A stretch of 64,000 bases of DNA from Cladocopium goreaui (lineage: Eukaryota; Sar; Dinophyceae; Suessiales; Symbiodiniaceae). The DNA is taken from the NCBI GenBank assembly GCA_947184155.2, contig CAMXCT020001391.1, positions 677,951-741,950 of the forward strand, read 5' to 3'. Made by a program: the position numbers and the translations under genes. The notes beneath the pieces were generated by a model. That model was not told the DNA's origin, did no database searches, and saw nothing but the letters and a program-made list of their open reading frames with translations. Every line of letters starts with the position of its first letter. The stretch's first letter is position 1. Below are positions 1 through 64,000 of the stretch, piece after piece.

Positions 1-168
1 TGTTTGGCGATTTCGTTTCGCAACCAGGGAGGATTTGTGGTCGTTATGTGGTCGTTGGAAAAAAATGTTTTTCCGCGGAAATCTCCACCAAGACTGGCTC
101 GGCGATATTGGCGAAGGTCAAGCACCAGTGGTCAACTTTCTCATACGCTATGCCAGGTCTACGAGAGG

Positions 169-293
169 ATATGGGGGTTTCCAAAGTCATGGGGGTACCC
201 CCAAATCATCCAGTCACTAGACATCATTTGACCATTTTTGTATTGAAATCCATTGTTTTTGGGATCCACCATAAGACTAAGAAACCCCCATAT
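169..293. mobile_element. Small TIR element, family 3 (copy 1)
   Basis: A 125-bp segment is bounded by a perfect 13-bp inverted repeat, ATATGGGGGTTTC at 169-181 and its complement at 281-293. Inside, the stretch CAAAGTCATGGGGGTACCCC (about 182-201) and the following CCAAATCATCCA recur near 57.9 kb. It has no coding capacity. I read it as a non-autonomous MITE. No target duplication was established. Confidence 0.6.
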
Positions 294-626
294 TGCCAGA
301 CTTCCCTTTGAGCCTTTGGTAAGTGTAGTCAAACATGGCAACGGAACACCTCCCATTCGTAGATTGTGGCCCTATTTGAATTTAGAAAATTCGGGGATTT
401 CCCCTTGCCTAGTGTGATTACCGGAGGTTACCCTGTTCCAGGATCCAACTCGACTTGGCTATCCATGTTCTTCAGTGCCAATTATTGATTCACTGGATTG
501 GTTTAAGGAAGGATTTACAGGAAGCCCCGGTTTTTACCATGTTTTTACTTGGATTTTACACCCAAATCTAGGGCTTTCCGGGCCTTTTTCTTGCCTTTTT
601 TGAGCAAAAAAAAGCCGTCCGCGCAG

Positions 627-720
627 GCTCGCATCCCTCCTCGGCCGGTGAAGCAAAGTCTGAATCCAGCCAACTTCAAGCCTGGACCTTAGAGATCCCC
701 GCCTCAGAGACTGCCAAGAG
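627..720 (+). CDS. Putative internal exon, unknown protein
   Basis: This is a GC-richer island after a cag/g acceptor and before a gag/GTGGCT donor-like site. The open frame reads GSHPSSAGEAKSESSQ and then LQAWTLEIPASETAKR, a polar, Ser/Glu-rich stretch with no recognised domain. The neighbouring sequence is AT-rich. The frame and borders are inferred, and it could be a chance open stretch. Confidence 0.35.
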
Positions 721-1157
721 GTGGCTGGTTTTTGCCCCAGTTCGTTAGCTCAGTTGGTTTTGGAAGTAGGTTCACTGGGGTTTATGGTATAGGTATAGAT
801 AATTATAATATATATATATATTATACATATATATATATATATTATATACATGAATAAATATATATTATATATATCTCGTATGAATAGTGTTTTTTAGCTA
901 ATCCACAAGTGGGAGGCACCACCTTGTATTCAGACTCTATAGTACGAAGTATCGAAATTGACAGTGGCTGGTCGCTGTATGTGTTCGGGGAAGTCTTTTT
1001 TTCCCTAGTAAAGTTGCGAGTGTCTCAGAGAATTAATTGCCTGCCTACCCAGATTGGGGTTGATTGGGCCAAACATGGCCAAACCTCACATCCAGGTTCA
1101 TTGGTGGCATGGAAGCCCCAAGTAAGATCACAGGGCTGCTTTAGCATGATGCTTCAG

Positions 1158-1195
1158 GTGACACCTATGTTGAAGAAGGTCAACGAACTGATGCA
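1158..1195 (+). CDS. Possible short exon inside a longer open frame
   Basis: The frame reads VTPMLKKVNELMQ directly after a gcttcag acceptor and before a GTATAT donor-like site. It lies within a longer open frame (909-1424) whose remaining composition looks random. The helical, charged character is exon-like, but the segment is very short. Function is unknown. Confidence 0.35.
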
Positions 1196-1459
1196 GTATA
1201 TATCTAATTTCGATGGCAGGCCCGATCATGAATCTCCAACCCAACTCTGGATTACAATCTGTTTCTGGGTGGTGTTATATATGTCTAACATGTGGTTGGC
1301 CTATTGGATGCTTAAAGCGCCGTGGTCAGGAATGAAGGAGAAAGCAATGCCACAACACACGATGAGGTGGTTGGGATGTGGCATGCAGCACTTCACACAT
1401 CTCAAGAGCGGGGAAAATAGATGAAAATACAATAATTACAAGACAAATGGTTCAGACAG

Positions 1460-1597
1460 ATAATGCTGCTTGTTGACCAGCTGGCAGCTGATTTTTCGCA
1501 AGTCCCAATTTCAGAATGTGTGGGAGTTTTGAACCATAGTCAGCTTCAGTTCTTTGCCACATCGCCTGGTTTACCACATATTTTGCAGCATCCATGA
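1460..1597 (+). CDS. Putative exon, unknown protein
   Basis: After a ttcagacag acceptor, the plus frame reads IMLLVDQLAADFSQVPISEC followed by VGVLNHSQLQFF and GLPHILQ, closing with TGA at 1595-1597. The mix of residues is protein-like. The minus strand (1452-1667) is also open over the same bases, so strand is not certain. No family is recognised. Confidence 0.4.
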   Translation: MMLLVDQLAADFSQVPISECVGVLNHSQLQFFATSPGLPHILQHP

Positions 1598-1846
1598 TGG
1601 CGTCACAATCCCCCAGTTTGGCCGTGGGGAATGTTCTACGTGCCATGGATTGCAATAGCATGCACAATATTGATCAAGATTGCACGTACGTCAAAAAATA
1701 TCAAAAATCATGCAGCCTAAAGTATCCTAAAGTGCTGTCATCTTTGTAGCAGGCTAGTTCTATGACCAAGAGTTCTCCATCTCGAAAACAAACGCGGAAG
1801 ATGGGTAAACGGAGTAAACGGAAGACATAACTCACAACTCAGAGTC

Positions 1847-1944
1847 GTAGCCAAAATCCGCAGCTTCCAGGATGACTGGCTGCTGGCAGACACACCGCCA
1901 ACGCCACCCAGCGTCACGTCAGAGGACGCCCCGCCAGGAAAAAA
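1847..1944 (+). CDS. Possible exon, Pro/Thr-rich linker
   Basis: The plus frame reads AKIRSFQDDWLLADTPP and then TPPSVTSEDAPPGKK, a typical low-complexity linker with raised GC. The opposite strand is open too and would give a Gly/Ser-rich peptide. Borders are not defined by clear splice sites. Confidence 0.28.
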
Positions 1945-2972
1945 GTTGGGGAAACGCATGGAAACACATTCAAAGTATTTCAAAGTCACTGGATTTTGGG
2001 GTTCCCTCTTGACAAAGCCATGTACTTGTGGTGTAGTGTGGTACCGAGTTACTGAACGTAATCTTTAGATATAGTGTAATGTAGTTTGAGGACTCATGAT
2101 GTTAGTGACTGTCCCATTACATGATTGCCAACATATTTTCATTGCAAGTGCATCACATGGATTTAGCATGATTTAGCATCATGCCATGATGGTTGGGATG
2201 AAACATTGCTACCAGTACTGGAATACCAGTTGTTTTTGCAGGATTCACATTGACGCAAGAGTGACAATGCATGGAGCGCAGCGAAACTACCATCCAGATA
2301 CCCTTTGCCAAACAACATCTTTACAATGGCGCAAGCTATGCTACATGAATTGTTTTGTAGATGACTTGTTGCTGTCGAAGTTCTATGGAGTTCCCATTTA
2401 ACTTTGTAAAATGAGAATGCCAAAGGGTACGTCAATGATCACTCCACTGAGAAACTGGCTAATGAGCTAATGGCTACCCGGCTACCACATGGGATAACTC
2501 GACTCCAGCTGTATGATTTACTGACCAGGCTATATAATTATAGGCACCTACTAGCTGGGATAAGGGATAATCTTCCAAGATCTTCCGAGTAAATTTAAGG
2601 ACTTGAACAAATAGATAGAAATCTACAAGAACTGGACCCTTGCATGGCTTATATTGGCTTGGATTGGCCATGACTTCCTGCCAATGTTCTATTAGCTTTC
2701 CTTGGATTCGCCCAAGAACATCCAAGAACGGACTATTATTTTTTGATATTTTTTGTGTTTCCCTCCGTGTTGATCATATTACATATTTGAGAGAGAATGC
2801 AGTCCAAAAATGCATGATCATGTTTTCAACAAATTATTAAAATGCCTTCACTACAATCCAAGCCCTCAATTCTTTGAACATTTCAACATTTCAACACTCT
2901 TAAAATCCAGGATTCTGAACAAGTCCTCACAATGTCCTTGAACATTTAATCGCACACTCCCGCAAATTCGAG

Positions 2973-3117
2973 GGTCCACGGCAGACTGCATGATGCAGGA
3001 GCAGCGTCAGATGTCGGCCACTTTGACAGTGGACCAGCTTTTCCATGCGGTGAAGTTGAGGACGCGCGAGACTCATGGCCCTTTTGTAGATGCTTCACAT
3101 GCCCTCCGGCAATCAAC
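2973..3117 (+). CDS. Putative internal exon, unknown protein
   Basis: This GC-rich island in AT-rich surroundings has the frame STADCMMQEQRQMSATL followed by TVDQLFHAVKLRTRETHG and PFVDASHALRQS. It runs from a gag/GG junction to a GTGGCT donor-like site. The sequence is amphipathic and helix-forming, with no recognised domain. It is one of the better exon signals in the first 5 kb. Confidence 0.5.
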
Positions 3118-4415
3118 GTGGCTAGCTGGAAAACCCCTTACAAATTGAGGGTTTCATGTGAAAATCATCTATCAAGAGGCATTTTCAATTGCCATTGCCA
3201 CTTTTGATCACCGGAGGGTAAATATTGTGTGTTTCCTTTTTTTTTCCTCCCATACATGGTATATTAGCAGGTGGTATATCGGTTGTTTAATGTAGGGGTT
3301 AAAGTATGTTATAGTTCTGTTTCATTCTATATAATATGGTTTTATATCTTTGGTAATTTGCTTCAGTTTCGAAATGGAAGCCATGGCCAATTTTTATAGT
3401 TCGATGATTCGTTCAAAAAAAGTGATTTTCCATAGTCATAGTTTTGTTAAACGACCGGATGGCAGACTGCCCCATTCTATTGGGGATTGTCAACATTCAT
3501 GAGCTGGGAAATTCTTTTGGCCAGCCAGTACTGATATGAAGGGACAACAGATCCTTTTGAACAGTGCTCATTTTGGATTAAACATTGGTTTTGCCAGCAA
3601 AAAGATCGCTTTGCTGATGATTTGTTTTAAAACAAAATCTGATGCGATAGTTCACTGGGGAATCTATCCGCTGCCCAACGTATTTTCCATTTGGATAAAT
3701 TACAACGACCTCACCGTCACTGGAACAATGGGAATGGCATGATGTTGAATTACTGTATTACATTGCGTATTCAGACACAGGTTTTCAAAGCCAAAACGAT
3801 AGGGATTTAGCGGGAAATCAACAACAAGTATAGTTTTGTACATGTTTGTACTATGATATACTGACTTAAGCAGCAACCTGCATAAAGGTAGAAACTGTTT
3901 CAATCCCCAGTGACATATAATGATAAACTTATTGTATTTGTGGAGGCTTTGCTCAAAACATTGGCAAGCCAAGTGGTGAATGGAAGGTCAATAGTTTTTG
4001 GGATTGACCGTGTTAGGTCTCAGCATGTCTGAGCATATCCTTTGTTTAACATACTGTGGGTAAACCTTGGGAAATCCTCATAGAATGGATGAATGGATGA
4101 TTAATTATTGATGCAAATGTATGACTAATGGTGATTGATGCCGATCAATGGTGATTAATTATTGATGCAAATGTCTTACCCTGCTGCCGAACACAGGGGG
4201 TGGAATATTTCGCACCTTTTGCCTCAACACGTTCCAACGTGTACAGGAGGGTGTGCCGCTCAAAGGTTCTCAAACCATTTGGTTGCGTGGTTGAAAATGC
4301 CATACTTGCAGAATTACCTGCATTCTTTGGGCATAGAATTCAGTCAGTGCCATTCACTTATCATTTTTTGGGCTGCCCAATCTTATTAGGTCTTCGGTCT
4401 TGACTCATTAGAAGG

Positions 4416-4533
4416 TTACCCTCTGGTAATTTAAATAGATTGCTATGGAAAATCACGGTTTGCAATCTGATACATCAACGAACTAAAAGGGCACCGGCTT
4501 CCAGTCCACAAACGGTAACAATTACCAGAGGGC
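4416..4533. mobile_element. Small TIR element, family 2 (copy a)
   Basis: It begins TTACCCTCTGGTAATTTAAA and ends AATTACCAGAGGGCATA, so the ends are inverted copies of TACCCTCTGGTAA. The subterminal GCTATGGAAAATCAC is shared with other copies at 5.8, 42.2 and 49.8 kb. There is no ORF. It is a MITE-like element. Confidence 0.65.
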
Positions 4534-5757
4534 ATACCATAAACACAGCCAAGTGTGCAACCCATGCAACAACTTCCCTATCCCTTCAATTTTGATGCTT
4601 TTTCATGAAGCTGTCCCTTTTTCTCATGGCTGGTGCACACTCCAATTTTCAGACACGCCCTTTGACCCATGGGTTCCGGTAATTAAACATGGCTTGCTGG
4701 AAAGTCCCTCCATAGTTTTCTCAGTTCGAAAGCTCTTGGGATTTGGTGGAGGATCATCTGCCCTCCCCGGTGGCGGAAGCTGTTCCTGGCCGCCGGCAGA
4801 AGATATGAATTGAGGTGCCCCCTTTTTTGGGCGACGGGGTGCGGGGTGGCGCGGGAACAGGGAAATGTGTGGATCTGAAAATAGGTTATCCCTATATGGC
4901 AACTTTAGCGGGAAAATGATGGAACGTGTGTGATGCACTAGTTCAGGGGTACCCCGTTGTCAGACAAACCCAAACCTTCGCAGAAATTTGGCTCATTGTT
5001 GGTTGATTCAGCTGGAGGAAGTTGATTTTATGTTTGTTACTAAAACTCTGAGTCCCTTCTTTTTTACTTGTTTTAAATGGCACACTTACTCCATGTCAAT
5101 GGCTGTGATCAAAGCTATGGCAATACCTATGGTTAACGGTTAACCATGGCCATACCTATTACAGTATAGCCTGTTAGGCTATAGTTAATTATGGCAATAC
5201 CCCAGGTTTGTGCATGTTTGGCGAAATTATAAGGTCGTCACCGTGACTTTACCATAGACTATGCTTAGAGGGAATCATCCAAAGTGACTTTTTCCCTGGT
5301 CGATGAATTAATTACTATCTTTCAGTTCGATGTTTGTACCACCCATCTCTGGACGCAGTCATAGGGCCATAAAGGAACATCTTGCAATGTTGATGATGAT
5401 GGATTATGATTACATTATATTCGTATATGTAGATATGTGCAGCCATGGACACTGGTGATTTATCATGATTCAACCATACATCGACATACATGTTAACGTC
5501 CCTGTGTGGTTACATATAGTATGAGTTCTTTTCTTTTGCAGGTTCACATTTGTTGACCTCTAACTCATCCCATTTAAACTACCATACACAATGATTACAT
5601 ATATACAAATAATCATGGCGAATCATACCTACGTGTTTGACCATGATTTAACCATACATATCATGCACATTTATATAATTATACACAACGAATTATTTTT
5701 GTTTTTGAATTTAAGTATATATAGAGATGCTATATATGTATGTAAAACCATGCCCCT

Positions 5758-5861
5758 TACCCTCTGGTAATTAAACATAGCTATTGAAAATGACCATTTA
5801 TAGTGAGTTTTCCCATTAAAAATGGTGATTTTCCATAGCTATGTTAGTTTACCAGAGGGTA
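5758..5861. mobile_element. Small TIR element, family 2 (copy b)
   Basis: This is a near-palindromic 104-bp element. The left end TACCCTCTGGTAATTAAACA mirrors the right end TTAGTTTACCAGAGGGTA, and the inner ATAGCTATTGAAAATG mirrors GATTTTCCATAGCTAT. The whole copy could fold into one hairpin. Confidence 0.75.
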
Positions 5862-5912
5862 AACAATATAAAACAATTCAAATGGTGAGATCACTTGACC
5901 TGAGATCGCCAG

Positions 5913-6008
5913 GTTGCATCGCCTACAGGAGGCCATGTTCATCGGCTGCGCTGTGGATGACTTGAGCGTCCTGCGGGACATGGGGTGCCGAGTTGGGCCT
6001 GGGGATAG
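5913..6008 (+). CDS. Putative internal exon, unknown protein
   Basis: The frame reads LHRLQEAMFIGCAVDDLSVL followed by RDMGCRVGPGDR, from a ccag/G acceptor to a GTTGGT donor-like site. GC is well above the flanks, which are (TA)n-rich. The peptide is helix-rich. Family-2 element b ends about 50 bp upstream. Function is unknown. Confidence 0.55.
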
Positions 6009-6028
6009 GTTGGTCATATAACTGTTGG

Positions 6029-6500
6029 TGAAAGGTCGATATATATATATATATATATATATGTTAATTTATCAAGAAAAACAATATGTTTTGATTACTA
6101 TATACCCATAAATATTCACATATATAATATATATATATGTTTAGTTTATGTTTATTTTCATATATTTATATTTGTTTATGTCCATATGTATATATATATA
6201 TGAATTGTTAACATGCTGATATGTATATATATATATTATTTTTTTTATTATTATTTTTTATTATTATTTTTATTATTATTATTATTAAATATCCATATGT
6301 ATACATTGTTTTAAATGTATTTTACAGTCAGAGTCATATATACATTTATATTACTAAAAATCCATATGTACATATATATATATATATATGTATGTTTATA
6401 TATATATACACATATATATCATTATTTTTTACCTTTTTTCATTACTACTTTTTCTATATATATATATATATATGTGTAGTATTTTTATTTATAGATATGT
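6029..6500. repeat. TA/TATT-rich simple-sequence tracts
   Basis: There are runs of (TA)n, (TTA)n and ATATAC, including TA blocks at 6040-6062, 6120-6139 and 6455-6473. The sequence has no protein-like features and looks like intronic or intergenic microsatellite DNA. Confidence 0.85.
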
Positions 6501-6567
6501 AAAATATATCTCAAGTCTTAAATTCTACGAAGTAACTGGTGCTTGTAGACCGACTTAGACGAACCGA

Positions 6568-6602
6568 GGGGGGGGACCCGGGGGGGGGCCAGGGGGGGGG
6601 GC
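6568..6602 (+). repeat. Poly-G cluster
   Basis: Three or more runs of eight to ten G are separated by ACCC and CCA, an abrupt GC island next to TA-rich repeats. The pattern GGG(N)GGG(N)GGG could form a G-quadruplex. It may also be an assembly weak point. Confidence 0.8.
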
Positions 6603-6956
6603 CACGCCCTTGTGGCTATTGTGGATGATGTTTCAGTTGGTTAAAGTGTTTTGGTTACAAGACCGCGACTGTACAACAAGTCGTCAGTCGGCCGTTTTTG
6701 TGTTTGTTCAACATGGAGGGAATAATCACAGTTATTTTGAGTGCATCATGGTAGAAGCTGGTGCCCCCATTGTTAAATTGGTGTATAACACCCATTGATT
6801 CATAGATATAAATACATATCATGATATGTGCACCATAAATCCTAGTTGCGCTGCTTCACTTGGCTTGACACGGGGTCCACTGCTCCACCGCTTCTAAGTG
6901 GTTCCAATGGCATCCAGTGTGGCTTTTTACCCACCACTCCGGTGCTGCTTTTCCAG

Positions 6957-7122
6957 GTCCCCAGGTCCTAGACCTTGAATCCCAGGAGTTAAAAACTGAG
7001 ATCCCGGAGCAACTCTGGTCTTGGTGGGCCCGGGGGCTTCAGTATGGGCGACTCAGTGATCCCCAGCTGTTAACATCCCACGACTGTCTGAGGCTTATGA
7101 GCTGGGCCTCTACCAACGAGCT
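6957..7122 (+). CDS. Putative internal exon, unknown protein
   Basis: A ttttccag acceptor is followed by the frame GPQVLDLESQELKTEIPEQL, WSWWARGLQYGRLSDPQL and LTSHDCLRLMSWASTNE, ending at CT/GTGAGG, a strong GT donor. It encodes about 55 residues, helical and Trp-rich, resembling helical-repeat proteins in style, but I cannot name a family. Confidence 0.58.
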
Positions 7123-8664
7123 GTGAGGTGCGCTACGGAAAGATAATTGGGATCATGACATCATCATGTTCCATCATTTTCCCACGTAGAATTGTCCGCA
7201 TATATATATATATATACATATATTATACATTTATTATACAATATGTGTGTGTGTGTGCGCATGGTATATCTTAAAGTTGCAATTTAACTTAAGTATATCT
7301 CACTTTGAGACAAATTCAGATATTTAAATACATCATAATATACATATACATGTATATATAGTTGGCAGGAGATACCAGGAGGAACGTGTAAATTACGCAA
7401 AAAAAATGAATGAAACACCCATTGTTACATCTACTTGCCAGACTTTGGTCGTAATTGCGGTCGTAATTGCAATGCATTAATCTCTGAACGGCATGCAAAA
7501 GTTAGGATGCAGAAGTTGGCACTGCATATGTTGAACAATTGCACCGAGATGTCTTCCGGTGTGCAAATTTGGGGTTCACCAAGGTGTGAGAACATTCTGG
7601 AATGCGCGTGGCGCGTGATATGTTTTTTTGTTTTAATCAAATTTGTTTCTAGATTTGTTTAGAGCTTTGACCTGTTGGTGACTGTCCACTTGGCTATTCA
7701 AGTGTGCTCTGGGATCTGGATACAGTGGTCATGTTTTCCTTAGTGCTGCTATCGTTTTCGCCAAGGCGTTGTAGACCCGACATGTGCCCTGGTCGCCCTG
7801 GTCGTGGGGTGGATCGGATCGTGGGGGCGTCCCATCAAAGACAGTAACACTTGTAGAAATCAGGATTCCCTTAATTTGACTGGGGTCCTGATGTGGTTGC
7901 ATGGGATAAAAAACTTGCATTAATATTAATTATTCATTATTATTCATTAGCCTTCTCTAGTTCAAGTTTCCAGATACGATTTCAGATACGATGTTTGGAC
8001 ACCGCGGTGTAACCGGGAATCACATACAGCAAGGTAATCCTGAGATGCTGAAGTGATTCAGCTCAGCTCAGCTTCCTTCAGCTAAGGCTTGGCATTTTGC
8101 CGGTGATTCAAGGCATTGCGTATCCTCCACAGGTGCCGGGGGGCTGATGGCTTCTTGGCGGGGGTTTAAACTGCATAGAACAGATTAGGTGTTTAGAATC
8201 ATTTTGCCTTGGAACGTGAGTGCAGAAAACATGGATGTGACCATTGGTGTCTCAGGTTTGCCACCATACTTGTGTCCCTATGTGTCCCTTGCAATGGTTT
8301 CTTGGGCGGTCTCTGGTCACTGCTTTAGCCGGGATCCAAGGGATTCAATCCCAGCGTTCCAAATCGCCTTCTGGTGGCGTTTTTTTTAAAGGTCGTCTAG
8401 CTCCAGGATGTTGACTTCGTAGCTTTTTAGAGTTTGGATGTTCCAAAAGTGGCTCATTCTTTCGCAAGCCGGCATCAGATAGGACATGATCATTGATGAT
8501 TAAACCATATTAAACCATCCAAATTAGAATGTACTGTACATTTAGTCATGATAGGACATTGCAGTTGATGATTCCACATTGACCCTTGATGATTATAAGG
8601 TATTATCAGATATTATAAGTATAGAAGCTAAGCCAGCATTGCCAGCATTGCCAACATTGCGCAG
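7123..8664. other. Gap with no confident exon
   Basis: AT-rich sequence with a TA tract near 7200 and a GT tract near 7245. Short open stretches near 7435-7660 and 8189-8389 lack exon-like composition or borders. Confidence 0.45.
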
Positions 8665-8790
8665 GCGGAAATTGCGGAGGTGAAGCAAACCATCAATCTC
8701 CAACTGGCTGAGGACAGCTCGAAGCCTTGGGACATGGCTGGGCTACCAGAGCGACAGCTCGGATGCCATCGCTTCCGAAATGGGGCGGCT
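8665..8790 (+). CDS. Putative exon, coiled-coil-like
   Basis: After gcgcag the frame reads AEIAEVKQTINLQLAEDSSK and then PWDMAGLPERQLGCHRFRN, with a stop or a GTTTCT donor-like site just after 8790. The heptad-like AEIAEVKQTINLQLAE suggests a short coiled coil. The frame is also open for several codons upstream, so the start is uncertain. Confidence 0.5.
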
Positions 8791-9057
8791 GTTTCTTAAG
8801 TGTCCAAGTCAGTTCATGTCGACGTGTAATCAGTAGTTCCAAAAGTGCTGAATTATCCAAAGTCTGGACTTACCTATTTTTATGTTGTCTATTTTTGATA
8901 ATGTGGCAAACCAAATGCTAAACCCCAATAGTGCACAACAAGCAAACCGCAACCAGCTTTAATATCCATGATGAACCTAGATAATTTAAAAATAAATTGT
9001 GATACACCACAATACTAAAACCATGGTAATCCATATGTGAGAAAACAACCATCGTCA

Positions 9058-9317
9058 TCATCATCAACAACAGCAGCAACAACAGCAGCAACAACAGCAG
9101 CAACAACAGCAGAAACAACAACAACAACAGCAACAGCAACAGCAACAACAACAGCAACAACAACACCAGCAACAACAACAACAACAGCAACAACAACAAC
9201 ACCAGCAGCAGCAGCAGCAGCGGCAGCAGCGGCAGCAGCGGCAGCAGCGGCAGCAGCGGCAGCAGCGGCAGCAGCAGCAGAAGCAGCGTCAGCAGCAGCA
9301 GCAGCGGCAGCGGCAGA

Positions 9318-9350
<33 letters not shown>

Positions 9351-9676
9351 AAAAGCAACAAAAGCAACAAAAGCAACAAAAGCAACAAAAGCAACAAAAG
9401 CAACAAAAGCAACAAAAGCAACAAAAGCAACAAAAGCAACAAAAGCAACAGCAGCAACAGCAGCAACAGCAGCAACAGCAGCAACAGCAGCAACAGCAGC
9501 AACAGCAGCAACAGCAGCAACAGCAGCAACAGAAGCAACAGCAACGGCAGCAACGGCAACAACAGCCGCAACAACAGCAACAACAGCAGCAACAGCAGCA
9601 ACAGCAGCAAACAGCACAACAACAGCAGCAGCAACAGCTACAACAGCAGCAACAGCAGCAACAACAACAACAGCTA

Positions 9677-9708
<32 letters not shown>

Positions 9709-10004
9709 ACAACAGCAACAACAGCAACAACAGCAGCAGCAACAGCAGCAACAACAGCAACAAACAGCAACGAAAGCAACAAAAGCAACAAAAGCAACAA
9801 AAGCAACAACAGCAACAGCAGCAACAGCAGCAACAGCAGCAACAGCAGCAACAGCAGCAACAGCAACGGCAGCAACGGCAACAACAGCCGCAACAACAGC
9901 AACAACAGCAGCAACAGCAGCAACAGCAGCAACAGCAACAACAGCAGCAACAACAGCTACAACAGCAGCAACAGCAGCAACAACAACAACAGCAACAACA
10001 TCTA

Positions 10005-10036
<32 letters not shown>

Positions 10037-10322
10037 ACAACAGCAACAACAGCAACAACAGCAGCAAAAACGGCAACAATAACAGCAAAAGCAGCAACAA
10101 CAGCGGCAACAACGGCAAAAACAACAATAACAGCAACAACAGCAACAACAGCAGCAACAACAGCAACAACAGCAGCAAAAACGGCAACAATAACAGCAAA
10201 AGCAGCAACAACAGCGGCAACAACGGCAAAAACAGCAACAACAACAACAACAACAGTAAAAGCAGCAGCAACAGCGGCAACAGCGGCAACAACAACAACA
10301 ACGACAACGACAACGACAACAC
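9058..10322. repeat. 1.27 kb compound CAG/CAA microsatellite
   Basis: The tract is made almost only of CAG, CAA, CGG and AAAG-CAAC triplet blocks, kept in triplet register over most of its length, with a phase slip near 9760. There are higher-order copies: the block around 9530-9600 recurs near 9850-9920, and the block near 10060-10130 recurs near 10175-10240. One frame would give poly-Gln, others poly-Ala/Thr/Ser/Asn and, on the minus strand, poly-Leu or poly-Cys. No splice-bounded gene is visible around it, so I call it a repeat and not a protein. Confidence 0.95.
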
Positions 10323-10438
10323 AATATTTAATGGATGATGGAACCATGTTGCAAACAAACAAATAAAATACTTTAAATACTCCATGAATGGGCTATGGTG
10401 ATCCATAGCTATCCATTTGGGGATGGTGTTCTTCCCAG

Positions 10439-10551
10439 GTCAAGATGGCATCACGCGTCGCCAACATGGTGAGATGATCATCCAGGCTAGGTTGGAAGCC
10501 CAGGAGCTGATGATGTGTGTGGAAAACGGTGGTGTCCTAAAGGAATTATAG
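10439..10551 (+). CDS. Putative exon, unknown protein
   Basis: A strong cttcccag acceptor opens the frame QDGITRRQHGEMIIQARLEA followed by QELMMCVENGGVLKEL and TAG at 10549-10551. The peptide is helical and charged. The stop may be the real C-terminus, or a donor may lie slightly upstream. A family-1 inverted-repeat element starts 5 bp after the stop. Confidence 0.5.
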
Positions 10552-10555
10552 ACAC

Positions 10556-10654
10556 GGGTTGGTGGTTTGGAACATTTAATATTTTCCATAATATATGGGA
10601 ATAATCATCCCAACTGACCAATATTTTTCAGAGGGGGTTGAAAACACCAACCAG
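10556..10654. mobile_element. Small TIR element, family 1 (copy A)
   Basis: It begins GGGTTGGTGGTTTGGAACAT and ends AAAACACCAACCAG, an imperfect inverted pair. The interior has TTTTCCATAATATATGGGAA, ATCATCCCAACTGACCAATA and TTTTTCAGAGGGGGTTG, shared with copies at 27.2, 44.3, 51.3 and 54.8 kb. Confidence 0.8.
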
Positions 10655-12286
10655 GAAATAGACGCGGCAAATTGCTGTGTTCTTTTCATGTCTAGGTCGT
10701 TATTTATGATCCCATTGAAATTCTCTTGGATGTGAGATCAATATCACCGTGGGTGGTTGAACCCAAATCTCAGCAATTGGAGTTTATTCGTCACGGGTTG
10801 ACATGGGTACTTTGACCCTTTTCCTGCCAGATATTTGACATGCCCATAATGCCCATGACAGGCGGTGCGTGGAGTCTTTGAAGGTGCAGCCATTGTCGAT
10901 TGGTGTTGATTAGGGAGGCTTAGGTTGGTGAAAAACAAAGAACCACTCGTTGAATCTCGTTGATACTAGAATCTGAACCGGCAACGGGCTGGGTCTTGTT
11001 GACATGTTAGAAGATGCCAAAAAATCAGCGTCGTTTTTTTTTTGATTTTCAAGGACTCGGTGGGCCGGTGCTAGTTGGATTGGTGATTGGTGCTAAAACT
11101 ATGTGTTTTCAAATTCAGCATTGTTGCTACCGTTGTTTCTTCAGGCTTTGTTGCTTCAGAGCTTTCTGGAACATGGAGAATATATGGGAATATGGGTTTG
11201 CTATTGGGCTTCCACTAATTGCAAGATGTTTCTGAGAAGTATTTCTAGGCAGTTTCGTTCAACCAACTATAAGGACAATTTGGGTTGTCCTTTCAAGATT
11301 GGTTTGATAGAATGTACAAATAAGGTGGAAGCTTTGTTCCAATACCGTGCACATAGATATGGATCAACTGGCATTTATTAATCGAATGATATAACTGTGA
11401 CTTGCAGACGGCGTTTGGCATTTTTTGTTCAAGCCTGTTTTCCTGAAGCCATAGTGAAAATGGTGGCTTGACTTGCATGCCACTTCCAGTGGTGCAGCCC
11501 TGATTTGACTGTTCGGCTGTGATGCGGCGTTTAAAGGACAAGCAAATGCAGCGATCATTAATAGTTAATATGTAATTAATCAACTCCCGTTTGTTTTTGC
11601 CGTTTGTTGGATACTATCGTGCAGTTCAGTAGTTTCGTAGTTCAAAGGTCAAAGTTGATTATTATATTGAATGATCTCTTAGTTTTTCTTGTGGGGGAGT
11701 AGTGTACCAACTGTCAAAGCTTCACAACATCCCAAATTTTGCATGTTAAGTATTTGCACGCATGACCCTCTATGATATTCCATGGGTGTAAAATGTTTCT
11801 AAAATTTCCGCATACTGGCGTGAAGAGTTGCATTCCCTTTCAGCTATTTAAATGGTATATGGTACCATCCCTGCTGCCGCTATCACACCAAAATGGAAGG
11901 TCCCGGCATCAATGTTCAGAGCCAATTTTCTAGCTGGACATTTGCCACTTCTGTTTTTCCATGCGGAATGGCGGGGGGATGTATGTGCCATGCATAAACC
12001 TGTGTTTTCTTTGTTGTGTCCCTGTCCTTAATCTTAGAAATAAAGAGGGTCCTTCCGTTCTTTTGGCACCTCACCCATGAGGACAAAAGATCTGAGAACA
12101 TCAATTCCACCAAGGGGCATGGCAGATACATTTATACACTTCCTTTAAGCAATGCAGAGGATGGAAGTGAGAGATAGTTCGATGTTTTTCACCTGGGACC
12201 TGGGATGTCCAATGGAATGGGAACCTGTTAGAGGTGCTAGAAGGCGGCTTCAGGAGAACAGCGTTACAAGCAACCACGCGCCATAC
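10655..12286. other. Gap with no confident exon
   Basis: AT-rich non-coding sequence. Open stretches near 11103-11381 and 11916-12131 do not show splice borders or GC rise. Confidence 0.4.
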
Positions 12287-12415
12287 CATGAATGGATGCT
12301 GAACGTGCTGTCGCGATCGTTTGCTGGAAATGAACTTGACACATTTGCTGGAGGACATCTTCCATAGCGAGGCAACAGCTTCAAGAAGCGCTCGGCGGGC
12401 AACATGTTTTTGGTG
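12287..12415 (-). CDS. Putative minus-strand exon, unknown protein
   Basis: On the minus strand a ttttcag acceptor is followed by exactly 43 codons, HQKHVARRALLEAVASLWKM then SSSKCVKFISSKRSRQHVQ and HPFM, ending at a GTATGG donor. The peptide is basic with an amphipathic first half. The plus strand is partly open here as well, so the strand call is moderate. Neighbouring minus-strand islands (12650-12797, 12848-13243) support a minus-strand gene. Confidence 0.48.
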
Positions 12416-12649
12416 CTGAAAACATGTTCAACCCAGGGGTTCGGAGATTTGGTCAACCTTAGGCACTCACAATAGAATAATTAGTTATTGTGCCGCCTCT
12501 CAGCTGACTCATGCCCATTCAGTGTTTGAGGCCTGCTTTGTTCAAGGCTTCAAGATTAAGAAACGTGGCAATCCATGGAAAACACCGGAAAATTTGGAAA
12601 ACTGCTGGCCGAACCAAACCCATGATTTAGCGGGCTGTAGAACGCAATT

Positions 12650-12797
12650 CTCCCGAGTGGCAAGATGGCCGTCTACATGATTTGTTTGGCCGTTTGCTGC
12701 CCGCATTGGTGCGCGAACATCTTCCAGAGCACATGGTGTCCACATCAATCTCAACATTTGTGGTGTGGAACCCGCCAAGAGAAGCAGCAAGTTTTTC
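12650..12797 (-). CDS. Putative minus-strand exon, Cys-rich stretch
   Basis: The minus frame after an acgag acceptor reads EKLAASLGGFHTTNVEIDVD then TMCSGRCSRTNAGSKRPN and KSCRRPSCHSGEL. Four cysteines with basic spacing could suggest a small zinc-binding or disulfide segment, but no known motif fits. The downstream border is undefined. Confidence 0.4.
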
Positions 12798-12847
12798 CTC
12801 GTTTCATGATGGGCATGGATTTTTTTCTGGCTCATGATCTTCAACCG

Positions 12848-13243
12848 TCAGTTGGCAAGCGATCGTAAATAATTAATGTTGCATGATGGGAAAAGTACTT
12901 GCTTAAGACTTTGAGAGAGCGGGGCCCGGGAAGTTGAGTCGTGGTTGACCAGATTTTTTTCCACCGTATAGTATAGTTTTAGTACACATGTTGATTTTAC
13001 GACAAGACCGCCATTCGCATTTTCTATCCACATTGAACCTCCGAATCCGAAACCTGATCGTTTGAAAAACCTACAACCTAAACGATCAGAGAGGGAAACG
13101 ACGATTTCTTCCTCTGCATGGACCACATGGTAGCTGCTTTCAGAACACAAAAATGACGCCCTGAGAAATGCAGGAGAATTGCCACAGTTCGACCTTGGAG
13201 CATTGAAGGATGTTAGGACCTCAGGTGGCGATCGTACAATCAT
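12848..13243 (-). CDS. Uncharacterised minus-strand ORF, 131 codons
   Basis: An ATG-started open frame with segments such as VVHAEEEIVVSLSDRLGC and FFKRSGFGFGGSMWIEN. The 5' half looks protein-like and the 3' half does not. It may be an exon extended by chance into an intron. It lies upstream, in minus-strand order, of the two exon candidates above. Confidence 0.3.
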   Translation of the reverse strand: MIVRSPPEVLTSFNAPRSNCGNSPAFLRASFLCSESSYHVVHAEEEIVVSLSDRLGCRFFKRSGFGFGGSMWIENANGGLVVKSTCVLKLYYTVEKNLVNHDSTSRAPLSQSLKQVLFPSCNINYLRSLAN

Positions 13244-13828
13244 CCCATTGACTTGGTTGATCTGTGTGCTTCAAACCTTGTAATGTTTTTCCATCACATC
13301 TTGAACATCAGCTTATGGTTTTTCTTTTTCCCAAATTGTTTGGGAGGATGCTTCCTAGATTTCACATTGGTTTGCTGAAAAACGCCGCTGCCTGGTTTTA
13401 AAACAGTAATTTTCGGATTGCAATGGTGACGACGATTGTTCGCTAATGAATTGCAGGGAGGCAAGGGGTATGTAGCTAGTTGACGCTATTTTGCACGGAA
13501 CTGCTAAAAGGTTTGCATTGTTTTGTCTACAAACGGGGCAACCCTAACTCCACTTGCTTATTTTAATGTCCATTCACCTCCCTTTTAAAATTGACAATTT
13601 CTGGTAGCACACCCTTTTCAGACATGCGTTTGTGGTGGTTTCGGAATTTCTGATCAACACGCCGTTGATTATTTTTTTTAGTGATGCCATCACGGTTTCA
13701 CAAGACATGATCAGACTCAGAGCGATCCACCGACGAATTGTTTTGTTTTCTTTTGATTTCAGACGAAACATGCGAATTTTTACATATCCACATATATATA
13801 TATATATACATACATACCAGCACATGCC

Positions 13829-14329
13829 AAGGGGTGCCGTAATGGCACCCCTTAGGGAGGGGGTGTCAAAATGGCGCCCCTTTATTTCTAAGGTGTTTCT
13901 CAACCTGTTTGGGGTCATCTGGGATATACATTTCATCTTTGTTATCTGAGGCCACTGAAACAATGCTTTTGAGTTTTATTTTTGGCACCCCAAAAATGGC
14001 GCGTGTCAAACGTGTCATTTGCGTGTCGGGTGGATGTGCAGGGGGTGCCAAAACGCCACCCCTTTAGGCTAAGGGGGTGTCGTTCTGGCGCCCCTTAATG
14101 CGTGTCGGCAGTGTGTCGCTACCAGGGAGTCGCGTGTCATTTACGTGTCGGAATTCCTCAAAATCAAAGTTTTTGTTGTTCAGCTCGTCTCCAACCATGT
14201 CTCCCAAAAATGGTGCTATGAACATCGTTATCACCATATCCTTTTGTGTTTTTTTGGTTCGGCTAAGGGGTGTCGAAACGTAGCCCCTTAAAGAACACTC
14301 GATAGGGGTTCCAAAACGTAGCCCCTTGG
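13829..14329. repeat. Cluster of six GC-rich short palindromes
   Basis: Six copies of an imperfect palindrome of about 26 bp, consensus AGGGGTGYCRAAAYGNMGCC followed by CCTTA, lie at about 13829-13855, 13856-13885, 14040-14066, 14070-14098, 14265-14290 and 14302-14329. Two copies of CGCGTGTCATTT/GCGTGTCATTT with a following CGTGTCGG lie between them, near 14015 and 14132. There is no coding reading across it. Function is unknown. Confidence 0.8.
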
Positions 14330-14390
14330 ATATATATTATACGCTATGTGCACCTATCAATGTTGTAGAAATTTGCCAATCGCAATGAAG

Positions 14391-14541
14391 AAATTGTTCC
14401 TTGTTGTTTGGGGTGATGTTCACATCGATCAAGGCCCTCAATCATCCGCTCGGGAATGCTTTGAGGACAGCGCCCAAGGTGAAACCCACGGAAAATGCTT
14501 CGGAAAATGATCCGTATCGAATCCAAAAACACTGCAATCAG
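14391..14541 (+). CDS. Putative exon, unknown protein
   Basis: The open frame reads LLFGVMFTSIKALNHPLGN then ALRTAPKVKPTENASEND and PYRIQKHCNQ, ending at a GTCGAC donor-like site. GC is higher than the flanks. The minus strand is also open (14344-14532). The upstream border is unclear. Confidence 0.45.
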
Positions 14542-15060
14542 GTCGACATGCTGATTTACCTTTAGGATACTTTTAGATGAAGGAACTTAAAAAGTCAAAA
14601 CTGTGACAGAACCTACATGTGTTTTGTACTGAGGAGGAATATGGAGGAATCAACCATTTGTATGGACTGAAAGTGGTCGCCAATCCCTGTCCAGCGTTTT
14701 GTTGTGCAAAGGGGGTCCTGGTTGGAGTGGGCACCCATCAAGTTGATATATAAAAACAGGTCCGCTGATAGAGTTAAGTGATTGATGTTTGACAATGTTG
14801 GTTAGAACATGTTTCAAGCACTTCTCCACCTTCAACGAGTAGTCGACCATCACCCAGACATACTCAGACCAAATCTACCTTTTCACCTTTTGTTCAAAAA
14901 TTATTATAGTTCGACATGGAATATATTAGCTGTGCTGAACTCCTTGAGAAGGCGATGGAGTGAGATATGGAATATATATATATATATATATATATGTCAT
15001 ATCGGCGGTCACCATTCATGCCACCAAGTGGCATAACACCCCGTGGTTGACCTTGGGTAG

Positions 15061-15176
15061 ATCAACCCGACCACTGCGTTCAAGCTGAGCCCCCTTGTGG
15101 CTTCCAGGAACCCAGCATTGCCGCATTTGGTCCCTGCAGTGAACTATGGAATCTCCAAGGGCTACTTCATGGGCCC
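15061..15176 (+). CDS. Putative internal exon, unknown protein
   Basis: After a gggtag acceptor the frame INPTTAFKLSPLVASRNPAL, PHLVPAVNYGISKGYFMG runs to a CCC/GTGTGC donor. The composition (Pro, Gly, hydrophobics) resembles loops of an integral membrane or secreted protein. It is one of a series of plus-strand exons at 14.4-23.9 kb that may belong to one gene, though phases could not be chained. Confidence 0.62.
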
Positions 15177-15447
15177 GTGTGCCCAGCGATGAAATACGTG
15201 CTACCTTTTTTTGAGGAATCATGGCTAGAAGTGTTTCTTTTATGGGTTGCAGTTTGTTTGCAAAGAACCTGTGGCAAATGGGGCTTATTAAAACAGTTTG
15301 TTTGCGATTTCTCGGCATCATCAGCATCATCCGCTGTTGCTTTTTCCGCTTATATACATCACCTTTTTTGATACTTCAAATGGGTTCCAGATGCCAGATG
15401 CGGTATAGGTCAATAACCAGCAAATCTTGGCGATGTTTTTCTACCAG

Positions 15448-15574
15448 GTTGGCGCGCGATGCACTTCGTGGCCGCCTCACCGTTCACTTCGAATGCCTTG
15501 GCAGCTGCGGAGATGCTCTGCGAGGCCTCTTCTGGTGGAGAGGGTGCCGGATGGCATCGGTGGATGAAATGGAG
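15448..15574 (+). CDS. Putative internal exon, unknown protein
   Basis: A ctaccag acceptor and a GAG/GTTTAG donor-like site bound the frame WRAMHFVAASPFTSNALAAA followed by EMLCEASSGGEGAGWHRWMK. Third positions are G/C-rich. A second plus frame and the minus strand are also open over the same bases. Confidence 0.55.
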
Positions 15575-16309
15575 GTTTAGTAGGAGCCCAACCAGTCTAT
15601 CACACACACTTATGGGTCAATCTGAAAATAACATTACTATGTAAAAGCAATCAATGGACTTAGTCTAAAATAAGGGTTCACCCAATTACTGATGGATTAT
15701 GATTGTGATTCTCAGTAAAATTGACATGTAGGGAGGTAGAACACTTGGAATCATGGGGCAAACATCATCTATAAGATCCTGTAATTGTTGTTCTATTTTT
15801 GTTTGGGGTTACAGAATTGTTTATGTACAGAAGATTATTGTCATCATCCTAGAGAAGATCCTTCCATCAATTGGACATGTTTTTTTCCTGGTCTGAGGTT
15901 GGGCAACGGTAAATTTCTAGATTGCTACTGAACATCTATTTATCCAAGATAAATATTTGATATTAAATGTATAGTATATATTAGTATATGGCATATGTAT
16001 AAACAAGGACCTTCACAATAAACATCCACAACTGTCACATTTGTTTCAGATGGATGTGGCACATGGGCAAATCATTAGATTCAAGATTTCAGCGAGTGCC
16101 TTGAAAGAGCCCGAAATCCCGTTTGTGATACCTTTTTTTCCTATGAAAATGCCATTTGTAGACCATTTTCATATGTTTATGTATGTTTTACTGTATATTA
16201 TACCCCCATTTCCAGGCATACATGAGAAATTTCCATATGGACATGGAAAAATCACATATCCATGTGTTGTGCCAATGTTTCAACCACGATTTTTGTGCCA
16301 AAACTTCAG

Positions 16310-16441
16310 CTGGTCGGCCATGTGTCGCCATGTGTCATGTTCCCGCTCCTTGCGGCATGTGCCGACAGCGATGTTGCAAAAGTTCCCTTGGGCAGCACGG
16401 TGGTACATGGTGCCAGCACGCAGCTCGGTGGCACTGCTCCA
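16310..16441 (+). CDS. Putative internal exon, hydrophobic segment
   Basis: After aaacttcag the frame LVGHVSPCVMFPLLAACADS, DVAKVPLGSTVVHGASTQLG and GTAPV ends at a GTTTGC donor-like site. The first 17 residues could span or enter a membrane. Just downstream (16446) starts a family-4 repeat. Confidence 0.58.
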
Positions 16442-16445
16442 GTTT

Positions 16446-16598
16446 GCTGAAACATGGCTGGGAAGTGAACCATTAATGACAGGAAAACGATGGAGAACCC
16501 CCTATAAATGTTAGGAAATCCATGGAAATCCCCCAAGCATGAAGGTTTTAATGGGAAACTAATCTCTAAATGGTGATGTGGATGTTCCATTGCCACGT
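16446..16598. repeat. Family-4 dispersed repeat (copy 1)
   Basis: It shares CATGGCTGGGAA, GGAAATCCATGGAAATCCCC, AAGCATGAAGGTTTTAATGG and a terminal TGCCACGTTG with the segment at 36867-36975. Both copies sit directly downstream of a putative exon end. Terminal inverted repeats are not clear. Confidence 0.55.
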
Positions 16599-16797
16599 TG
16601 GATTACTGCGGGGTAGATCGGGGTAGCATGTCAATAGTTCCAAAGAATATATGTTGTTTTGGGATTTAAGATGACGGACATGTCCAGAAGTATTTTGTAT
16701 TGATCAAACTGGGCAAACAAAAGTAGCGGGAAGATCTGGACAAAATATGACAAGTGTGATATTTCACAACTGTATCTCCCCCCTTTGGACCTTGCAG

Positions 16798-16956
16798 CTG
16801 GGTTCCAGCTACAAGTTCAGCAGGCCCTGGCTGAACCGTCGCTTTGCTACCTTCCTGCTGCATGGCGCCACCAGTGCAATTTGTTTCGTGCACGGCGCCC
16901 TGCGGGTTGTGCTGGAGAACTCTGGGTGCCGTGGCTCTGTGGGGATACTGCATGAA
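16798..16956 (+). CDS. Putative internal exon, membrane-type segment
   Basis: A cttgcag acceptor opens a high-GC frame reading LGSSYKFSRPWLNRRFATFL, LHGATSAICFVHGALRVVL and ENSGCRGSVGILHEGM. The segment from FATFLLHG to ALRVVL is hydrophobic enough for a membrane helix with basic flanks. The 3' border may use a GC donor (G/GCATGA) or lie a little further on. It is a strong exon signal with no known family. Confidence 0.65.
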
Positions 16957-17399
16957 GGCATGAAACCAATCGGATCATATCGGATCATCTAGATGGGCTG
17001 TGGGCTGTTGTTTGTTATTCAAACAGTGGGTGAATAATTAGGTAGCCATTATAATTATATATATAATTCGGATAGATTGTGGTCAACACATGTTAAAACA
17101 GATGTTACTAACCAGGAACCGCTACTCCCAGGGCCGATCAAAGTGGTGATGTGCCCTTTGATAAGATGGGTTTCTAGATTTGAGCCCTGACACTAAAAAT
17201 GAAGCTACAACCCTAACTCCATCTTTGATTTGTTTTTTGTTGAGCTTGAAACTGCCAAGGGTCTCCCAAGCTGAGACACCAGTTGCAAACAGTTTCCTGA
17301 ACAGTACCTGACGCTAGTGATCATGTTGCGCGTTTGTATTTTCGGACTCTTCCCAGCCATGGTGACAGAACCATTCAAAATCTTCACAGATGGTTGATA

Positions 17400-17495
17400 G
17401 CTTGGAATACTGTGGACTTTCTATCCTACTATTTGGAATGGCAATCCCCAATGACCAATAACATTTTTCAGATAGATAGAAAACCACCAGCATTT
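17400..17495. mobile_element. Degenerate family-1 element
   Basis: The sequence AATGGCAATCCCCAATGACC, then AATAACATTTTTCAGA and GAAAACCACCAGC, matches the right two thirds of the family-1 consensus. The left end is decayed. Confidence 0.45.
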
Positions 17496-18589
17496 TGTCC
17501 AGCCATTTCTCAGTGGGACCTGCCTTTCCGCATTTTTCCGCCACGAGGTTTGCTGGGCCCTACAGGCGACACAACAATGGTTGTTGGGAAATTTTGGCGA
17601 CCCAACATGGGGAACTGCATCTCCAATTTCCGGATGTGCAAACACTTTAGTCACTTTAGTCACTTTGGACCATTCAAAACGCAAGCTAAATGCAACCTGA
17701 TCCGGGCATATTGCCTGAATTTGGTGCCAGAAAACGCTCCAGTTCACATTGGGCGGAACATCAAAAAAACAAAAAGGGATGACTTCCTAAATGCTGCGTT
17801 TACATTGGGGAATGCGCAAAGGGACGCAGAGGGATGACATTGTGTCTTTCTGTAAGAGGCACAGGCACATGTTAGTTGTTACGAATCACTAGGCGTATCC
17901 AAAGATTATCAAACATAGGAATTTGAAGAACAGACATGGTTATTGTTCGTAAGTATAGCCCCTTTGGCGATAGTAAGCCGCAATTCCTTGTGGATGAACC
18001 GTTGCGTTTGGCAATGTTGTGCTTTCGACATGTTGCGACACCACACGTACAAGTCAGATGTTTCTAAGTTGCAGGCATTGTTTGCAAAATGTTTGTACTT
18101 TATATGATCACCAAGATTCACCAGCGTAATTCGATGTCTTATATAATGCTTGCCCGGGGCGACTGACTTTGGTTATCGCTTTTTGTTATAGCGGTTCAAC
18201 GCCAGACTTGGTCGTGTTTCCCAATTTTCAATAGCCACAGGGGAAACAAAAAAAGGTTCAATATGTTTCAACGATTTTATTTGTGAGTTAACCGCAAGTT
18301 ATAGATAAGACATGGGTGATTTCATAAGTTATTTCAAACCTACGGGCACTCCTTGACGGGAAAACACGGTGGACGTGGGGACACCGGAAACCACCCGAAA
18401 GTTTGGCCATGCCAGGTATTGTGTGGTCTCTTGGCGGCGAACCAGCTGAGAATAAGCATGGAACGGAGATGTTGGAAGATGGTCGCCCCATGGCCCCAAA
18501 GAATTCCAAGAACCTCCAATAAACCTGTTTGATTTGCAACATTTATATGCAGATTTGCATGTGTGTATATACATAATATGTTATTATAT

Positions 18590-18606
18590 AATTATATAAT
18601 AATTTG

Positions 18607-18637
<31 letters not shown>

Positions 18638-18690
18638 GCATACTATTTTATATGATATAATGTATATATATATATATATTATATTTTTTT
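18590..18690. repeat. (TA)n / (TATT)n tract
   Basis: TA dinucleotide blocks interrupted by TATT and a T run, with no gene signal. Confidence 0.85.
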
Positions 18691-19329
18691 ATTAAAATAT
18701 ATTATTAGTTTAATTCCATTTATTTAGCATTTGGTAGACGCGTGAAAATTGAAGTGTTTGGGATCCCAAAGATGTGAGCCCCATTCCCAAGGTGCAACTG
18801 GTTCACCGGTTGGGAGACCATTTCTCATAGAATTGGATGATGGGATGTTTTTTCGAAAACACCGATCAATTTGATGGTTAAAAAAACATTGTTTCCTGTA
18901 GATTTTCCCTTAAACCAATCCATTGAATTTCTCAATGTGAGTGGCTGGCAACTTCAAAGAGCATTGTAAGTCCCAGAATCGCAGCGGTCACATTCCATTG
19001 TTTGGCCAGCAAAATTGGATGCAAACATTAACACCGGTTGGCTAGGTAACATCGTCTTGACACAGGTGCCCATCATAGCCCATTTGGTGAGTGTTTCAAT
19101 GTTAGGTGCTCCAAAGCGACTCTTGCCAACAGGGATGCTTTGAATCAGAGGCACGCTGGCAGTACTGGCCGGTTGACATTCCCGGGTGCAATGTCATGGG
19201 GATGGGGATGGCAATTACTTGTACCGCTTGGACTCTCACCTTGAGGGTTTTGAATCGTTCACTAAGAGTTGCTGTCATACCGCCAATGGTCTCCTGGTTG
19301 GATAAAACATATGTAGAACATATTCAAAG

Positions 19330-19404
19330 GGGACACTGTGATGCGCTCGTCCGACATCCTTTTCTGGCTTGTGGAGAGGACTTTCCACCAAGACTTGCTT
19401 TCCG
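19330..19404 (+). CDS. Putative exon, unknown protein
   Basis: The frame DTVMRSSDILFWLVERTFHQ, DLLS is G/C-rich at third positions and ends at a GTGTGC donor. The upstream border (ttcaaag) is weak. A second frame is open, so this is provisional. The next exon candidate begins only 65 bp away. Confidence 0.42.
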
Positions 19405-19469
19405 GTGTGCTCTGGATGAGTCATGATATTTGTTCACTGAAGCGACATTCTCCTTTGATAGAAATTCAG

Positions 19470-19602
19470 CAAAAATGCCAGATCAGCAGGTGCTGCTTGA
19501 AACAGCCCAGGCCAAAGTTCCTCTGCAGAGTCTTTTCCTGACCCGCATCTTGCTGCAATATTTGATGACATTTGATGTGCTTTGCTTGGCTTATGCTTCA
19601 AG
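19470..19602 (+). CDS. Putative internal exon, helical
   Basis: A gaaattcag acceptor is followed by KMPDQQVLLETAQAKVPLQS, LFLTRILLQYLMTFDVLCL and AYAS before an AG/GTTCAG donor-like site. It forms long amphipathic or hydrophobic helices. No family is recognised. Confidence 0.58.
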
Positions 19603-19750
19603 GTTCAGCTATTAGTCAGGGAATATCGATGAATATCGTGACTCCATTTTGAAGTACTGTAACTGGTGACCTTTCAGAGGAACCAATCGACCCACCAAGC
19701 CTAGCCTTGCCCAAACTAAGGCACTTTTGGCGACGACTTTATCCCTTCAG

Positions 19751-19920
19751 ATCTTCGCATCAGCGCAGGGCTCCTAGGTTGGGCGCCTCAGGCCCTGGAG
19801 GCCCTGGTGCCGTGCGCGGACTCCACGGCACCGCCTGCACCGCCTGCACCGCTGCGAAACGGCCGCCGGGGAGCGCCGGCGGTGCATTTGGGGAGCAGAG
19901 ATGCTGCTGCACAGAGCAAG
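19751..19920 (+). CDS. Internal exon, GC-rich, Pro/Ala linker
   Basis: It has clean borders: atcccttcag before and GTGAGC after the last base. The preferred frame reads LRISAGLLGWAPQALEALVP, CADSTAPPAPPAPLRNGRRG and APAVHLGSRDAAAQSK. A second frame (RAPRLGASGPGGPG...) is equally G/C-rich and would be in phase with exon 19470-19602, so the frame is unsettled even though the exon itself looks real. Confidence 0.72.
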
Positions 19921-20341
19921 GTGAGCTGCTGGGAAATTTGAAACCTCTAAAGTTCTCAGCTCAATGGGGGAAAATGATGAAACACGCATAAACATGCTGT
20001 ATTTTTGTGTGTGCCCATTATTTGTGTTCAGTGCCTTTTGGGGAAACCGACTTTCATGTTGTTTGGTGATGGGTTGGCGAATAGATCTTCCTTTCTGGTA
20101 TTGCCACATGCTTATGTAGGAGCATTTGTTGAACATGGAGGCTTCAAACAGTTTGAGGCTTAGCGGTGCGACAAGCAATTCTGAAACCCTGAACATCCCT
20201 GAACTATGTTTAATTACTCTGAGTGGTATTTGACCCATCGACTTGAATCATCGATTTCGATGAGTTTCCCAATTTGTATTTATGTGTGTTGGAGTAGCTT
20301 ATATTCTTGTAATTCACTTGGCCTATCGTGGTGAAACCAAG

Positions 20342-20506
20342 GTGCTGGGCGTTTTTCATGACACTGGCTTCGACTTCAATGGAGCGGTGCTCTACCGGCA
20401 CGAAGCGCCCCTGTGGCCACCACTCTTCTTGCGCTACTACGATCCGAGGGAATGGTGTCCCTCAGCAGAGAACGCAGTTCTGGATGTTCTGGCCGTGGAG
20501 ATTTGA
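20342..20506 (+). CDS. Putative exon, possibly C-terminal
   Basis: After an accaag acceptor the frame VLGVFHDTGFDFNGAVLYRH, EAPLWPPLFLRYYDPREW and CPSAENAVLDVLAVEI ends at TGA 20504-20506. Aromatic and acidic residues give it an enzyme-like look, but no motif is recognised. If a GTGGAG donor at about 20495 is used, the stop would be intronic. Confidence 0.6.
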   Translation: MLGVFHDTGFDFNGAVLYRHEAPLWPPLFLRYYDPREWCPSAENAVLDVLAVEI

Positions 20507-21144
20507 AGTCAACCTGGCCAAGTGATGTAATTAGCGACGTCAAAGATAATTGATATGTTGGAGCAGTTTCAAATGGCTTGGTGGATTGAAAAGCCAAGTG
20601 ACTTTGTATCAAAATGCTTTCAAAGCTGTTATTCATGATATTTACATGGTCGTTTTCTGCGTATTTACTGCTCCTGTAAGTCCAATTGCGTCCCATTTGC
20701 CCTGGAGTCTGCAATGAAAATTCCATAGCCCAGACCTGGCTGAAAGTCTCCGCTCTGGCATGAGGTTGATTCATTTGGACTCTTTTGGTAATTAGTAATG
20801 AGGGACTTGTCGTAAGCCACGTATCAGGGGATACACCCCGGCTATTCAGCAATTAGCTAGCGCCATGGCACATCTATGTACCTGGGGTGATGATCCGTAG
20901 TTGAAGGTCAGTGCCCCCTCTGATTCGATACCCGGACCCGTAACAAGCTGGTGCAATGGGGAGAACATGGAAAACACTCCAAGTTATCCTTAGTTGACTC
21001 ATGCCTCCGGATTCACAAACGCCTGGGCCGCCTGGGCTGTGGAATTTCCGGAACTTTGCATCATTTCACATCGAATATCATCGAATTCCACTTTTTCGTG
21101 GAGGACCTATCCCAATTATATAAATCAGGGTCTCCGAGGTGTAG

Positions 21145-21239
21145 AACTGGGCTGGTGCTATGTGCATCGCTGCTTTCCTGCCCTTCCTGCCCTGCCCAGA
21201 AACGCCTGTGATTCGCCCTGGGATGGCTGCCGGCAAGGG
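21145..21239 (+). CDS. Putative internal exon, hydrophobic
   Basis: Bounded by ggtgtag and GTGGAG. The frame NWAGAMCIAAFLPFLPCPET, PVIRPGMAAGKG contains a short hydrophobic run with prolines and two cysteines. The overlapping longer open frames on both strands have poorer composition. Confidence 0.52.
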
Positions 21240-21291
21240 GTGGAGGTGCCGGCAGTGCTGCTGATAGTTGTTTATTGTCGAATCTATGAGA

Positions 21292-21345
21292 TGATTGTTG
21301 AATGATTGTTGAATGATTGTTGAATGATTGTTGAATGTTCATTCG
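21292..21345. repeat. 11-bp tandem repeat
   Basis: About four and a half copies of ATGATTGTTGA lie in tandem just downstream of a putative exon. Confidence 0.9.
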
Positions 21346-21409
21346 TGAGGATGTCTTTGTTTTGTGTTTCTGGTTGCTTGTTCCTCCGCCAAATTTTGAT
21401 ATGCGCCAG

Positions 21410-21534
21410 TGCGGCTGGGCACCGTTTGCCAGGTGATGTGTTTGAAAGACACCTGGAAGCTTTGATTGAAAGTCGAGAGGTTGGGGGTGCAACTGTGCAA
21501 CTCCATTCCTGCTTGCCACCAGAGTTGAAACCTT
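21410..21534 (+). CDS. Putative exon, unknown protein
   Basis: After atgcgccag the frame reads AAGHRLPGDVFERHLEALIE then SREVGGATVQLHSCLPPE and LKP, with a GTTGGA donor-like end. It has balanced amino-acid use and a helical start. Function is unknown. Confidence 0.57.
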
Positions 21535-21866
21535 GTTGGAGTTGGGAATAGCCCAATGGCTATTTTTTGGAGGTCTTCTTGGATCCAACATTTCAAGGGG
21601 TTGAAGGTACCCCTTCCACCATGCTAGGGGGATGTTTGACCTGCTTGACACCTTTTGATCAGACATCAACTGAACTCTTTATTTCTTCATTTTGCCGTGA
21701 CAAATAGCATGTAGCAGGTTATAGCAACCCGCAAAAAGATAGAAAACATCAAACATCTAATTATTTCCAGTATGATAGTTCAATTTCTTTATTTGTCCCA
21801 CAATTTCCCGGTATTTTCATGTATTTTCTATATATTGCGCCCATCTTTTATTGGGGGTTCCTCCAG

Positions 21867-21979
21867 CCGCCAGCCATTTCAGCGGGCGTCGAGGATGATT
21901 CGCGACTGGATCAGCCCAGTGACCGAGCTGCATTTGTCGCTGCAGCGCATCGTTGAGGGTTGCTGTCCAGCAACGCGGC
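21867..21979 (+). CDS. Putative internal exon, unknown protein
   Basis: A ttcctccag acceptor and a C/GTAAAG donor enclose 113 nt reading RQPFQRASRMIRDWISPVTE, LHLSLQRIVEGCCPATR. Third-position GC is high, and the peptide is helical with a Cys pair. A second frame is open for 30 codons. Confidence 0.6.
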
Positions 21980-22029
21980 GTAAAGCGGGCTTGGTGGATG
22001 ATGGAGTAGTTTGGTGGGCAGTTAGTCCA

Positions 22030-22210
22030 ACAGATTTGGGGTTATATGTATATATATATATATATAATTATATAACTATGTGATATGTTCATGGTATGAT
22101 CATAGTTGTCTCTACCTGGTATCTTTGGGACCATGTTTGTGGATGATTCTATGTATACATAGGTATATATATATATATTTGCATATGTATATAGAATATT
22201 ATATACATAT
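22030..22210. repeat. TA-rich microsatellite segments
   Basis: (TA)n blocks near 22040-22075 and 22160-22210, with non-coding sequence between. Confidence 0.8.
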
Positions 22211-22554
22211 ATAAATATTTAATTATCGTGATGTATTGAGTGGGAATTCCAATTCATGAAGATTCATGAAGCAAATTTCAGATTGGATAATGTTCCAGTA
22301 TGTTCCAGTACTCTAATTTTGACATGTTGTGCTTTTGCTTGAGCTGATAGTTGTGGATCAAAACCCATGACTGATAGTTTTTTTTGGGGGCAACCGCACT
22401 ACGACCCCCATAATCACGGCAGGGTGGTACCCCCTTATCATCTTATATACGTATATAATAAAATAATTATATTAATATATATATAATAAGTATTTTGAGA
22501 CTTATATATATATATATATTCAGATTAACGAAAATTAAACCCCACTATGTACAG

Positions 22555-22691
22555 CTCGACTCATCACGAACCCTGCTGTGTTTCTTCGGCGCCATCTTGC
22601 GACCCTCAGGATGCGATGCTAACGCTGCCAGGCGCTCACCAAGAAAGGGCCGGGCTGCTACGGCACTGGCTGCTCCTGGGGAACTACACAG
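22555..22691 (+). CDS. Putative internal exon, frame ambiguous
   Basis: The exon-like GC island lies between tgtacag and GTGCCG. Two frames are good: LDSSRTLLCFFGAILRPSGC with NAARRSPRKGRAATALAAP, and DAMLTLPGAHQERAGLLRHW with LLLGNYTGAAKAAKDG (the latter would start at the internal ccctcag and read past 22691). The second resembles a helical repeat. The choice needs transcript data. Confidence 0.55.
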
Positions 22692-23856
22692 GTGCCGCTA
22701 AGGCTGCCAAAGATGGTTTGGCGTTAGTTTGGGAGTAAAAAAATTGAAAAAATAAGTTCAAACCACTTAAGGCAACTCTACATAATGGGCATATCGTGGG
22801 ATATCAAACGTATATATATATATTTACATATATATATGTATATATATATATATATGTATATATAATTATGTGATTGCTGGATTTGTCTGACCCAAAATGG
22901 TCATTATCAAAGCAACATCAGGACATCGAATGACATAGATCAAATAGGTGTGGCTTGATCAGTTTCATGAGTGTCTCTTAGGTGGGGTAACTGGAATCAC
23001 TTCCACTTGGATGTCAATTTCTAAGCATTGGCTGATTGTTGCTCCGGACTTTCGTTTGTGGGATCATCCGTTAACTGCTGTTGCTTCACATGTAGCCGCC
23101 TGTAGCATCGAGGCGCCATGAGATCTCTAAATTTTAAACTGTTCTTTTTGGTTGGGCTCGTGCGCTCGGGGGGTATCTGTTTCACGCCCAAAAATCGCGC
23201 GCAAACCCAACAAAAAAAAAAAAGACTTTTTTGGGCAAGGGAACCCACTGGCTAAGACATGTATTTGTCCAGAAAATGTCCAAAAACCAGCCAGGTTGGC
23301 CAACCATTTGCAATCCATGTCATTGTGGATGTCGAAAAAAGAGGTGAAAGGGCACGACTATATTGCAGCGGTTATTTACAAGTTTGACCAAGAAACCGGT
23401 TCAATCAACAATCTTACGACATATTACACTCGTATCAACCATGGGGGACATTGTTTTGATTTGGAATTGATGATAGCTGCATGGCATAAGAAGTAGAAAC
23501 TCATTTTGCAGCGGCTTTATTCGCGTAACTTGCTGTAGTATTGGATCATTTGTAGTGATTTAATATATCCTATTCACAGGAACTTCAACTATTCTGTAAA
23601 CAAAATCAAACACAAATAGTTCCTGTAAATGCTCGTTTGAACAGATCCAATCAACATTGCGATGGTGATCCCTAAAGTCATCAATTCTTTTGTTCAAAAC
23701 ACGTCAACACTTATAGCTCTTATTTCTTGCTTAAATCGGACAAAATCTTATGATGTGGAAAAGCCACGGTTTCCCTAGGAATATGATTTTACAATATTTT
23801 ACACATGGCGGATTCAAATCTTTTTGTCGGTTTACAGCAGGGTAACACGTGGCCAG
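22692..23856. other. Gap, mostly TA repeats and intron-like sequence
   Basis: TA tracts lie at about 22810-22865. An open plus frame (23152-23496, with EVKGHDYIAAVIYKFDQETG) and a minus frame (23021-23248, ending KQQQLTDDPTNESPEQQSAN) overlap. Neither has clean splice borders, so I leave them as possible but unsupported exons. Confidence 0.4.
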
Positions 23857-23985
23857 GCCTCAACCCTTCGCAGCTCACTGCCACCGAGCTCGAGCCGAGC
23901 AGCTCCTCGAGCTCGGCACCAAGACGCGGCGCGACGACGTTGCGGTGGAGACACGTGTCGCTTGGAGAAAGCTGGGAAGGATGGG
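23857..23985 (+). CDS. Internal exon, helical and charged
   Basis: After a ggccag acceptor the frame PQPFAAHCHRARAEQLLELG, TKTRRDDVAVETRVAWRKLG is G/C-rich at third positions, and a TAA lies just upstream of the acceptor in the same frame. No GT donor is obvious at the end. A GA donor (GGGAAG/GATGGG or ATGGG/GATATG) would fit dinoflagellate practice. Confidence 0.68.
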
Positions 23986-25125
23986 GATATGATGGAACTA
24001 AGAAAAGGGATAGATGGGATAGATGGGATAGGACCTGGTAGGGTGGAATATAGGTAGATAGAATGGGGGTATAGTATTGTGAGCGAATTGTAACAATTGG
24101 AAACTGATGTGGGTATAGTATACCACACAATATAACGCGATAGTGATGTGATGGGAATGTAATTGGGTCATGATGGGCATGCCAAGTATTTATATAGCAG
24201 GTGCAGGGAATATCCCAGTTCCTTCAACCAGAAACCCTGTTGACTAATTCCATGGGTTGTACAGATTACCCCGCCAAGAAAAAAACACATGCTATGAAAT
24301 TAAAATTGGTACCCCCCCATTGGTAAACGTGGGCTAGCATGAAGCAAGAACAGGGCACCAATGGAAACACACTGAAGACACACATTGGGATATCATATAC
24401 TGTATATAGTATGATATAATATGATATAGTGTGACATAGTATGATATAGTGGGGTAATAGAGAATACTGTAATATTCTATATACATATCAAGGGGATAGG
24501 ATATCATGAGCCAACAGGGGTCCAATTTGGATGTATAATATAGTGTAGCAACATGTAGCAACACAGCATGGGTTTATGATGGGCAAACGGATGGGGGCCA
24601 GTCATGGGGATCCAACATGAAACCGCAGAAATTGTGTATACATAGAGCTGACTAGCCGATGGTCTTGCAACGGGTTGTCTCATTTTTCATCTCAAAAATG
24701 GGATCATGATCGATGACAACTATGAAACGCTTGGGGCTTGTGATGGATGAAAACCACCAGCCAGTTTTTCTTGTTTTTTTCTCCATGAGGAAACATGTAG
24801 ACGACTACGGGTTGAACCATTGAGGACTACGATGGCTACATTCAGAAGAGCGATACATGGCTGTTCTGTGGAATGCCCTTCAGCAAACCAACATGGATAT
24901 CATCCCTGACCTTCCTATTTAATTCAAAGATTCCTAACCACACAGTTAAACGGTGTCTTTACATGACGATTGAAGAAGATCACTTCTATCTAGCCACATT
25001 TTTTCAGGTCCAGAGCGGTGCTTGCTCAATCCCGATGCAGTTTGGGCAGCAGTATATATTTTTTCTGATTTATTCAGACTGGGTTGTCCAGCACATATCA
25101 GAAAGAACATGGACAAAAAACAACG
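23986..25125. other. Gap with no confident exon
   Basis: AT-rich sequence with GATAGG/GATATAG short repeats at about 24000-24070 and 24395-24450. No exon-like GC island. Confidence 0.4.
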
Positions 25126-25451
25126 AACCTGCTAACAGCAGGCCAGGCCTCAGATTCAAACTCGAAAATCAGATCTCCGAAGCAGCTATTAAACTTGCTG
25201 GTGAAGATTATCAGTCCTATTCTGATATTATAATAATCTACTGTTATTTTGGATCATGTCGTACGATTCCCACCGATCGAGATGTGCCCAGGATTGTGGT
25301 ACGTGTGCCAAAGGCGAGCTCCTCAACTTTGTCCTCGGTGCCGCAGCCATGGGATTTTAGACATGGGATATGGGGACATGGGGACATGGGGATATGGTCA
25401 TTTTATAGCGGAGGCGGAAACCATGTTATAACATGTTATAAAGTTTTATAA
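24873..25451 (+). CDS. Uncharacterised 192-codon ORF
   Basis: This is one of the longest non-repeat open frames in the window. Its middle part, PGLRFKLENQISEAAIKLAG and EDYQSY (about 25145-25220), and VPRIVVRVPKASSSTLSSV (about 25283-25339) look exon-like. The 5' part and the final Gly-rich run look like read-through of intron. A second frame ending KGELLNFVLGAAAMGF overlaps. I suspect one or two exons embedded in a chance ORF. Confidence 0.3.
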   Translation: MPFSKPTWISSLTFLFNSKIPNHTVKRCLYMTIEEDHFYLATFFQVQSGACSIPMQFGQQYIFFLIYSDWVVQHISERTWTKNNEPANSRPGLRFKLENQISEAAIKLAGEDYQSYSDIIIIYCYFGSCRTIPTDRDVPRIVVRVPKASSSTLSSVPQPWDFRHGIWGHGDMGIWSFYSGGGNHVITCYKVL

Positions 25452-25702
25452 AGTTTTTTAAATATAAAAATTAATATAAAGTGACTGGGAAGACCTCCTC
25501 TGAGGAGTTTGCATAGGGATGATATGACTTCTCTTTTTGGGAGTAGTTGTAAGAAGCCTGAAATATTGGAATTTAACCATCTAACATTACGGCAAGACCC
25601 CATGGTTTGCCTGCAAGGTTAGAATGGAGTTCAAATATTATCCTTCGATATGCTCAAAAACCTGCGCAGGGCCAGTGTTTTGGTATTTACCAGACGACGA
25701 AC

Positions 25703-25758
25703 TCTAAACCCTAAAACCCTAAACCCTAAAACCCTAAAGCCCTAAACCCTAAATCCCT
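25703..25758. repeat. Interstitial telomere-type repeat
   Basis: About seven CCCTAAA/CCCTAAAA units, slightly degenerate, lie inside AT-rich non-coding DNA. TTTAGGG is the plant-type telomere repeat that has been reported from dinoflagellates. The short, imperfect, internal array points to a repair or insertion scar and not to a chromosome end. Confidence 0.9.
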
Positions 25759-26360
25759 GAAAACTCTGAATCCGAAAGCAGAAAACACTGCGTATACGCA
25801 GTGGTTTCTGCAATTTCTCTTCTCATGTTCGACGACAGGGAACCATCAATGTTGCAGTCCGGGCAAACCACGGGGTCTGTGCGTAACATTATCTAAGATT
25901 CTAACATGGTGATTTTGTGATGGGGAATTGATGATATTTACGTGAAATTACATATATTTACTGGGTATATACGGTATATTACCATGATTTTTTTTGACTG
26001 GTGATCTTAAACATGTTTATTTTCAAAGCCATTTAGGGTGACGATCCCCCCAGGAGCATTGGTTTGACGGATTGAAACCACTAGCCAGAGGTTGGGTTCA
26101 ACACTGTCACCATCGAACATTTACAAATTTCATCTCAAGAAGAAATGAAGAAACACTGTGTTAGCTTCCGAACAACAGCAACATAGAAAATGTAGTATGT
26201 AAGAATCATCAATATCATCACAATCGGATTTTTTGCAGGTGAAACATCATAAACATGTTTCTATGTGATTATTTTTATATACTACATGTTTCTTATATAC
26301 TACTGTATAAACCATCATAAACATCCGGATTTCCACATGTTTCCACTGTGGATCTCCCAG

Positions 26361-26510
26361 GTTTTTGTCCGCCTGGGTCGCTCCCTGGGCCATTTGATCC
26401 CGGTGGGGGATGACCCAAGACGCTTGCGACCGCGACGCTTGGTGCGACAGCGGGTGTCTTGGTGCCACCTTGGTGCCGTTGGCGAAATTGGGCCGGAATT
26501 TGCTTTCTAG
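26361..26510 (+). CDS. Putative exon, basic, possibly C-terminal
   Basis: A gatctcccag acceptor opens VFVRLGRSLGHLIPVGDDPR, RLRPRRLVRQRVSWCHLG and AVGEIGPEFAF, ending with TAG at 26508-26510. High GC, Arg-rich. A GATA/TA microsatellite starts about 10 bp after the stop. No family is recognised. Confidence 0.66.
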   Translation, partial: VFVRLGRSLGHLIPVGDDPRRLRPRRLVRQRVSWCHLGAVGEIGPEFAF

Positions 26511-26517
26511 AATTTTC

Positions 26518-26600
26518 TAGATAGATAGATAGATAGATAGATATATAGTATATATATATATAGTATATTTAAATATATACATATATATATATATATAGTA
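26518..26600. repeat. (GATA)n and (TA)n microsatellite
   Basis: About six GATA units followed by TA blocks. Confidence 0.9.
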
Positions 26601-26710
26601 CACTAAGTGTTTGTTTTTTCCTTGGAAAATGCAGCTGACTTCTTTAGTGAGATGTGTGTTTCATGTCAGCCACTTTTGAGACGGCGCTTCTGGAACATTG
26701 AAAGGTAACT

Positions 26711-26830
26711 ATGACAAGGGTTGGCACATTCTTGACACGCGACATGAATTTCAGACGCCGGACACCCACAACGACATGGCGGAAGGTGATGTTCGCTGCC
26801 AAGCACGAGATGCCAAGTGAAGCATCTTGG
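26711..26830 (+). CDS. Possible exon, basic
   Basis: The plus frame MTRVGTFLTRDMNFRRRTPT, TTWRKVMFAAKHEMPSEASW has high third-position GC. The minus strand is open as well (HVVVGVRRLKFMSRVKNVP). Strand and borders are uncertain. Confidence 0.3.
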
Positions 26831-27177
26831 AAGTGGCAATCAATTTTGGTGGTGAGGGCCCAGTCGTTTGGGTCATGTTTCCAAGATGCCTTGTCACAAC
26901 ATATCACAACGTGGGATATGAAATGAAGGTACATGGAGGATGATATGTTTGGCCAACGACTTTCAACAAGTTCCTACTGTTCTTGCACAAGCATCCGATG
27001 TCGTTCATGTGGGTATGAATCTTGGAAACCTGCCTAAACCGGAATCCTATACCTGGGCTTCAGCACCTGTGCCTCGTCTTGCTGGCCTATCTATTTGTCC
27101 GGAAGTTGATCAACTAGTCGGCACTCGGCACTAGTCGCATACTGTTTCTTTGTTCATATTTGTTCAATATATGATGC

Positions 27178-27284
27178 TGATTGGTGGTTTCAAACATTTT
27201 TTATTTTCCATAATATATGGAATAATCCTTCCCATTGACTAATATTTTTCAAGATGGTTAAAACATGTTAAAACCACCAACCAG
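27178..27284. mobile_element. Small TIR element, family 1 (copy B)
   Basis: It begins CTGATTGGTGGTTTCAAACA and ends AAAACCACCAACCAG. The interior TTTTCCATAATATATGGAAT, CCCATTGACTAATATTTTTC matches copy A closely. Confidence 0.8.
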
Positions 27285-27454
27285 GATATGAATACATCTG
27301 TCATTTCATAAGGTAATCTCCGCACTGCATCACTAGTCAACCTTGCCGTTGTGTACTCGGATGCCTGATGCTGGACCATCATATGTTCCCAAATGCTTCC
27401 AGCCTCTGAATCTTCTATAATTATTGTAAATCAACCTACACACGCATACATCAT

Positions 27455-27552
27455 AAATAAATATATATATATATATATATCTGAGTGTGTGCAAATATGC
27501 AGTGGGTATATATATATATTTACATACATACATACAGTGAACATGTATATGC

Positions 27553-27584
<32 letters not shown>

Positions 27585-27665
27585 GTAAATATATATATTT
27601 ATATATGTATGTAAGTATATACATATGTAAATATATATATATTTGTATATATATATGTGTGTGTT
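27455..27665. repeat. (TA)n / (TAYA)n microsatellite block
   Basis: TA, TACA and TATG units fill more than 200 bp. Open frames here are only Tyr/Ile runs. Confidence 0.9.
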
Positions 27666-28019
27666 TGTGTTTATTTTAAAATAAACACACCCACATATCT
27701 ATATGCATATGTGCCGTTCATACTTCTCAGAACCTGCATTCTATTCCGAGAATTTGATGAAGGGAAAAACTGAAGGAAATCGCTTTCCCGCAAAAGGAAC
27801 TGGATTACACTTGAGATTTTCCTAACATAAAGGAACCCAATCATACGGTAATTCATGGTGATTCCATTAATTATTCATGGGTTAAGCCCCCTATACTTTC
27901 AATGGCTATACATATCCCCATTGTCTTGTTGGTCGGCATTGCAGCGTTTCCCTTCCAACAATTCATTATTGGGTTGCAGTCATAGGTTTTTACTGAGTCT
28001 AACTATCGTAAAAACTCCA

Positions 28020-29055
28020 CAAGGTGAGATATAAGTTAGCTTAATCCAAAAGCTCTTTGAAGGCCTTCTCTATAGACCCCATACGGAGGCATACGTGCAT
28101 GTACTGAATTTATGTGTCCATTTATTTTACATTTATACCGACGCTAACAAACATATATATATATATGTTTTCATGTTTTTTAGGTGTTCAACATTTCACC
28201 TTACATATAAAAACGTTCGTGTTTGCATGTCTCAACATGTGTGCTTGCATTTCTCGACATTTGTGTTTGCATGTCTTAACATATGTCACATCATATGTCG
28301 TTGCATTTACCCTTACTCACTGGACATTTGTGGTTACACATATGGTGCAGGCAGGCTCGACAAATGTGCTTTTTTTGACCGTGCTTTTTCGTGACACATA
28401 TAACTTATGCCACGACATGCAAACACATGCTTTCAGAAACGCATTAAGAAATGCACACATATGCAACAACAAATGCATAAGATCTTATTTCGCGAAAATA
28501 TGTTTTTTTTGATATTTTTGTCATTACGTTAAATAGGGCCTTATTTTCACAAAATAAGACGTTATGCATTTGTTGGTGCATTTATTTACAGATACACTTA
28601 CATATACACTTACATTTATTTCGTATATGCTTACATTTGTTTCAGCATTTACGGTTTGTGTCAGTACATTTGCAAACACACAATATGTAGAACCTTGCAG
28701 AACAAATAAAAACAAATGCCACAACAAATGCAAGCAAATGCCACAACAAATGCAAAGAAATGCCACAACAAATGCAAAGGGATGCCACAACAAATGCAAA
28801 GAGATGCCACAACAAATGCAAAGAAATGCCACAATAAATGCACAGAAATGCCACAACAAATGCAAAGAGATGCCACAACAAATGCAAAGAAATGCCACAA
28901 GAAATGCAACAACAAATGCAAACAAATGCAGGGCTTCAAGTGCATCAAACATATGTAGAAGTAAACGTTGCAACATATGTATATCTTTTTTTGGGGGTCC
29001 AGACCCCTCTAGAGTAGTGCTTTCGGATCAAGTTAAGATATAAGCCTTATGGCTG
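28020..29055. mobile_element. Foldback-like inverted-repeat element
   Basis: The outer ends are diverged inverted copies: GATATAAGTTAGCTTAATCC and AAAAGC near 28028-28055 against TTCGGATCAAGTTAAGATAT at about 29022-29041. A tight central inverted repeat pairs CAACAAATGCATAAGATCTT plus ATTTCGCGAAAATA (28467-28500) with TATTTTCACAAAATAAGACG plus TTATGCATTTGTTG (28542-28575). Both arms are rich in TTTGCATGT/ACAAATGCA units. No transposase is visible. Confidence 0.65.
28714..28930. repeat. 22-bp minisatellite
   Basis: About nine to ten copies of ATGCCACAACAAATGCAAAG plus 2 nt lie in tandem. Because the unit is not a multiple of three, each frame cycles through the same peptides, which argues against coding. 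It lies in the right arm of the foldback-like element. Confidence 0.92.
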
Positions 29056-29224
29056 TAGTTGCATATTCACTTATAGTCTTATAGTTGGTGCTGCACCCTC
29101 AAGCTGGATCTCCTAGTTGTGTGTTTTTGCACATGAGTCCCATAGCTTAATTGGTTCCTTTCCCCAAGTGCCCCAAGCGTCGCTCGGCATAGGCTTGGGA
29201 CTCCTGGATGACTTTGGTGCCTAG

Positions 29225-29332
29225 ACCCGTGGTGGTCACCAGCCTCCGTTCGCCCTTTGAGCGCTGCGTCTCGCGCCTTTACCACGCGTACATTGATCAG
29301 GAGAAGGCACCCAGTATCCAGGACTGGGATAG
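29225..29332 (+). CDS. Carbohydrate sulfotransferase exon (3'-phosphate-binding loop)
   Basis: The frame PVVVTSLRSPFERCVSRLYH, AYIDQEKAPSIQDWD runs from a gcctag acceptor to an AG/GTAGCC donor. The pattern T-S-L-R-x-P-x-E-R-x-V-S-x-x-Y-H is the 3'-phosphate-binding element of Golgi sulfotransferases of the Gal-3-O / heparan-2-O type, which move sulfate from PAPS to sugars in the Golgi lumen. The Arg and Ser expected to bind PAPS are present. Upstream exons with the 5'-phosphosulfate loop were not found. Later exons at 30421 and 31627 fit the same family. Confidence 0.8.
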
Positions 29333-29727
29333 GTAGCCAAGTGTTTTTGGTCATGGTATGGTGTTTGCATGGTGCATAGTTGATAACTATATTTACTGTA
29401 TCTATATTTTCATGATGAACCACCGAGCAATAGGCTATAGGCCTTGTCAGATGCCTTCTTTTACCTATATTCTTTGGAGACTTGTTTTTGTGTCATTGGA
29501 AGTGGACAGGGCTTGTCACCATACGTCCCCGATTGTTAATGGTAATACCCAAGCCATTGATTTCGGGGTGCCATAGTTTCGGAATATTATATATAAAAAA
29601 ATATATATATATAAAAATCGATTTTATATATATATATATATAAATTCTTACATAATTCAGCAGCTAGGTTTTCCGTGTGTTTTTTTGGTGGGGGGGCGGC
29701 ACCACATTGCGATCCGTTTCGTTTCAG

Positions 29728-29823
29728 GACAAGATGAAGATCTTGAGATCCAATTGCGATGCCGCGAACTTCACATGGGGCGACCTGTGTGGCTCAGCGG
29801 AATCCGCAACCCATGGCTGGTGG
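29728..29823 (+). CDS. Putative exon, likely same sulfotransferase gene
   Basis: A cgtttcag acceptor and a G/GTAAAT donor bound 96 nt. Two frames are open: KMKILRSNCDAANFTWGDLC and DEDLEIQLRCRELHMGRPVW. The second ends with one base, which fits the two leading bases of the next exon (30421). Neither fits the end of the 29225 exon, so a small exon may be missing or the gene model may be wrong. Confidence 0.55.
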
Positions 29824-30420
29824 GTAAATTTTAACGACCTCACATCATGACCCTGGAATCATTCTAAAATGGTCTTGATTTAGCTTAGGGTTTCCCGAAT
29901 TACTATAATTTACCCACATGGGTTGTGGTCAGTTGTGCCCGGTGGCGAATGGAAGGAGCTTTGAACAGAGCTATGGTTGTAACCCCACCCCCCTAATATT
30001 GATTCGGCCCAATAGTGGGCCCCGAAATGAATAGATTCCATACAAAGCATACCAAACCAATCTAAACCAGTGTTTTTGGGGAGTATTGAACATCAGGTGC
30101 CTAAAAAAAGAATGGGAAACCAAGGAGCTAGAATTGGAGGCTCCCAACCACATAATCGGGATCACTGTTCCAGACCCAAAAGACGCACCCCCTATCGCCT
30201 TGCGAAGGATGCCACTACATGATGTTTCCTAAATGGGTATATGACATTTTATGACCATGACCCACTTGCCAAGCAACAAAAACCCTGCTTCACTTGGATG
30301 ACCATCCTACCGAATCCTACCAATGCGCTTTTTTAGCGAAAAAAACAACAAAATTCTCCACTTGGATTATGTTTTTCAGCTACTGGCTTACAAGAATATG
30401 CTTGTTTTGGTTCTATGTAG

Positions 30421-30548
30421 GAGGATACCCCAAGTGCCAAGATTGCCAGCAGTCCGTGGCATCCTTGGAAGATGCAGGTTGCGGAAATTTCCAGTACCAC
30501 TTCCTGGCCCTTCCTTCAGAGTCCACCACTGATCTCCTGGCACGCTAT
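30421..30548 (+). CDS. Carbohydrate sulfotransferase exon (NFQ motif)
   Basis: After tatgtag the frame GYPKCQDCQQSVASLEDAGC, GNFQYHFLALPSESTTDLLA includes N-F-Q-Y-H-F-L-A. Many sulfotransferases of this superfamily carry an N-x-Q-x-R/H-x-L-A/G strand downstream of the PAPS 3'-phosphate loop, so position and motif agree with the 29225 exon. The paired CxxC is unusual. The 3' border has no clear GT, and a GC or GA donor near 30548 is possible. Confidence 0.7.
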
Positions 30549-30974
30549 GACGCCTGGCCCTTACTAAGCTATTTTTGTTTGGCCAGGGCAGTGCTGCCCT
30601 TTGCTGCCCTATATCCCAGACTTGGTACCATGCCAAAGCATGCAAACTATGCAGGACAGCAAATCATGTTTCCCCTTCAAGGTCAATGAACATATTGCGT
30701 TTGTAGAATCATTTTTGAATGTCAAATTCCAGTTGTTTCTGCGTTTGGAAAACTGAGTTCCCAGTACTTGGTGTGTTATTTGTTTTTTCCTTGAGGGTTA
30801 TTACATGTTAATACACCATTATGTTTTCCGGCAATTTGGGTTTGCTTCAAGAAATGATACCCCAAAATTCACTGGTTCATCATTTTTTGCCCTAAATGAT
30901 ACAAATTGGCCATGTTGGTGCTGTTTGTGTGCTTGTGTCTTCTGCATCTAGGTGCTTCTCTGCCTCTATGTATG

Positions 30975-31110
30975 TATTATACACACATGATATATACATA
31001 TATATATATATACACATCTATACGCATCTATACATATATATATATGTACACATCTATACATATTATATTTACTGTATATATATATTATATATAGATTCAT
31101 TGTTTTATCT
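30975..31110. repeat. TA/TACA microsatellite in intron
   Basis: TA, TATACACATC and TACA units lie in the putative intron between the sulfotransferase exons. Confidence 0.85.
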
Positions 31111-31587
31111 TTCTAATTGTATCTATTTGTTGGTTTCTTTGTCTATCGATCTATGTATCTACCGATCTCTGTATACTTATATAATACATTATTATTACAT
31201 ATATCTAGGTCTATTTACTTGATTTCCAGTCGAACAATCTTGCCTGTTGATGATAATTAGCCTTCTCTCTTAAAACCTGCGGTTAGGAGGTGTGTCGCTT
31301 TTTCAGCCGTACCAAAATCTCCACGTGCAATTCCTCCAATCGTGAATTTGCGGTGGCTCAAGCACCATATGATGGTAAAACTGCGATTTAATCACCTTAA
31401 GGGTTGTTGTTTTTCCCCCTTTTTCCCATGTATCACATTGAGTAGCTGTGACCTTAGAAGTACCAAGTTTACTATATATCCCATAGGATCCATGTATGGC
31501 ATATATGCTAACATTTGGGGTATATTGATGGGATCCATGTTACCATATATAGCAGCACCATGGATCCTATGTTATTTAAGTACCATA

Positions 31588-31630
31588 AATCCTCGTCGTT
31601 TCCCCCGGATTTTCCGGGGCGACGAGGATT
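31588..31630. promoter_or_regulatory. Hairpin across an exon start
   Basis: AATCCTCGTCG (31588-31598) and CGACGAGGATT (31620-31630) are perfect inverted 11-mers around an inner CCCCGG/CCGGGG pair. The proposed acceptor of the next exon (gacgag/GATTTC) lies within the right stem. It may affect splicing, or it may be a remnant of an inverted-repeat insertion. Confidence 0.55.
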
Positions 31631-31755
31631 TCATCTTCGTCACGGAGCGCTTCGCCGAGTCGCTGCTGGCCTTCAAGGCCCGGTGGAACCTGACCTTCGC
31701 GCAGCTGCTGCATGTGCAGTTGCACCTTGGGCGTGCAGGGCACTGGCATGAATGA
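31627..31755 (+). CDS. Carbohydrate sulfotransferase exon (C-terminal part)
   Basis: The frame DFIFVTERFAESLLAFKARW, NLTFAQLLHVQLHLGRAG ends with TGA at 31753-31755. V-T-E-R-F-x-E-S-L-L is the conserved late motif of the Gal-3-O-sulfotransferase family (the xxEHLDESLVLL / TERFDESLVLL pattern), followed by the usual hydrophobic D/A-L-L-x-V stretch. This could be the last exon, or a GTGCAG donor near 31734 may lead to one more. It is very likely the same gene as the exons at 29225 and 30421. Confidence 0.8.
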   Translation, partial: DFIFVTERFAESLLAFKARWNLTFAQLLHVQLHLGRAGHWHE

Positions 31756-31859
31756 TGATTAGATATGGATATGTGTTGTTTTTTACAGTTAATATATATA
31801 TATATGTTAATATATATATATATATATTTGTATGTGTGTGTGTGCGTGTGTTTATTTAT

Positions 31860-34406
31860 TATACTGACGGACTGAAACTTAGAATGCGCATTTGGAAAAA
31901 TCAGTCCACACGTGCAAAACTGGAAAATTGCATTTTACCAGCATTTCAGAACTTTGAATGCCTCACCCCCCACCTAGGATGAAGCTAGTCGGCAATCAGC
32001 AGTTAGAATGCCTCCAAGGGCATATGTTTTTTCCAGGCAGAAACACATATATATCCTAGACCCTCCATGTCACCATAAAAAAAGGTAGTTTACCACACAA
32101 TTTTCATAGTTTTAGCAATTTTTCAGGGTATTTGAAAGTTCTGGGTATATGAATGTACCTGTTTGAGAATATCACATTGTTTTTTGTGCACTTTGCAGGC
32201 CTGGGTACTTTTACTCGCTTTCCCCATTCGACAACCTTGACAAAAGTGAGTTTCCCGTACAAAAATTGCGATTTTGGACACATACCTGAGGTAGATAGGC
32301 TTCTGGGAAAAGAGGACACACCCAGCCATTAATGGTGTTGAACAGACAGTTAGAATGTGGCTTTAGTAAAGGATCCCCATCATTGATAAATACCTTTGTT
32401 TTATCTCCTAGATGGGCCGCTAGCTGGAATGCCTGTAACTGTCACTGGTTGGAAAAGATGTTTATAACTGTTTATATGTTGTTTTTTAACGGCAAAACTG
32501 GAAAATTGCATTTTACCAGCATTTCAGAACTTTGAATGCCTCCCCCCCACCTAGGATGAAGCTATTCGGCAATCAACAGTTAGAATGCCTCCAAGGGTAT
32601 ATTTTTTCGCAGGCAGAAACACATATATATATATCCTAGACCCTCCAAGTCACCATAAAAAAAGGGAGTTTACCACATAATTTTCATAGTTTTAGCAATT
32701 TTTCAGGGTATTTGGAGGTTCTCGGTATATGAATGTACCTGTTTGAGAATATCACATTATTTTTTGTGCACTTTGCAGGTCTGGGTACTTTTACTCGCTT
32801 TCCCCATTCGATAACCTTGACAAAAGTGAGTTTCGGGTACAAACATTGCGATTTTGGACACATACCTGAGGTAGATAGGCTTCTGGGAAAAGAGGACACA
32901 CCCAGCCACTAATGGTGTTGAACAGGCAGTTAGAATGTGGCTTTAGTAAAGGATCCCCATCATTGATAAATACCTTTGTTTTATCTCCTAGATGGGCCGC
33001 TAGCTGGAATGCCTGTAACTGTCACTGGTTGGAAATGATGTTTATATGTTTTTTTTAAACGGCAAAACTGGAAAATTGCATTTTACCAGCATTTCAGACC
33101 TTTGAATGCCTCCCCCCCCACCTAGGATGAAGCTATTCGGCAATCAACAGTTAGAATGCATCCTAGGGTTTTTTTTTTCCAGGCAGAAACACATATATAT
33201 CCTAGACCCTCCAAGTCACCATAAAAAAGGTAGTTTACCACATAAGTTTCATAGTTTTAGCAATTTTTCAGGGTATTTGGAGGTTCTGGGTATATGAATG
33301 TACCTGTTTGAGAATATCACATTGTTTTTTGTGCACTTTGCAGGTCTGAGAACTTTTACTCGCTTTCCCCATTCGATAACCTTGACAAAAGTGAGTTTCC
33401 CGTACAAAAATTGCGATTTTGGACACATACCTGAGGTAGATAGGCTTCTGGGAAAAGAGGACACACCCAGCCACTAATGGTGTTGAACAGACAGTTAGAA
33501 TGTGGCGTTAGTAAAGGATCCCCATCATTGATAAATACCTTCGTTTTATCTCCTAGATGGGCCGCTAGCTGGAATGCCTGTAACTGTCACTGATTGGAAA
33601 AGATGTTTATATGTTTTTTTTTAACGGCAAAACTGGAAAATTGCATTTTACCAGCATTTCAGAACTTTGAATGCCTCACCCCCCACCTAGGATGAAGCTA
33701 GTCGGCAATCAGCAGTTAGAATGCCTCCAAGGGCATATGTTTTTTCCAGGCAGAAACGCAAATATATATCCTAGACCCTCCAAGTCACCATAAAAAAGGT
33801 AGTTTACCACATAATTTTCATAGTTTTAGCAATTTTTCAGGGTATTTGGAGGTTCTGGGTATATGAATGTACCTGTTTGAGAATATATACAGTATATATA
33901 TATATATACTTGGTTGTGCAGACAATTGTACCCCACAACCCATGCGGTCCCTCAAGGTTCCCTGGTGTTTTTCTGGAAACATACATACTTGGTATGTATA
34001 TAGAAAGTTTTTTTGAAAACATGATGCCAACCCACCCATCCATGCTAGAATATGCTAGTGCCGGACCATGTACCTTGCACCCAATGAGGTTCCCTGAGGC
34101 CATGTTTTTTTTTGACACGTATCTATATATTTATCTTTTGTAATATATGTACAGTATATATACACACACCGACGGACTGAAACTTCGAATGCTACGCTCC
34201 TTTCCTGAGAGTAGTTTACAGGCAGTTAGAATGCTCCATGATGCCCCATCGTCATTTCAGTATATCTTTATCTATCTAAATCTAAACACTTTGGGTCAGC
34301 ATTCTAACTGTCTGGTCGCCGTCCGGGGCTGCGCCGCATTCTAAGTTTACGAAAAAGGGAAATTTGGAAAAATGGGCCGCATTCTAAGTTTCAGTCCGTC
34401 AGTATA
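31860..34406. mobile_element. 2.5 kb element with perfect 29-bp TIRs
   Basis: The left end 31860-31888 (TATACTGACGGACTGAAACT then TAGAATGCG) is matched exactly, inverted, at 34378-34406. A third, direct copy of the end lies at about 34168-34190 with one change. Inside is a 4-copy tandem array. The short motif CAGTTAGAATG recurs throughout. No transposase-like frame is seen; a 71-codon minus frame recurs in the array only because the units are alike. Confidence 0.85.
31921..33886. repeat. Tandem array, 565-578 bp unit, about 3.5 copies
   Basis: Units start with TGGAAAATTGCATTTTACCA at 31921, 32499, 33069 and 33634. Spacings are 578, 570 and 565 bp. The units differ by a few percent and small indels. 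The fourth copy breaks off near 33886 into TA repeats. Each full unit carries two CAGTTAGAATG motifs. Confidence 0.93.
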
Positions 34407-34954
34407 TATGTATTACTATATGTACATAATTTATCTTTTATATATTTATTTGCATATATATATATATAATTGTTGGGAATGATCCCCTAAAAATGAGTTA
34501 TGTATATTAAAAACTGGGAGGAATGAAAATGGGATTATACCCCCCAAATGGCTGATTGAATTGGGAACAGGATGATAAACCACTGTTTTGGGATGTTTTG
34601 GGTGATTTTCAGTCAAAACCAAATGGGGGACATGATCCCTAAAAGATGACAGCACAAATTTGTGAGTTGTGAATGTTATTGCGTTTCATTCAGGTTTTAA
34701 GGGAAATCCCTTCGCCTTTTTTGTTTCCGCCGGTTTTGCCTCCCCCTTTCAGCAGTCCCTCCCCAAAGATACAAAGGGGTACCCCTCAGTTGTAATGCAT
34801 TTCTAATAAACTTTAAATAAACCCATCTGATATAATTGTATCATGTTTATGTGCTAAAATGCGCTAAACAATCCCAGTGAACCTGCGTATTATCGTAAGC
34901 AACTAAGCGATTCCGAACTGGGGTGACACCACAACCACCACCTTGACCTTGTAG

Positions 34955-35117
34955 CCTGTCGTCCGCGGCATGACCCATGGGTCGCCCAGGAAGTCCTCAG
35001 AACATCGGCAGGTCTGTGCCTTTGGGCACCGCCACGGCTTTCAGGTGGAGCTGGAGAGCTTGGGTCTACTGGAGGCTATTATCTATAAACCTCAAGGCTG
35101 TTTAATGGGGTACCATT
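34955..35117 (+). CDS. Putative exon, unknown protein
   Basis: After a accttgtag acceptor the frame PVVRGMTHGSPRKSSEHRQV, CAFGHRHGFQVELESLGLL and EAIIYKP stays open to TGA at about 35117. GC is high up to about 35075, so the exon probably ends there, perhaps at a GC donor (GGAG/GCTATT). His/Arg-rich. No family is recognised. Confidence 0.68.
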
Positions 35118-35738
35118 GAAGTATCAGATCATCACTACTTGGGAAGTACCACCTAATTGATATGGTTTATTCATCCAAGGTTGACTGTGTAAACAATGAG
35201 GATACAATTGATCACAACGGATGTAATTGGATTCTGAGATGAGAATCCGTGGTGTTTCCACGGGACCAGGGATAAGGACGCGGCTTGATGACCTCTTCAT
35301 TGGGGGGAACTCTTTGAGGAACTCCTTGATGAATCAACTAGGGTAAATCTGAATGGGTTGACATTATGGATGGCCAGATTTTATTGTCTTAACCCCAGAT
35401 GTAATGTGGTAAAGTACTCGGTGATAACGATATGGTAGTAGTAGTAATGGTTCGTAGTATTGGTCCCAGAGTCATGTTGCATCATCCCAAAAAGGGGCCA
35501 CCAAGGCAGGGATGGTGTTCAGATATGATGCCACACCAACGGGCCCACTTTCCCCTCAAGATCATTTACTATTTAAGCTCTTTGTTGGAGGGGTTAGAAG
35601 TCAGTTTCTAGACATCTATAGCAACTTCAATCTCATCCAACTGTGAAGTTGGCTGGTCTTTGCCACAAAGATGAGCACCCTACTACCCAGAACATGTGTT
35701 TCGACCACTTGGGTAGCCTAGCCTGGGAGTTTGGACAG
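35118..35738. other. Gap with no confident exon
   Basis: Non-coding, AT-rich sequence with no repeats of note. Confidence 0.45.
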
Positions 35739-35801
35739 GTGAAGAAGGAACCAGGCGGGGTTCTGCACCGGGTCCCAAGGGCGCATCAAATATCAGACCC
35801 G
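35739..35801 (+). CDS. Internal exon, phase-linked to the next
   Basis: A tttggacag acceptor and a CCCG/GTAAAT donor bound 63 nt. The frame EEGTRRGSAPGPKGASNIRP leaves one base that pairs with the first two bases of exon 35877, so the two join in phase across a 75-bp intron. The peptide is Gly/Pro/basic and loop-like. Confidence 0.65.
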
Positions 35802-35876
35802 GTAAATCATCGAACATGGCAGGGATTTCTTTCATCTTTTCAACGGAAAAGGCATTTGTAAATGAATGTATTCCAG

Positions 35877-35977
35877 GTGCTGGGGTAGGATGGTGCCACC
35901 AGCACCGTTTGAAGTCTGCCGTTGCAAATGCCATGCTGAGCATACTAAAAAGTAACGACCGCCATTTATTCATGTGA
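35877..35977 (+). CDS. Exon phase-linked to the preceding one
   Basis: After gtattccag the frame AGVGWCHQHRLKSAVANAML, SILKSNDRHLF ends at TGA 35975-35977. A GTAACG donor at 35952 would end it earlier. The Trp-Cys-His-Gln-His cluster followed by a hydrophobic helix is distinctive but not recognised. Confidence 0.63.
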
Positions 35978-36157
35978 TTTAACATGACCAGTGGCATGCC
36001 GCCCCTTAGGCCCTGAATTAGTGGCTTAGGCTGGTTATGACAATTATCACCGGTTTGTTGCTGCGGATTCGCATATTTGTTGGGCCACGTCGGGCCTAGA
36101 GTGGCTTAAGTGCTTTTGATTGTTCATCCTTGGAACGACAACCCCTGACCGATCGAG

Positions 36158-36220
36158 CAGGTGAGAAGGAGCTGCTAGCCCCTGGGAAACCAACTATTGA
36201 TTCGTCGGATGCAAGCGTGG
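36158..36220 (+). CDS. Putative internal exon
   Basis: Between gatcgag and a GG/GTAAAA donor. The frame AGEKELLAPGKPTIDSSDAS, V is polar with a P-G-K-P turn. The exon is short. The sequence upstream is also open (ERQPLTDR). Confidence 0.5.
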
Positions 36221-36505
36221 GTAAAAAGCCATCACCACATAGCTTTGGAATGAAAATTGTTTGGAAGATGGTTCTACGACTGGAAATGATCGCAACGGGA
36301 GGTTCAACTGGTCAGTTACAGGAATGCAATAAAAAGAAACTACTTGCATATGTTGCGCCATTTTGCATTGTTATTTTTCTGCGTCATGACATGCTGCGAT
36401 GATTGGCGAGGATCCATTTGCCTGATCTGGCATGGTTTGACAGCGGAAAATCTTCACTGGCTGATCCCACCATATCAATCTCCCCCCTGAAACAAAGATT
36501 GACAG

Positions 36506-36591
36506 CCAATCGCAGCCACATGACTTTTGGATCCCAAATCCATCCCAAAGCCATCCCAAAGCAGTCAAGCGACATCAAGGGCCGCGCCTTG
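36506..36591 (+). CDS. Putative internal exon
   Basis: A gattgacag acceptor and a CTTG/GTATGA donor. The frame NRSHMTFGSQIHPKAIPKQS, SDIKGRAL is basic and Ser-rich. The minus strand is also open, but the plus frame has the splice borders. Confidence 0.48.
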
Positions 36592-36764
36592 GTATGATGT
36601 TTCATATGACTGGCCCAAAATGGCTTTTTTTGAGGCTCATGATTTATATATATATATTATATATATAGTAAGAATATATATATATATATATGGTTATATA
36701 TGCTAGCCAGATCACTGTTTGCATGTTGCATCAGTTTTCGTGTCATGTTGAACGATTTTCACAG

Positions 36765-36866
36765 CACATATTTTGGGACCCAAGTGGGGTGCCTGATATC
36801 CATGTACATCCACCGCGTCGAGGCAACAATCAAGTCTGAAGCGGCTTTCTTGGATTCACAGCTGCA
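36765..36866 (+). CDS. Putative internal exon, helical
   Basis: A attttcacag acceptor opens TYFGTQVGCLISMYIHRVEA, TIKSEAAFLDSQLQ. The end abuts a family-4 repeat starting GCATGG, so this exon may use a GC donor created by the repeat. Mixed hydrophobic then charged helix. Confidence 0.65.
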
Positions 36867-36975
36867 GCATGGCTGGGAAATCCCTGAATCAAACATGGCG
36901 ATGGGAAATCCATGGAAATCCCCAAAAAGCATAGAAGTTTTGATGGAATAAGATCTACGAATGGTGTGCCACGGT
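36867..36975. repeat. Family-4 dispersed repeat (copy 2)
   Basis: It shares CATGGCTGGGAAATCC, GGAAATCCATGGAAATCCCC, AGCATAGAAGTTTTGATGG and GTGCCACGGTTG with 16446-16598. As in copy 1, it starts right at a putative exon end. Confidence 0.6.
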
Positions 36976-37206
36976 TGCTGGAGGGTATATGCAACCATTT
37001 TATCGTAATATATGATCCATGCAACCATGTTCCTTGATATTTTCAAGTGCACAAAAACGAGATTGTTTGAAGATCAACAGGCCATAGGTGATATGTTTGA
37101 TTTGCCTCGAGAATTGTCCCCGTAATTCTTCAGGCACTGCATATGCATCAAGGGCTGACGTTCACGGAGTTGATCTCTTGAGGGCCTTACTGTAGAACTC
37201 CTACAG

Positions 37207-37238
37207 GTTACCCATCGCTGGGAAATAAGATTCTCTGG
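37207..37238 (+). CDS. Short internal exon, phase-linked to the next
   Basis: After ctacag the frame YPSLGNKILW runs to a perfect GTGAGA donor and ends in phase 0, as the next exon (37402) begins. The frame stays open past the donor (VRKLLPEGGFSVLCRFVFSR) up to another GT at 37301, so a longer exon is possible but breaks phase. Confidence 0.6.
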
Positions 37239-37401
37239 GTGAGAAAACTGCTGCCGGAGGGGGGCTTTTCGGTGCTTTGTCGCTTTGTCTTTTCTCGCTG
37301 GTATTTAACATATAATATATCTCCGCACCCATTCTGTACGCCAATTCTGGTGGCAGTCACCAGAATCGGTCTCTTGTGGGTCAAGGTGCTTAATCTGCCA
37401 G

Positions 37402-37539
37402 CTCCGAATTGAGGAGAACAACCAGGCGGACCTGTTCTTATGGAATCAGGCAAATGCACGGCTTGCAGCTCGCTGCAAGGAGCAGTGTGGGGGGTGGGGT
37501 TCAGATGGGTTCAGCATTCGAACCTTGTCCGAAATTCCG
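37402..37539 (+). CDS. Internal exon, unknown protein
   Basis: Clear atctgccag acceptor. The frame LRIEENNQADLFLWNQANAR, LAARCKEQCGGWGSDGFSIR and TLSEIP has 46 codons before a GTGTGA donor. It is helical, then Cys/Gly-rich. It joins in phase with exon 37207. The composition is convincingly coding. No family is named. Confidence 0.73.
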
Positions 37540-37864
37540 GTGTGAATTCAGACCTTTCAGATCTCTTCCTTTGGGATTACAGTATGTTTTCTCCATTTTT
37601 CTCCTGGATTTTGTTGGGTGGCCTTAGCAAACTGGTTAGGCTTTGTGATGGCAAACAGGGGTGCACCTGGCTGGGGCTAGGCAGATACCATCCTGAAATG
37701 TGACACGCTGCGTTTGAGAATTTCTGTTGGAACTAGCAATTTGCGTTCAACCAAATCAACTACTTAGCAATGAACCCACTTGCTAAGTATAGACTTGGCC
37801 GCACAATGAAATCAATGAATTAGCCCGTAATTCATGGATGAAGTCATCTGAATCTAGAATCTAG

Positions 37865-37993
37865 TCTAAAGTCCCAACTGAGTCGCCAACTGAGGATGCA
37901 ATGCTGGAAAGCTATGGCAAAGAAAAGTTAGAGGAAGATCGCGCAAAGCTGGACACTGTGAGGGGCCCAGCCGAGGCAAATCTGGGGGTTTAA
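37865..37993 (+). CDS. Putative exon, coiled-coil-like
   Basis: After aatctag the frame SKVPTESPTEDAMLESYGKE, KLEEDRAKLDTVRGPAEANL ends at TAA 37991-37993, with a possible earlier GTGAGG donor at LDT. The acidic/basic heptads from AMLESYG to AKLD suggest a short coiled coil. Confidence 0.65.
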   Translation, partial: SKVPTESPTEDAMLESYGKEKLEEDRAKLDTVRGPAEANLGV

Positions 37994-38044
37994 AAGAAAG
38001 TTCATGGCTGTATGAACCATAGACAGATTACAATCATGATAATC

Positions 38045-38130
38045 TTACATATTATATATATATATATTATAAATTATATACATATATAAAGTATATTATT
38101 ATATATATATATATATATTATTTATATATA
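38045..38130. repeat. (TA)n microsatellite
   Basis: TA blocks with TTA and TAAA breaks. Confidence 0.88.
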
Positions 38131-38569
38131 AAACAACAAAACCATTTCCTCCACAGCATGTCGCCTTTGCCGACTGGTATCAGGTGGTTACATCATGTTT
38201 GCTGATTATCCCCTTGTGCTCCAACTGGACTCAGTCCATACTTGTTCTGCATAGGGTTTTTAGAACCCGAAACTCTACCCCAAATGTGTCCCAAAAATGC
38301 GTTTGGATAGGGAGTCACCCAGAGACCACTTTAATAATTTCAATGAGCTTTGGAATTTGATTTCAAATTTATCCGTTCTGTGAGGTTTGAGTTGTTGAAA
38401 TTCATATCAATGGCCATTTTAGGAACCTAAATTGGAGGTACCTACCATATATAAGGCCTATGTAAGGCCTATGCAAGGGAATATCCCCACAACATGTGGC
38501 CTTATATTGTACAGTACCCCATTTTCGGATCCTGAAACTCCCATTGATCATAAGATATCATAAGTACAC

Positions 38570-38719
38570 TCAGTACACGCAGACATTTGTTGGATGGTAA
38601 GGTTTCTTGCTGAGAATTCTCGCAGCAGAGGTCCTGGGAGTTGCCCGAGATTCCTGCCAGAGACTCTTGATGTAGTTGGTGTTTGTCACCAACTTGGCGG
38701 AGAGTTCCATGACCAAGGG
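38570..38719 (-). CDS. Putative minus-strand exon or fragment
   Basis: On the minus strand, after a cgctag acceptor, the frame PLVMELSAKLVTNTNYIKSL, WQESRATPRTSAARILSKKP ends with a stop at 38570-38572. Third-position GC is high, and clearly better than the plus frame. All surrounding exon candidates are on the plus strand, so this may be a nested gene, a retroelement fragment or an antisense coincidence. Confidence 0.45.
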   Translation of the reverse strand, partial: PLVMELSAKLVTNTNYIKSLWQESRATPRTSAARILSKKPYHPTNVCVY

Positions 38720-39291
38720 CTAGCGATAGTTTTTATATGTATGTGCGTCCAGATGTTTTAATTTAAGATAGTGTGCCTTCTAAATGGTATATTAATATGT
38801 GCATATTCATCATATTCAGTATATCACTTGCATATATACATATGCAAGTAAAATTGCACACATTTGAACACACACACACACACGCACACACACAAACATT
38901 GCTGTACGTGCCGAATTGCGGAACATGTGCAGTATGCATCAGTTCCGTCAATGAACTGACATTGGGACATTGGAACATTGGCAGCCAGTCACTACGGTTA
39001 ACGTCGATTAAAGTATTTGGCGACCTGTGAGCGCCTCATTCTTGCTTTTGGGCCATTTCAGGTTTATTTAATTACAAGCCAAGAACGGAAACATGAACAA
39101 CACCTTCCAATCAGACATGCCGGCAGGCCGGCAGATTATCATTAATGTTAGTAGACCATAGTCAAGCAATAATACACCGCCCATGTGTTGATGGTTTCTA
39201 CACTTCATAAATGTGTTTTTGAACCATTTGTGGTAGTTTTGGATGGTTTACTGCGATGTCTAACATGTGTTTTTCTGACACCCTAAACAAG

Positions 39292-39353
39292 CCCTCCGCC
39301 ATGGCAAGCTTGAGGAATATCCGCGGAAATGTGTTTCTTGGCCGCTGGCAAAT
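39292..39353 (+). CDS. Internal exon 1 of a phase-consistent trio
   Basis: After taaacaag the frame LRHGKLEEYPRKCVSWPLAN ends in phase 0 at a GTAGGC donor. The next two exon candidates (39675, 40135) start and end in matching phase, which supports all three. Confidence 0.6.
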
Positions 39354-39674
39354 GTAGGCGAATTTGAAGATTGAGAAGCTGGCGCAGCCATGTCAGTTTT
39401 CATTCAGTTGTTCAAGGGGTGCACTGTGTAGTTTAGTCATAGTCCCTAACCACCCCAAATAAAATAGTTCCATCAATTTGGGGGCATGATAGCGGCCTCA
39501 CTGGCAGACCCCGCACAAATGACGGCTACGAGCATTCATATCATTTCAAATTAAATAGTTTTCAACGGAGCAAAATTCTATTGAAGGTCCATGGTGAGTA
39601 CGGGAAAATAAATCCTAATTTTATTCGAATTGGGCCCAGAAACGTTTCAAGGTTCTCCACGACTCCAGCCTCAG

Positions 39675-39710
39675 GTATTGATTGCCTGCATGAGGACAGA
39701 CGATGTGAAG
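39675..39710 (+). CDS. Internal exon 2 of the trio, 36 nt
   Basis: Exactly twelve codons, VLIACMRTDDVK, lie between agcctcag and a GTAATG donor, phase 0 to 0. It is a micro-exon. Joined to its neighbours it gives NVLIACMRTDDVKTAFGVLF, which looks like an alpha-helical repeat of the PPR or TPR style. Confidence 0.58.
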
Positions 39711-40134
39711 GTAATGTGCTGACGATCCCAATCAATTTGCATATGATCCCAGCAGATGTGGCTTATCATTACAAGGAACCATTAGCAAACGGGGTTATGA
39801 AACCATTCTGTTGGAGGAAAACCTTCAGGAGTGTTCGTATCCCAATTTATAATTGGTATAGACGTGTATAGACGTAGCCGGATGCTGTGTTTGCATGTTT
39901 CGTCAAAAAAAGAGAGAGGCCCTACATTGAAAGTGGTTGGACATGATTTTGTCGGGAACATAGTTGTAAATCAAACTTGTAGCAACCTATATGGAACCCT
40001 TGGACCGGAAATTTAAGAAACCAGTCAATCGGTGTCAATTGTGTATCGTTGATCCCCTGTTCCTGCAAAATTGATTGGGATTCCGCAATGCAATAAGAAA
40101 CAATACAGCATTGTACCGCATGTGAATTGCGCAG

Positions 40135-40233
40135 ACGGCCTTCGGCGTCCTTTTTGCCGCCTATAGGACATTGGATGTGCACAAGACTGCCTGGACCGAG
40201 TTGCTGAACACATTCGAGCCACCGGGCTATTGA
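40135..40233 (+). CDS. Exon 3 of the trio, possibly C-terminal
   Basis: After aattgcgcag the frame TAFGVLFAAYRTLDVHKTAW, TELLNTFEPPGY ends with TGA at 40231-40233. GC is high. With the two exons before it, the segment resembles organelle RNA-binding pentatricopeptide proteins, which are abundant in plastid-bearing protists, but a single degenerate repeat is weak evidence. Confidence 0.66.
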   Translation, partial: TAFGVLFAAYRTLDVHKTAWTELLNTFEPPGY

Positions 40234-40688
40234 GTCAATCGTTCTTATGGAACATTGCGGAACCTTTTTTTGGTCCCAAGATCGGTGTGGAGAGTACCGA
40301 AATCCTGGGTTGAACGACTTTGAAGGCCAACGGCCAAAGTAAAATTAACAACTGATGACATACTCTCCTGAAAAGACTCCATTTGCTACTACTGATAGTG
40401 GCCCCTGAAACAGATTCGATGGAAATTGAAGGATATTGAAGGGCCGGTAGCCTGCTACTCCTCTTGTCATAGGCGGGGCATGGGTGTGTCTAAAAACCTG
40501 TTGATGCCCAGTTCTGTGTTCTAAAGCTAGGCCATTTCCGGACAGGAATGGTTGAACCATGGCCTTTTGTCTGAAGAGGCACCTCATCCCTCTTGCATGA
40601 CACCTTCCATTTCTTGTTTTCATGTGCACGCTGAGGTGTTTGTTGGTGACACCTGAGCAACTACATCGCCCAGAAATCCCCTTCACAG

Positions 40689-40784
40689 GCCGAAGTCTGA
40701 CCATGGAAGCAAGGCAGGCCGCTGCGCTGGTGATCATGTTGCAGCAGAATGAGAGTCGACAACATCCTCGCTATGCCGCCAGAA
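40689..40784 (+). CDS. Internal exon, helical
   Basis: A ccccttcacag acceptor opens RSLTMEARQAAALVIMLQQN, ESRQHPRYAARS, ending at a GTTGAT donor-like site. High GC, alpha-helical. It sits 455 bp after the trio above and may be the same gene if the TGA at 40231 is intronic. Two minus-strand open frames overlap but lack borders. Confidence 0.68.
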
Positions 40785-41674
40785 GTTGATGGCCGTTGCT
40801 GCGCAGTTGCCATGACCAGTAGACTGAATCGACTCAGCGGCTGTCCGCTTTCCAATGAGCCAGCAGTATTGTGAAGGAAGAAAAAGGATGTTGTATCGCT
40901 CTGGATTCTTGGTGATGGGGTGCTTGTTCACCTGTCACCTTATGTAACTACTCTATGGCTGAAAGATGCTGAAAAATGCTGGGGACACTTAGAGGCTTCA
41001 AAAGAAGCTGGTCCTTATGTGTAAATCAAATCTAATTGTTGATAAATAATCAAGCATCAACTGTTCAGAACGGGGGCGAACAATTTCACCACCAACAAGT
41101 CATGTGTATATACCCAGATCCAAGGAGCCCTGTCCACAGACATGCCCTGATTTGTGGTTTCAAACAATCATATGACTGTGCGGTCATGAGTATATATCAT
41201 AGCATAGGGATCAAGATATGATCTGATCATGGGATTCTATAGGGAAATGATTGACTACAACTAGGAGCCATGTTCATAGGACTGCTTAAAGGTCACTATG
41301 TTGTTTGTGATTTCGTTATATCTCGTTTGTATTTTGATGTGGCAAACCTAAGCAGAAAAAGGAATACGCATGAAATTAGCATCATTTTACCGTGATACTG
41401 TGTGAGTATTTTGAAGCTCATCCAAATTCTTACTGGTGCTAAACGTAGGGAATGGATGGGTTGCTGGGGGTTGCTGGGATGATTATTACTAGAAAAAATA
41501 TTGGATCATTCCCGAAAATTCCCTGCGTCTTGCACCAGTAAGGAAAAGCCTATTACTATGGCTGTAACTATAAATACTTAACCATAGTAATGGGGTTAGT
41601 TAAATAGGGTTGATTAACTGTTTATTAACACACATTTCAACCAGCTGTAGCCACCTCAATGACATGCGATGCAG

Positions 41675-41741
41675 GTCCGAGCAGACTTGACCTTGAAGGA
41701 TGCCAGTGGAGGAACCGTGCTACATGCCGCTGCGCTGATGG
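41675..41741 (+). CDS. Ankyrin-repeat exon
   Basis: Between gatgcag and an ATGG/GTACCT donor the frame reads VRADLTLKDASGGTVLHAAA, LM. The core D-x-x-G-x-T-x-L-H-A-A is the ankyrin repeat turn and first helix. Ankyrin repeats bind protein partners. The repeat is cut by an intron after the first helix. Further ankyrin-like exons are at 42521 and 55728. Confidence 0.85.
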
Positions 41742-41795
41742 GTACCTTGGAGAAGAGTGGACAGGATACACTATTTCGATCCAACCGAAGTCACA

Positions 41796-41890
41796 CACAC
41801 ACATATATATATATATACATATGTATATGTGTGTGTGATGTACACATATATATATATATACACATGTATTTGTATAAACCTATATATGTA
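41796..41890. repeat. CA / TA microsatellite
   Basis: CACACACA then TA blocks and TGTGTGTG in the intron after the ankyrin exon. Confidence 0.88.
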
Positions 41891-42207
41891 TATAAATATG
41901 GGTGTGTCTAAAAACAACTGTGCGCAACAAATGCCACTTGGTGTATAAGAAGTGGAATGGTTGGCACCTAATTTTTAGACATAGGATATCGTAGGATTGG
42001 AAATTTGTAATGATCCCTGATCCCTTGCCACCTAAGTGTGAATGCTCTCAATACTCAACCATGGTTTTAAGTCACATATGGGAAGGGATTCGATGGGCAG
42101 ATTGGGCTTTTAAACCACCTATGCTTCTATTTATGGTACTTACCGTGATTTACAATAATTATATAATGCTAACACTTATGTTGGGTCAGTAAATAATTAT
42201 GATAATC

Positions 42208-42265
42208 ACTCTCTGGTAAACTAATATAGCTATGGAAAATCACCAATTTTAATGGGTAAATCATC
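42208..42265. mobile_element. Partial family-2 element
   Basis: CTCTCTGGTAAACTAATATA followed by GCTATGGAAAATCACCAATT matches the left half of family 2. The right end is absent. Confidence 0.55.
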
Positions 42266-42520
42266 TGCAAAAGGCGATGCTTTCCAGTTCGCCATGGCTT
42301 CCCTTTGCCCTGACACCGCACCGAGGCCATATGGCCATCGCCCCTTGGCGTAGCTGGAGGGCATAGCGTGATATGACAATCCCCACTTTGCTGAATTGGC
42401 CCTGAAAAAATGACAGAAAATATTACAAGACACCTGCATTTGCCACTACTTACCGTAGGGCTTTGTATGTTTTTCCATGTTTTTAATGTTTGTTTTATGA
42501 ATGTTCCGTGTTGCCCCCAG

Positions 42521-42595
42521 CTGCCACTCCGGACACATGTCACCATCGAGGTCAATCTGTTGCTGGAGCAGGGCGCACCACTGGAGGATGCGATG
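42521..42595 (+). CDS. Ankyrin-like exon (second helix)
   Basis: After a tgcccccag acceptor the frame LPLRTHVTIEVNLLLEQGAP, LEDAM ends at a GTTAAA donor-like site. V-N-L-L-L-E-Q-G-A-P-L-E-D is the typical second helix and loop of an ankyrin repeat. Phase with exon 41675 is not direct, so an exon may be missing between them. Confidence 0.75.
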
Positions 42596-43259
42596 GTTAA
42601 ACAGTGGGTTTTGGGCTGGTGAAAAACCAACTTGTCGGCAAAAAACGGCAGGTGGTTCAGCCACCGAAAATATCGGAATGTGATTGGGAAACATTCTGGA
42701 ATCATCATTGCTAATGTGGTTGAAGTGTTTAAATTGAACATAACAATATTTGAGACCACCAGACAAGCGAAGCGAAGCCACAGCTCGCCCAATGGGCTGT
42801 TCGTGGAATGGCTTGAAGTGCCCACTCCAAAGCTGTTTGGCTCCTACAGTAGGGCCCCCAGGATGGAGCCGAGGACAGGGTCGAGCATATCACAGTATGT
42901 TTGAATCAGAGGTGTGTGGATGCGTATGGAATGACAAAAAACAGGGCCTTGCGATTGCCCCTCTAGATGATTTTCTTTGCAATAGGTTTGGGTTTGCGAC
43001 CATCCGTTGCGGTTCAGAACTGGTTGTTGCAAACTAGTGTTTCCAGATCTATGATCTGTGTATCTAAGAGTTTTGCACTCAATATTACTGTAGTAGAAAG
43101 AAGTGTTGGAAAAGAAGCAAGCAGATGTGTCCTTGACCAAAGGCCTAGTGAAGGAAGGCACAGTAATCAAAATCAATAAATCCCCCATCATTGGATATGG
43201 CAAAACCATTGCAAAACCATTAATGGTGGGTTTTCCAGCAAGCCATGTAAAACCAGAGG

Positions 43260-43393
43260 GAAAATCTCATCCAACCAGAACAACCAGAACAACCAGAACA
43301 TCCGCAGCTGTGCCATGAAACCGTGGCGGTTGCTTTGCTAAGACCCCTTTGGATGGGCAGAAGACATGCTGCAGCACCTGAGTTCTGTCAAGG
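43260..43393 (+). CDS. Putative internal exon
   Basis: The frame HPQLCHETVAVALLRPLWMG, RRHAAAPEFCQG ends at a AGG/GTAAGC donor, a strong match. The start may be the ccgcag at about 43309 or further upstream through a CCAGAACAA triplicate. It may be part of the ankyrin gene. Confidence 0.6.
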
Positions 43394-44009
43394 GTAAGCA
43401 TTGGGCCAGGAGGTGCAGCAGGCTATATCTTTAGCAACCCCCAGAAAGAAACACAAGCAAAATGATTTCAAATTAATGACACATTATATTATTTATGTTT
43501 CTATATACTAGTATTTCTATTGTTTTTTTTTTTTGTGTGTGTGTTTGCTATTATATATATAAATTGTATTACACATATGTACACATATTATGGAATGCAA
43601 CACTTACTCAGCTTTATGCATTGTTTGGGAATCTCCCAAACTAAATGGACATTTACATACATGGAAAATCATCCAACTAAATATAAGGTGTTTCAAGGAG
43701 GGTAACTTGTTTGCATGGTGTTTGATCTGGCTATGATGGCTTTAATCGACAACTAACTAATTTAAATTTGATAACTGAAATTGTATTTGATTCAAGACCT
43801 TACTATTGCAAGCAGGGCAATGTTTGAAATATGTCTGGTGTGTCAAATCAATTTTTTGGATTGACAGTGCCGGCACACCGTAGCATTGAGCCAGTGGATA
43901 TTGGTATTTCCAGTAGGAGTAACCCCAAATCATTGGTTTCATGCAGCTTTTGGATATGACTTGGAGCCACTTATTTCTACTGTTGGAAACCCTCATATGA
44001 CATCTGATC

Positions 44010-44112
44010 AGAGCGATTCCACACGGCAGCGAGCCGCTCCGAGCCACAAGGCACTTTGCTTTCTGAGCGTCATTTTCCTAAAGCTGCAGGCAAGGATTTG
44101 GGAATCTCTCAG
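44010..44112 (+). CDS. Possible exon, frame uncertain
   Basis: The frame ERFHTAASRSEPQGTLLSER, HFPKAAGKDLGISQT follows gatcag. Another plus frame is open through the same bases. Low to moderate support. Confidence 0.35.
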
Positions 44113-44147
44113 ACGTGACATAACATGACAAAAAGAAGAAATACCTT

Positions 44148-44296
44148 TCGTTTGTGGATACCTCATGATGCTTGGATTTGCTGGCGAAGCAGAGAGGGTT
44201 GAAGAACTGAAAGTAAGAGCTCCGGCCAGCGTAAAGGATACCGAACGGAATCCAACTTCCAAATTCTGCACGTGCCCGTGCCAGGGTCAAACTTGG
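44148..44296 (+). CDS. Internal exon, unknown protein
   Basis: The frame LMMLGFAGEAERVEELKVRA, PASVKDTERNPTSKFCTCPC and QGQTW ends at G/GTAAAT. GC-rich, protein-like, with a C-x-C-x-C trio. The following intron starts with 13 bp and then a family-1 element (44310), a close pairing of exon and element. The 5' border is uncertain. Confidence 0.65.
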
Positions 44297-44309
44297 GTAA
44301 ATTACATAT

Positions 44310-44420
44310 CTGGTTGGTGGTTTGGAACATGAATTTTATGACTGTCCATTCAGTTGGGAATGTCATTATCCCAACTGACGAACTCATATTTTTCAGAGGG
44401 GTAGGTATACCACCAACCAG
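44310..44420. mobile_element. Small TIR element, family 1 (copy C)
   Basis: The best-preserved ends: CTGGTTGGTGGTTTGGAACA at the left and ATACCACCAACCAG at the right. The middle has a local inverted pair, CCATTCAGTTGGGAATG / CATTATCCCAACTGACG. Confidence 0.85.
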
Positions 44421-44923
44421 TTGTATACTGAGGGGCTGGTCATGAATCCATGTGGATTTATATGGCATCTTTCGGGATGGATGACTACCACATGTAGCGT
44501 ATCTTTTGACGGCACATGTGGCCGTAACTCGTATGTAATCCCCAAAAAGGATGGGAAACAGCTTAAGTTGACCACTTTCGAGGATTGGATTTTCCATGTT
44601 CTCTCGGGTTAGAGAGATATTCCATACACACCAGAATTGGTTTCAAGGAAAATCTACAGGAGAGCCTTGCGGAGTCAAAACCATGCTTCCCTGTAGATAT
44701 TCCGTTCAATCAATGCATTGAATGTATACCCTCTGGTAATTATTCTGACAGTTTGCTTTGGAAAATGCTTATGCATAGGAGTAAGTCATGACCAGAGACC
44801 AGAGCTTATATCGAAATGTTACCAGTCATTTATATTTCATTAAATTATATTTCATTATATAAATCCACTATTGTCACATTGTTGTTGGTTAAACGGTTAA
44901 ACCCTATGTTTCTTCATCCCCAG

Positions 44924-45010
44924 TGTTTGTTGGTCCCCATCAATGCTGACAGATGTCGCAGATTTGCCACTTTTGAACAGCTGAGCGTAGGCGTTCTGCT
45001 GGGCTCATGA
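44924..45010 (+). CDS. Putative exon, unknown protein
   Basis: A ttcatccccag acceptor is followed by CLLVPINADRCRRFATFEQL, SVGVLLGS and TGA at 45008-45010. A GTAGGC donor at 44988 may end it earlier. The frame is protein-like. No domain is recognised. Confidence 0.6.
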   Translation, partial: CLLVPINADRCRRFATFEQLSVGVLLGS

Positions 45011-45537
45011 TGCATCGCTCGGCGCCCGGTTCCAAGGCAATGCGGTCTTGGGAAGGGTTGGGTACACATAAAAAAAACCTTGGTACCACCGTCTATCACC
45101 TGGGTCAATCTTTGGTGGTTGAAAAATCACGTTCTGATTTCCCAAGACTTGGAATAGTTTTGTGGATTATCCCCAGGATGCTTTGGGACACGTGGCTCAA
45201 CTACAGACTTCAAAGCCTGGAAAATGATCGGTCAAGCGGGTTTTGCGCAGTGTGCTTCTTCTCATTTAATATAATGTAGTTGTTCATGTCGGTCATTCTA
45301 TTTCATTCTGCTTCATCTTCACCGGAATATATTCTGACATACACAACTTGATATTATTAAATGGCATGATTTAGCAACTATATGAACATCATAAAACCAC
45401 TATACATCTCTATGGAAACACCAAACAAAGATAGAAAACGTAGAAGCTTGTTCACATAGTGCGGAATTACCTTTCTAATTTTTGGTGGCTATTATGATAT
45501 ACATACACAGATATATACTGTATATATATATATATAT

Positions 45538-45990
45538 TATCCTTCCTGTAAACTAAGATGGGTGTGGAAAAGCCACCCTTTGTAATTTGTAGATCATTTT
45601 CCTAGGGTTCCTCACACGTTTTCCACCTCATTGGTTTACATCCGTGTGATCTCCAGGCCGCCCTCCGATCTTGCAGCGTGCGGTACGTGATGCAGATTCC
45701 CCGCGCGGGACGGTGGAGAATCCGCCGCTTGCTGAAAGGCACAGCCGGTGGCGATCCTTGAAGCATACCTGGCATAGCAACCCCCCGATAGAAACGTTTT
45801 AAGTCCTTCCAGGATGAAAAAAGATCGCCTTTTTCCCATTTTTCCCCATAGTCTCCAGGTTTCGAACGTTTCTATCTGTTTGGGGTTTTTTTAAACTTTC
45901 ATCTGATATAGCTTTGGAAACTGGCCCTGTTCTATTTGATTTACTTGTGAAAATGGTGGTTTTCTATGGCTATGTTATTTTACTGCAGGG
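45538..45990. other. Decayed family-2 pieces around an exon
   Basis: ATGGGTGTGGAAAAGCCACC (about 45559) and GATATAGCTTTGGAAACTGG plus TGGCTATGTTATTTTACTGC (45905-45985) look like degraded family-2 ends on both sides of the exon at 45657. They are too divergent to delimit. Confidence 0.35.
45657..45761 (+). CDS. Internal exon, very basic
   Basis: After gatctccag the frame AALRSCSVRYVMQIPRAGRW, RIRRLLKGTAGGDP runs to TGA at 45759-45761. A GC donor (AAAG/GCACAG) near 45738 would end it after RRLLK. High GC and Arg-rich, like the end of an ankyrin or nucleic-acid-binding segment. Function is unknown. Confidence 0.68.
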   Translation, partial: AALRSCSVRYVMQIPRAGRWRIRRLLKGTAGGDP

Positions 45991-46792
45991 CATCATGTGG
46001 TGAACCCAACGGGGAACACTAGATTATATAATCTACAATAAGAAAAGAGAGAGAGAGAGAGCCCTGCAATTGGATTGTACCATATTGTACCATATTGTAC
46101 CATGTTTTTGACTTGGACCTAAGTTTGAGTATTGTTTGGGAGCACTCAAGAACCTTCGAAGCTTGGAATTTATTGTTGGTTGATCACATGGAATATCTAG
46201 ACATGGATATGATTGGCAACTGGAATTAAACCCGATCAGAGTCAATCAGTATCACTGGGACATTCGGATAGAACATGATAGAACCTGATTGCGAGTGGTG
46301 GATCGTAGGTTCAGTTAGAAGTTTCCAATATAGAAATTCAATGACAAATGAAACTGATTTGAGCCTCGTTTTTCGACCATAAACCTCGCTTTATTATGGG
46401 ATTCGTGTCCTACATCGAAATGTTTGTCTCAGATACTGTGAGTGTGTAAAATCGGAAGGCAAACGCCAGGGGGTTGAACCCGCGATGAGATTACTTTCAT
46501 GAGGCCAACAGAATATCATAGCATGAATGTCACCAGTTCATTGTTATTTTGTATTTTTCGGGTTGCAGTGCTTGCGGCCATTTTAATTTATTCAAACTTG
46601 TTCATGTACTTTGGTGCGTTAACTTGCCATCATATATACAGCCAGCACTTCTGTGGATTTCAATCTATTGGCAGTGGCCTACTGGAGTGTCACATTGGAT
46701 TCCGGATTGACCCTGCCATTTTCGATGGTGACAAGCCCCAGATTCCTCAGTGATGTGGGCCGGTTTAGAATGTCCATGTGGGCCGGGGGGGG

Positions 46793-46924
46793 CAAAAAAG
46801 TGCCCAGCCCGGACCCAGCTCGATCCAGCTGCTCCGAGCTCCGAGGTATGATATCTTAGCTTTGCCCCGCGGATGTTCCAAGGAGGACATCAAACCCGCC
46901 TTTCGCATCTTGCCGTCATGGCCA
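46793..46924 (+). pseudogene. J-domain-like fragment lacking HPD
   Basis: The open frame IQLLRAPRYDILALPRGCSK, EDIKPAFRILPSWPRGAPGS matches helices I and II of a DnaJ J domain (Y-x-I-L-x-L-P-x-x-x-S-x-x-x-I-K-x-A-F-R). At the expected HPD tripeptide it has W-P-R-G, although a following APGSPSW recalls the usual NPGSPE. J domains stimulate Hsp70 ATPase through HPD, so this copy should be inactive. Intronless over the domain; perhaps a decayed retrocopy or a diverged J-like exon. Confidence 0.5.
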
Positions 46925-47035
46925 AGGGGGGCCCCTGGTAGTCCAAGCTGGCAACATACAAACTATATATTCAATGTTCCATCCATATGCAGGTGAATTG
47001 ATGATACAAGATGCCGGTTTCCTCGTTTGCATATA

Positions 47036-47135
47036 GATATAAAATATATGTATATATATCATATATATATATATCATATATCTATATATCATATATATAT
47101 ATATCACATATATATATATATCATATATATATATA
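47036..47135. repeat. (TATATCA)n / TA microsatellite
   Basis: About eight alternating TA and ATCATA blocks. Confidence 0.9.
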
Positions 47136-47621
47136 TTACAGTATGTGTGATTTCTGGAAGGTGGATATAGGTGGATGATGAAGAACTGCGCGCTATTAAA
47201 AAAAGGCCTCGGTGCCTGTGGAAGATCCATCATGGATTAATCGTAAATTCCCATCGGAACATGAATGTTCCACTTGTATCCACTTGTTATGTGTCAGTTC
47301 ATTGCAGCTATATCATTGTAATTATAGCATGCAAAATCATGATGGGTTGCCACTTGCCAGCCCTGATTCCAAACAATGACCTGAAGCTCAGGGATCATCC
47401 ACTTGTTTGGGTGACCAATGGGCTAGCTGCAGACAATCATCAATGGAATCAAGGAAAGAGATGGTGTAGCTGTGGGGTAGGTATAGGTCTTCTTTTTAGT
47501 GATAGGTCTTGCTGTGATTTAGTACCCAGACCAACTTTGAATGACTACATTCACCGTTCTTCACCATATGATGATCCACCTAAGCTTGCCACCAGAGATA
47601 CGACGGTGTACATTTTCCCAG

Positions 47622-47681
47622 TGCCGTGGCACCATGGTTGCTACTCTCGGCAGTCGGCATCAGAGTCAGGCCAGTTGGCAC
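47622..47681 (+). CDS. Putative exon, frame ambiguous
   Basis: It has an acattttcccag acceptor and a C/GTGAGC donor. Three frames are open across these 60 nt (AVAPWLLLSAVGIRVRPVG; PWHHGCYSRQSASESGQLA; CRGTMVATLGSRHQSQASWH), and two continue past the donor to 47746 or beyond. The splice borders, not the frame, are the main support. Confidence 0.48.
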
Positions 47682-47983
47682 GTGAGCTGCACCCGGATGT
47701 GCCAGAAACGGGAAATGAGGCAGGCTCTTTGCCGGTCGTGGGCTAAAGTTGGGTTCAGACTGCTTGAATTAATTTTATACTCTGCATAGAGAGATAGACA
47801 GTATCGAATCCCAACATCTAACTAACATCTAACTGGAAAAAGAACCAATTCCAAATTCATGTTCCTTCTGTGGTGTGTCCCCTGTTGTTTGAGTGATTTA
47901 GCGTTTGGTGTTCTTGTTGCACACCAAGCATCTCCTCATTTATATCTCGCCCTAGACCCAGTAGTAGTCGACCAAACTTGCAG

Positions 47984-48055
47984 CGTCCAAAGTGGGTCCA
48001 GCTCGACCGCAGGAGAGTTTCAAACACCTGGTGTGGGCCATGAGAGAACTCTCAA
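47984..48055 (+). CDS. Internal exon, unknown protein
   Basis: Between aacttgcag and an A/GTGAGA donor. The frame SKVGPARPQESFKHLVWAMR, ELS is helical at the end. A TAG lies in frame just upstream of the acceptor, so the border is well placed. Confidence 0.66.
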
Positions 48056-48164
48056 GTGAGAAGGGCCGTCGACGCTGGGGTGTGCCAGGCGCAACGCAAA
48101 GCAACATGCGGTGCTGGATTTTTTTCTTGTACTGTTTAAGGCGGATAAATTTGATATGTTTATT

Positions 48165-48165
48165 G

Positions 48166-48197
<32 letters not shown>

Positions 48198-48394
48198 TAG
48201 AGAGATAGAGAGATAGAGAGATAGAGATAGAAACAGAGATAGAGATAGAGAATGATAGAGACATAGATATGGTATAGTTATGGATATGATATAGTTATAG
48301 ATATGATATAGATATGATATAGATATGATTTAGGTATGCTATAGAGATGCTATAGATATGATATAGATATGGTGTATATATATATGTACATATT

Positions 48395-48400
<6 letters not shown>
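48165..48400. repeat. (GACA)n, (GATAGA)n and (GATATA)n microsatellites
   Basis: GACA repeats grade into GATAGA, then into GATATGATATA, then CA and TA blocks to about 48490. Confidence 0.92.
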
Positions 48401-48425
<25 letters not shown>

Positions 48426-49040
48426 CATTATTCACAAATTGGTAAATAGGTAAAGGTAATTTGATATATATATATATATATATATACGTATATACATATA
48501 CATTTAATTATATATATTAATTCTATATATATATATGATTCATATGATACTATGGATGCATGGGAATGCGAATTTGATGACGTTGTGAAATCTTTTCAAC
48601 GATGGAGATAGACACAATAATTGGCTGCAGAATTTTGGTGACTGCTCAGTTTTTGGACTATGACAATCTAAAATGGGCATGGTAGATCCATTTCTGTTTG
48701 TTGTTCGTTTACAAAGGATTTGTGATTGTTTAATTTTCAGGCACATCCATGTCATTTCCAAACATGCAGGTTGGATCCAGAATCTCGGAATGTGCCATAC
48801 TAATTCAAGTTTCTGGCACCTGACACATGGATTTATGATGATTTATCATGATTTACCTATATTTTGGCAATTTGTTTCACTGCTATGCGTTGCTGGCGTT
48901 CTCTTTTCACTGGTCTTTTCACTGGTCCTTGCTGGCGTTTTTTCCCAGTCAGACACGCCTCTGTGGTCCAGGTTCAATGCCTGAAAATCACCCATTTTTA
49001 ATTGAAACTAGTCTTCCAACCCCGATGACTGCCAGGGTCT

Positions 49041-49188
49041 ATGTTAATTTACCAGAGGGTACCCTCTGGTTATTTAACATAGACATGGCTTTGGAAAATG
49101 GCCCGTAGAAACAGATGATTTTCCCAGCTAGAAACCTCCATTTATGGTTGGGATTTTCCATGGCTATGTTAGTCATAACCAGATGGTA
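49041..49188. mobile_element. Family-2 elements abutting end to end (copy c)
   Basis: TTAATTTACCAGAGGGTA (49044-49061), an isolated right end, runs straight into TACCCTCTGGTTATTTAACA, the left end of a fuller copy that closes at about 49188 with TAGTCATAACCAGATGGTA. The junction is a perfect palindrome, TACCAGAGGGTACCCTCTGG. Confidence 0.75.
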
Positions 49189-49769
49189 GCCTAGTTTGGG
49201 ATGGGCTAATCGACCCTGAGAATCCAATGAATTGTGCCATGTTTCGTCTTGGACGGTCCTGCACAGACGGTTCCAGTAGAAGCAGGGACTTGGGACTTGT
49301 CTTTTCTGCATGTTTAGACAACATTATTGGACATATTAGACATGAACATTAAAATCATTCAAGATATCTGTCAATGATGTTACCAACCTTAGAAACCCTC
49401 AATATGAAGCCCCGGCAAAAAAACAACTTAGATAGATATTTCACGTCAAATATTAAGATTACCTATATGTTTCACGAGTTTTCCACTTGCAAAATTAAAT
49501 AAGAGAGTGCTTGGGAGGCGACCTCACCGGAGCGTCTCTGGAAGAAATTTCCTTGGAAGCTGAGGCCAGGGCGGAGTTGGTTTCATAAATCGAACTGATT
49601 AATCTAATTATGGATATATGTGGAAATCTAACAATGTCCCTCTTATTTTCCATCTCTAACTTTGGACTACGGATCATGAGTCCCTGCTTAGAGTGGCGCG
49701 GTGAAACCAGAAATGTGCCAATATGCAAAAGGGATCCGAAGAGGTGACAGGTTTTATCATAGTCCTGTG

Positions 49770-49878
49770 TACCCTCTGGTAAACTAACATAGCTATTGAA
49801 AATGGCCATAGAAATAGTGGATTTACCCATTGAAAATGGTGATTTTCCATAGTTTTTTTGTATGTTTACCAGAGGGTA
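49770..49878. mobile_element. Small TIR element, family 2 (copy d)
   Basis: Near-complete copy: TACCCTCTGGTAAACTAACA at the left and GTTTACCAGAGGGTA at the right, with ATAGCTATTGAAAATGG and ATGGTGATTTTCCATAG as inner inverted pairs. Confidence 0.82.
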
Positions 49879-50255
49879 ATTGTTGAATGTCTCATGGTTT
49901 TGAACCACAACCCTGAAGTGCATCCTGTTCCTGTTTCACTGTAGGATCTGTAGATGTTTGACAGCATGGAGCGACCCATACCCTTGTCCGCAGTTTCTGC
50001 AACCTTGTAGATTGTAGTCATAAATCCCCTACGGGAAGTATAGCCACCCATGACAACAATGAGTTCTATCCCAGAATTGGTTGAAGGCTGAAGGGAACAT
50101 TCACGGACTGTACCGGGAATCAATCATTGAGATTGGAAAAAACAGGGTTTGCAGCTAGGATTTTCCCATGAACGCACATAAACTGTAAACCAACCATCAA
50201 CTGTATGGCATTGAAGGCTTGATCACTGCACCTTTGGACTGAAAATCACCCGCAG

Positions 50256-50347
50256 GATTTTGCCTTTGACATGCGAGACTGGCCATTTGAAGAGCTGGAA
50301 GATTTGCTTCGTTTATCGGAGGAGGCTGGCATTGGACATCAAATTGG
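50256..50347 (+). CDS. Internal exon, acidic helical
   Basis: A cacccgcag acceptor opens DFAFDMRDWPFEELEDLLRL, SEEAGIGHQI and ends GG/GTGATC. The amphipathic acidic helix is clear. It joins in phase with the exon at 50585. No family is recognised. Confidence 0.8.
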
Positions 50348-50584
50348 GTGATCATTAAGGCGCCCGCATTCGGAAGGATTATCATCATTTTCACTAAGAA
50401 CTGCGTTGTTTTTTTTTTTGGGGGGGTGGTATATAAATCCCATGTCAGCACCCCAGAAAAAGGGGGGGCACCTCCCAAACTTGATGTTCCATCATCATTT
50501 TCCCATCAAAGTTTGCATAGTTTGGGGTGACATTATTTTGAGACACACGCAGGTGTTTTCCTTGTCGTTGTCATTTTTCTGCAG

Positions 50585-50672
50585 GAATTTTCCAACAGCC
50601 TCCGCTTCTGGACCTTGTGAAGACACATATTTGGGATGCAGCGACGCTACCAACCAGATTTTGACTCGATGA
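50585..50672 (+). CDS. Exon phase-linked to 50256, possibly C-terminal
   Basis: After tttctgcag the in-phase frame NFPTASASGPCEDTYLGCSD, ATNQILTR ends with TGA at 50670-50672. Another frame (IFQQPPLLDLVKTHIWDAAT) is also open, but does not match the phase of the preceding exon. Confidence 0.58.
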
Positions 50673-51180
50673 CATTGGATCTCCCATCCAGACGAGAACA
50701 TGACCGCTGACAAACACGGGCACTACATGTGGGCATGTTAGGGACTACAGTACGTATGAATACGAGTGAAATATATCAAAATGGGCAATTCCCCAAAGCC
50801 TGGTTCACCTTCAAGAGGGTTAAATCGCTATCTGTGATTTTGTTTCGCAAGAACTGTCACACACAGAAGTCATTTAGGTTCAGGAAACGGCCACCAAGCA
50901 CCAAGCTGCAAAACCAACAGTTTTGTTTGCTTCCCCCAAAGGCCCCACGGTTATTGGCTGGGGGGTACACCTCATTTTCAGACAGATGAATCAAGTTGTT
51001 AAGTCTCCCATTTTGCTCCCCACATATCATCACATGATTTATCATGATATTCATATTATATTTTGATTATATTTCTTTAATGTTACGTCCATACTATTAT
51101 GTCTAATATGTTATTCCTATGTTATTTCTATGTTAGTCCTAGGGTATTCCCATGGCCCCCATGGAGTTTCACACCATCAG

Positions 51181-51318
51181 GCCATGGACGTCAGTGAGGA
51201 CGCCATGCAGGACGTCCGCACCACGTGGACGGACGATGGCCAGGGATGCCTGGAACGGCCTGGGATTGGCGATATCCGGGGATACCCCAGTTATTTGAAG
51301 ATAGAAAATGACTGCTTG
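51181..51318 (+). CDS. Internal exon whose donor lies in a family-1 element
   Basis: After acaccatcag the frame AMDVSEDAMQDVRTTWTDDG, QGCLERPGIGDIRGYPSYLK and IENDC runs into the left end of a family-1 element (51312). The likely donor, CTTG/GTGGTT, is the element's own terminal sequence. The peptide is acidic with a Gly/Pro tail. Confidence 0.66.
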
Positions 51319-51477
51319 GTGGTTTGGATACATGGACATTTTATGACTTTCCATATATTGGGAATAGGAATTTTATGACTTTCCATTTATTGGATATGAA
51401 TAATCATCCCAACTGTTGGTCAACATTTCCGAACTCCATCATTTTTCAGAGGGGTAGGTGGCTCAACCACCAACCAG
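51312..51477. mobile_element. Small TIR element, family 1 (copy D)
   Basis: Left end CTGCTTGGTGGTTTGGATAC, right end CTCAACCACCAACCAG. Longer than other copies because ATTTTATGACTTTCCAT is duplicated inside. Confidence 0.82.
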
Positions 51478-51619
51478 ATTAGAGGTTCTAATCCATTGGA
51501 TTTGGGGGTACTCTAAGTACACCATTTTCAGACAAACCTTTGCTTTTGTTTGCCCGAAATCATTTGAAATCGAAAATTGCATGTCTAGCCTCAACAAACG
51601 TAATCCTTAATCCTTAGGC

Positions 51620-52400
51620 AGATTACGGATTGCCAAATTTTCGAATTATGTGGTTTGGACGGATTACGGATTGAAAGCCGCAACCCCCGTAGAGGATGAT
51701 GACCAGCATGCTAATTTGAGGAAGTTTTCCTTGCGTTTCGTTTGTGAGTGTGGTGTTTGGATTCGTTTTTGCGATCTATCAGAGCTCATTTTGGCTCCTC
51801 CGTGTTTTGGTTTTCCCTCTCTTTCTTGAGCGCAATGCCTTGCACGTCTGGATTGCAACAACGTAGCCACCTTTGCGGCCTGGGTCAAAGAACAACTGAG
51901 TGTATCTGCTGCTAGCCACAACCCCCAAAAGTTGCAAATTCCCGAGATTTAGCTCTTCGGGGGTTGTGGCAGCCCGTGTGCCTGACTTCTGAGCATTTTA
52001 CATCATTTTAGATGTAGGTTACAAGGTCCAAGTGGAAATTGCAAGGGCTGGACAGGAGGCACCCGTACGTGCTTCAGACGAACAGCTGCTTCCTGTCGGA
52101 TGATGTACTTCCTTATGCTGAGCGTGCTGCCACGTCTGGCCTTGGGTAAAGCAGAAAACAAACTTCTACAGCCTACCTCATAGCTCGCCAAACCACAACC
52201 CCCAAAAGCTGGAAATTCCACACATTTACCTCTTCGGGGGTTATGGGAACCCGCGTGCTACGCAAAAAAGAAGCGCAACGACCAGGTTCACAGGGTAAGG
52301 TTTCAGGGGTTGTGAACGGATTACGGATTAGAACGCTTTACGGATTATTCGGTTCGGATTGAGCCCTTTTTTAGCATTAGCAGCTTTACGGATTAGTTTT
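51620..52400. repeat. Paired hairpin introns with a TTACGGATT motif cluster
   Basis: CCACAACCCCCAAAAG at about 51917 and 52193 each face a downstream CTTCGGGGGTTRTGG (51957, 52243), so two similar hairpins of about 65 bp flank the exon at 52018. The motif TTACGGATT occurs about six times (51625, 51664, 52320, 52340, 52385 and nearby), mostly at the outer edges. Confidence 0.7.
52018..52145 (+). CDS. Internal exon, frame set by phase
   Basis: Acceptor tagatgtag, donor TTGG/GTAAAG. The frame in phase with exon 52987 reads GPSGNCKGWTGGTRTCFRRT then MMYFLMLSVLPRLAL, which would place a hydrophobic, signal- or anchor-like run before the next exon. The frame with the best third-position GC instead reads VTRSKWKLQGLDRRHPYVLQ. 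The exon looks real but the frame is open. Confidence 0.66.
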
Positions 52401-52986
52401 ACAAGCGCGCGCACTTTGATGAACCCGCATGTTGTTGTTAAATACATGTGCCATATTGTACCATCATGTACCAACACTTACTCTGCAAATTTAGACGAAT
52501 GTTGCCAAATATGGGATGGTATGTGCTAACGAAGGATTTTGATGATTTTTGATGGATTTTGATGTTTGATTTGTTTGAAGTTGGCCACTTGCTCTTGAGT
52601 TGGGACCCGGCCAGAAAGATTGTGTATTGTAGCGTTCTTCTTCTCTTGTTTTACCACAATTTCCTCTATAGTTTAGTTACTTTTTCAGTTCTCATGTTGC
52701 TTAGTGAACACTAGTAATTCCCATTAATTAGTAGTTGTTTCAATTCCCGTTAGTTCTTCCCGTGTGTTTGACCTTTCCAATCTCCGCGGCTGGAGGTTTT
52801 GTATTGGAGGAGCCCAGCCGCAGAGGGCAGGGACAACTAAGAACATGACTGACATCGGAGAAGACAACATTAGGATTTTGAGGGAGAGAGATTATTGGAG
52901 CTGAGAACTCAAGCTGGGATCTCTAGTTTTTGAATGTTTTTGAATGTGTTTTGATGCTTTTGGGTATTGAAAAATAGCCCTACCAG

Positions 52987-53151
52987 CTGGATATGGCCAG
53001 ACGTATTGGCCACGGATCTGCTGCGCAGCTACGCTTGACGTTCGTCAGGAGCGTGAGGGGAAGGAAGCACCAAGCCCCTTGAACTTCGACATGATCTACT
53101 TCAACAGCTGCCCGGAAAAGAATTCAGCAATGGCTGATAAACCCCCGTTTG
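52987..53151 (+). CDS. Internal exon, strong
   Basis: Between cctaccag and G/GTAATG. The frame GYGQTYWPRICCAATLDVRQ, EREGKEAPSPLNFDMIYFNS, CPEKNSAMADKPPF spans 165 nt with good borders and composition. If preceded by the hydrophobic reading of 52018, this could be the start of a luminal or secreted domain. No family is recognised. Confidence 0.8.
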
Positions 53152-53733
53152 GTAATGGTACTGATTGTAGGATATTGTAAGCGGCTATACGTACTAATTA
53201 TCCACATAATTCCAAATACATTGGCTTGATCATCATCCATCGTGGGATTCGCTATCAGCCAACCAGTACAATGGAATGGGAGGGGGTTTTGAACACTGCT
53301 CAATTAATGTCAAATTTGGATTATCTTATAAATAAACCCTGGTTGATAATTTATGAAGTTTTCTTCAAGCAATTGATAGCTAACCAGTTAACCATATTAA
53401 AATGCCAGCACCGAAGAAACAAATCGACCGCAGAAAGTGCGATTGATCCATGGCTAACATTGAACCATTGAACCATGATACATTCAATCATATGACATAC
53501 TATGCCCATGTTTGAGAAGAAAATCAATGGGAAGGGGTGCCCATATTTGAGAAGAAAACCAACGGAAAAAAAAAACATGAGCATATCGAACATGTTGTAT
53601 TTGTATGTTATTTCAGCGTCCGTTTTCTAGGTGTTGCAAAAAGAAACCTTCACATAGAACATCAAACTCATGTATTTTTTTCAGGCAATTCCCCAGTTAA
53701 ACTCACATATTTCCATCCAACTGTTCGAACCAG

Positions 53734-53775
53734 GCCCACCCCCTGGTTAGCCTGCTGCCTGAACGCACAGAGACT
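53734..53775 (+). CDS. Putative 42-nt exon
   Basis: Fourteen codons, AHPLVSLLPERTET, lie between cgaaccag and a strong GTGAGA donor, phase 0 to 0. Short, so only moderate support. Confidence 0.45.
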
Positions 53776-54029
53776 GTGAGAGGGATGGGTCAAACAAAGT
53801 TGGCCGTGCAAATTCATATATTTATTATTATTTATACTGGGGTTTAAGTAGCAAACATGAGGATTTTGATGTGTTTGTTTTCAGCGGAAAAATGATTTGA
53901 CCAGTTAGTAAAGTAAAGATTGAACAATTTCACCTAGCAGTGGACATGTCCCATTGAGCTGAATGTTTTGCGAACAGGGTCGCCCCATTGGCAGCCATGT
54001 TACGTTTGTATAAATGTATTATGTATGTA

Positions 54030-54150
54030 TATAATATAATTATACATATACATATATATATATAGATATAGATATGTATATATAGCATATATATATATAG
54101 TGTATATATATATATAGTATATATATAGGGTATATATATATATATACACA
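54030..54150. repeat. (TA)n / (TATAG)n microsatellite
   Basis: TA and ATAGTATA blocks over 120 bp. Confidence 0.9.
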
Positions 54151-54634
54151 CCAACTGCTTGATAAGCATTGATAGTTGTTACCCAAAATAGAAGTAATGT
54201 TCTAATATGAGATAATTCCAAGTAGAAACGGTGTATTTTTTCTACCGACCAAAAGGCTAGCCAGCAATAGTTGGATTGTTTGAGCAATTGTCGGCAGATG
54301 TGCGGCTGCGTTGCTTTTTCCATTTAAAATTCACGAACCAAAAAAACGATGGGTTAGTGACGGTTAGTGTCTCAATTTGACCAACCAGTGGGAGATGGTC
54401 ACTGACCACAGTAGTTGGGATATGTTTGGATAGACTTAAGTGCCTGCTCCAGCGTGCTCAGCGAAGTTCAACATTATTTTATGTTATTTCCAGTTGAAGA
54501 AAGACATACAGTAGAAAGACCAGGTTTGATGGTTTACATTTCTGGTTGGTTGGACAACCAGCCAGACTCCGTAGGATATTAAATTATCTAAGGAATCAAT
54601 TCTGAGCCATTGATTTGACCCATGCTGCCCGCAG

Positions 54635-54722
54635 TTGCGACCAGCGGCAAGCGGCGAGCGAGCGCCAGCGAGCGACCGCAAGACCTTCAGATTTGATCAC
54701 CGCTTTAGCCGACGCTTTCCAA
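54635..54722 (+). CDS. Putative internal exon, helical
   Basis: After ctgcccgcag the frame CDQRQAASERQRATARPSDL, ITALADAFQ ends at a GTAGCT donor. The minus strand is open too (KASAKAVIKSEGLAVARWRS), but plus has better third positions and borders. Possible coiled-coil or linker. Confidence 0.55.
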
Positions 54723-54787
54723 GTAGCTACATGGTGGTCCATTCTACTTGGATTTGTTTCAAATATGGTAATTACCCCTAATAAACA

Positions 54788-54884
54788 CTGATTGGTGTTT
54801 TGGAACATTTTTTCTTTTCCATATATTGGGAATAATCATCCCAACTGACTAATATTTTTCAGAGGGGTTGAAACCACCAACCAG
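54788..54884. mobile_element. Small TIR element, family 1 (copy E)
   Basis: It starts CTGATTGGTGTTTTGGAACA and ends GAAACCACCAACCAG. The core TTTTCCATATATTGGGAATA, ATCATCCCAACTGACTAATA and TTTTTCAGAGGGGTTG gives the clearest view of the family consensus. Confidence 0.87.
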
Positions 54885-54952
54885 GACATGATTAACCATC
54901 ATGTTCCGGATTTAAAGTGGCTATTTTGGGGAGGTGTTTGCCCCATTTTCAG

Positions 54953-55028
54953 ACACACCCGTGGCCCAAATATGGTGAGCCGACAACCAAGGAGGGTTGC
55001 GCACGAGTTCCTTGACTCAACATCACAG
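54953..55028 (+). CDS. Internal exon, basic
   Basis: After ccattttcag the frame HTRGPNMVSRQPRRVAHEFL, DSTSQ ends at a perfect GTATGT donor. The acceptor lies in the recurrent motif CATTTTCAGACACACCC. Arg-rich. A second frame (KYGEPTTKEGCARVP) is shorter. Confidence 0.58.
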
Positions 55029-55573
55029 GTATGTATGTACAATTATGGCTATCAAATATGCTAGTAAGTTTTGTTCTTAGAAAATGGTAACATTAACCAA
55101 GAGCCAATTGTTACTTTACCTTGACAACCAAGCTTTCAGCAACACATTTCAACAAAGGCTCTACAATATCTACAATTGGGAGAATCACTATCAGCATTTG
55201 ACGGTTTGATTCCCTACACCTTGAGAATGGTCATGCAAACGGAACAAGCTTCATGCATATCACCCTGCGAGTCAAGACTGCGTCAGTTCACTCCACTGAC
55301 TTCATAGATATCCCGCAGAATTGTGCATGCTCCATTTGTCATTTGTACTGGTTCACATAGGCTTGTTTATTAATCATCAATCATCACTCATCACCACTAT
55401 TATATTCATTCTATGGTTGTTTTGTTTCTTTCTGTTTTTCTTCGTAGTTTACCTTAACTTACAATCATGATTGTACATAATCTCTTCCCCATGCTGGACA
55501 AAAAACACATATTTGTAGGGCATATATCATGAATGCGTGAGGAGAAATGCATATGTATACATATAATTGCATA

Positions 55574-55660
55574 TATATATATATATAGATAGATAGATAG
55601 ATAGATAGGTAGATAGATAGATAGATGGATAGATAGATAGATAGATGGATAGATATATGT
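55574..55660. repeat. (TAGA)n microsatellite
   Basis: About twenty GATA/GATG units follow a TA block. Confidence 0.93.
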
Positions 55661-55727
55661 GTATTGTACCTGAAACTGTCAAACTGGTAGCAGAGTGCAT
55701 CACTGTGTTTACGTTCCACGTCTCCAG

Positions 55728-55841
55728 GAGGAAGACCTTAGTGGTTCCACGCCTCTCATGGTGGCAGCACGAAACCGTAAAGCCGTTCACGATTTGTTGC
55801 GGGACACCGGAGGGGCCCAAGCTACATTTTGGCCCATACAT
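55728..55841 (+). CDS. Ankyrin-repeat exon
   Basis: A cgtctccag acceptor and a CAT/GTAATT donor bound 38 codons, phase 0 to 0: EEDLSGSTPLMVAARNRKAV, HDLLRDTGGAQATFWPIH. E-D-x-x-G-x-T-P-L-M-V-A-A-R-x-x-x-x-x-V-x-x-L-L is a textbook ankyrin repeat. It acts in protein-protein binding. It may share a gene with the ankyrin exons at 41.7 and 42.5 kb or be a separate one 13 kb away. Confidence 0.87.
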
Positions 55842-56296
55842 GTAATTATAGCAATATCATATAATATAAATATATACATGCGTATGGACATATTGTAGTT
55901 TTATGTTTTGTTCAAAAAAACATATATACTTGTTTTGCATATATTTTTACATCCTGTATATATATATATACATATGTGTGTGCATAAGATCACCAGATAG
56001 CCCATCGACTATTTCTGACTTTTGCTGGAGATGTTTGTTCTCAGGGTGACAAGTGTTTCTATGTTTGGGTGCATGTTCACTCACTTGTGCTTGGGCTTAA
56101 GCAAAAAACACTTGAAGCGTAAGAAATCGCAATGCATATGGGTCAAGGTCAGAAACCAGCAATGGAATGATTTACCGCCCAAAATACGTTTGTTGTTTTC
56201 AATCGCCTTCATGTTTTAAATAAACACACATATATATATATATACATATTTAATTTTATATATAACACATATTTCTTTATTTATGTATATATGCAG

Positions 56297-56518
56297 TGTA
56301 TTTATTTGATGCGTTCCGACATATCATTTGGTACCCTCAGCTCGTCCTCAAGATCCCCCCCACAAGTCACTTAGTGATGTTGGCATTCAACTACCTAGAT
56401 CTCGCTGTTCCAAAATGGTTTTTGAATTTGTATTCTTCAAACGTTTGGTCTGGAACCAAATCACCCAATGTTGGATTTATGCATATCTCAAATATACCAC
56501 TGGTAATCTGGTAAGCTG
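56297..56518 (+). CDS. Possible exon, hydrophobic
   Basis: After atatgcag the open frame YLFDAFRHIIWYPQLVLKIP, PTSHLVMLAFNYLDLAVPKW continues to about 56514. The first 40 residues look protein-like and rather hydrophobic; the rest may be intron. A second plus frame is open as well. Confidence 0.38.
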
Positions 56519-56589
56519 TAGCCATTTGTAGTCCCAGTATGTTGCAATTACGCCTCACCGGGAAATACTGCATGAGCCTTAGTGGCCAG

Positions 56590-56651
56590 GCAAAGTTCGA
56601 ATCATGAAAGCCATCGTCAGTTTGGAGCTCGGTGCCGAAGAATGGCTTTAA
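56590..56651 (+). CDS. Putative short terminal exon
   Basis: After agtggccag the frame KVRIMKAIVSLELGAEEWL ends with TAA at 56649-56651. The compact hydrophobic and acidic end is a plausible C-terminus. Confidence 0.48.
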
Positions 56652-56755
56652 GTCATGCTGGAAGCCAACCTAAGAAGCTGGAAATTGAACATGGATTTCA
56701 TGCAAAATTACTTTACTTCGTGTGATCCCCACCATGACATTTATACATTTTCTTA

Positions 56756-57010
56756 CTGGCAAATCTTCTGGCATTCTATCTGACATATCTTCTGACATTC
56801 TATTTGGCATATCTTCTGGCATTCTATCTGACATATCTTCTGGCATATATTCTGACATATCTTCTGGCATATCTTCTGGCATTCTATCTGGCAAATCTTC
56901 TGGCATTCTATCTGGCATTCTATCTGGCATTCTATTTGGCATTCTATCTGGCATATCTTCTGGCATATCTTCTGACATTCTTTCTGACATTCTTTCTAAC
57001 TTTCTTCTGC
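56756..57010. repeat. 12/15-bp minisatellite (CTATCTGGCATT type)
   Basis: Alternating units CATATCTTCTG and GCATTCTATCTG in many copies. Because units are multiples of three, both strands stay open, giving Ser/Gly/Ile or Met/Pro/Glu/Asp repeats, but no exon borders are seen. Confidence 0.92.
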
Positions 57011-57038
57011 ACATTCTTTGTCCCATATCTTCCTACAT

Positions 57039-57238
57039 GAGGTCCGGCAGGGAACACTTGGCGTGGATACTCGCGGTTGAGGTCCGGCAGGGAACACTGG
57101 GCGTGGATGGTCGTGGTTGAGGTCCGGCAGGGAACACTGGGCGTGGATGGTCGTGGTTGAGGTCCGGCAGGGAACACTGGGCGTGGATGGTCGTGGTTGA
57201 GGTCCGGCAGCGAACACTGTGAATCGCGAGTCGCAGTT
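57039..57238. repeat. 40-bp minisatellite, five copies
   Basis: Unit GAGGTCCGGCAGGGAACACT plus GGGCGTGGATGGTCGTGGTT begins at 57039, 57079, 57119, 57159 and 57199. The middle copies are almost identical; the outer ones diverge. Confidence 0.95.
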
Positions 57239-57392
57239 GAGCAGGAGGACGAGGAGGACAACGAGGACGACGAGGACAACGAGAGGACGACAAGGATGAC
57301 AAGGAGGACGAGGAGGACGAGGAGGAGAGGAGGAGGAGGAGAGGAGGACGAGAGGAGGACGAGGCAGGAGGAGGAGGAGGAGGAGGCAACTG
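57239..57392. repeat. GAGGAC purine-rich tract
   Basis: GAG, GAC and AAG units run directly on from the 40-bp array. A plus frame would be Glu/Asp/Arg-rich, but it shifts composition with frame and looks like simple sequence. Confidence 0.88.
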
Positions 57393-57892
57393 ACATAAAA
57401 TCTAACAACCCTCACCTGGCAGGTGGGGAAAAAACATCTGATGTTTTCTGTTCTTTGGAACTCATCATGATGGGATCAACGACAGAATTCAGAGAGCCCG
57501 TCAGGTTCCTCATTCATGTCGCGTGTTTTTGTGTGCGGTGCGTGTGTACTCTAGCAAGCGCCATTGCAACACCCATTTTGCTATGCACATGTCGATTGTT
57601 TTTCAACAGTTGCAGGCACTTTAAAGGAGTTCTCATTCTCACAAGCTTCCCATGCACTTTCCGTACTAATGTCATGTGCAAACATGATGGGGTTGAAAGT
57701 TTCTTGAGTGTCTTGGGCATGCAACCTCCTGTTTCCAAATGTTGCCTCCATGTCATCGAAAGCCCACGCCCCAACAGCGGACCACCGCAGATTGGTCCGT
57801 TCCACCTGAACGATTAGAAATGCTTCAAGAGCCACTCAGCGGCATGGCAGGGCAGGGCTGAAGTCCCCATGATCCAGGATTATCAGGAGATT

Positions 57893-58027
57893 TCCAAAGT
57901 CATGGGGATACCCCCAAATCATCCAAGTCATTAGACCGTTTATATATATATATATATTTTTTTGTTGTTTTTTGAATTTTTGTATTGAAACCTTTGGTGA
58001 CTCAATGATGACTTGGGGATCCCCATG
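57893..58027. mobile_element. Small TIR element, family 3 (copy 2)
   Basis: CAAAGTCATGGGGATACCCC and CAAATCATCCAAGTCATT at the left face TGATGACTTGGGGATCCCCA at the right, an inverted pair. TTTTTGTATTGAAAYC in the middle is also found in copy 1 at 169-293. Confidence 0.7.
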
Positions 58028-58219
58028 TCGGGAACGCCCCCACGATTGTGATGACGCTGATGCATGCTGATGCTGAAAACCGCTGTCGATGCAACGCTGC
58101 TCTTCGAACCTTGCCAAGGGCCGAGAAGTTCGACAACAAGTTCAACATCTTGAAGAATCTGGACGGGCTTCATAGCGTGGCGTCCCATCGGAGTTGAATT
58201 TGAGACGTGCTTGGATGTG

Positions 58220-58243
58220 AGATGTTGTTGTTGTTGTTGTTGT

Positions 58244-58278
<35 letters not shown>

Positions 58279-58303
58279 TTGTTGTTGTTGTTGTTGTTGA
58301 TCA

Positions 58304-58339
<36 letters not shown>

Positions 58340-58342
58340 TCA
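58220..58342. repeat. (GTT)n, (GCTGTT)n, (GAC)n microsatellites
   Basis: GTT, GTTGCT, GTT again and then ACG triplets over 120 bp. The minus strand gives poly-Gln followed by poly-Arg, with no clear exon borders. Confidence 0.94.
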
Positions 58343-58526
58343 TCTTGGGAAGATAGGTAGACTGATGGTCGTTCATGGTCATGGTGTTCTGTCGTCAGTT
58401 GAGGAATGTAGTGGTGTAATTTAATCATGTACATCGTGTTTCCAGCAATTTGTTCTTGCTGAGTATGTCAGGCTAGCCAAGCCATGGCTTTTGTGTTGGT
58501 GTTGCCATTTCTTGCTGCTGTTGCTG

Positions 58527-58548
58527 TCAACGACGACGACGACGACGA

Positions 58549-58586
<38 letters not shown>

Positions 58587-58700
58587 CGGCAATGATGATG
58601 TTTTGGTGATGACTAAGTATGATTGCAAATGATGATGAACAATGATGGTGGTGATCGTGGTGATGGTGTTGGTCGTGGTGGAGGAGGAGGAGGAGGATAC
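58527..58700. repeat. (GAC)n, (GAT)n, (GGT)n, (GGA)n triplets
   Basis: Consecutive triplet tracts CGA, GAT, GGTGAT and GGA separated by short unique sequence. Confidence 0.9.
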
Positions 58701-58767
58701 TACTGCATCAACGGCATCAACCTAACGTTTGCTTCGCACAGTTGTTTCTTCTAACTTCTAACCTCAG

Positions 58768-59055
58768 TGGGAAGATGTGAGGAAAGTCACCATGCGTCAC
58801 TTGCGGAGCATGGACATGTGTTGGACTGAGTACCTGCTCATAGGTCTGAACCTTTGCATCTTGCAGGCGGCTTTTGGTCTCACTAGATGCAAGAGTAGAA
58901 GTAACGGTTCTCATGGCATCGAGCAACTGGTCAAGAAATGCGCATGGCTGAAAGAACCTCATAAGAATGAATACTCTCAAAACTTTCACCCTCCTAGAGC
59001 TGTTCCCTTAAAGAAAGGCCTGCCTATCCACAAATGGGAGATTCACCCCCACTGA
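58768..59055 (+). CDS. Putative exon, possibly followed by read-through
   Basis: After ctaacctcag the frame EDVRKVTMRHLRSMDMCWTE, YLLIGLNLCILQ has strong third-position GC. The frame stays open to TGA at 59053-59055 through AAFGLTRCKSRSNGSHG and IEQLVKKCAWLKEPHKN. The first 28 to 35 codons are the best supported, and the rest may be intron. It lies upstream of the 59131 exon. Confidence 0.5.
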   Translation, partial: WEDVRKVTMRHLRSMDMCWTEYLLIGLNLCILQAAFGLTRCKSRSNGSHGIEQLVKKCAWLKEPHKNEYSQNFHPPRAVPLKKGLPIHKWEIHPH

Positions 59056-59130
59056 CGGCCTTCAATCACGGCAAATCCTCCAAGCCCCATGGCCATCCAT
59101 GTCCAATCCATGGCCCCATTGCCACGACAG

Positions 59131-59278
59131 GAGCTGCTTCGAGTTGTCGGGGCGAACGACCGCACCGCTGTGACGCAGTTGGTGACTGCGCCCTGGCGTA
59201 GCTGTTTGGCCATTTGGAGCTACGGGAATCATCTCCAAATGGCCTTGTCGCAAAGAGAAGACGGGATGCATTTTTCAG
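59131..59278 (+). CDS. Internal exon, ankyrin-like start
   Basis: A gccacgacag acceptor opens ELLRVVGANDRTAVTQLVTA, PWRSCLAIWSYGNHLQMALS, QREDGMHFS and ends G/GTTAAT. The opening E-L-L-R-x-V-x-A-N-D-x-x-A-V-x-x-L-V resembles the capping helix pair of ankyrin domains. It joins in phase to the short terminal exon at 59533. Confidence 0.78.
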
Positions 59279-59532
59279 GTTAATGGAATACTATAAGTTT
59301 ACCCAGATAAAATGTGAGTTAAGGAATAGTAAACCATCCCCAACTTATCATAAATCCAAAAGGGATGGTATGCATATCATATAATACGATATGTCAAAAA
59401 GTGTGAGTGTTTTTTTTTGCGTTACCATCATGCAATATTCTCAATTCAACTTGGTGCCAAGGAGCTACTACCAGAAGAGTTTCCCACCACATAGTGTTCT
59501 TCCTCAATATGTTTTCACGTTTAGGATGCTAG

Positions 59533-59588
59533 ATGCTGGTGGCGATGAGGACCAGGATGATGCCCTGAAGAGACCACCAACCATCTAG
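59533..59588 (+). CDS. Terminal exon with stop
   Basis: After aggatgctag the in-phase frame DAGGDEDQDDALKRPPTI ends with TAG at 59586-59588. The single G left by exon 59131 plus AT restores GAT. The acidic tail fits a soluble protein end. This is the best-supported gene end in the window. Confidence 0.68.
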
Positions 59589-59890
59589 GAAATAGCAATA
59601 GGGAATTGCTGGCCCAAGGTTTCATTGAAAATTGAGCACCAGAAATTTCGATGCTTGATCATGAAACGATAGACGATAGACGTGTTATTTTTTACATATT
59701 CGCCATTTTCAGACACACCCATTTCCATGTTTCACTTCTTCAACCCCTGTTTATTCTTAAAGCAGCATGTTTGATGCTTAAACCATCATTTGTCCTGTTC
59801 ATTTCCCATCAATCTCAAAAATTCTGGGTCCACCCGGGATGTCCTTAGCCGCTTAGCCACTTCGCCGGCTAGCCGCTTTGGCCTGGTTAG

Positions 59891-59971
59891 GTGGGAGATG
59901 GTGTGGGCACCAACCTGGCTGACATCAACTTTCAGGATGCCCAGGCGCTGAGAAGTCCATGTCCAGGCTGA
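59891..59971 (+). CDS. Possible exon, pentapeptide-like
   Basis: After cctggttag the 27-codon frame VGDGVGTNLADINFQDAQAL, RSPCPG ends at TGA. T-N-L-A-D-I-N-F-Q-D-A-Q-A-L weakly recalls pentapeptide repeats. The minus strand (KVDVSQVGAHTISHLTRPKR) is an equal rival. Confidence 0.38.
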   Translation: MGDGVGTNLADINFQDAQALRSPCPG

Positions 59972-61630
59972 AAAGTCCATGCCGTTTGATTAAAATAATA
60001 AAAAAATATCTTGGAGTTTGTTGTTCATTTGTTTGAATCTTGGAGCAATTTTAGTTTTTATATTTTTATGCACTCATCATCCTCATTAAAATCACCCTGA
60101 GATATGATAGCAGGAGTAGTCATTCGCTCCCTCTAGAAAACGTATTTATAGTTTCCCCAAAAGGATGGAAAAGAGAAACCTTTACTGAAATACTGATGAT
60201 TTCTTCAATATTTCTTATATTTATTTATATATATATTTTTATTTTTTTTTTTGGGGGGGGTCTGAAATTGGGGTTTACCCGGTTTACCAGTGAAAACAAG
60301 AATTTTGATCGGGATAATGATGATAAACAAGTGGATGAAGATGAGTTTTTTTTCGCTTGATTTTTCGACACATCCTGAAATGGCATGATTGCTTAGTGTA
60401 CCTCTCCTGTGCATAATTGGATTGAAATCCGCTAATATACCTGGAGTCTCCACTACCCTTCGTTTTTGGGGCCGTTTGCAAAACACCTCTTTTTTGGATA
60501 CGTTTGATACTTTTTGGGGTCGTTTCATGCAAAAGAAAGGCCTTTTATCTTCCAAGCAGGTGCTGGCTATATACACTAAGCATTACTAAGCTAAATCATG
60601 TGAGCGTTTTGTGCTTGTCCTGTCTGATGTTGGATCAGGCACCCTCGCACATCATTCAGACCCAGGCGCATAACTAAAACTTCATGGCTGAACAGCTTTG
60701 GATCCACAATTCGTGTCGATATATAAAACCTTAAATGATGAGCTGCCGGGACAAACATTTGCACATTGCGACACTTATGCGAAAATATACACGGGGTTTG
60801 AGCACATCCACTCGCCCTGATCTTGTGGTGCCAGCTGCTGAAACAGTTTTGACGGATGGACGGACGGACGTGAAAAAAAAGGTGCTCGGACGGGTCCAAG
60901 CCGGACGGATATTTCCGTACGTTGGACGCATTTTTCCGTACTTTCGGACGCCGTCCGGAAGGCCCTCAGCAAAAAAAAGGTACGCTTGAAGAAAAAAAGG
61001 CCTTTGCATGTTTGCGTTGTATGGGCAAATCTTCCAAGGACAAGTTGTCACCAAAATTGAGCAATGCACCTGCATGTCCGCAAGTGAGTGTTGAGACCTA
61101 CCCTCATGCGTGCAATAATGAAAGAGCAAAGCACGTCCAAAACCCAAAGCAAGGAAGATCGAAACCATGGCATCCAACACGTAAAAGAGAACCAATAGTT
61201 TGGAAATCTATGCTCCTGCACCTTCAAGCAGCCAAAACACAAATGGCACCTGCAACAATGAGTTGCAAGTTGGCAATGTGGCAAATGTATTTGATTTCCA
61301 CAGTTTCAGCTGTACCTCCATGAGTGAACATCACTAACATGCGAAAAACAGTACTTGATTTCAAAAAAAGTACTTTTGGAAAAAATGCATTTTTTTCTTG
61401 AAAGACACCAAAAATTCAGGGTCGTTGGAGAGTCAAGGTATATATGTATATATGTATATTCCCCTTTTCTGATGATTTCAGCACAAGCTTTTGTGTTTTC
61501 ATGTTCATTTTTAACTTCCTGGGCATAGTTTTAAAGGACTGCTGAAAAGTAGGCAAAAGCTAGGAACTGTTGGCGAACTTTCCTTTGGTCGAGGTTGAGA
61601 AGGTGATATTCTGAAGATCCCCCTTGGAAT
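59972..61630. other. Region of unassigned open frames
   Basis: Plus 60922-61323 (CLRCMGKSSKDKLSPKLSN, QMAPATMSCKLAMWQMYL) and minus 60731-61195 overlap. A run of GGACG repeats lies at 60852-60958. No splice borders stand out, and I recognise no product. Confidence 0.35.
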
Positions 61631-61632
61631 TT

Positions 61633-62800
61633 CCTCTAAAGAATAAGACAACCCGGGTTGTCAATTTCTGCTTGATTCTTTAGAGAATTAACTTTGCCTG
61701 TTTGCATGGGGTCGCGTTCTCTATGAAGGGCAGCCGGGTATGATTCTTTAGAGGACTATGTTGTGGAAGCATTTTTTTGCAATTTTGGAACCCTAAAATG
61801 ACCTTCTCAATTTTTCAAGTGCTGGCCAAAACATGGCTCAAAAGCCGCAACAAAACTGACACTAGACATGATGAGAGTAGCAAAATTTTACATAGATTCA
61901 TACAATAACTCCGTTCATCGTTTTGCCGGGCATAGCAAAATACAGACATTAAAATGTAGCAGGCATTTTGGTGGCCTTGTGTTTCCCTAATGAAATCAGC
62001 TCCAATTCTTTGATCCTTCATAGAATATTTCAATAAAAATGGAACAGAGGCATGATGTGGCATCCACTATAGGTCTGAATCAAGCGTCCTCAATGCCTGC
62101 TCTTTCTCCCTCAACTCATTCCGAGTGGACCGTTGGCCCAAAACAGTGCGATCAAACCACTCGTCCTGAGTGAGCTGATCCTTGAAAATGGCTGGGACGT
62201 AGTGATTCCGCTCACCTTCTTGAGCAAACTTGGCGTCGCAGCTGACTATGCACCAAGAATCAGGACTCTTGGTATCCAAGTCGTCACCTTCTCTCCGTTC
62301 GATCTGGATGTTTTCAGGAAGAATCCCGCACAGATAATCTCTGGCACTGAGAACCTCCAAGGCCCGATCAGACTGAGGATCAACTGCAATGGCTAAACTC
62401 TTGCCCTGCTTCACTGCAAAAAGAAAGGCATCTGCTACCCCTAGGAAGAAACCATCGTCATTCACCTTCTCCGAGTATTTCTCGATCATCCTCTCTGTGA
62501 AATCATTCGGAAATTCTCCTGGGCTACACATGGCCAAACAATGGCAAAAACATGTACAACACGTATTGAATCTTCTGGGCTCTTCTGAGTATCCTTTCTT
62601 GAGCTCTAAAGATCTCTAAAGAATCTAAATCTGATCGGTGCTGCCACCAGCTCTCCCTCTAAAGAATGTTTTTTTCCTCTCTTCCTCCTTGGTGATTCAC
62701 TGGGTCTAGATTCTTTAGAGAAAATGCAGGGCCAATGAATCTAGTAACACTTGGGAATACAAAAGAAAGCGATAAAAAAGCATGGGTTTTGATGGGTCGA
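61633..62800. repeat. GATTCTTTAGAG motif field around an ORF
   Basis: CTCTAAAGAAT or its complement lies at about 61634, 61674, 61742, 62615, 62657 and 62710, with a CTCTAAAGAT variant at 62604, in both orientations, flanking the minus-strand ORF 62067-62537. The same motif closes every unit of the array at 62.8-64 kb. Confidence 0.8.
62067..62537 (-). CDS. 156-codon ORF, possible OTU-protease-like C-terminal part
   Basis: Clean, intronless frame with ordinary protein composition: CSPGEFPNDFTERMIEKYSE ... NDDGFFLGVADAFLFAVKQG ... CDAKFAQEGERNHYVPAIFK. The sequence D-G-x-x-x-G-x-x-x-A-x-L-F-A followed about 70 residues later by N-H-Y recalls the latter half of OTU deubiquitinases, whose catalytic His sits in H-Y. 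The catalytic Cys half is not visible upstream, so the ORF is partial, an exon, or another fold. The start ATG at 62537 is convenient, but an acceptor (atgtgtag/CCCAGG) just inside is possible. Confidence 0.65.
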   Translation of the reverse strand: MAMCSPGEFPNDFTERMIEKYSEKVNDDGFFLGVADAFLFAVKQGKSLAIAVDPQSDRALEVLSARDYLCGILPENIQIERREGDDLDTKSPDSWCIVSCDAKFAQEGERNHYVPAIFKDQLTQDEWFDRTVLGQRSTRNELREKEQALRTLDSDL

Positions 62801-64000
62801 CAGGCCTTAACCTCTAAAGAATCAGAACTGGCTCGGTCCCCTTCCAAATCTGTTAAAGCACCATCTCCCCAGGGAATCCCCAGGGAACCCCCAGTATTCC
62901 CAGGTATAGCACCAGTGGTCTTCAGAAGGCAGCTCAACAAACCCCTGTGTTGGGATCTGGGTCCTGATTCTTTAGAGAGGCTTCCCCTGAAAATATCCCA
63001 AACTTATCCAAAATGAAGCAAAATAACATAGAACTATGTAAAACTACTGAGTTTTGATGGGTCGACAGGCCTTAACCTCTAAAGAATCAGAACTGGCTCG
63101 GTCCAACACCATCTCCCTAGGGAATCCCCAGGGAACCCCGAATATTCCCAGGTATAGCACCAGTGGTTTTCAGAAGGCAGCTCAACAAACCCCTGTGTTG
63201 GGATCTGGGTCCTGATTCTTTAGAGAGGCTTCCCCTGAAAATATCCCAAACTTATTCAAAATGAACCAAAATAACATAGAACTGTGAAGAACTACTGGGT
63301 TTTGATGGGTCGACAGGCCTTAACCTCTAAAGAATCAGAACTGGCTCGGTCCCCTTACAAATCTGTTAAAACACCATCTCCCCAGGGAATCCCCAGGGAA
63401 CCCCGAATATTCCCAGGTATAGCACCAGTGGTTTTCAGAAGGCAGCTCAACAAACCCCTGTGTTGGGATCTGGGTCCTGATTCTTTAGAGGGACTTCTCC
63501 TGAAAATATCCCAAACTTATCCAAAATGAACCAAAATGATATAGAACTGTGTAAACCTACTGGGTTTTGGGTCGACAGGCCTTAACCTCTAAAGAATCAG
63601 AACTGGCTCGGTCCCCTTCCAAATCTGTTAAAACACCATCTCCCCAGGGAATCCCCAGGGAATCCCCAGGGAACCCCGAATATTCCCAGGTATAGCACCA
63701 GTGGTTTTCAGAAGGCAGCTCAACAAACCCCTGTGTTGGGATCTGGGTCCTGATTCTTTAGGGAGGCTTCCCCTGAAAATATCCCAAACTTATCCAAAAT
63801 GAACCAAAATAACATAGAACTATGTAAAACTACTGGGTTTTGGGTCGACAGGCCTTAACCTCTAAAGAATCAGAACTGGCTCGGTCCAACACCATCTCCC
63901 TAGGGAATCCCCAGGGAACCCCGAATATTCCCAGGTATAGCACCAGTGGTTTTCAGAAGGCAGCTCAACAAACCCCTGTGTTAGGATCTGGGTCCTGATT
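62796..64000. repeat. Tandem array, about 260-bp unit, 5 copies, cut by window end
   Basis: GTCGACAGGCCTTAACCTCT begins units at 62796, 63061, 63309, 63571 and 63844 (spacings 265, 248, 262, 273). Units 2 and 5 lack CCCTTCCAAATCTGTTAAA, and unit 4 repeats GGGAATCCCCA. Each holds CCTCTAAAGAATCAG near one end and its inverse CTGATTCTTTAGAG near the other. Open frames of up to 93 codons recur, but they only mirror the unit. Confidence 0.95.

Follow-up and report, generated by a model that had tools for sequence, protein, structure and literature searches.

A putative array-bearing DNA transposon at a contig end of Cladocopium goreaui and its larger gene-bearing relatives

The element at the contig end

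The window analyzed here, a 64-kb stretch of the Cladocopium goreaui genome, ends in a peculiar arrangement in which one short motif, GATTCTTTAGAG, recurs around a small open reading frame (ORF) and again inside a tandem array, raising the question of whether this is a local satellite or part of an element that moves and, if so, what moves it. Allowing at most one mismatch, the motif matches the window 15 times on both strands (12 exact, 3 with one mismatch), against 0.26 matches expected and a maximum of 3 in 100 shuffles. All 15 matches fall within 61634-63871, in agreement with the initial annotation, which described one motif in both orientations across about 2.4 kb, with copies flanking a minus-strand ORF (62067-62537; 156 codons counted from TTG, 154 from ATG). 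Comparison of genomic loci, with near-identical sequence inside and unlike flanks outside, places the left edge of the element, hereafter W, at 61617, which precedes the first motif copy by 17 bp. The features are as follows.

61609..61616, no strand: left copy of a presumed 8-bp target duplication, TTCTGAAG, abutting the terminus; these 8 bp recur beside the right end of the C1105 copy, and the right copy lies off the contig
61617..64000, no strand: left part of W, truncated where the contig stops (the complete C147 copy measures 3235 bp)
61617..61631, plus strand: terminal inverted repeat (TIR) ATCCCCCTTGGAATT, recognized from genome copies, with its partner end in C147
61634..61753: three subterminal motif copies from the motif scan (61634 minus, 61674 plus, 61742 plus)
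61647..61662, no strand: palindrome GACAACCCGGGTTGTC close to the terminus, read from the sequence
62070..62531, minus strand: 154-codon ORF, a probable leftover exon by its relatedness to the N-terminal domain of larger relatives, with its frame open in the window copy
62614..62720: three more motif copies between ORF and array, from the motif scan (62614 minus, 62657 minus, 62709 plus)
62783..64000, plus strand: tandem array starting near 62783, with units of 248-273 bp and two inverted motif copies per unit

The array comprises four whole units and a fifth that is cut by the window end. The two inverted copies per unit that had been described are present in each whole unit (8 copies, of which one, at 63752, is mismatched), and the second copy of the fifth unit is cut off. 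The window stops at the array because contig C1391 (741,950 bp) ends there, its last base being the last base of the window, and the C408 copy of W likewise ends at a contig end within the array. The string CCCGGGT, at the palindrome near the terminus, is also found near ends of the nested composite family described below.

A second element, at 31860-34406, carries perfect 29-bp inverted repeats (TATACTGACGGACTGAAACTTAGAATGCG) and about 3.4 copies of a 0.57-kb unit, with TTAGAATG in both its ends and its array. The proposed parallel between W and this CAGTTAGAATG element some 30 kb away holds for the anatomy (inverted repeats, an internal array, a related motif in the ends) but not for the ends themselves, which differ, or for the target site, where the flanks permit a TA duplication and an 8-bp duplication is not seen. 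Tandem coding-like repeats with SLPDLNHDHPRPVFPAGPQPRPST and DRMPEDMP occupy 56670-57408; these also occur within the L013 composite, and SLPDLNHDHPRPVFPAGPQPRPST lies just outside the C3855 element in L057. By sequence they appear to be another dispersed repeat. Elsewhere on the window's contig, about 0.6 Mb distant, there is a KDZ transposase match (C1391:95506-95937).

Copies, ends and target duplications across the genome

At a protein identity of at least 95%, the ORF occurs at 12 loci in the 1.17-Gb genome, and the array adjoins it in all 12, with 3 to at least 5 units per fetched stretch, so that the suggestion that ORF and array travel together is borne out. W ends in ATCCCCCTTGGAATT on the left and ATCCCCCTTTGAATT on the right. 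The exact 15-base end ATCCCCCTTGGAATT has 404 genome copies (190 + 214), while the control has none on either count (0 + 0). The 21-base dinoflagellate spliced leader has 172 copies in the same 1.17 Gb (reversed control, 0), consistent with a dinoflagellate genome. The C147 copy is complete at 3235 bp, with ATCCCCCTTGGAAT and ATCCCCCTTTGAAT inverted at its ends as TIRs, and is flanked by a perfect 8-bp duplication that reads GCAACATG in the orientation of the window.

Perfect 8-bp target duplications flank 5 of the 12 ORF-bearing copies (C147, C1667, C1358, C2599, C4712), and 7 of 8 bp match in two more, one of the C1148 copies and C6130, which is situated within a TA repeat. Of the remaining five, C1105 and C3135 have flanks that do not match, the other C1148 copy lacks its left end, and C1391 and C408 are truncated by a contig end. 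Left flanks are all different among the 11 copies that keep their left end. The right flanks of the two C1148 copies are nearly identical, and these copies may represent one insertion that was duplicated. Furthermore, TTCTGAAG is both the right flank of C1105 and the left flank of the window copy, and C3135 and C4712 have identical right flanks; the flank partners of C1105 and C3135 are swapped, through assembly or recombination. With two contigs ending in arrays and two copies bearing the flanks of others, the arrays matter for one or the other of these processes.

An immobile satellite, grown by local tandem duplication beside an ORF that happens to be its neighbor, would account for a true tandem repeat of variable length and for contigs that end within it. 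However, ORF, motif copies and array recur jointly at 12 loci, the left flanks differ in all 11 copies that keep that end, and 8-bp target duplications are present; we consider this account extremely improbable, and a chance satellite is ruled out by the duplications together with the co-occurrence. The TIRs, the five perfect duplications and the two with 7 of 8 bp instead agree with the earlier hint at a mobile element. No complete transposase is present in W, the 154-codon ORF being its longest coding feature, and the copies and their ends indicate that W is a non-autonomous TIR DNA transposon, recently mobile, of an unplaced group. The terminal repeat also recurs every 8.4-8.8 kb in series at C370, C436, C593 and C721, as would result from tandem duplication of a unit that contains it, and at C56 (L022) a single end was found and its partner end was not.

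A sister family is represented by ten fetched loci, and those with an array have a unit of about 377 bp. In 8 of the 10 we located both outer ends (the left outer end was not found in L014 and L021), and all 8 are flanked by perfect 8-bp duplications, each different. The middle end pair shares a fossil duplication, CATTTACA (0-1 mismatch in the 7 scored), and the inner end pair has AACAACAT/AACACCAT (1-2 mismatches in the 9 scored); these inner ends, together with the sequence behind them, resemble W. Three end pairs with duplications around a W-like inner part point to elements inserted into one another, and the three-layer stack now appears to move as one unit, via its outermost ends.

The ORF and its larger gene-bearing relatives

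Among the 12 copies, the ORF shows 4 synonymous changes and 20 others, one of them a stop, with changes shared between copies counted once per copy. This is near the ratio expected for random change (289 synonymous, 1031 replacement, 57 stop), and divergence among W copies is similar in coding and non-coding sequence (4.3/kb versus 5.1/kb). The frame is shifted in 9 of the 12 copies and open in the window copy, C408 and C2599. We therefore reject a maintained gene, there being no sign of purifying selection among the 12 copies and a frameshift in most of them, and the ORF appears to be an unconstrained leftover.

What it is left over from is indicated by more divergent relatives, 22 of which were found beyond the 12 copies, at 26-38% identity; an alignment of the window ORF with five relatives has 12 invariant columns. 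Searches of the ORF reached no cut-off in Pfam and gave no match in the PDB, its relatives were sought in the phages, genome_contigs and viral_contigs collections with no useful result, and the same holds for the array string in viral_contigs and for an Rfam search. An AlphaFold prediction for the ORF had too low a confidence to be of use (mean pLDDT 50.5). Three protein-database searches returned 9, 31 and 12 relatives, numbers in which copies from one genome and from several assemblies are indistinguishable, and some of these relatives run through ORF, flank and array (P0008, P0027, P0041).

In C198, an ORF-like domain opens an 850-codon exon and is followed by an OTU-like and a zinc-finger-like stretch, both so named by likeness, with no library match. 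Open frames downstream carry VAVDCTYL, KGIAFDAHHSH and LAVEEHFGSLR. The exon with the last of these (the EHFG exon) has at least 93 genome matches, fragments counted apart. Judged by eye, 13 of the 22 divergent relatives of the ORF, among them C198, have it 4.5-6.5 kb downstream and in the same orientation. The exon order is the same in C3855, and blocks containing D, D and E align between the two genes at 43, 33 and 36% identity. By sequence comparison, the ORF of W is homologous to the N-terminal domain of this multi-exon D...D...E gene, from which we infer that it arose by internal deletion.

We observe that the larger gene can reside within elements of the W kind. The C3855 gene, with tandem repeats upstream of it, sits in a 28.4-kb element bounded at 14725 and 43125, whose ends read ATCCCC and whose flanks carry TATACTGTA as a 9-bp direct repeat, in a TA-rich neighborhood. 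Another divergent ORF relative (L053, on C147) is contained in an element of 5881 bp that has ends of this type and is flanked by a perfect duplication, TAAATGAC. No TIR was found within 9.9 kb at C198, and only a left TIR within 6.5 kb at C1202. In a non-exhaustive survey, none of the gene-bearing elements seen had the W variant GATTCTTTAGAG; C3855, L053 and L054 carry other variants.

The D...D...E pattern would mark a catalytic, transposase-like gene. None of 17 exon translations reached a Pfam cut-off, in a scan that took exons singly and could miss a domain split across them, and the best PDB match of the EHFG exon has an E value of 0.34; the assigned role hence depends on the conservation of this pattern between two genes. 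The lack of a Pfam match is also compatible with the gene being cargo in elements that some unrelated enzyme moves, for instance a KDZ transposase. The genome does encode KDZ transposases (PF18758 matches at least 30 places, at least 19 of them over the cut-off, and has no match in 14 control genomes), and Zisupton, of KDZ type, makes 8-bp duplications (PMC12730594). Yet none of these KDZ matches was seen by eye on the contigs among the EHFG exon matches listed, and the abundance of that exon, the position of the gene inside a 28.4-kb TIR element and the placement of D, D and E in conserved blocks all make cargo an unlikely role for it. The larger gene remains the better candidate for the transposase.

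Motif variants, proposed mechanism and known systems

Genome-wide, the motif has 530 copies, compared with 83 for the reversed control, and 78 of 100 listed places lie less than 1 kb from another, the other 22 standing alone. The motif is thus enriched and clustered, not diffusely common. With two mismatches allowed, different families are enriched for different variants, namely GATTCTTTAGAG in the ends of W, AATTCTATAGAG and CAATTTTATAGAG in those of L053, and AATCTTTAAGGG in the outer shell of composite L016. A motif that lies near ends and changes by family is the pattern expected of a transposase-specific binding repeat, and we regard it as a putative recognition site on the strength of that position and of the family-specific variants.

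The larger elements show a different polarity. In L054 (C1202), YTTAGAGGC occurs 93 times, always in one direction, from about 1000 onward beside the left terminal repeat, the right end lying outside the fetched stretch. In the C3855 element (L056-L059, 14725-43125), GATTYTATAG occurs 65 times forward and 4 times in reverse (Markov expectation, 0.06), with the reverse copies only within 0.43 kb of the ends and none in 3.6 kb of flank. In the C147 copy of W, orientations are about equal (8 versus 7).

The bias in C3855, which is in the gene sense, together with the TAG at the end of motif GATTCTTTAG, could be read as W being an introner and the motif a splice signal. Introners are inverted-repeat elements that spread in dinoflagellate genomes (PMC7789003 and PMC9860276), and PMC9860276 reports TIR-bearing introners in Symbiodinium and duplications of 3-9 bp across introner families. 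The Symbiodinium example, however, has duplications of 4 bp (PMC9860276) where W has 8 bp, and introners also differ from W in size and in the internal array; the W motif is about as frequent in either orientation, and the exon starts that homology suggests in C3855 are, on inspection only, mostly off the motif. We consider an introner improbable. On the same inspection of exon starts, the motif was rejected as a general splice acceptor.

Taken together, W is probably a deletion-derivative DNA transposon, moved in trans by a relative's transposase that binds the motif, with the array as an amplified motif-bearing segment. In this model, the larger relatives' gene would encode the N-terminal domain, the OTU-like and zinc-finger-like stretches and the D...D...E residues, and W would be an internally deleted relative of such elements, moving by cut and paste on their transposase. 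The motif GATTCTTTAGAG would be the subterminal binding repeat of that transposase, and the zinc-finger-like and N-terminal domains of a C3855-type protein are candidate binders of GATTCTTTAGAG and GATTTTATAG. Tandem duplication of a motif-bearing segment would have placed more binding sites inside W, and array length would then change through unequal exchange, as suggested by the variation in unit number between nearly identical copies.

A broader reading, which we hold tentatively and at somewhat less than even chance, is an unplaced group of dinoflagellate DNA transposons of up to about 28 kb, with a transposase-like gene that matches nothing at a Pfam cut-off, that use family-specific address motifs and nest in one another before moving as a unit via the outermost ends. 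Since the C3855 motif runs one-directionally through the whole element (65 to 4), it may mark the entire element and not the ends alone. What began as an odd contig-end repeat has become a mobile family whose larger relatives are identified. The 3.2-kb derivative, the nested composite and the 5.9-kb and 28.4-kb gene-bearing elements form a natural series in one genome, which makes it possible to test whether transposons multiply their own binding sites and thereby seed satellites.

Among the papers listed in literature searches, with subscription papers mostly outside their reach, no title or abstract start describes W, and the motif string occurs in three papers, unrelated by title. With respect to known systems, CACTA elements have 3-bp duplications and CACTA termini, unlike the 8-bp duplications and ATCCCC termini of W. 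The D...D...E pattern may resemble that of the P element and THAP9. These share 8-bp duplications, subterminal inverted repeats and internally deleted copies with W (PMC7776569), but no THAP domain was matched in the scanned exons, and the P-type RNase H profile PF21787 has no genome match at E 1 (nor any in 14 control genomes). Zisupton (KDZ) resembles W in its 8-bp duplication (PMC12730594). For Galileo and Tetris, internal tandem repeats have been proposed to supply extra sites for transposase binding and to seed satellites (PMC4079207); those repeats lie in the TIRs, whereas W has a TIR of about 15 bp and, in the C147 copy, an internal array on one side of the ORF, with TIRs that are not built of tandem repeats as in foldback elements. 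Ac/Ds, of the hAT type, combines an 8-bp duplication and a short TIR with transposase-bound subterminal repeats, and it has given rise to shorter forms, notably Ds2 and Ds-l3, among which some retain fragments of the transposase gene (PMC3260210). W differs in its array of motif-bearing units of about 250 bp and in its ends, and no hAT transposase or dimerisation domain reached the Pfam cut-off in the 17 exon translations of the gene-bearing relatives, each scanned singly. The 8-bp duplication, short TIR, subterminal repeats and gene-fragment derivative are nevertheless common to both, and by analogy Ac/Ds appears to be the nearest functional parallel of W.
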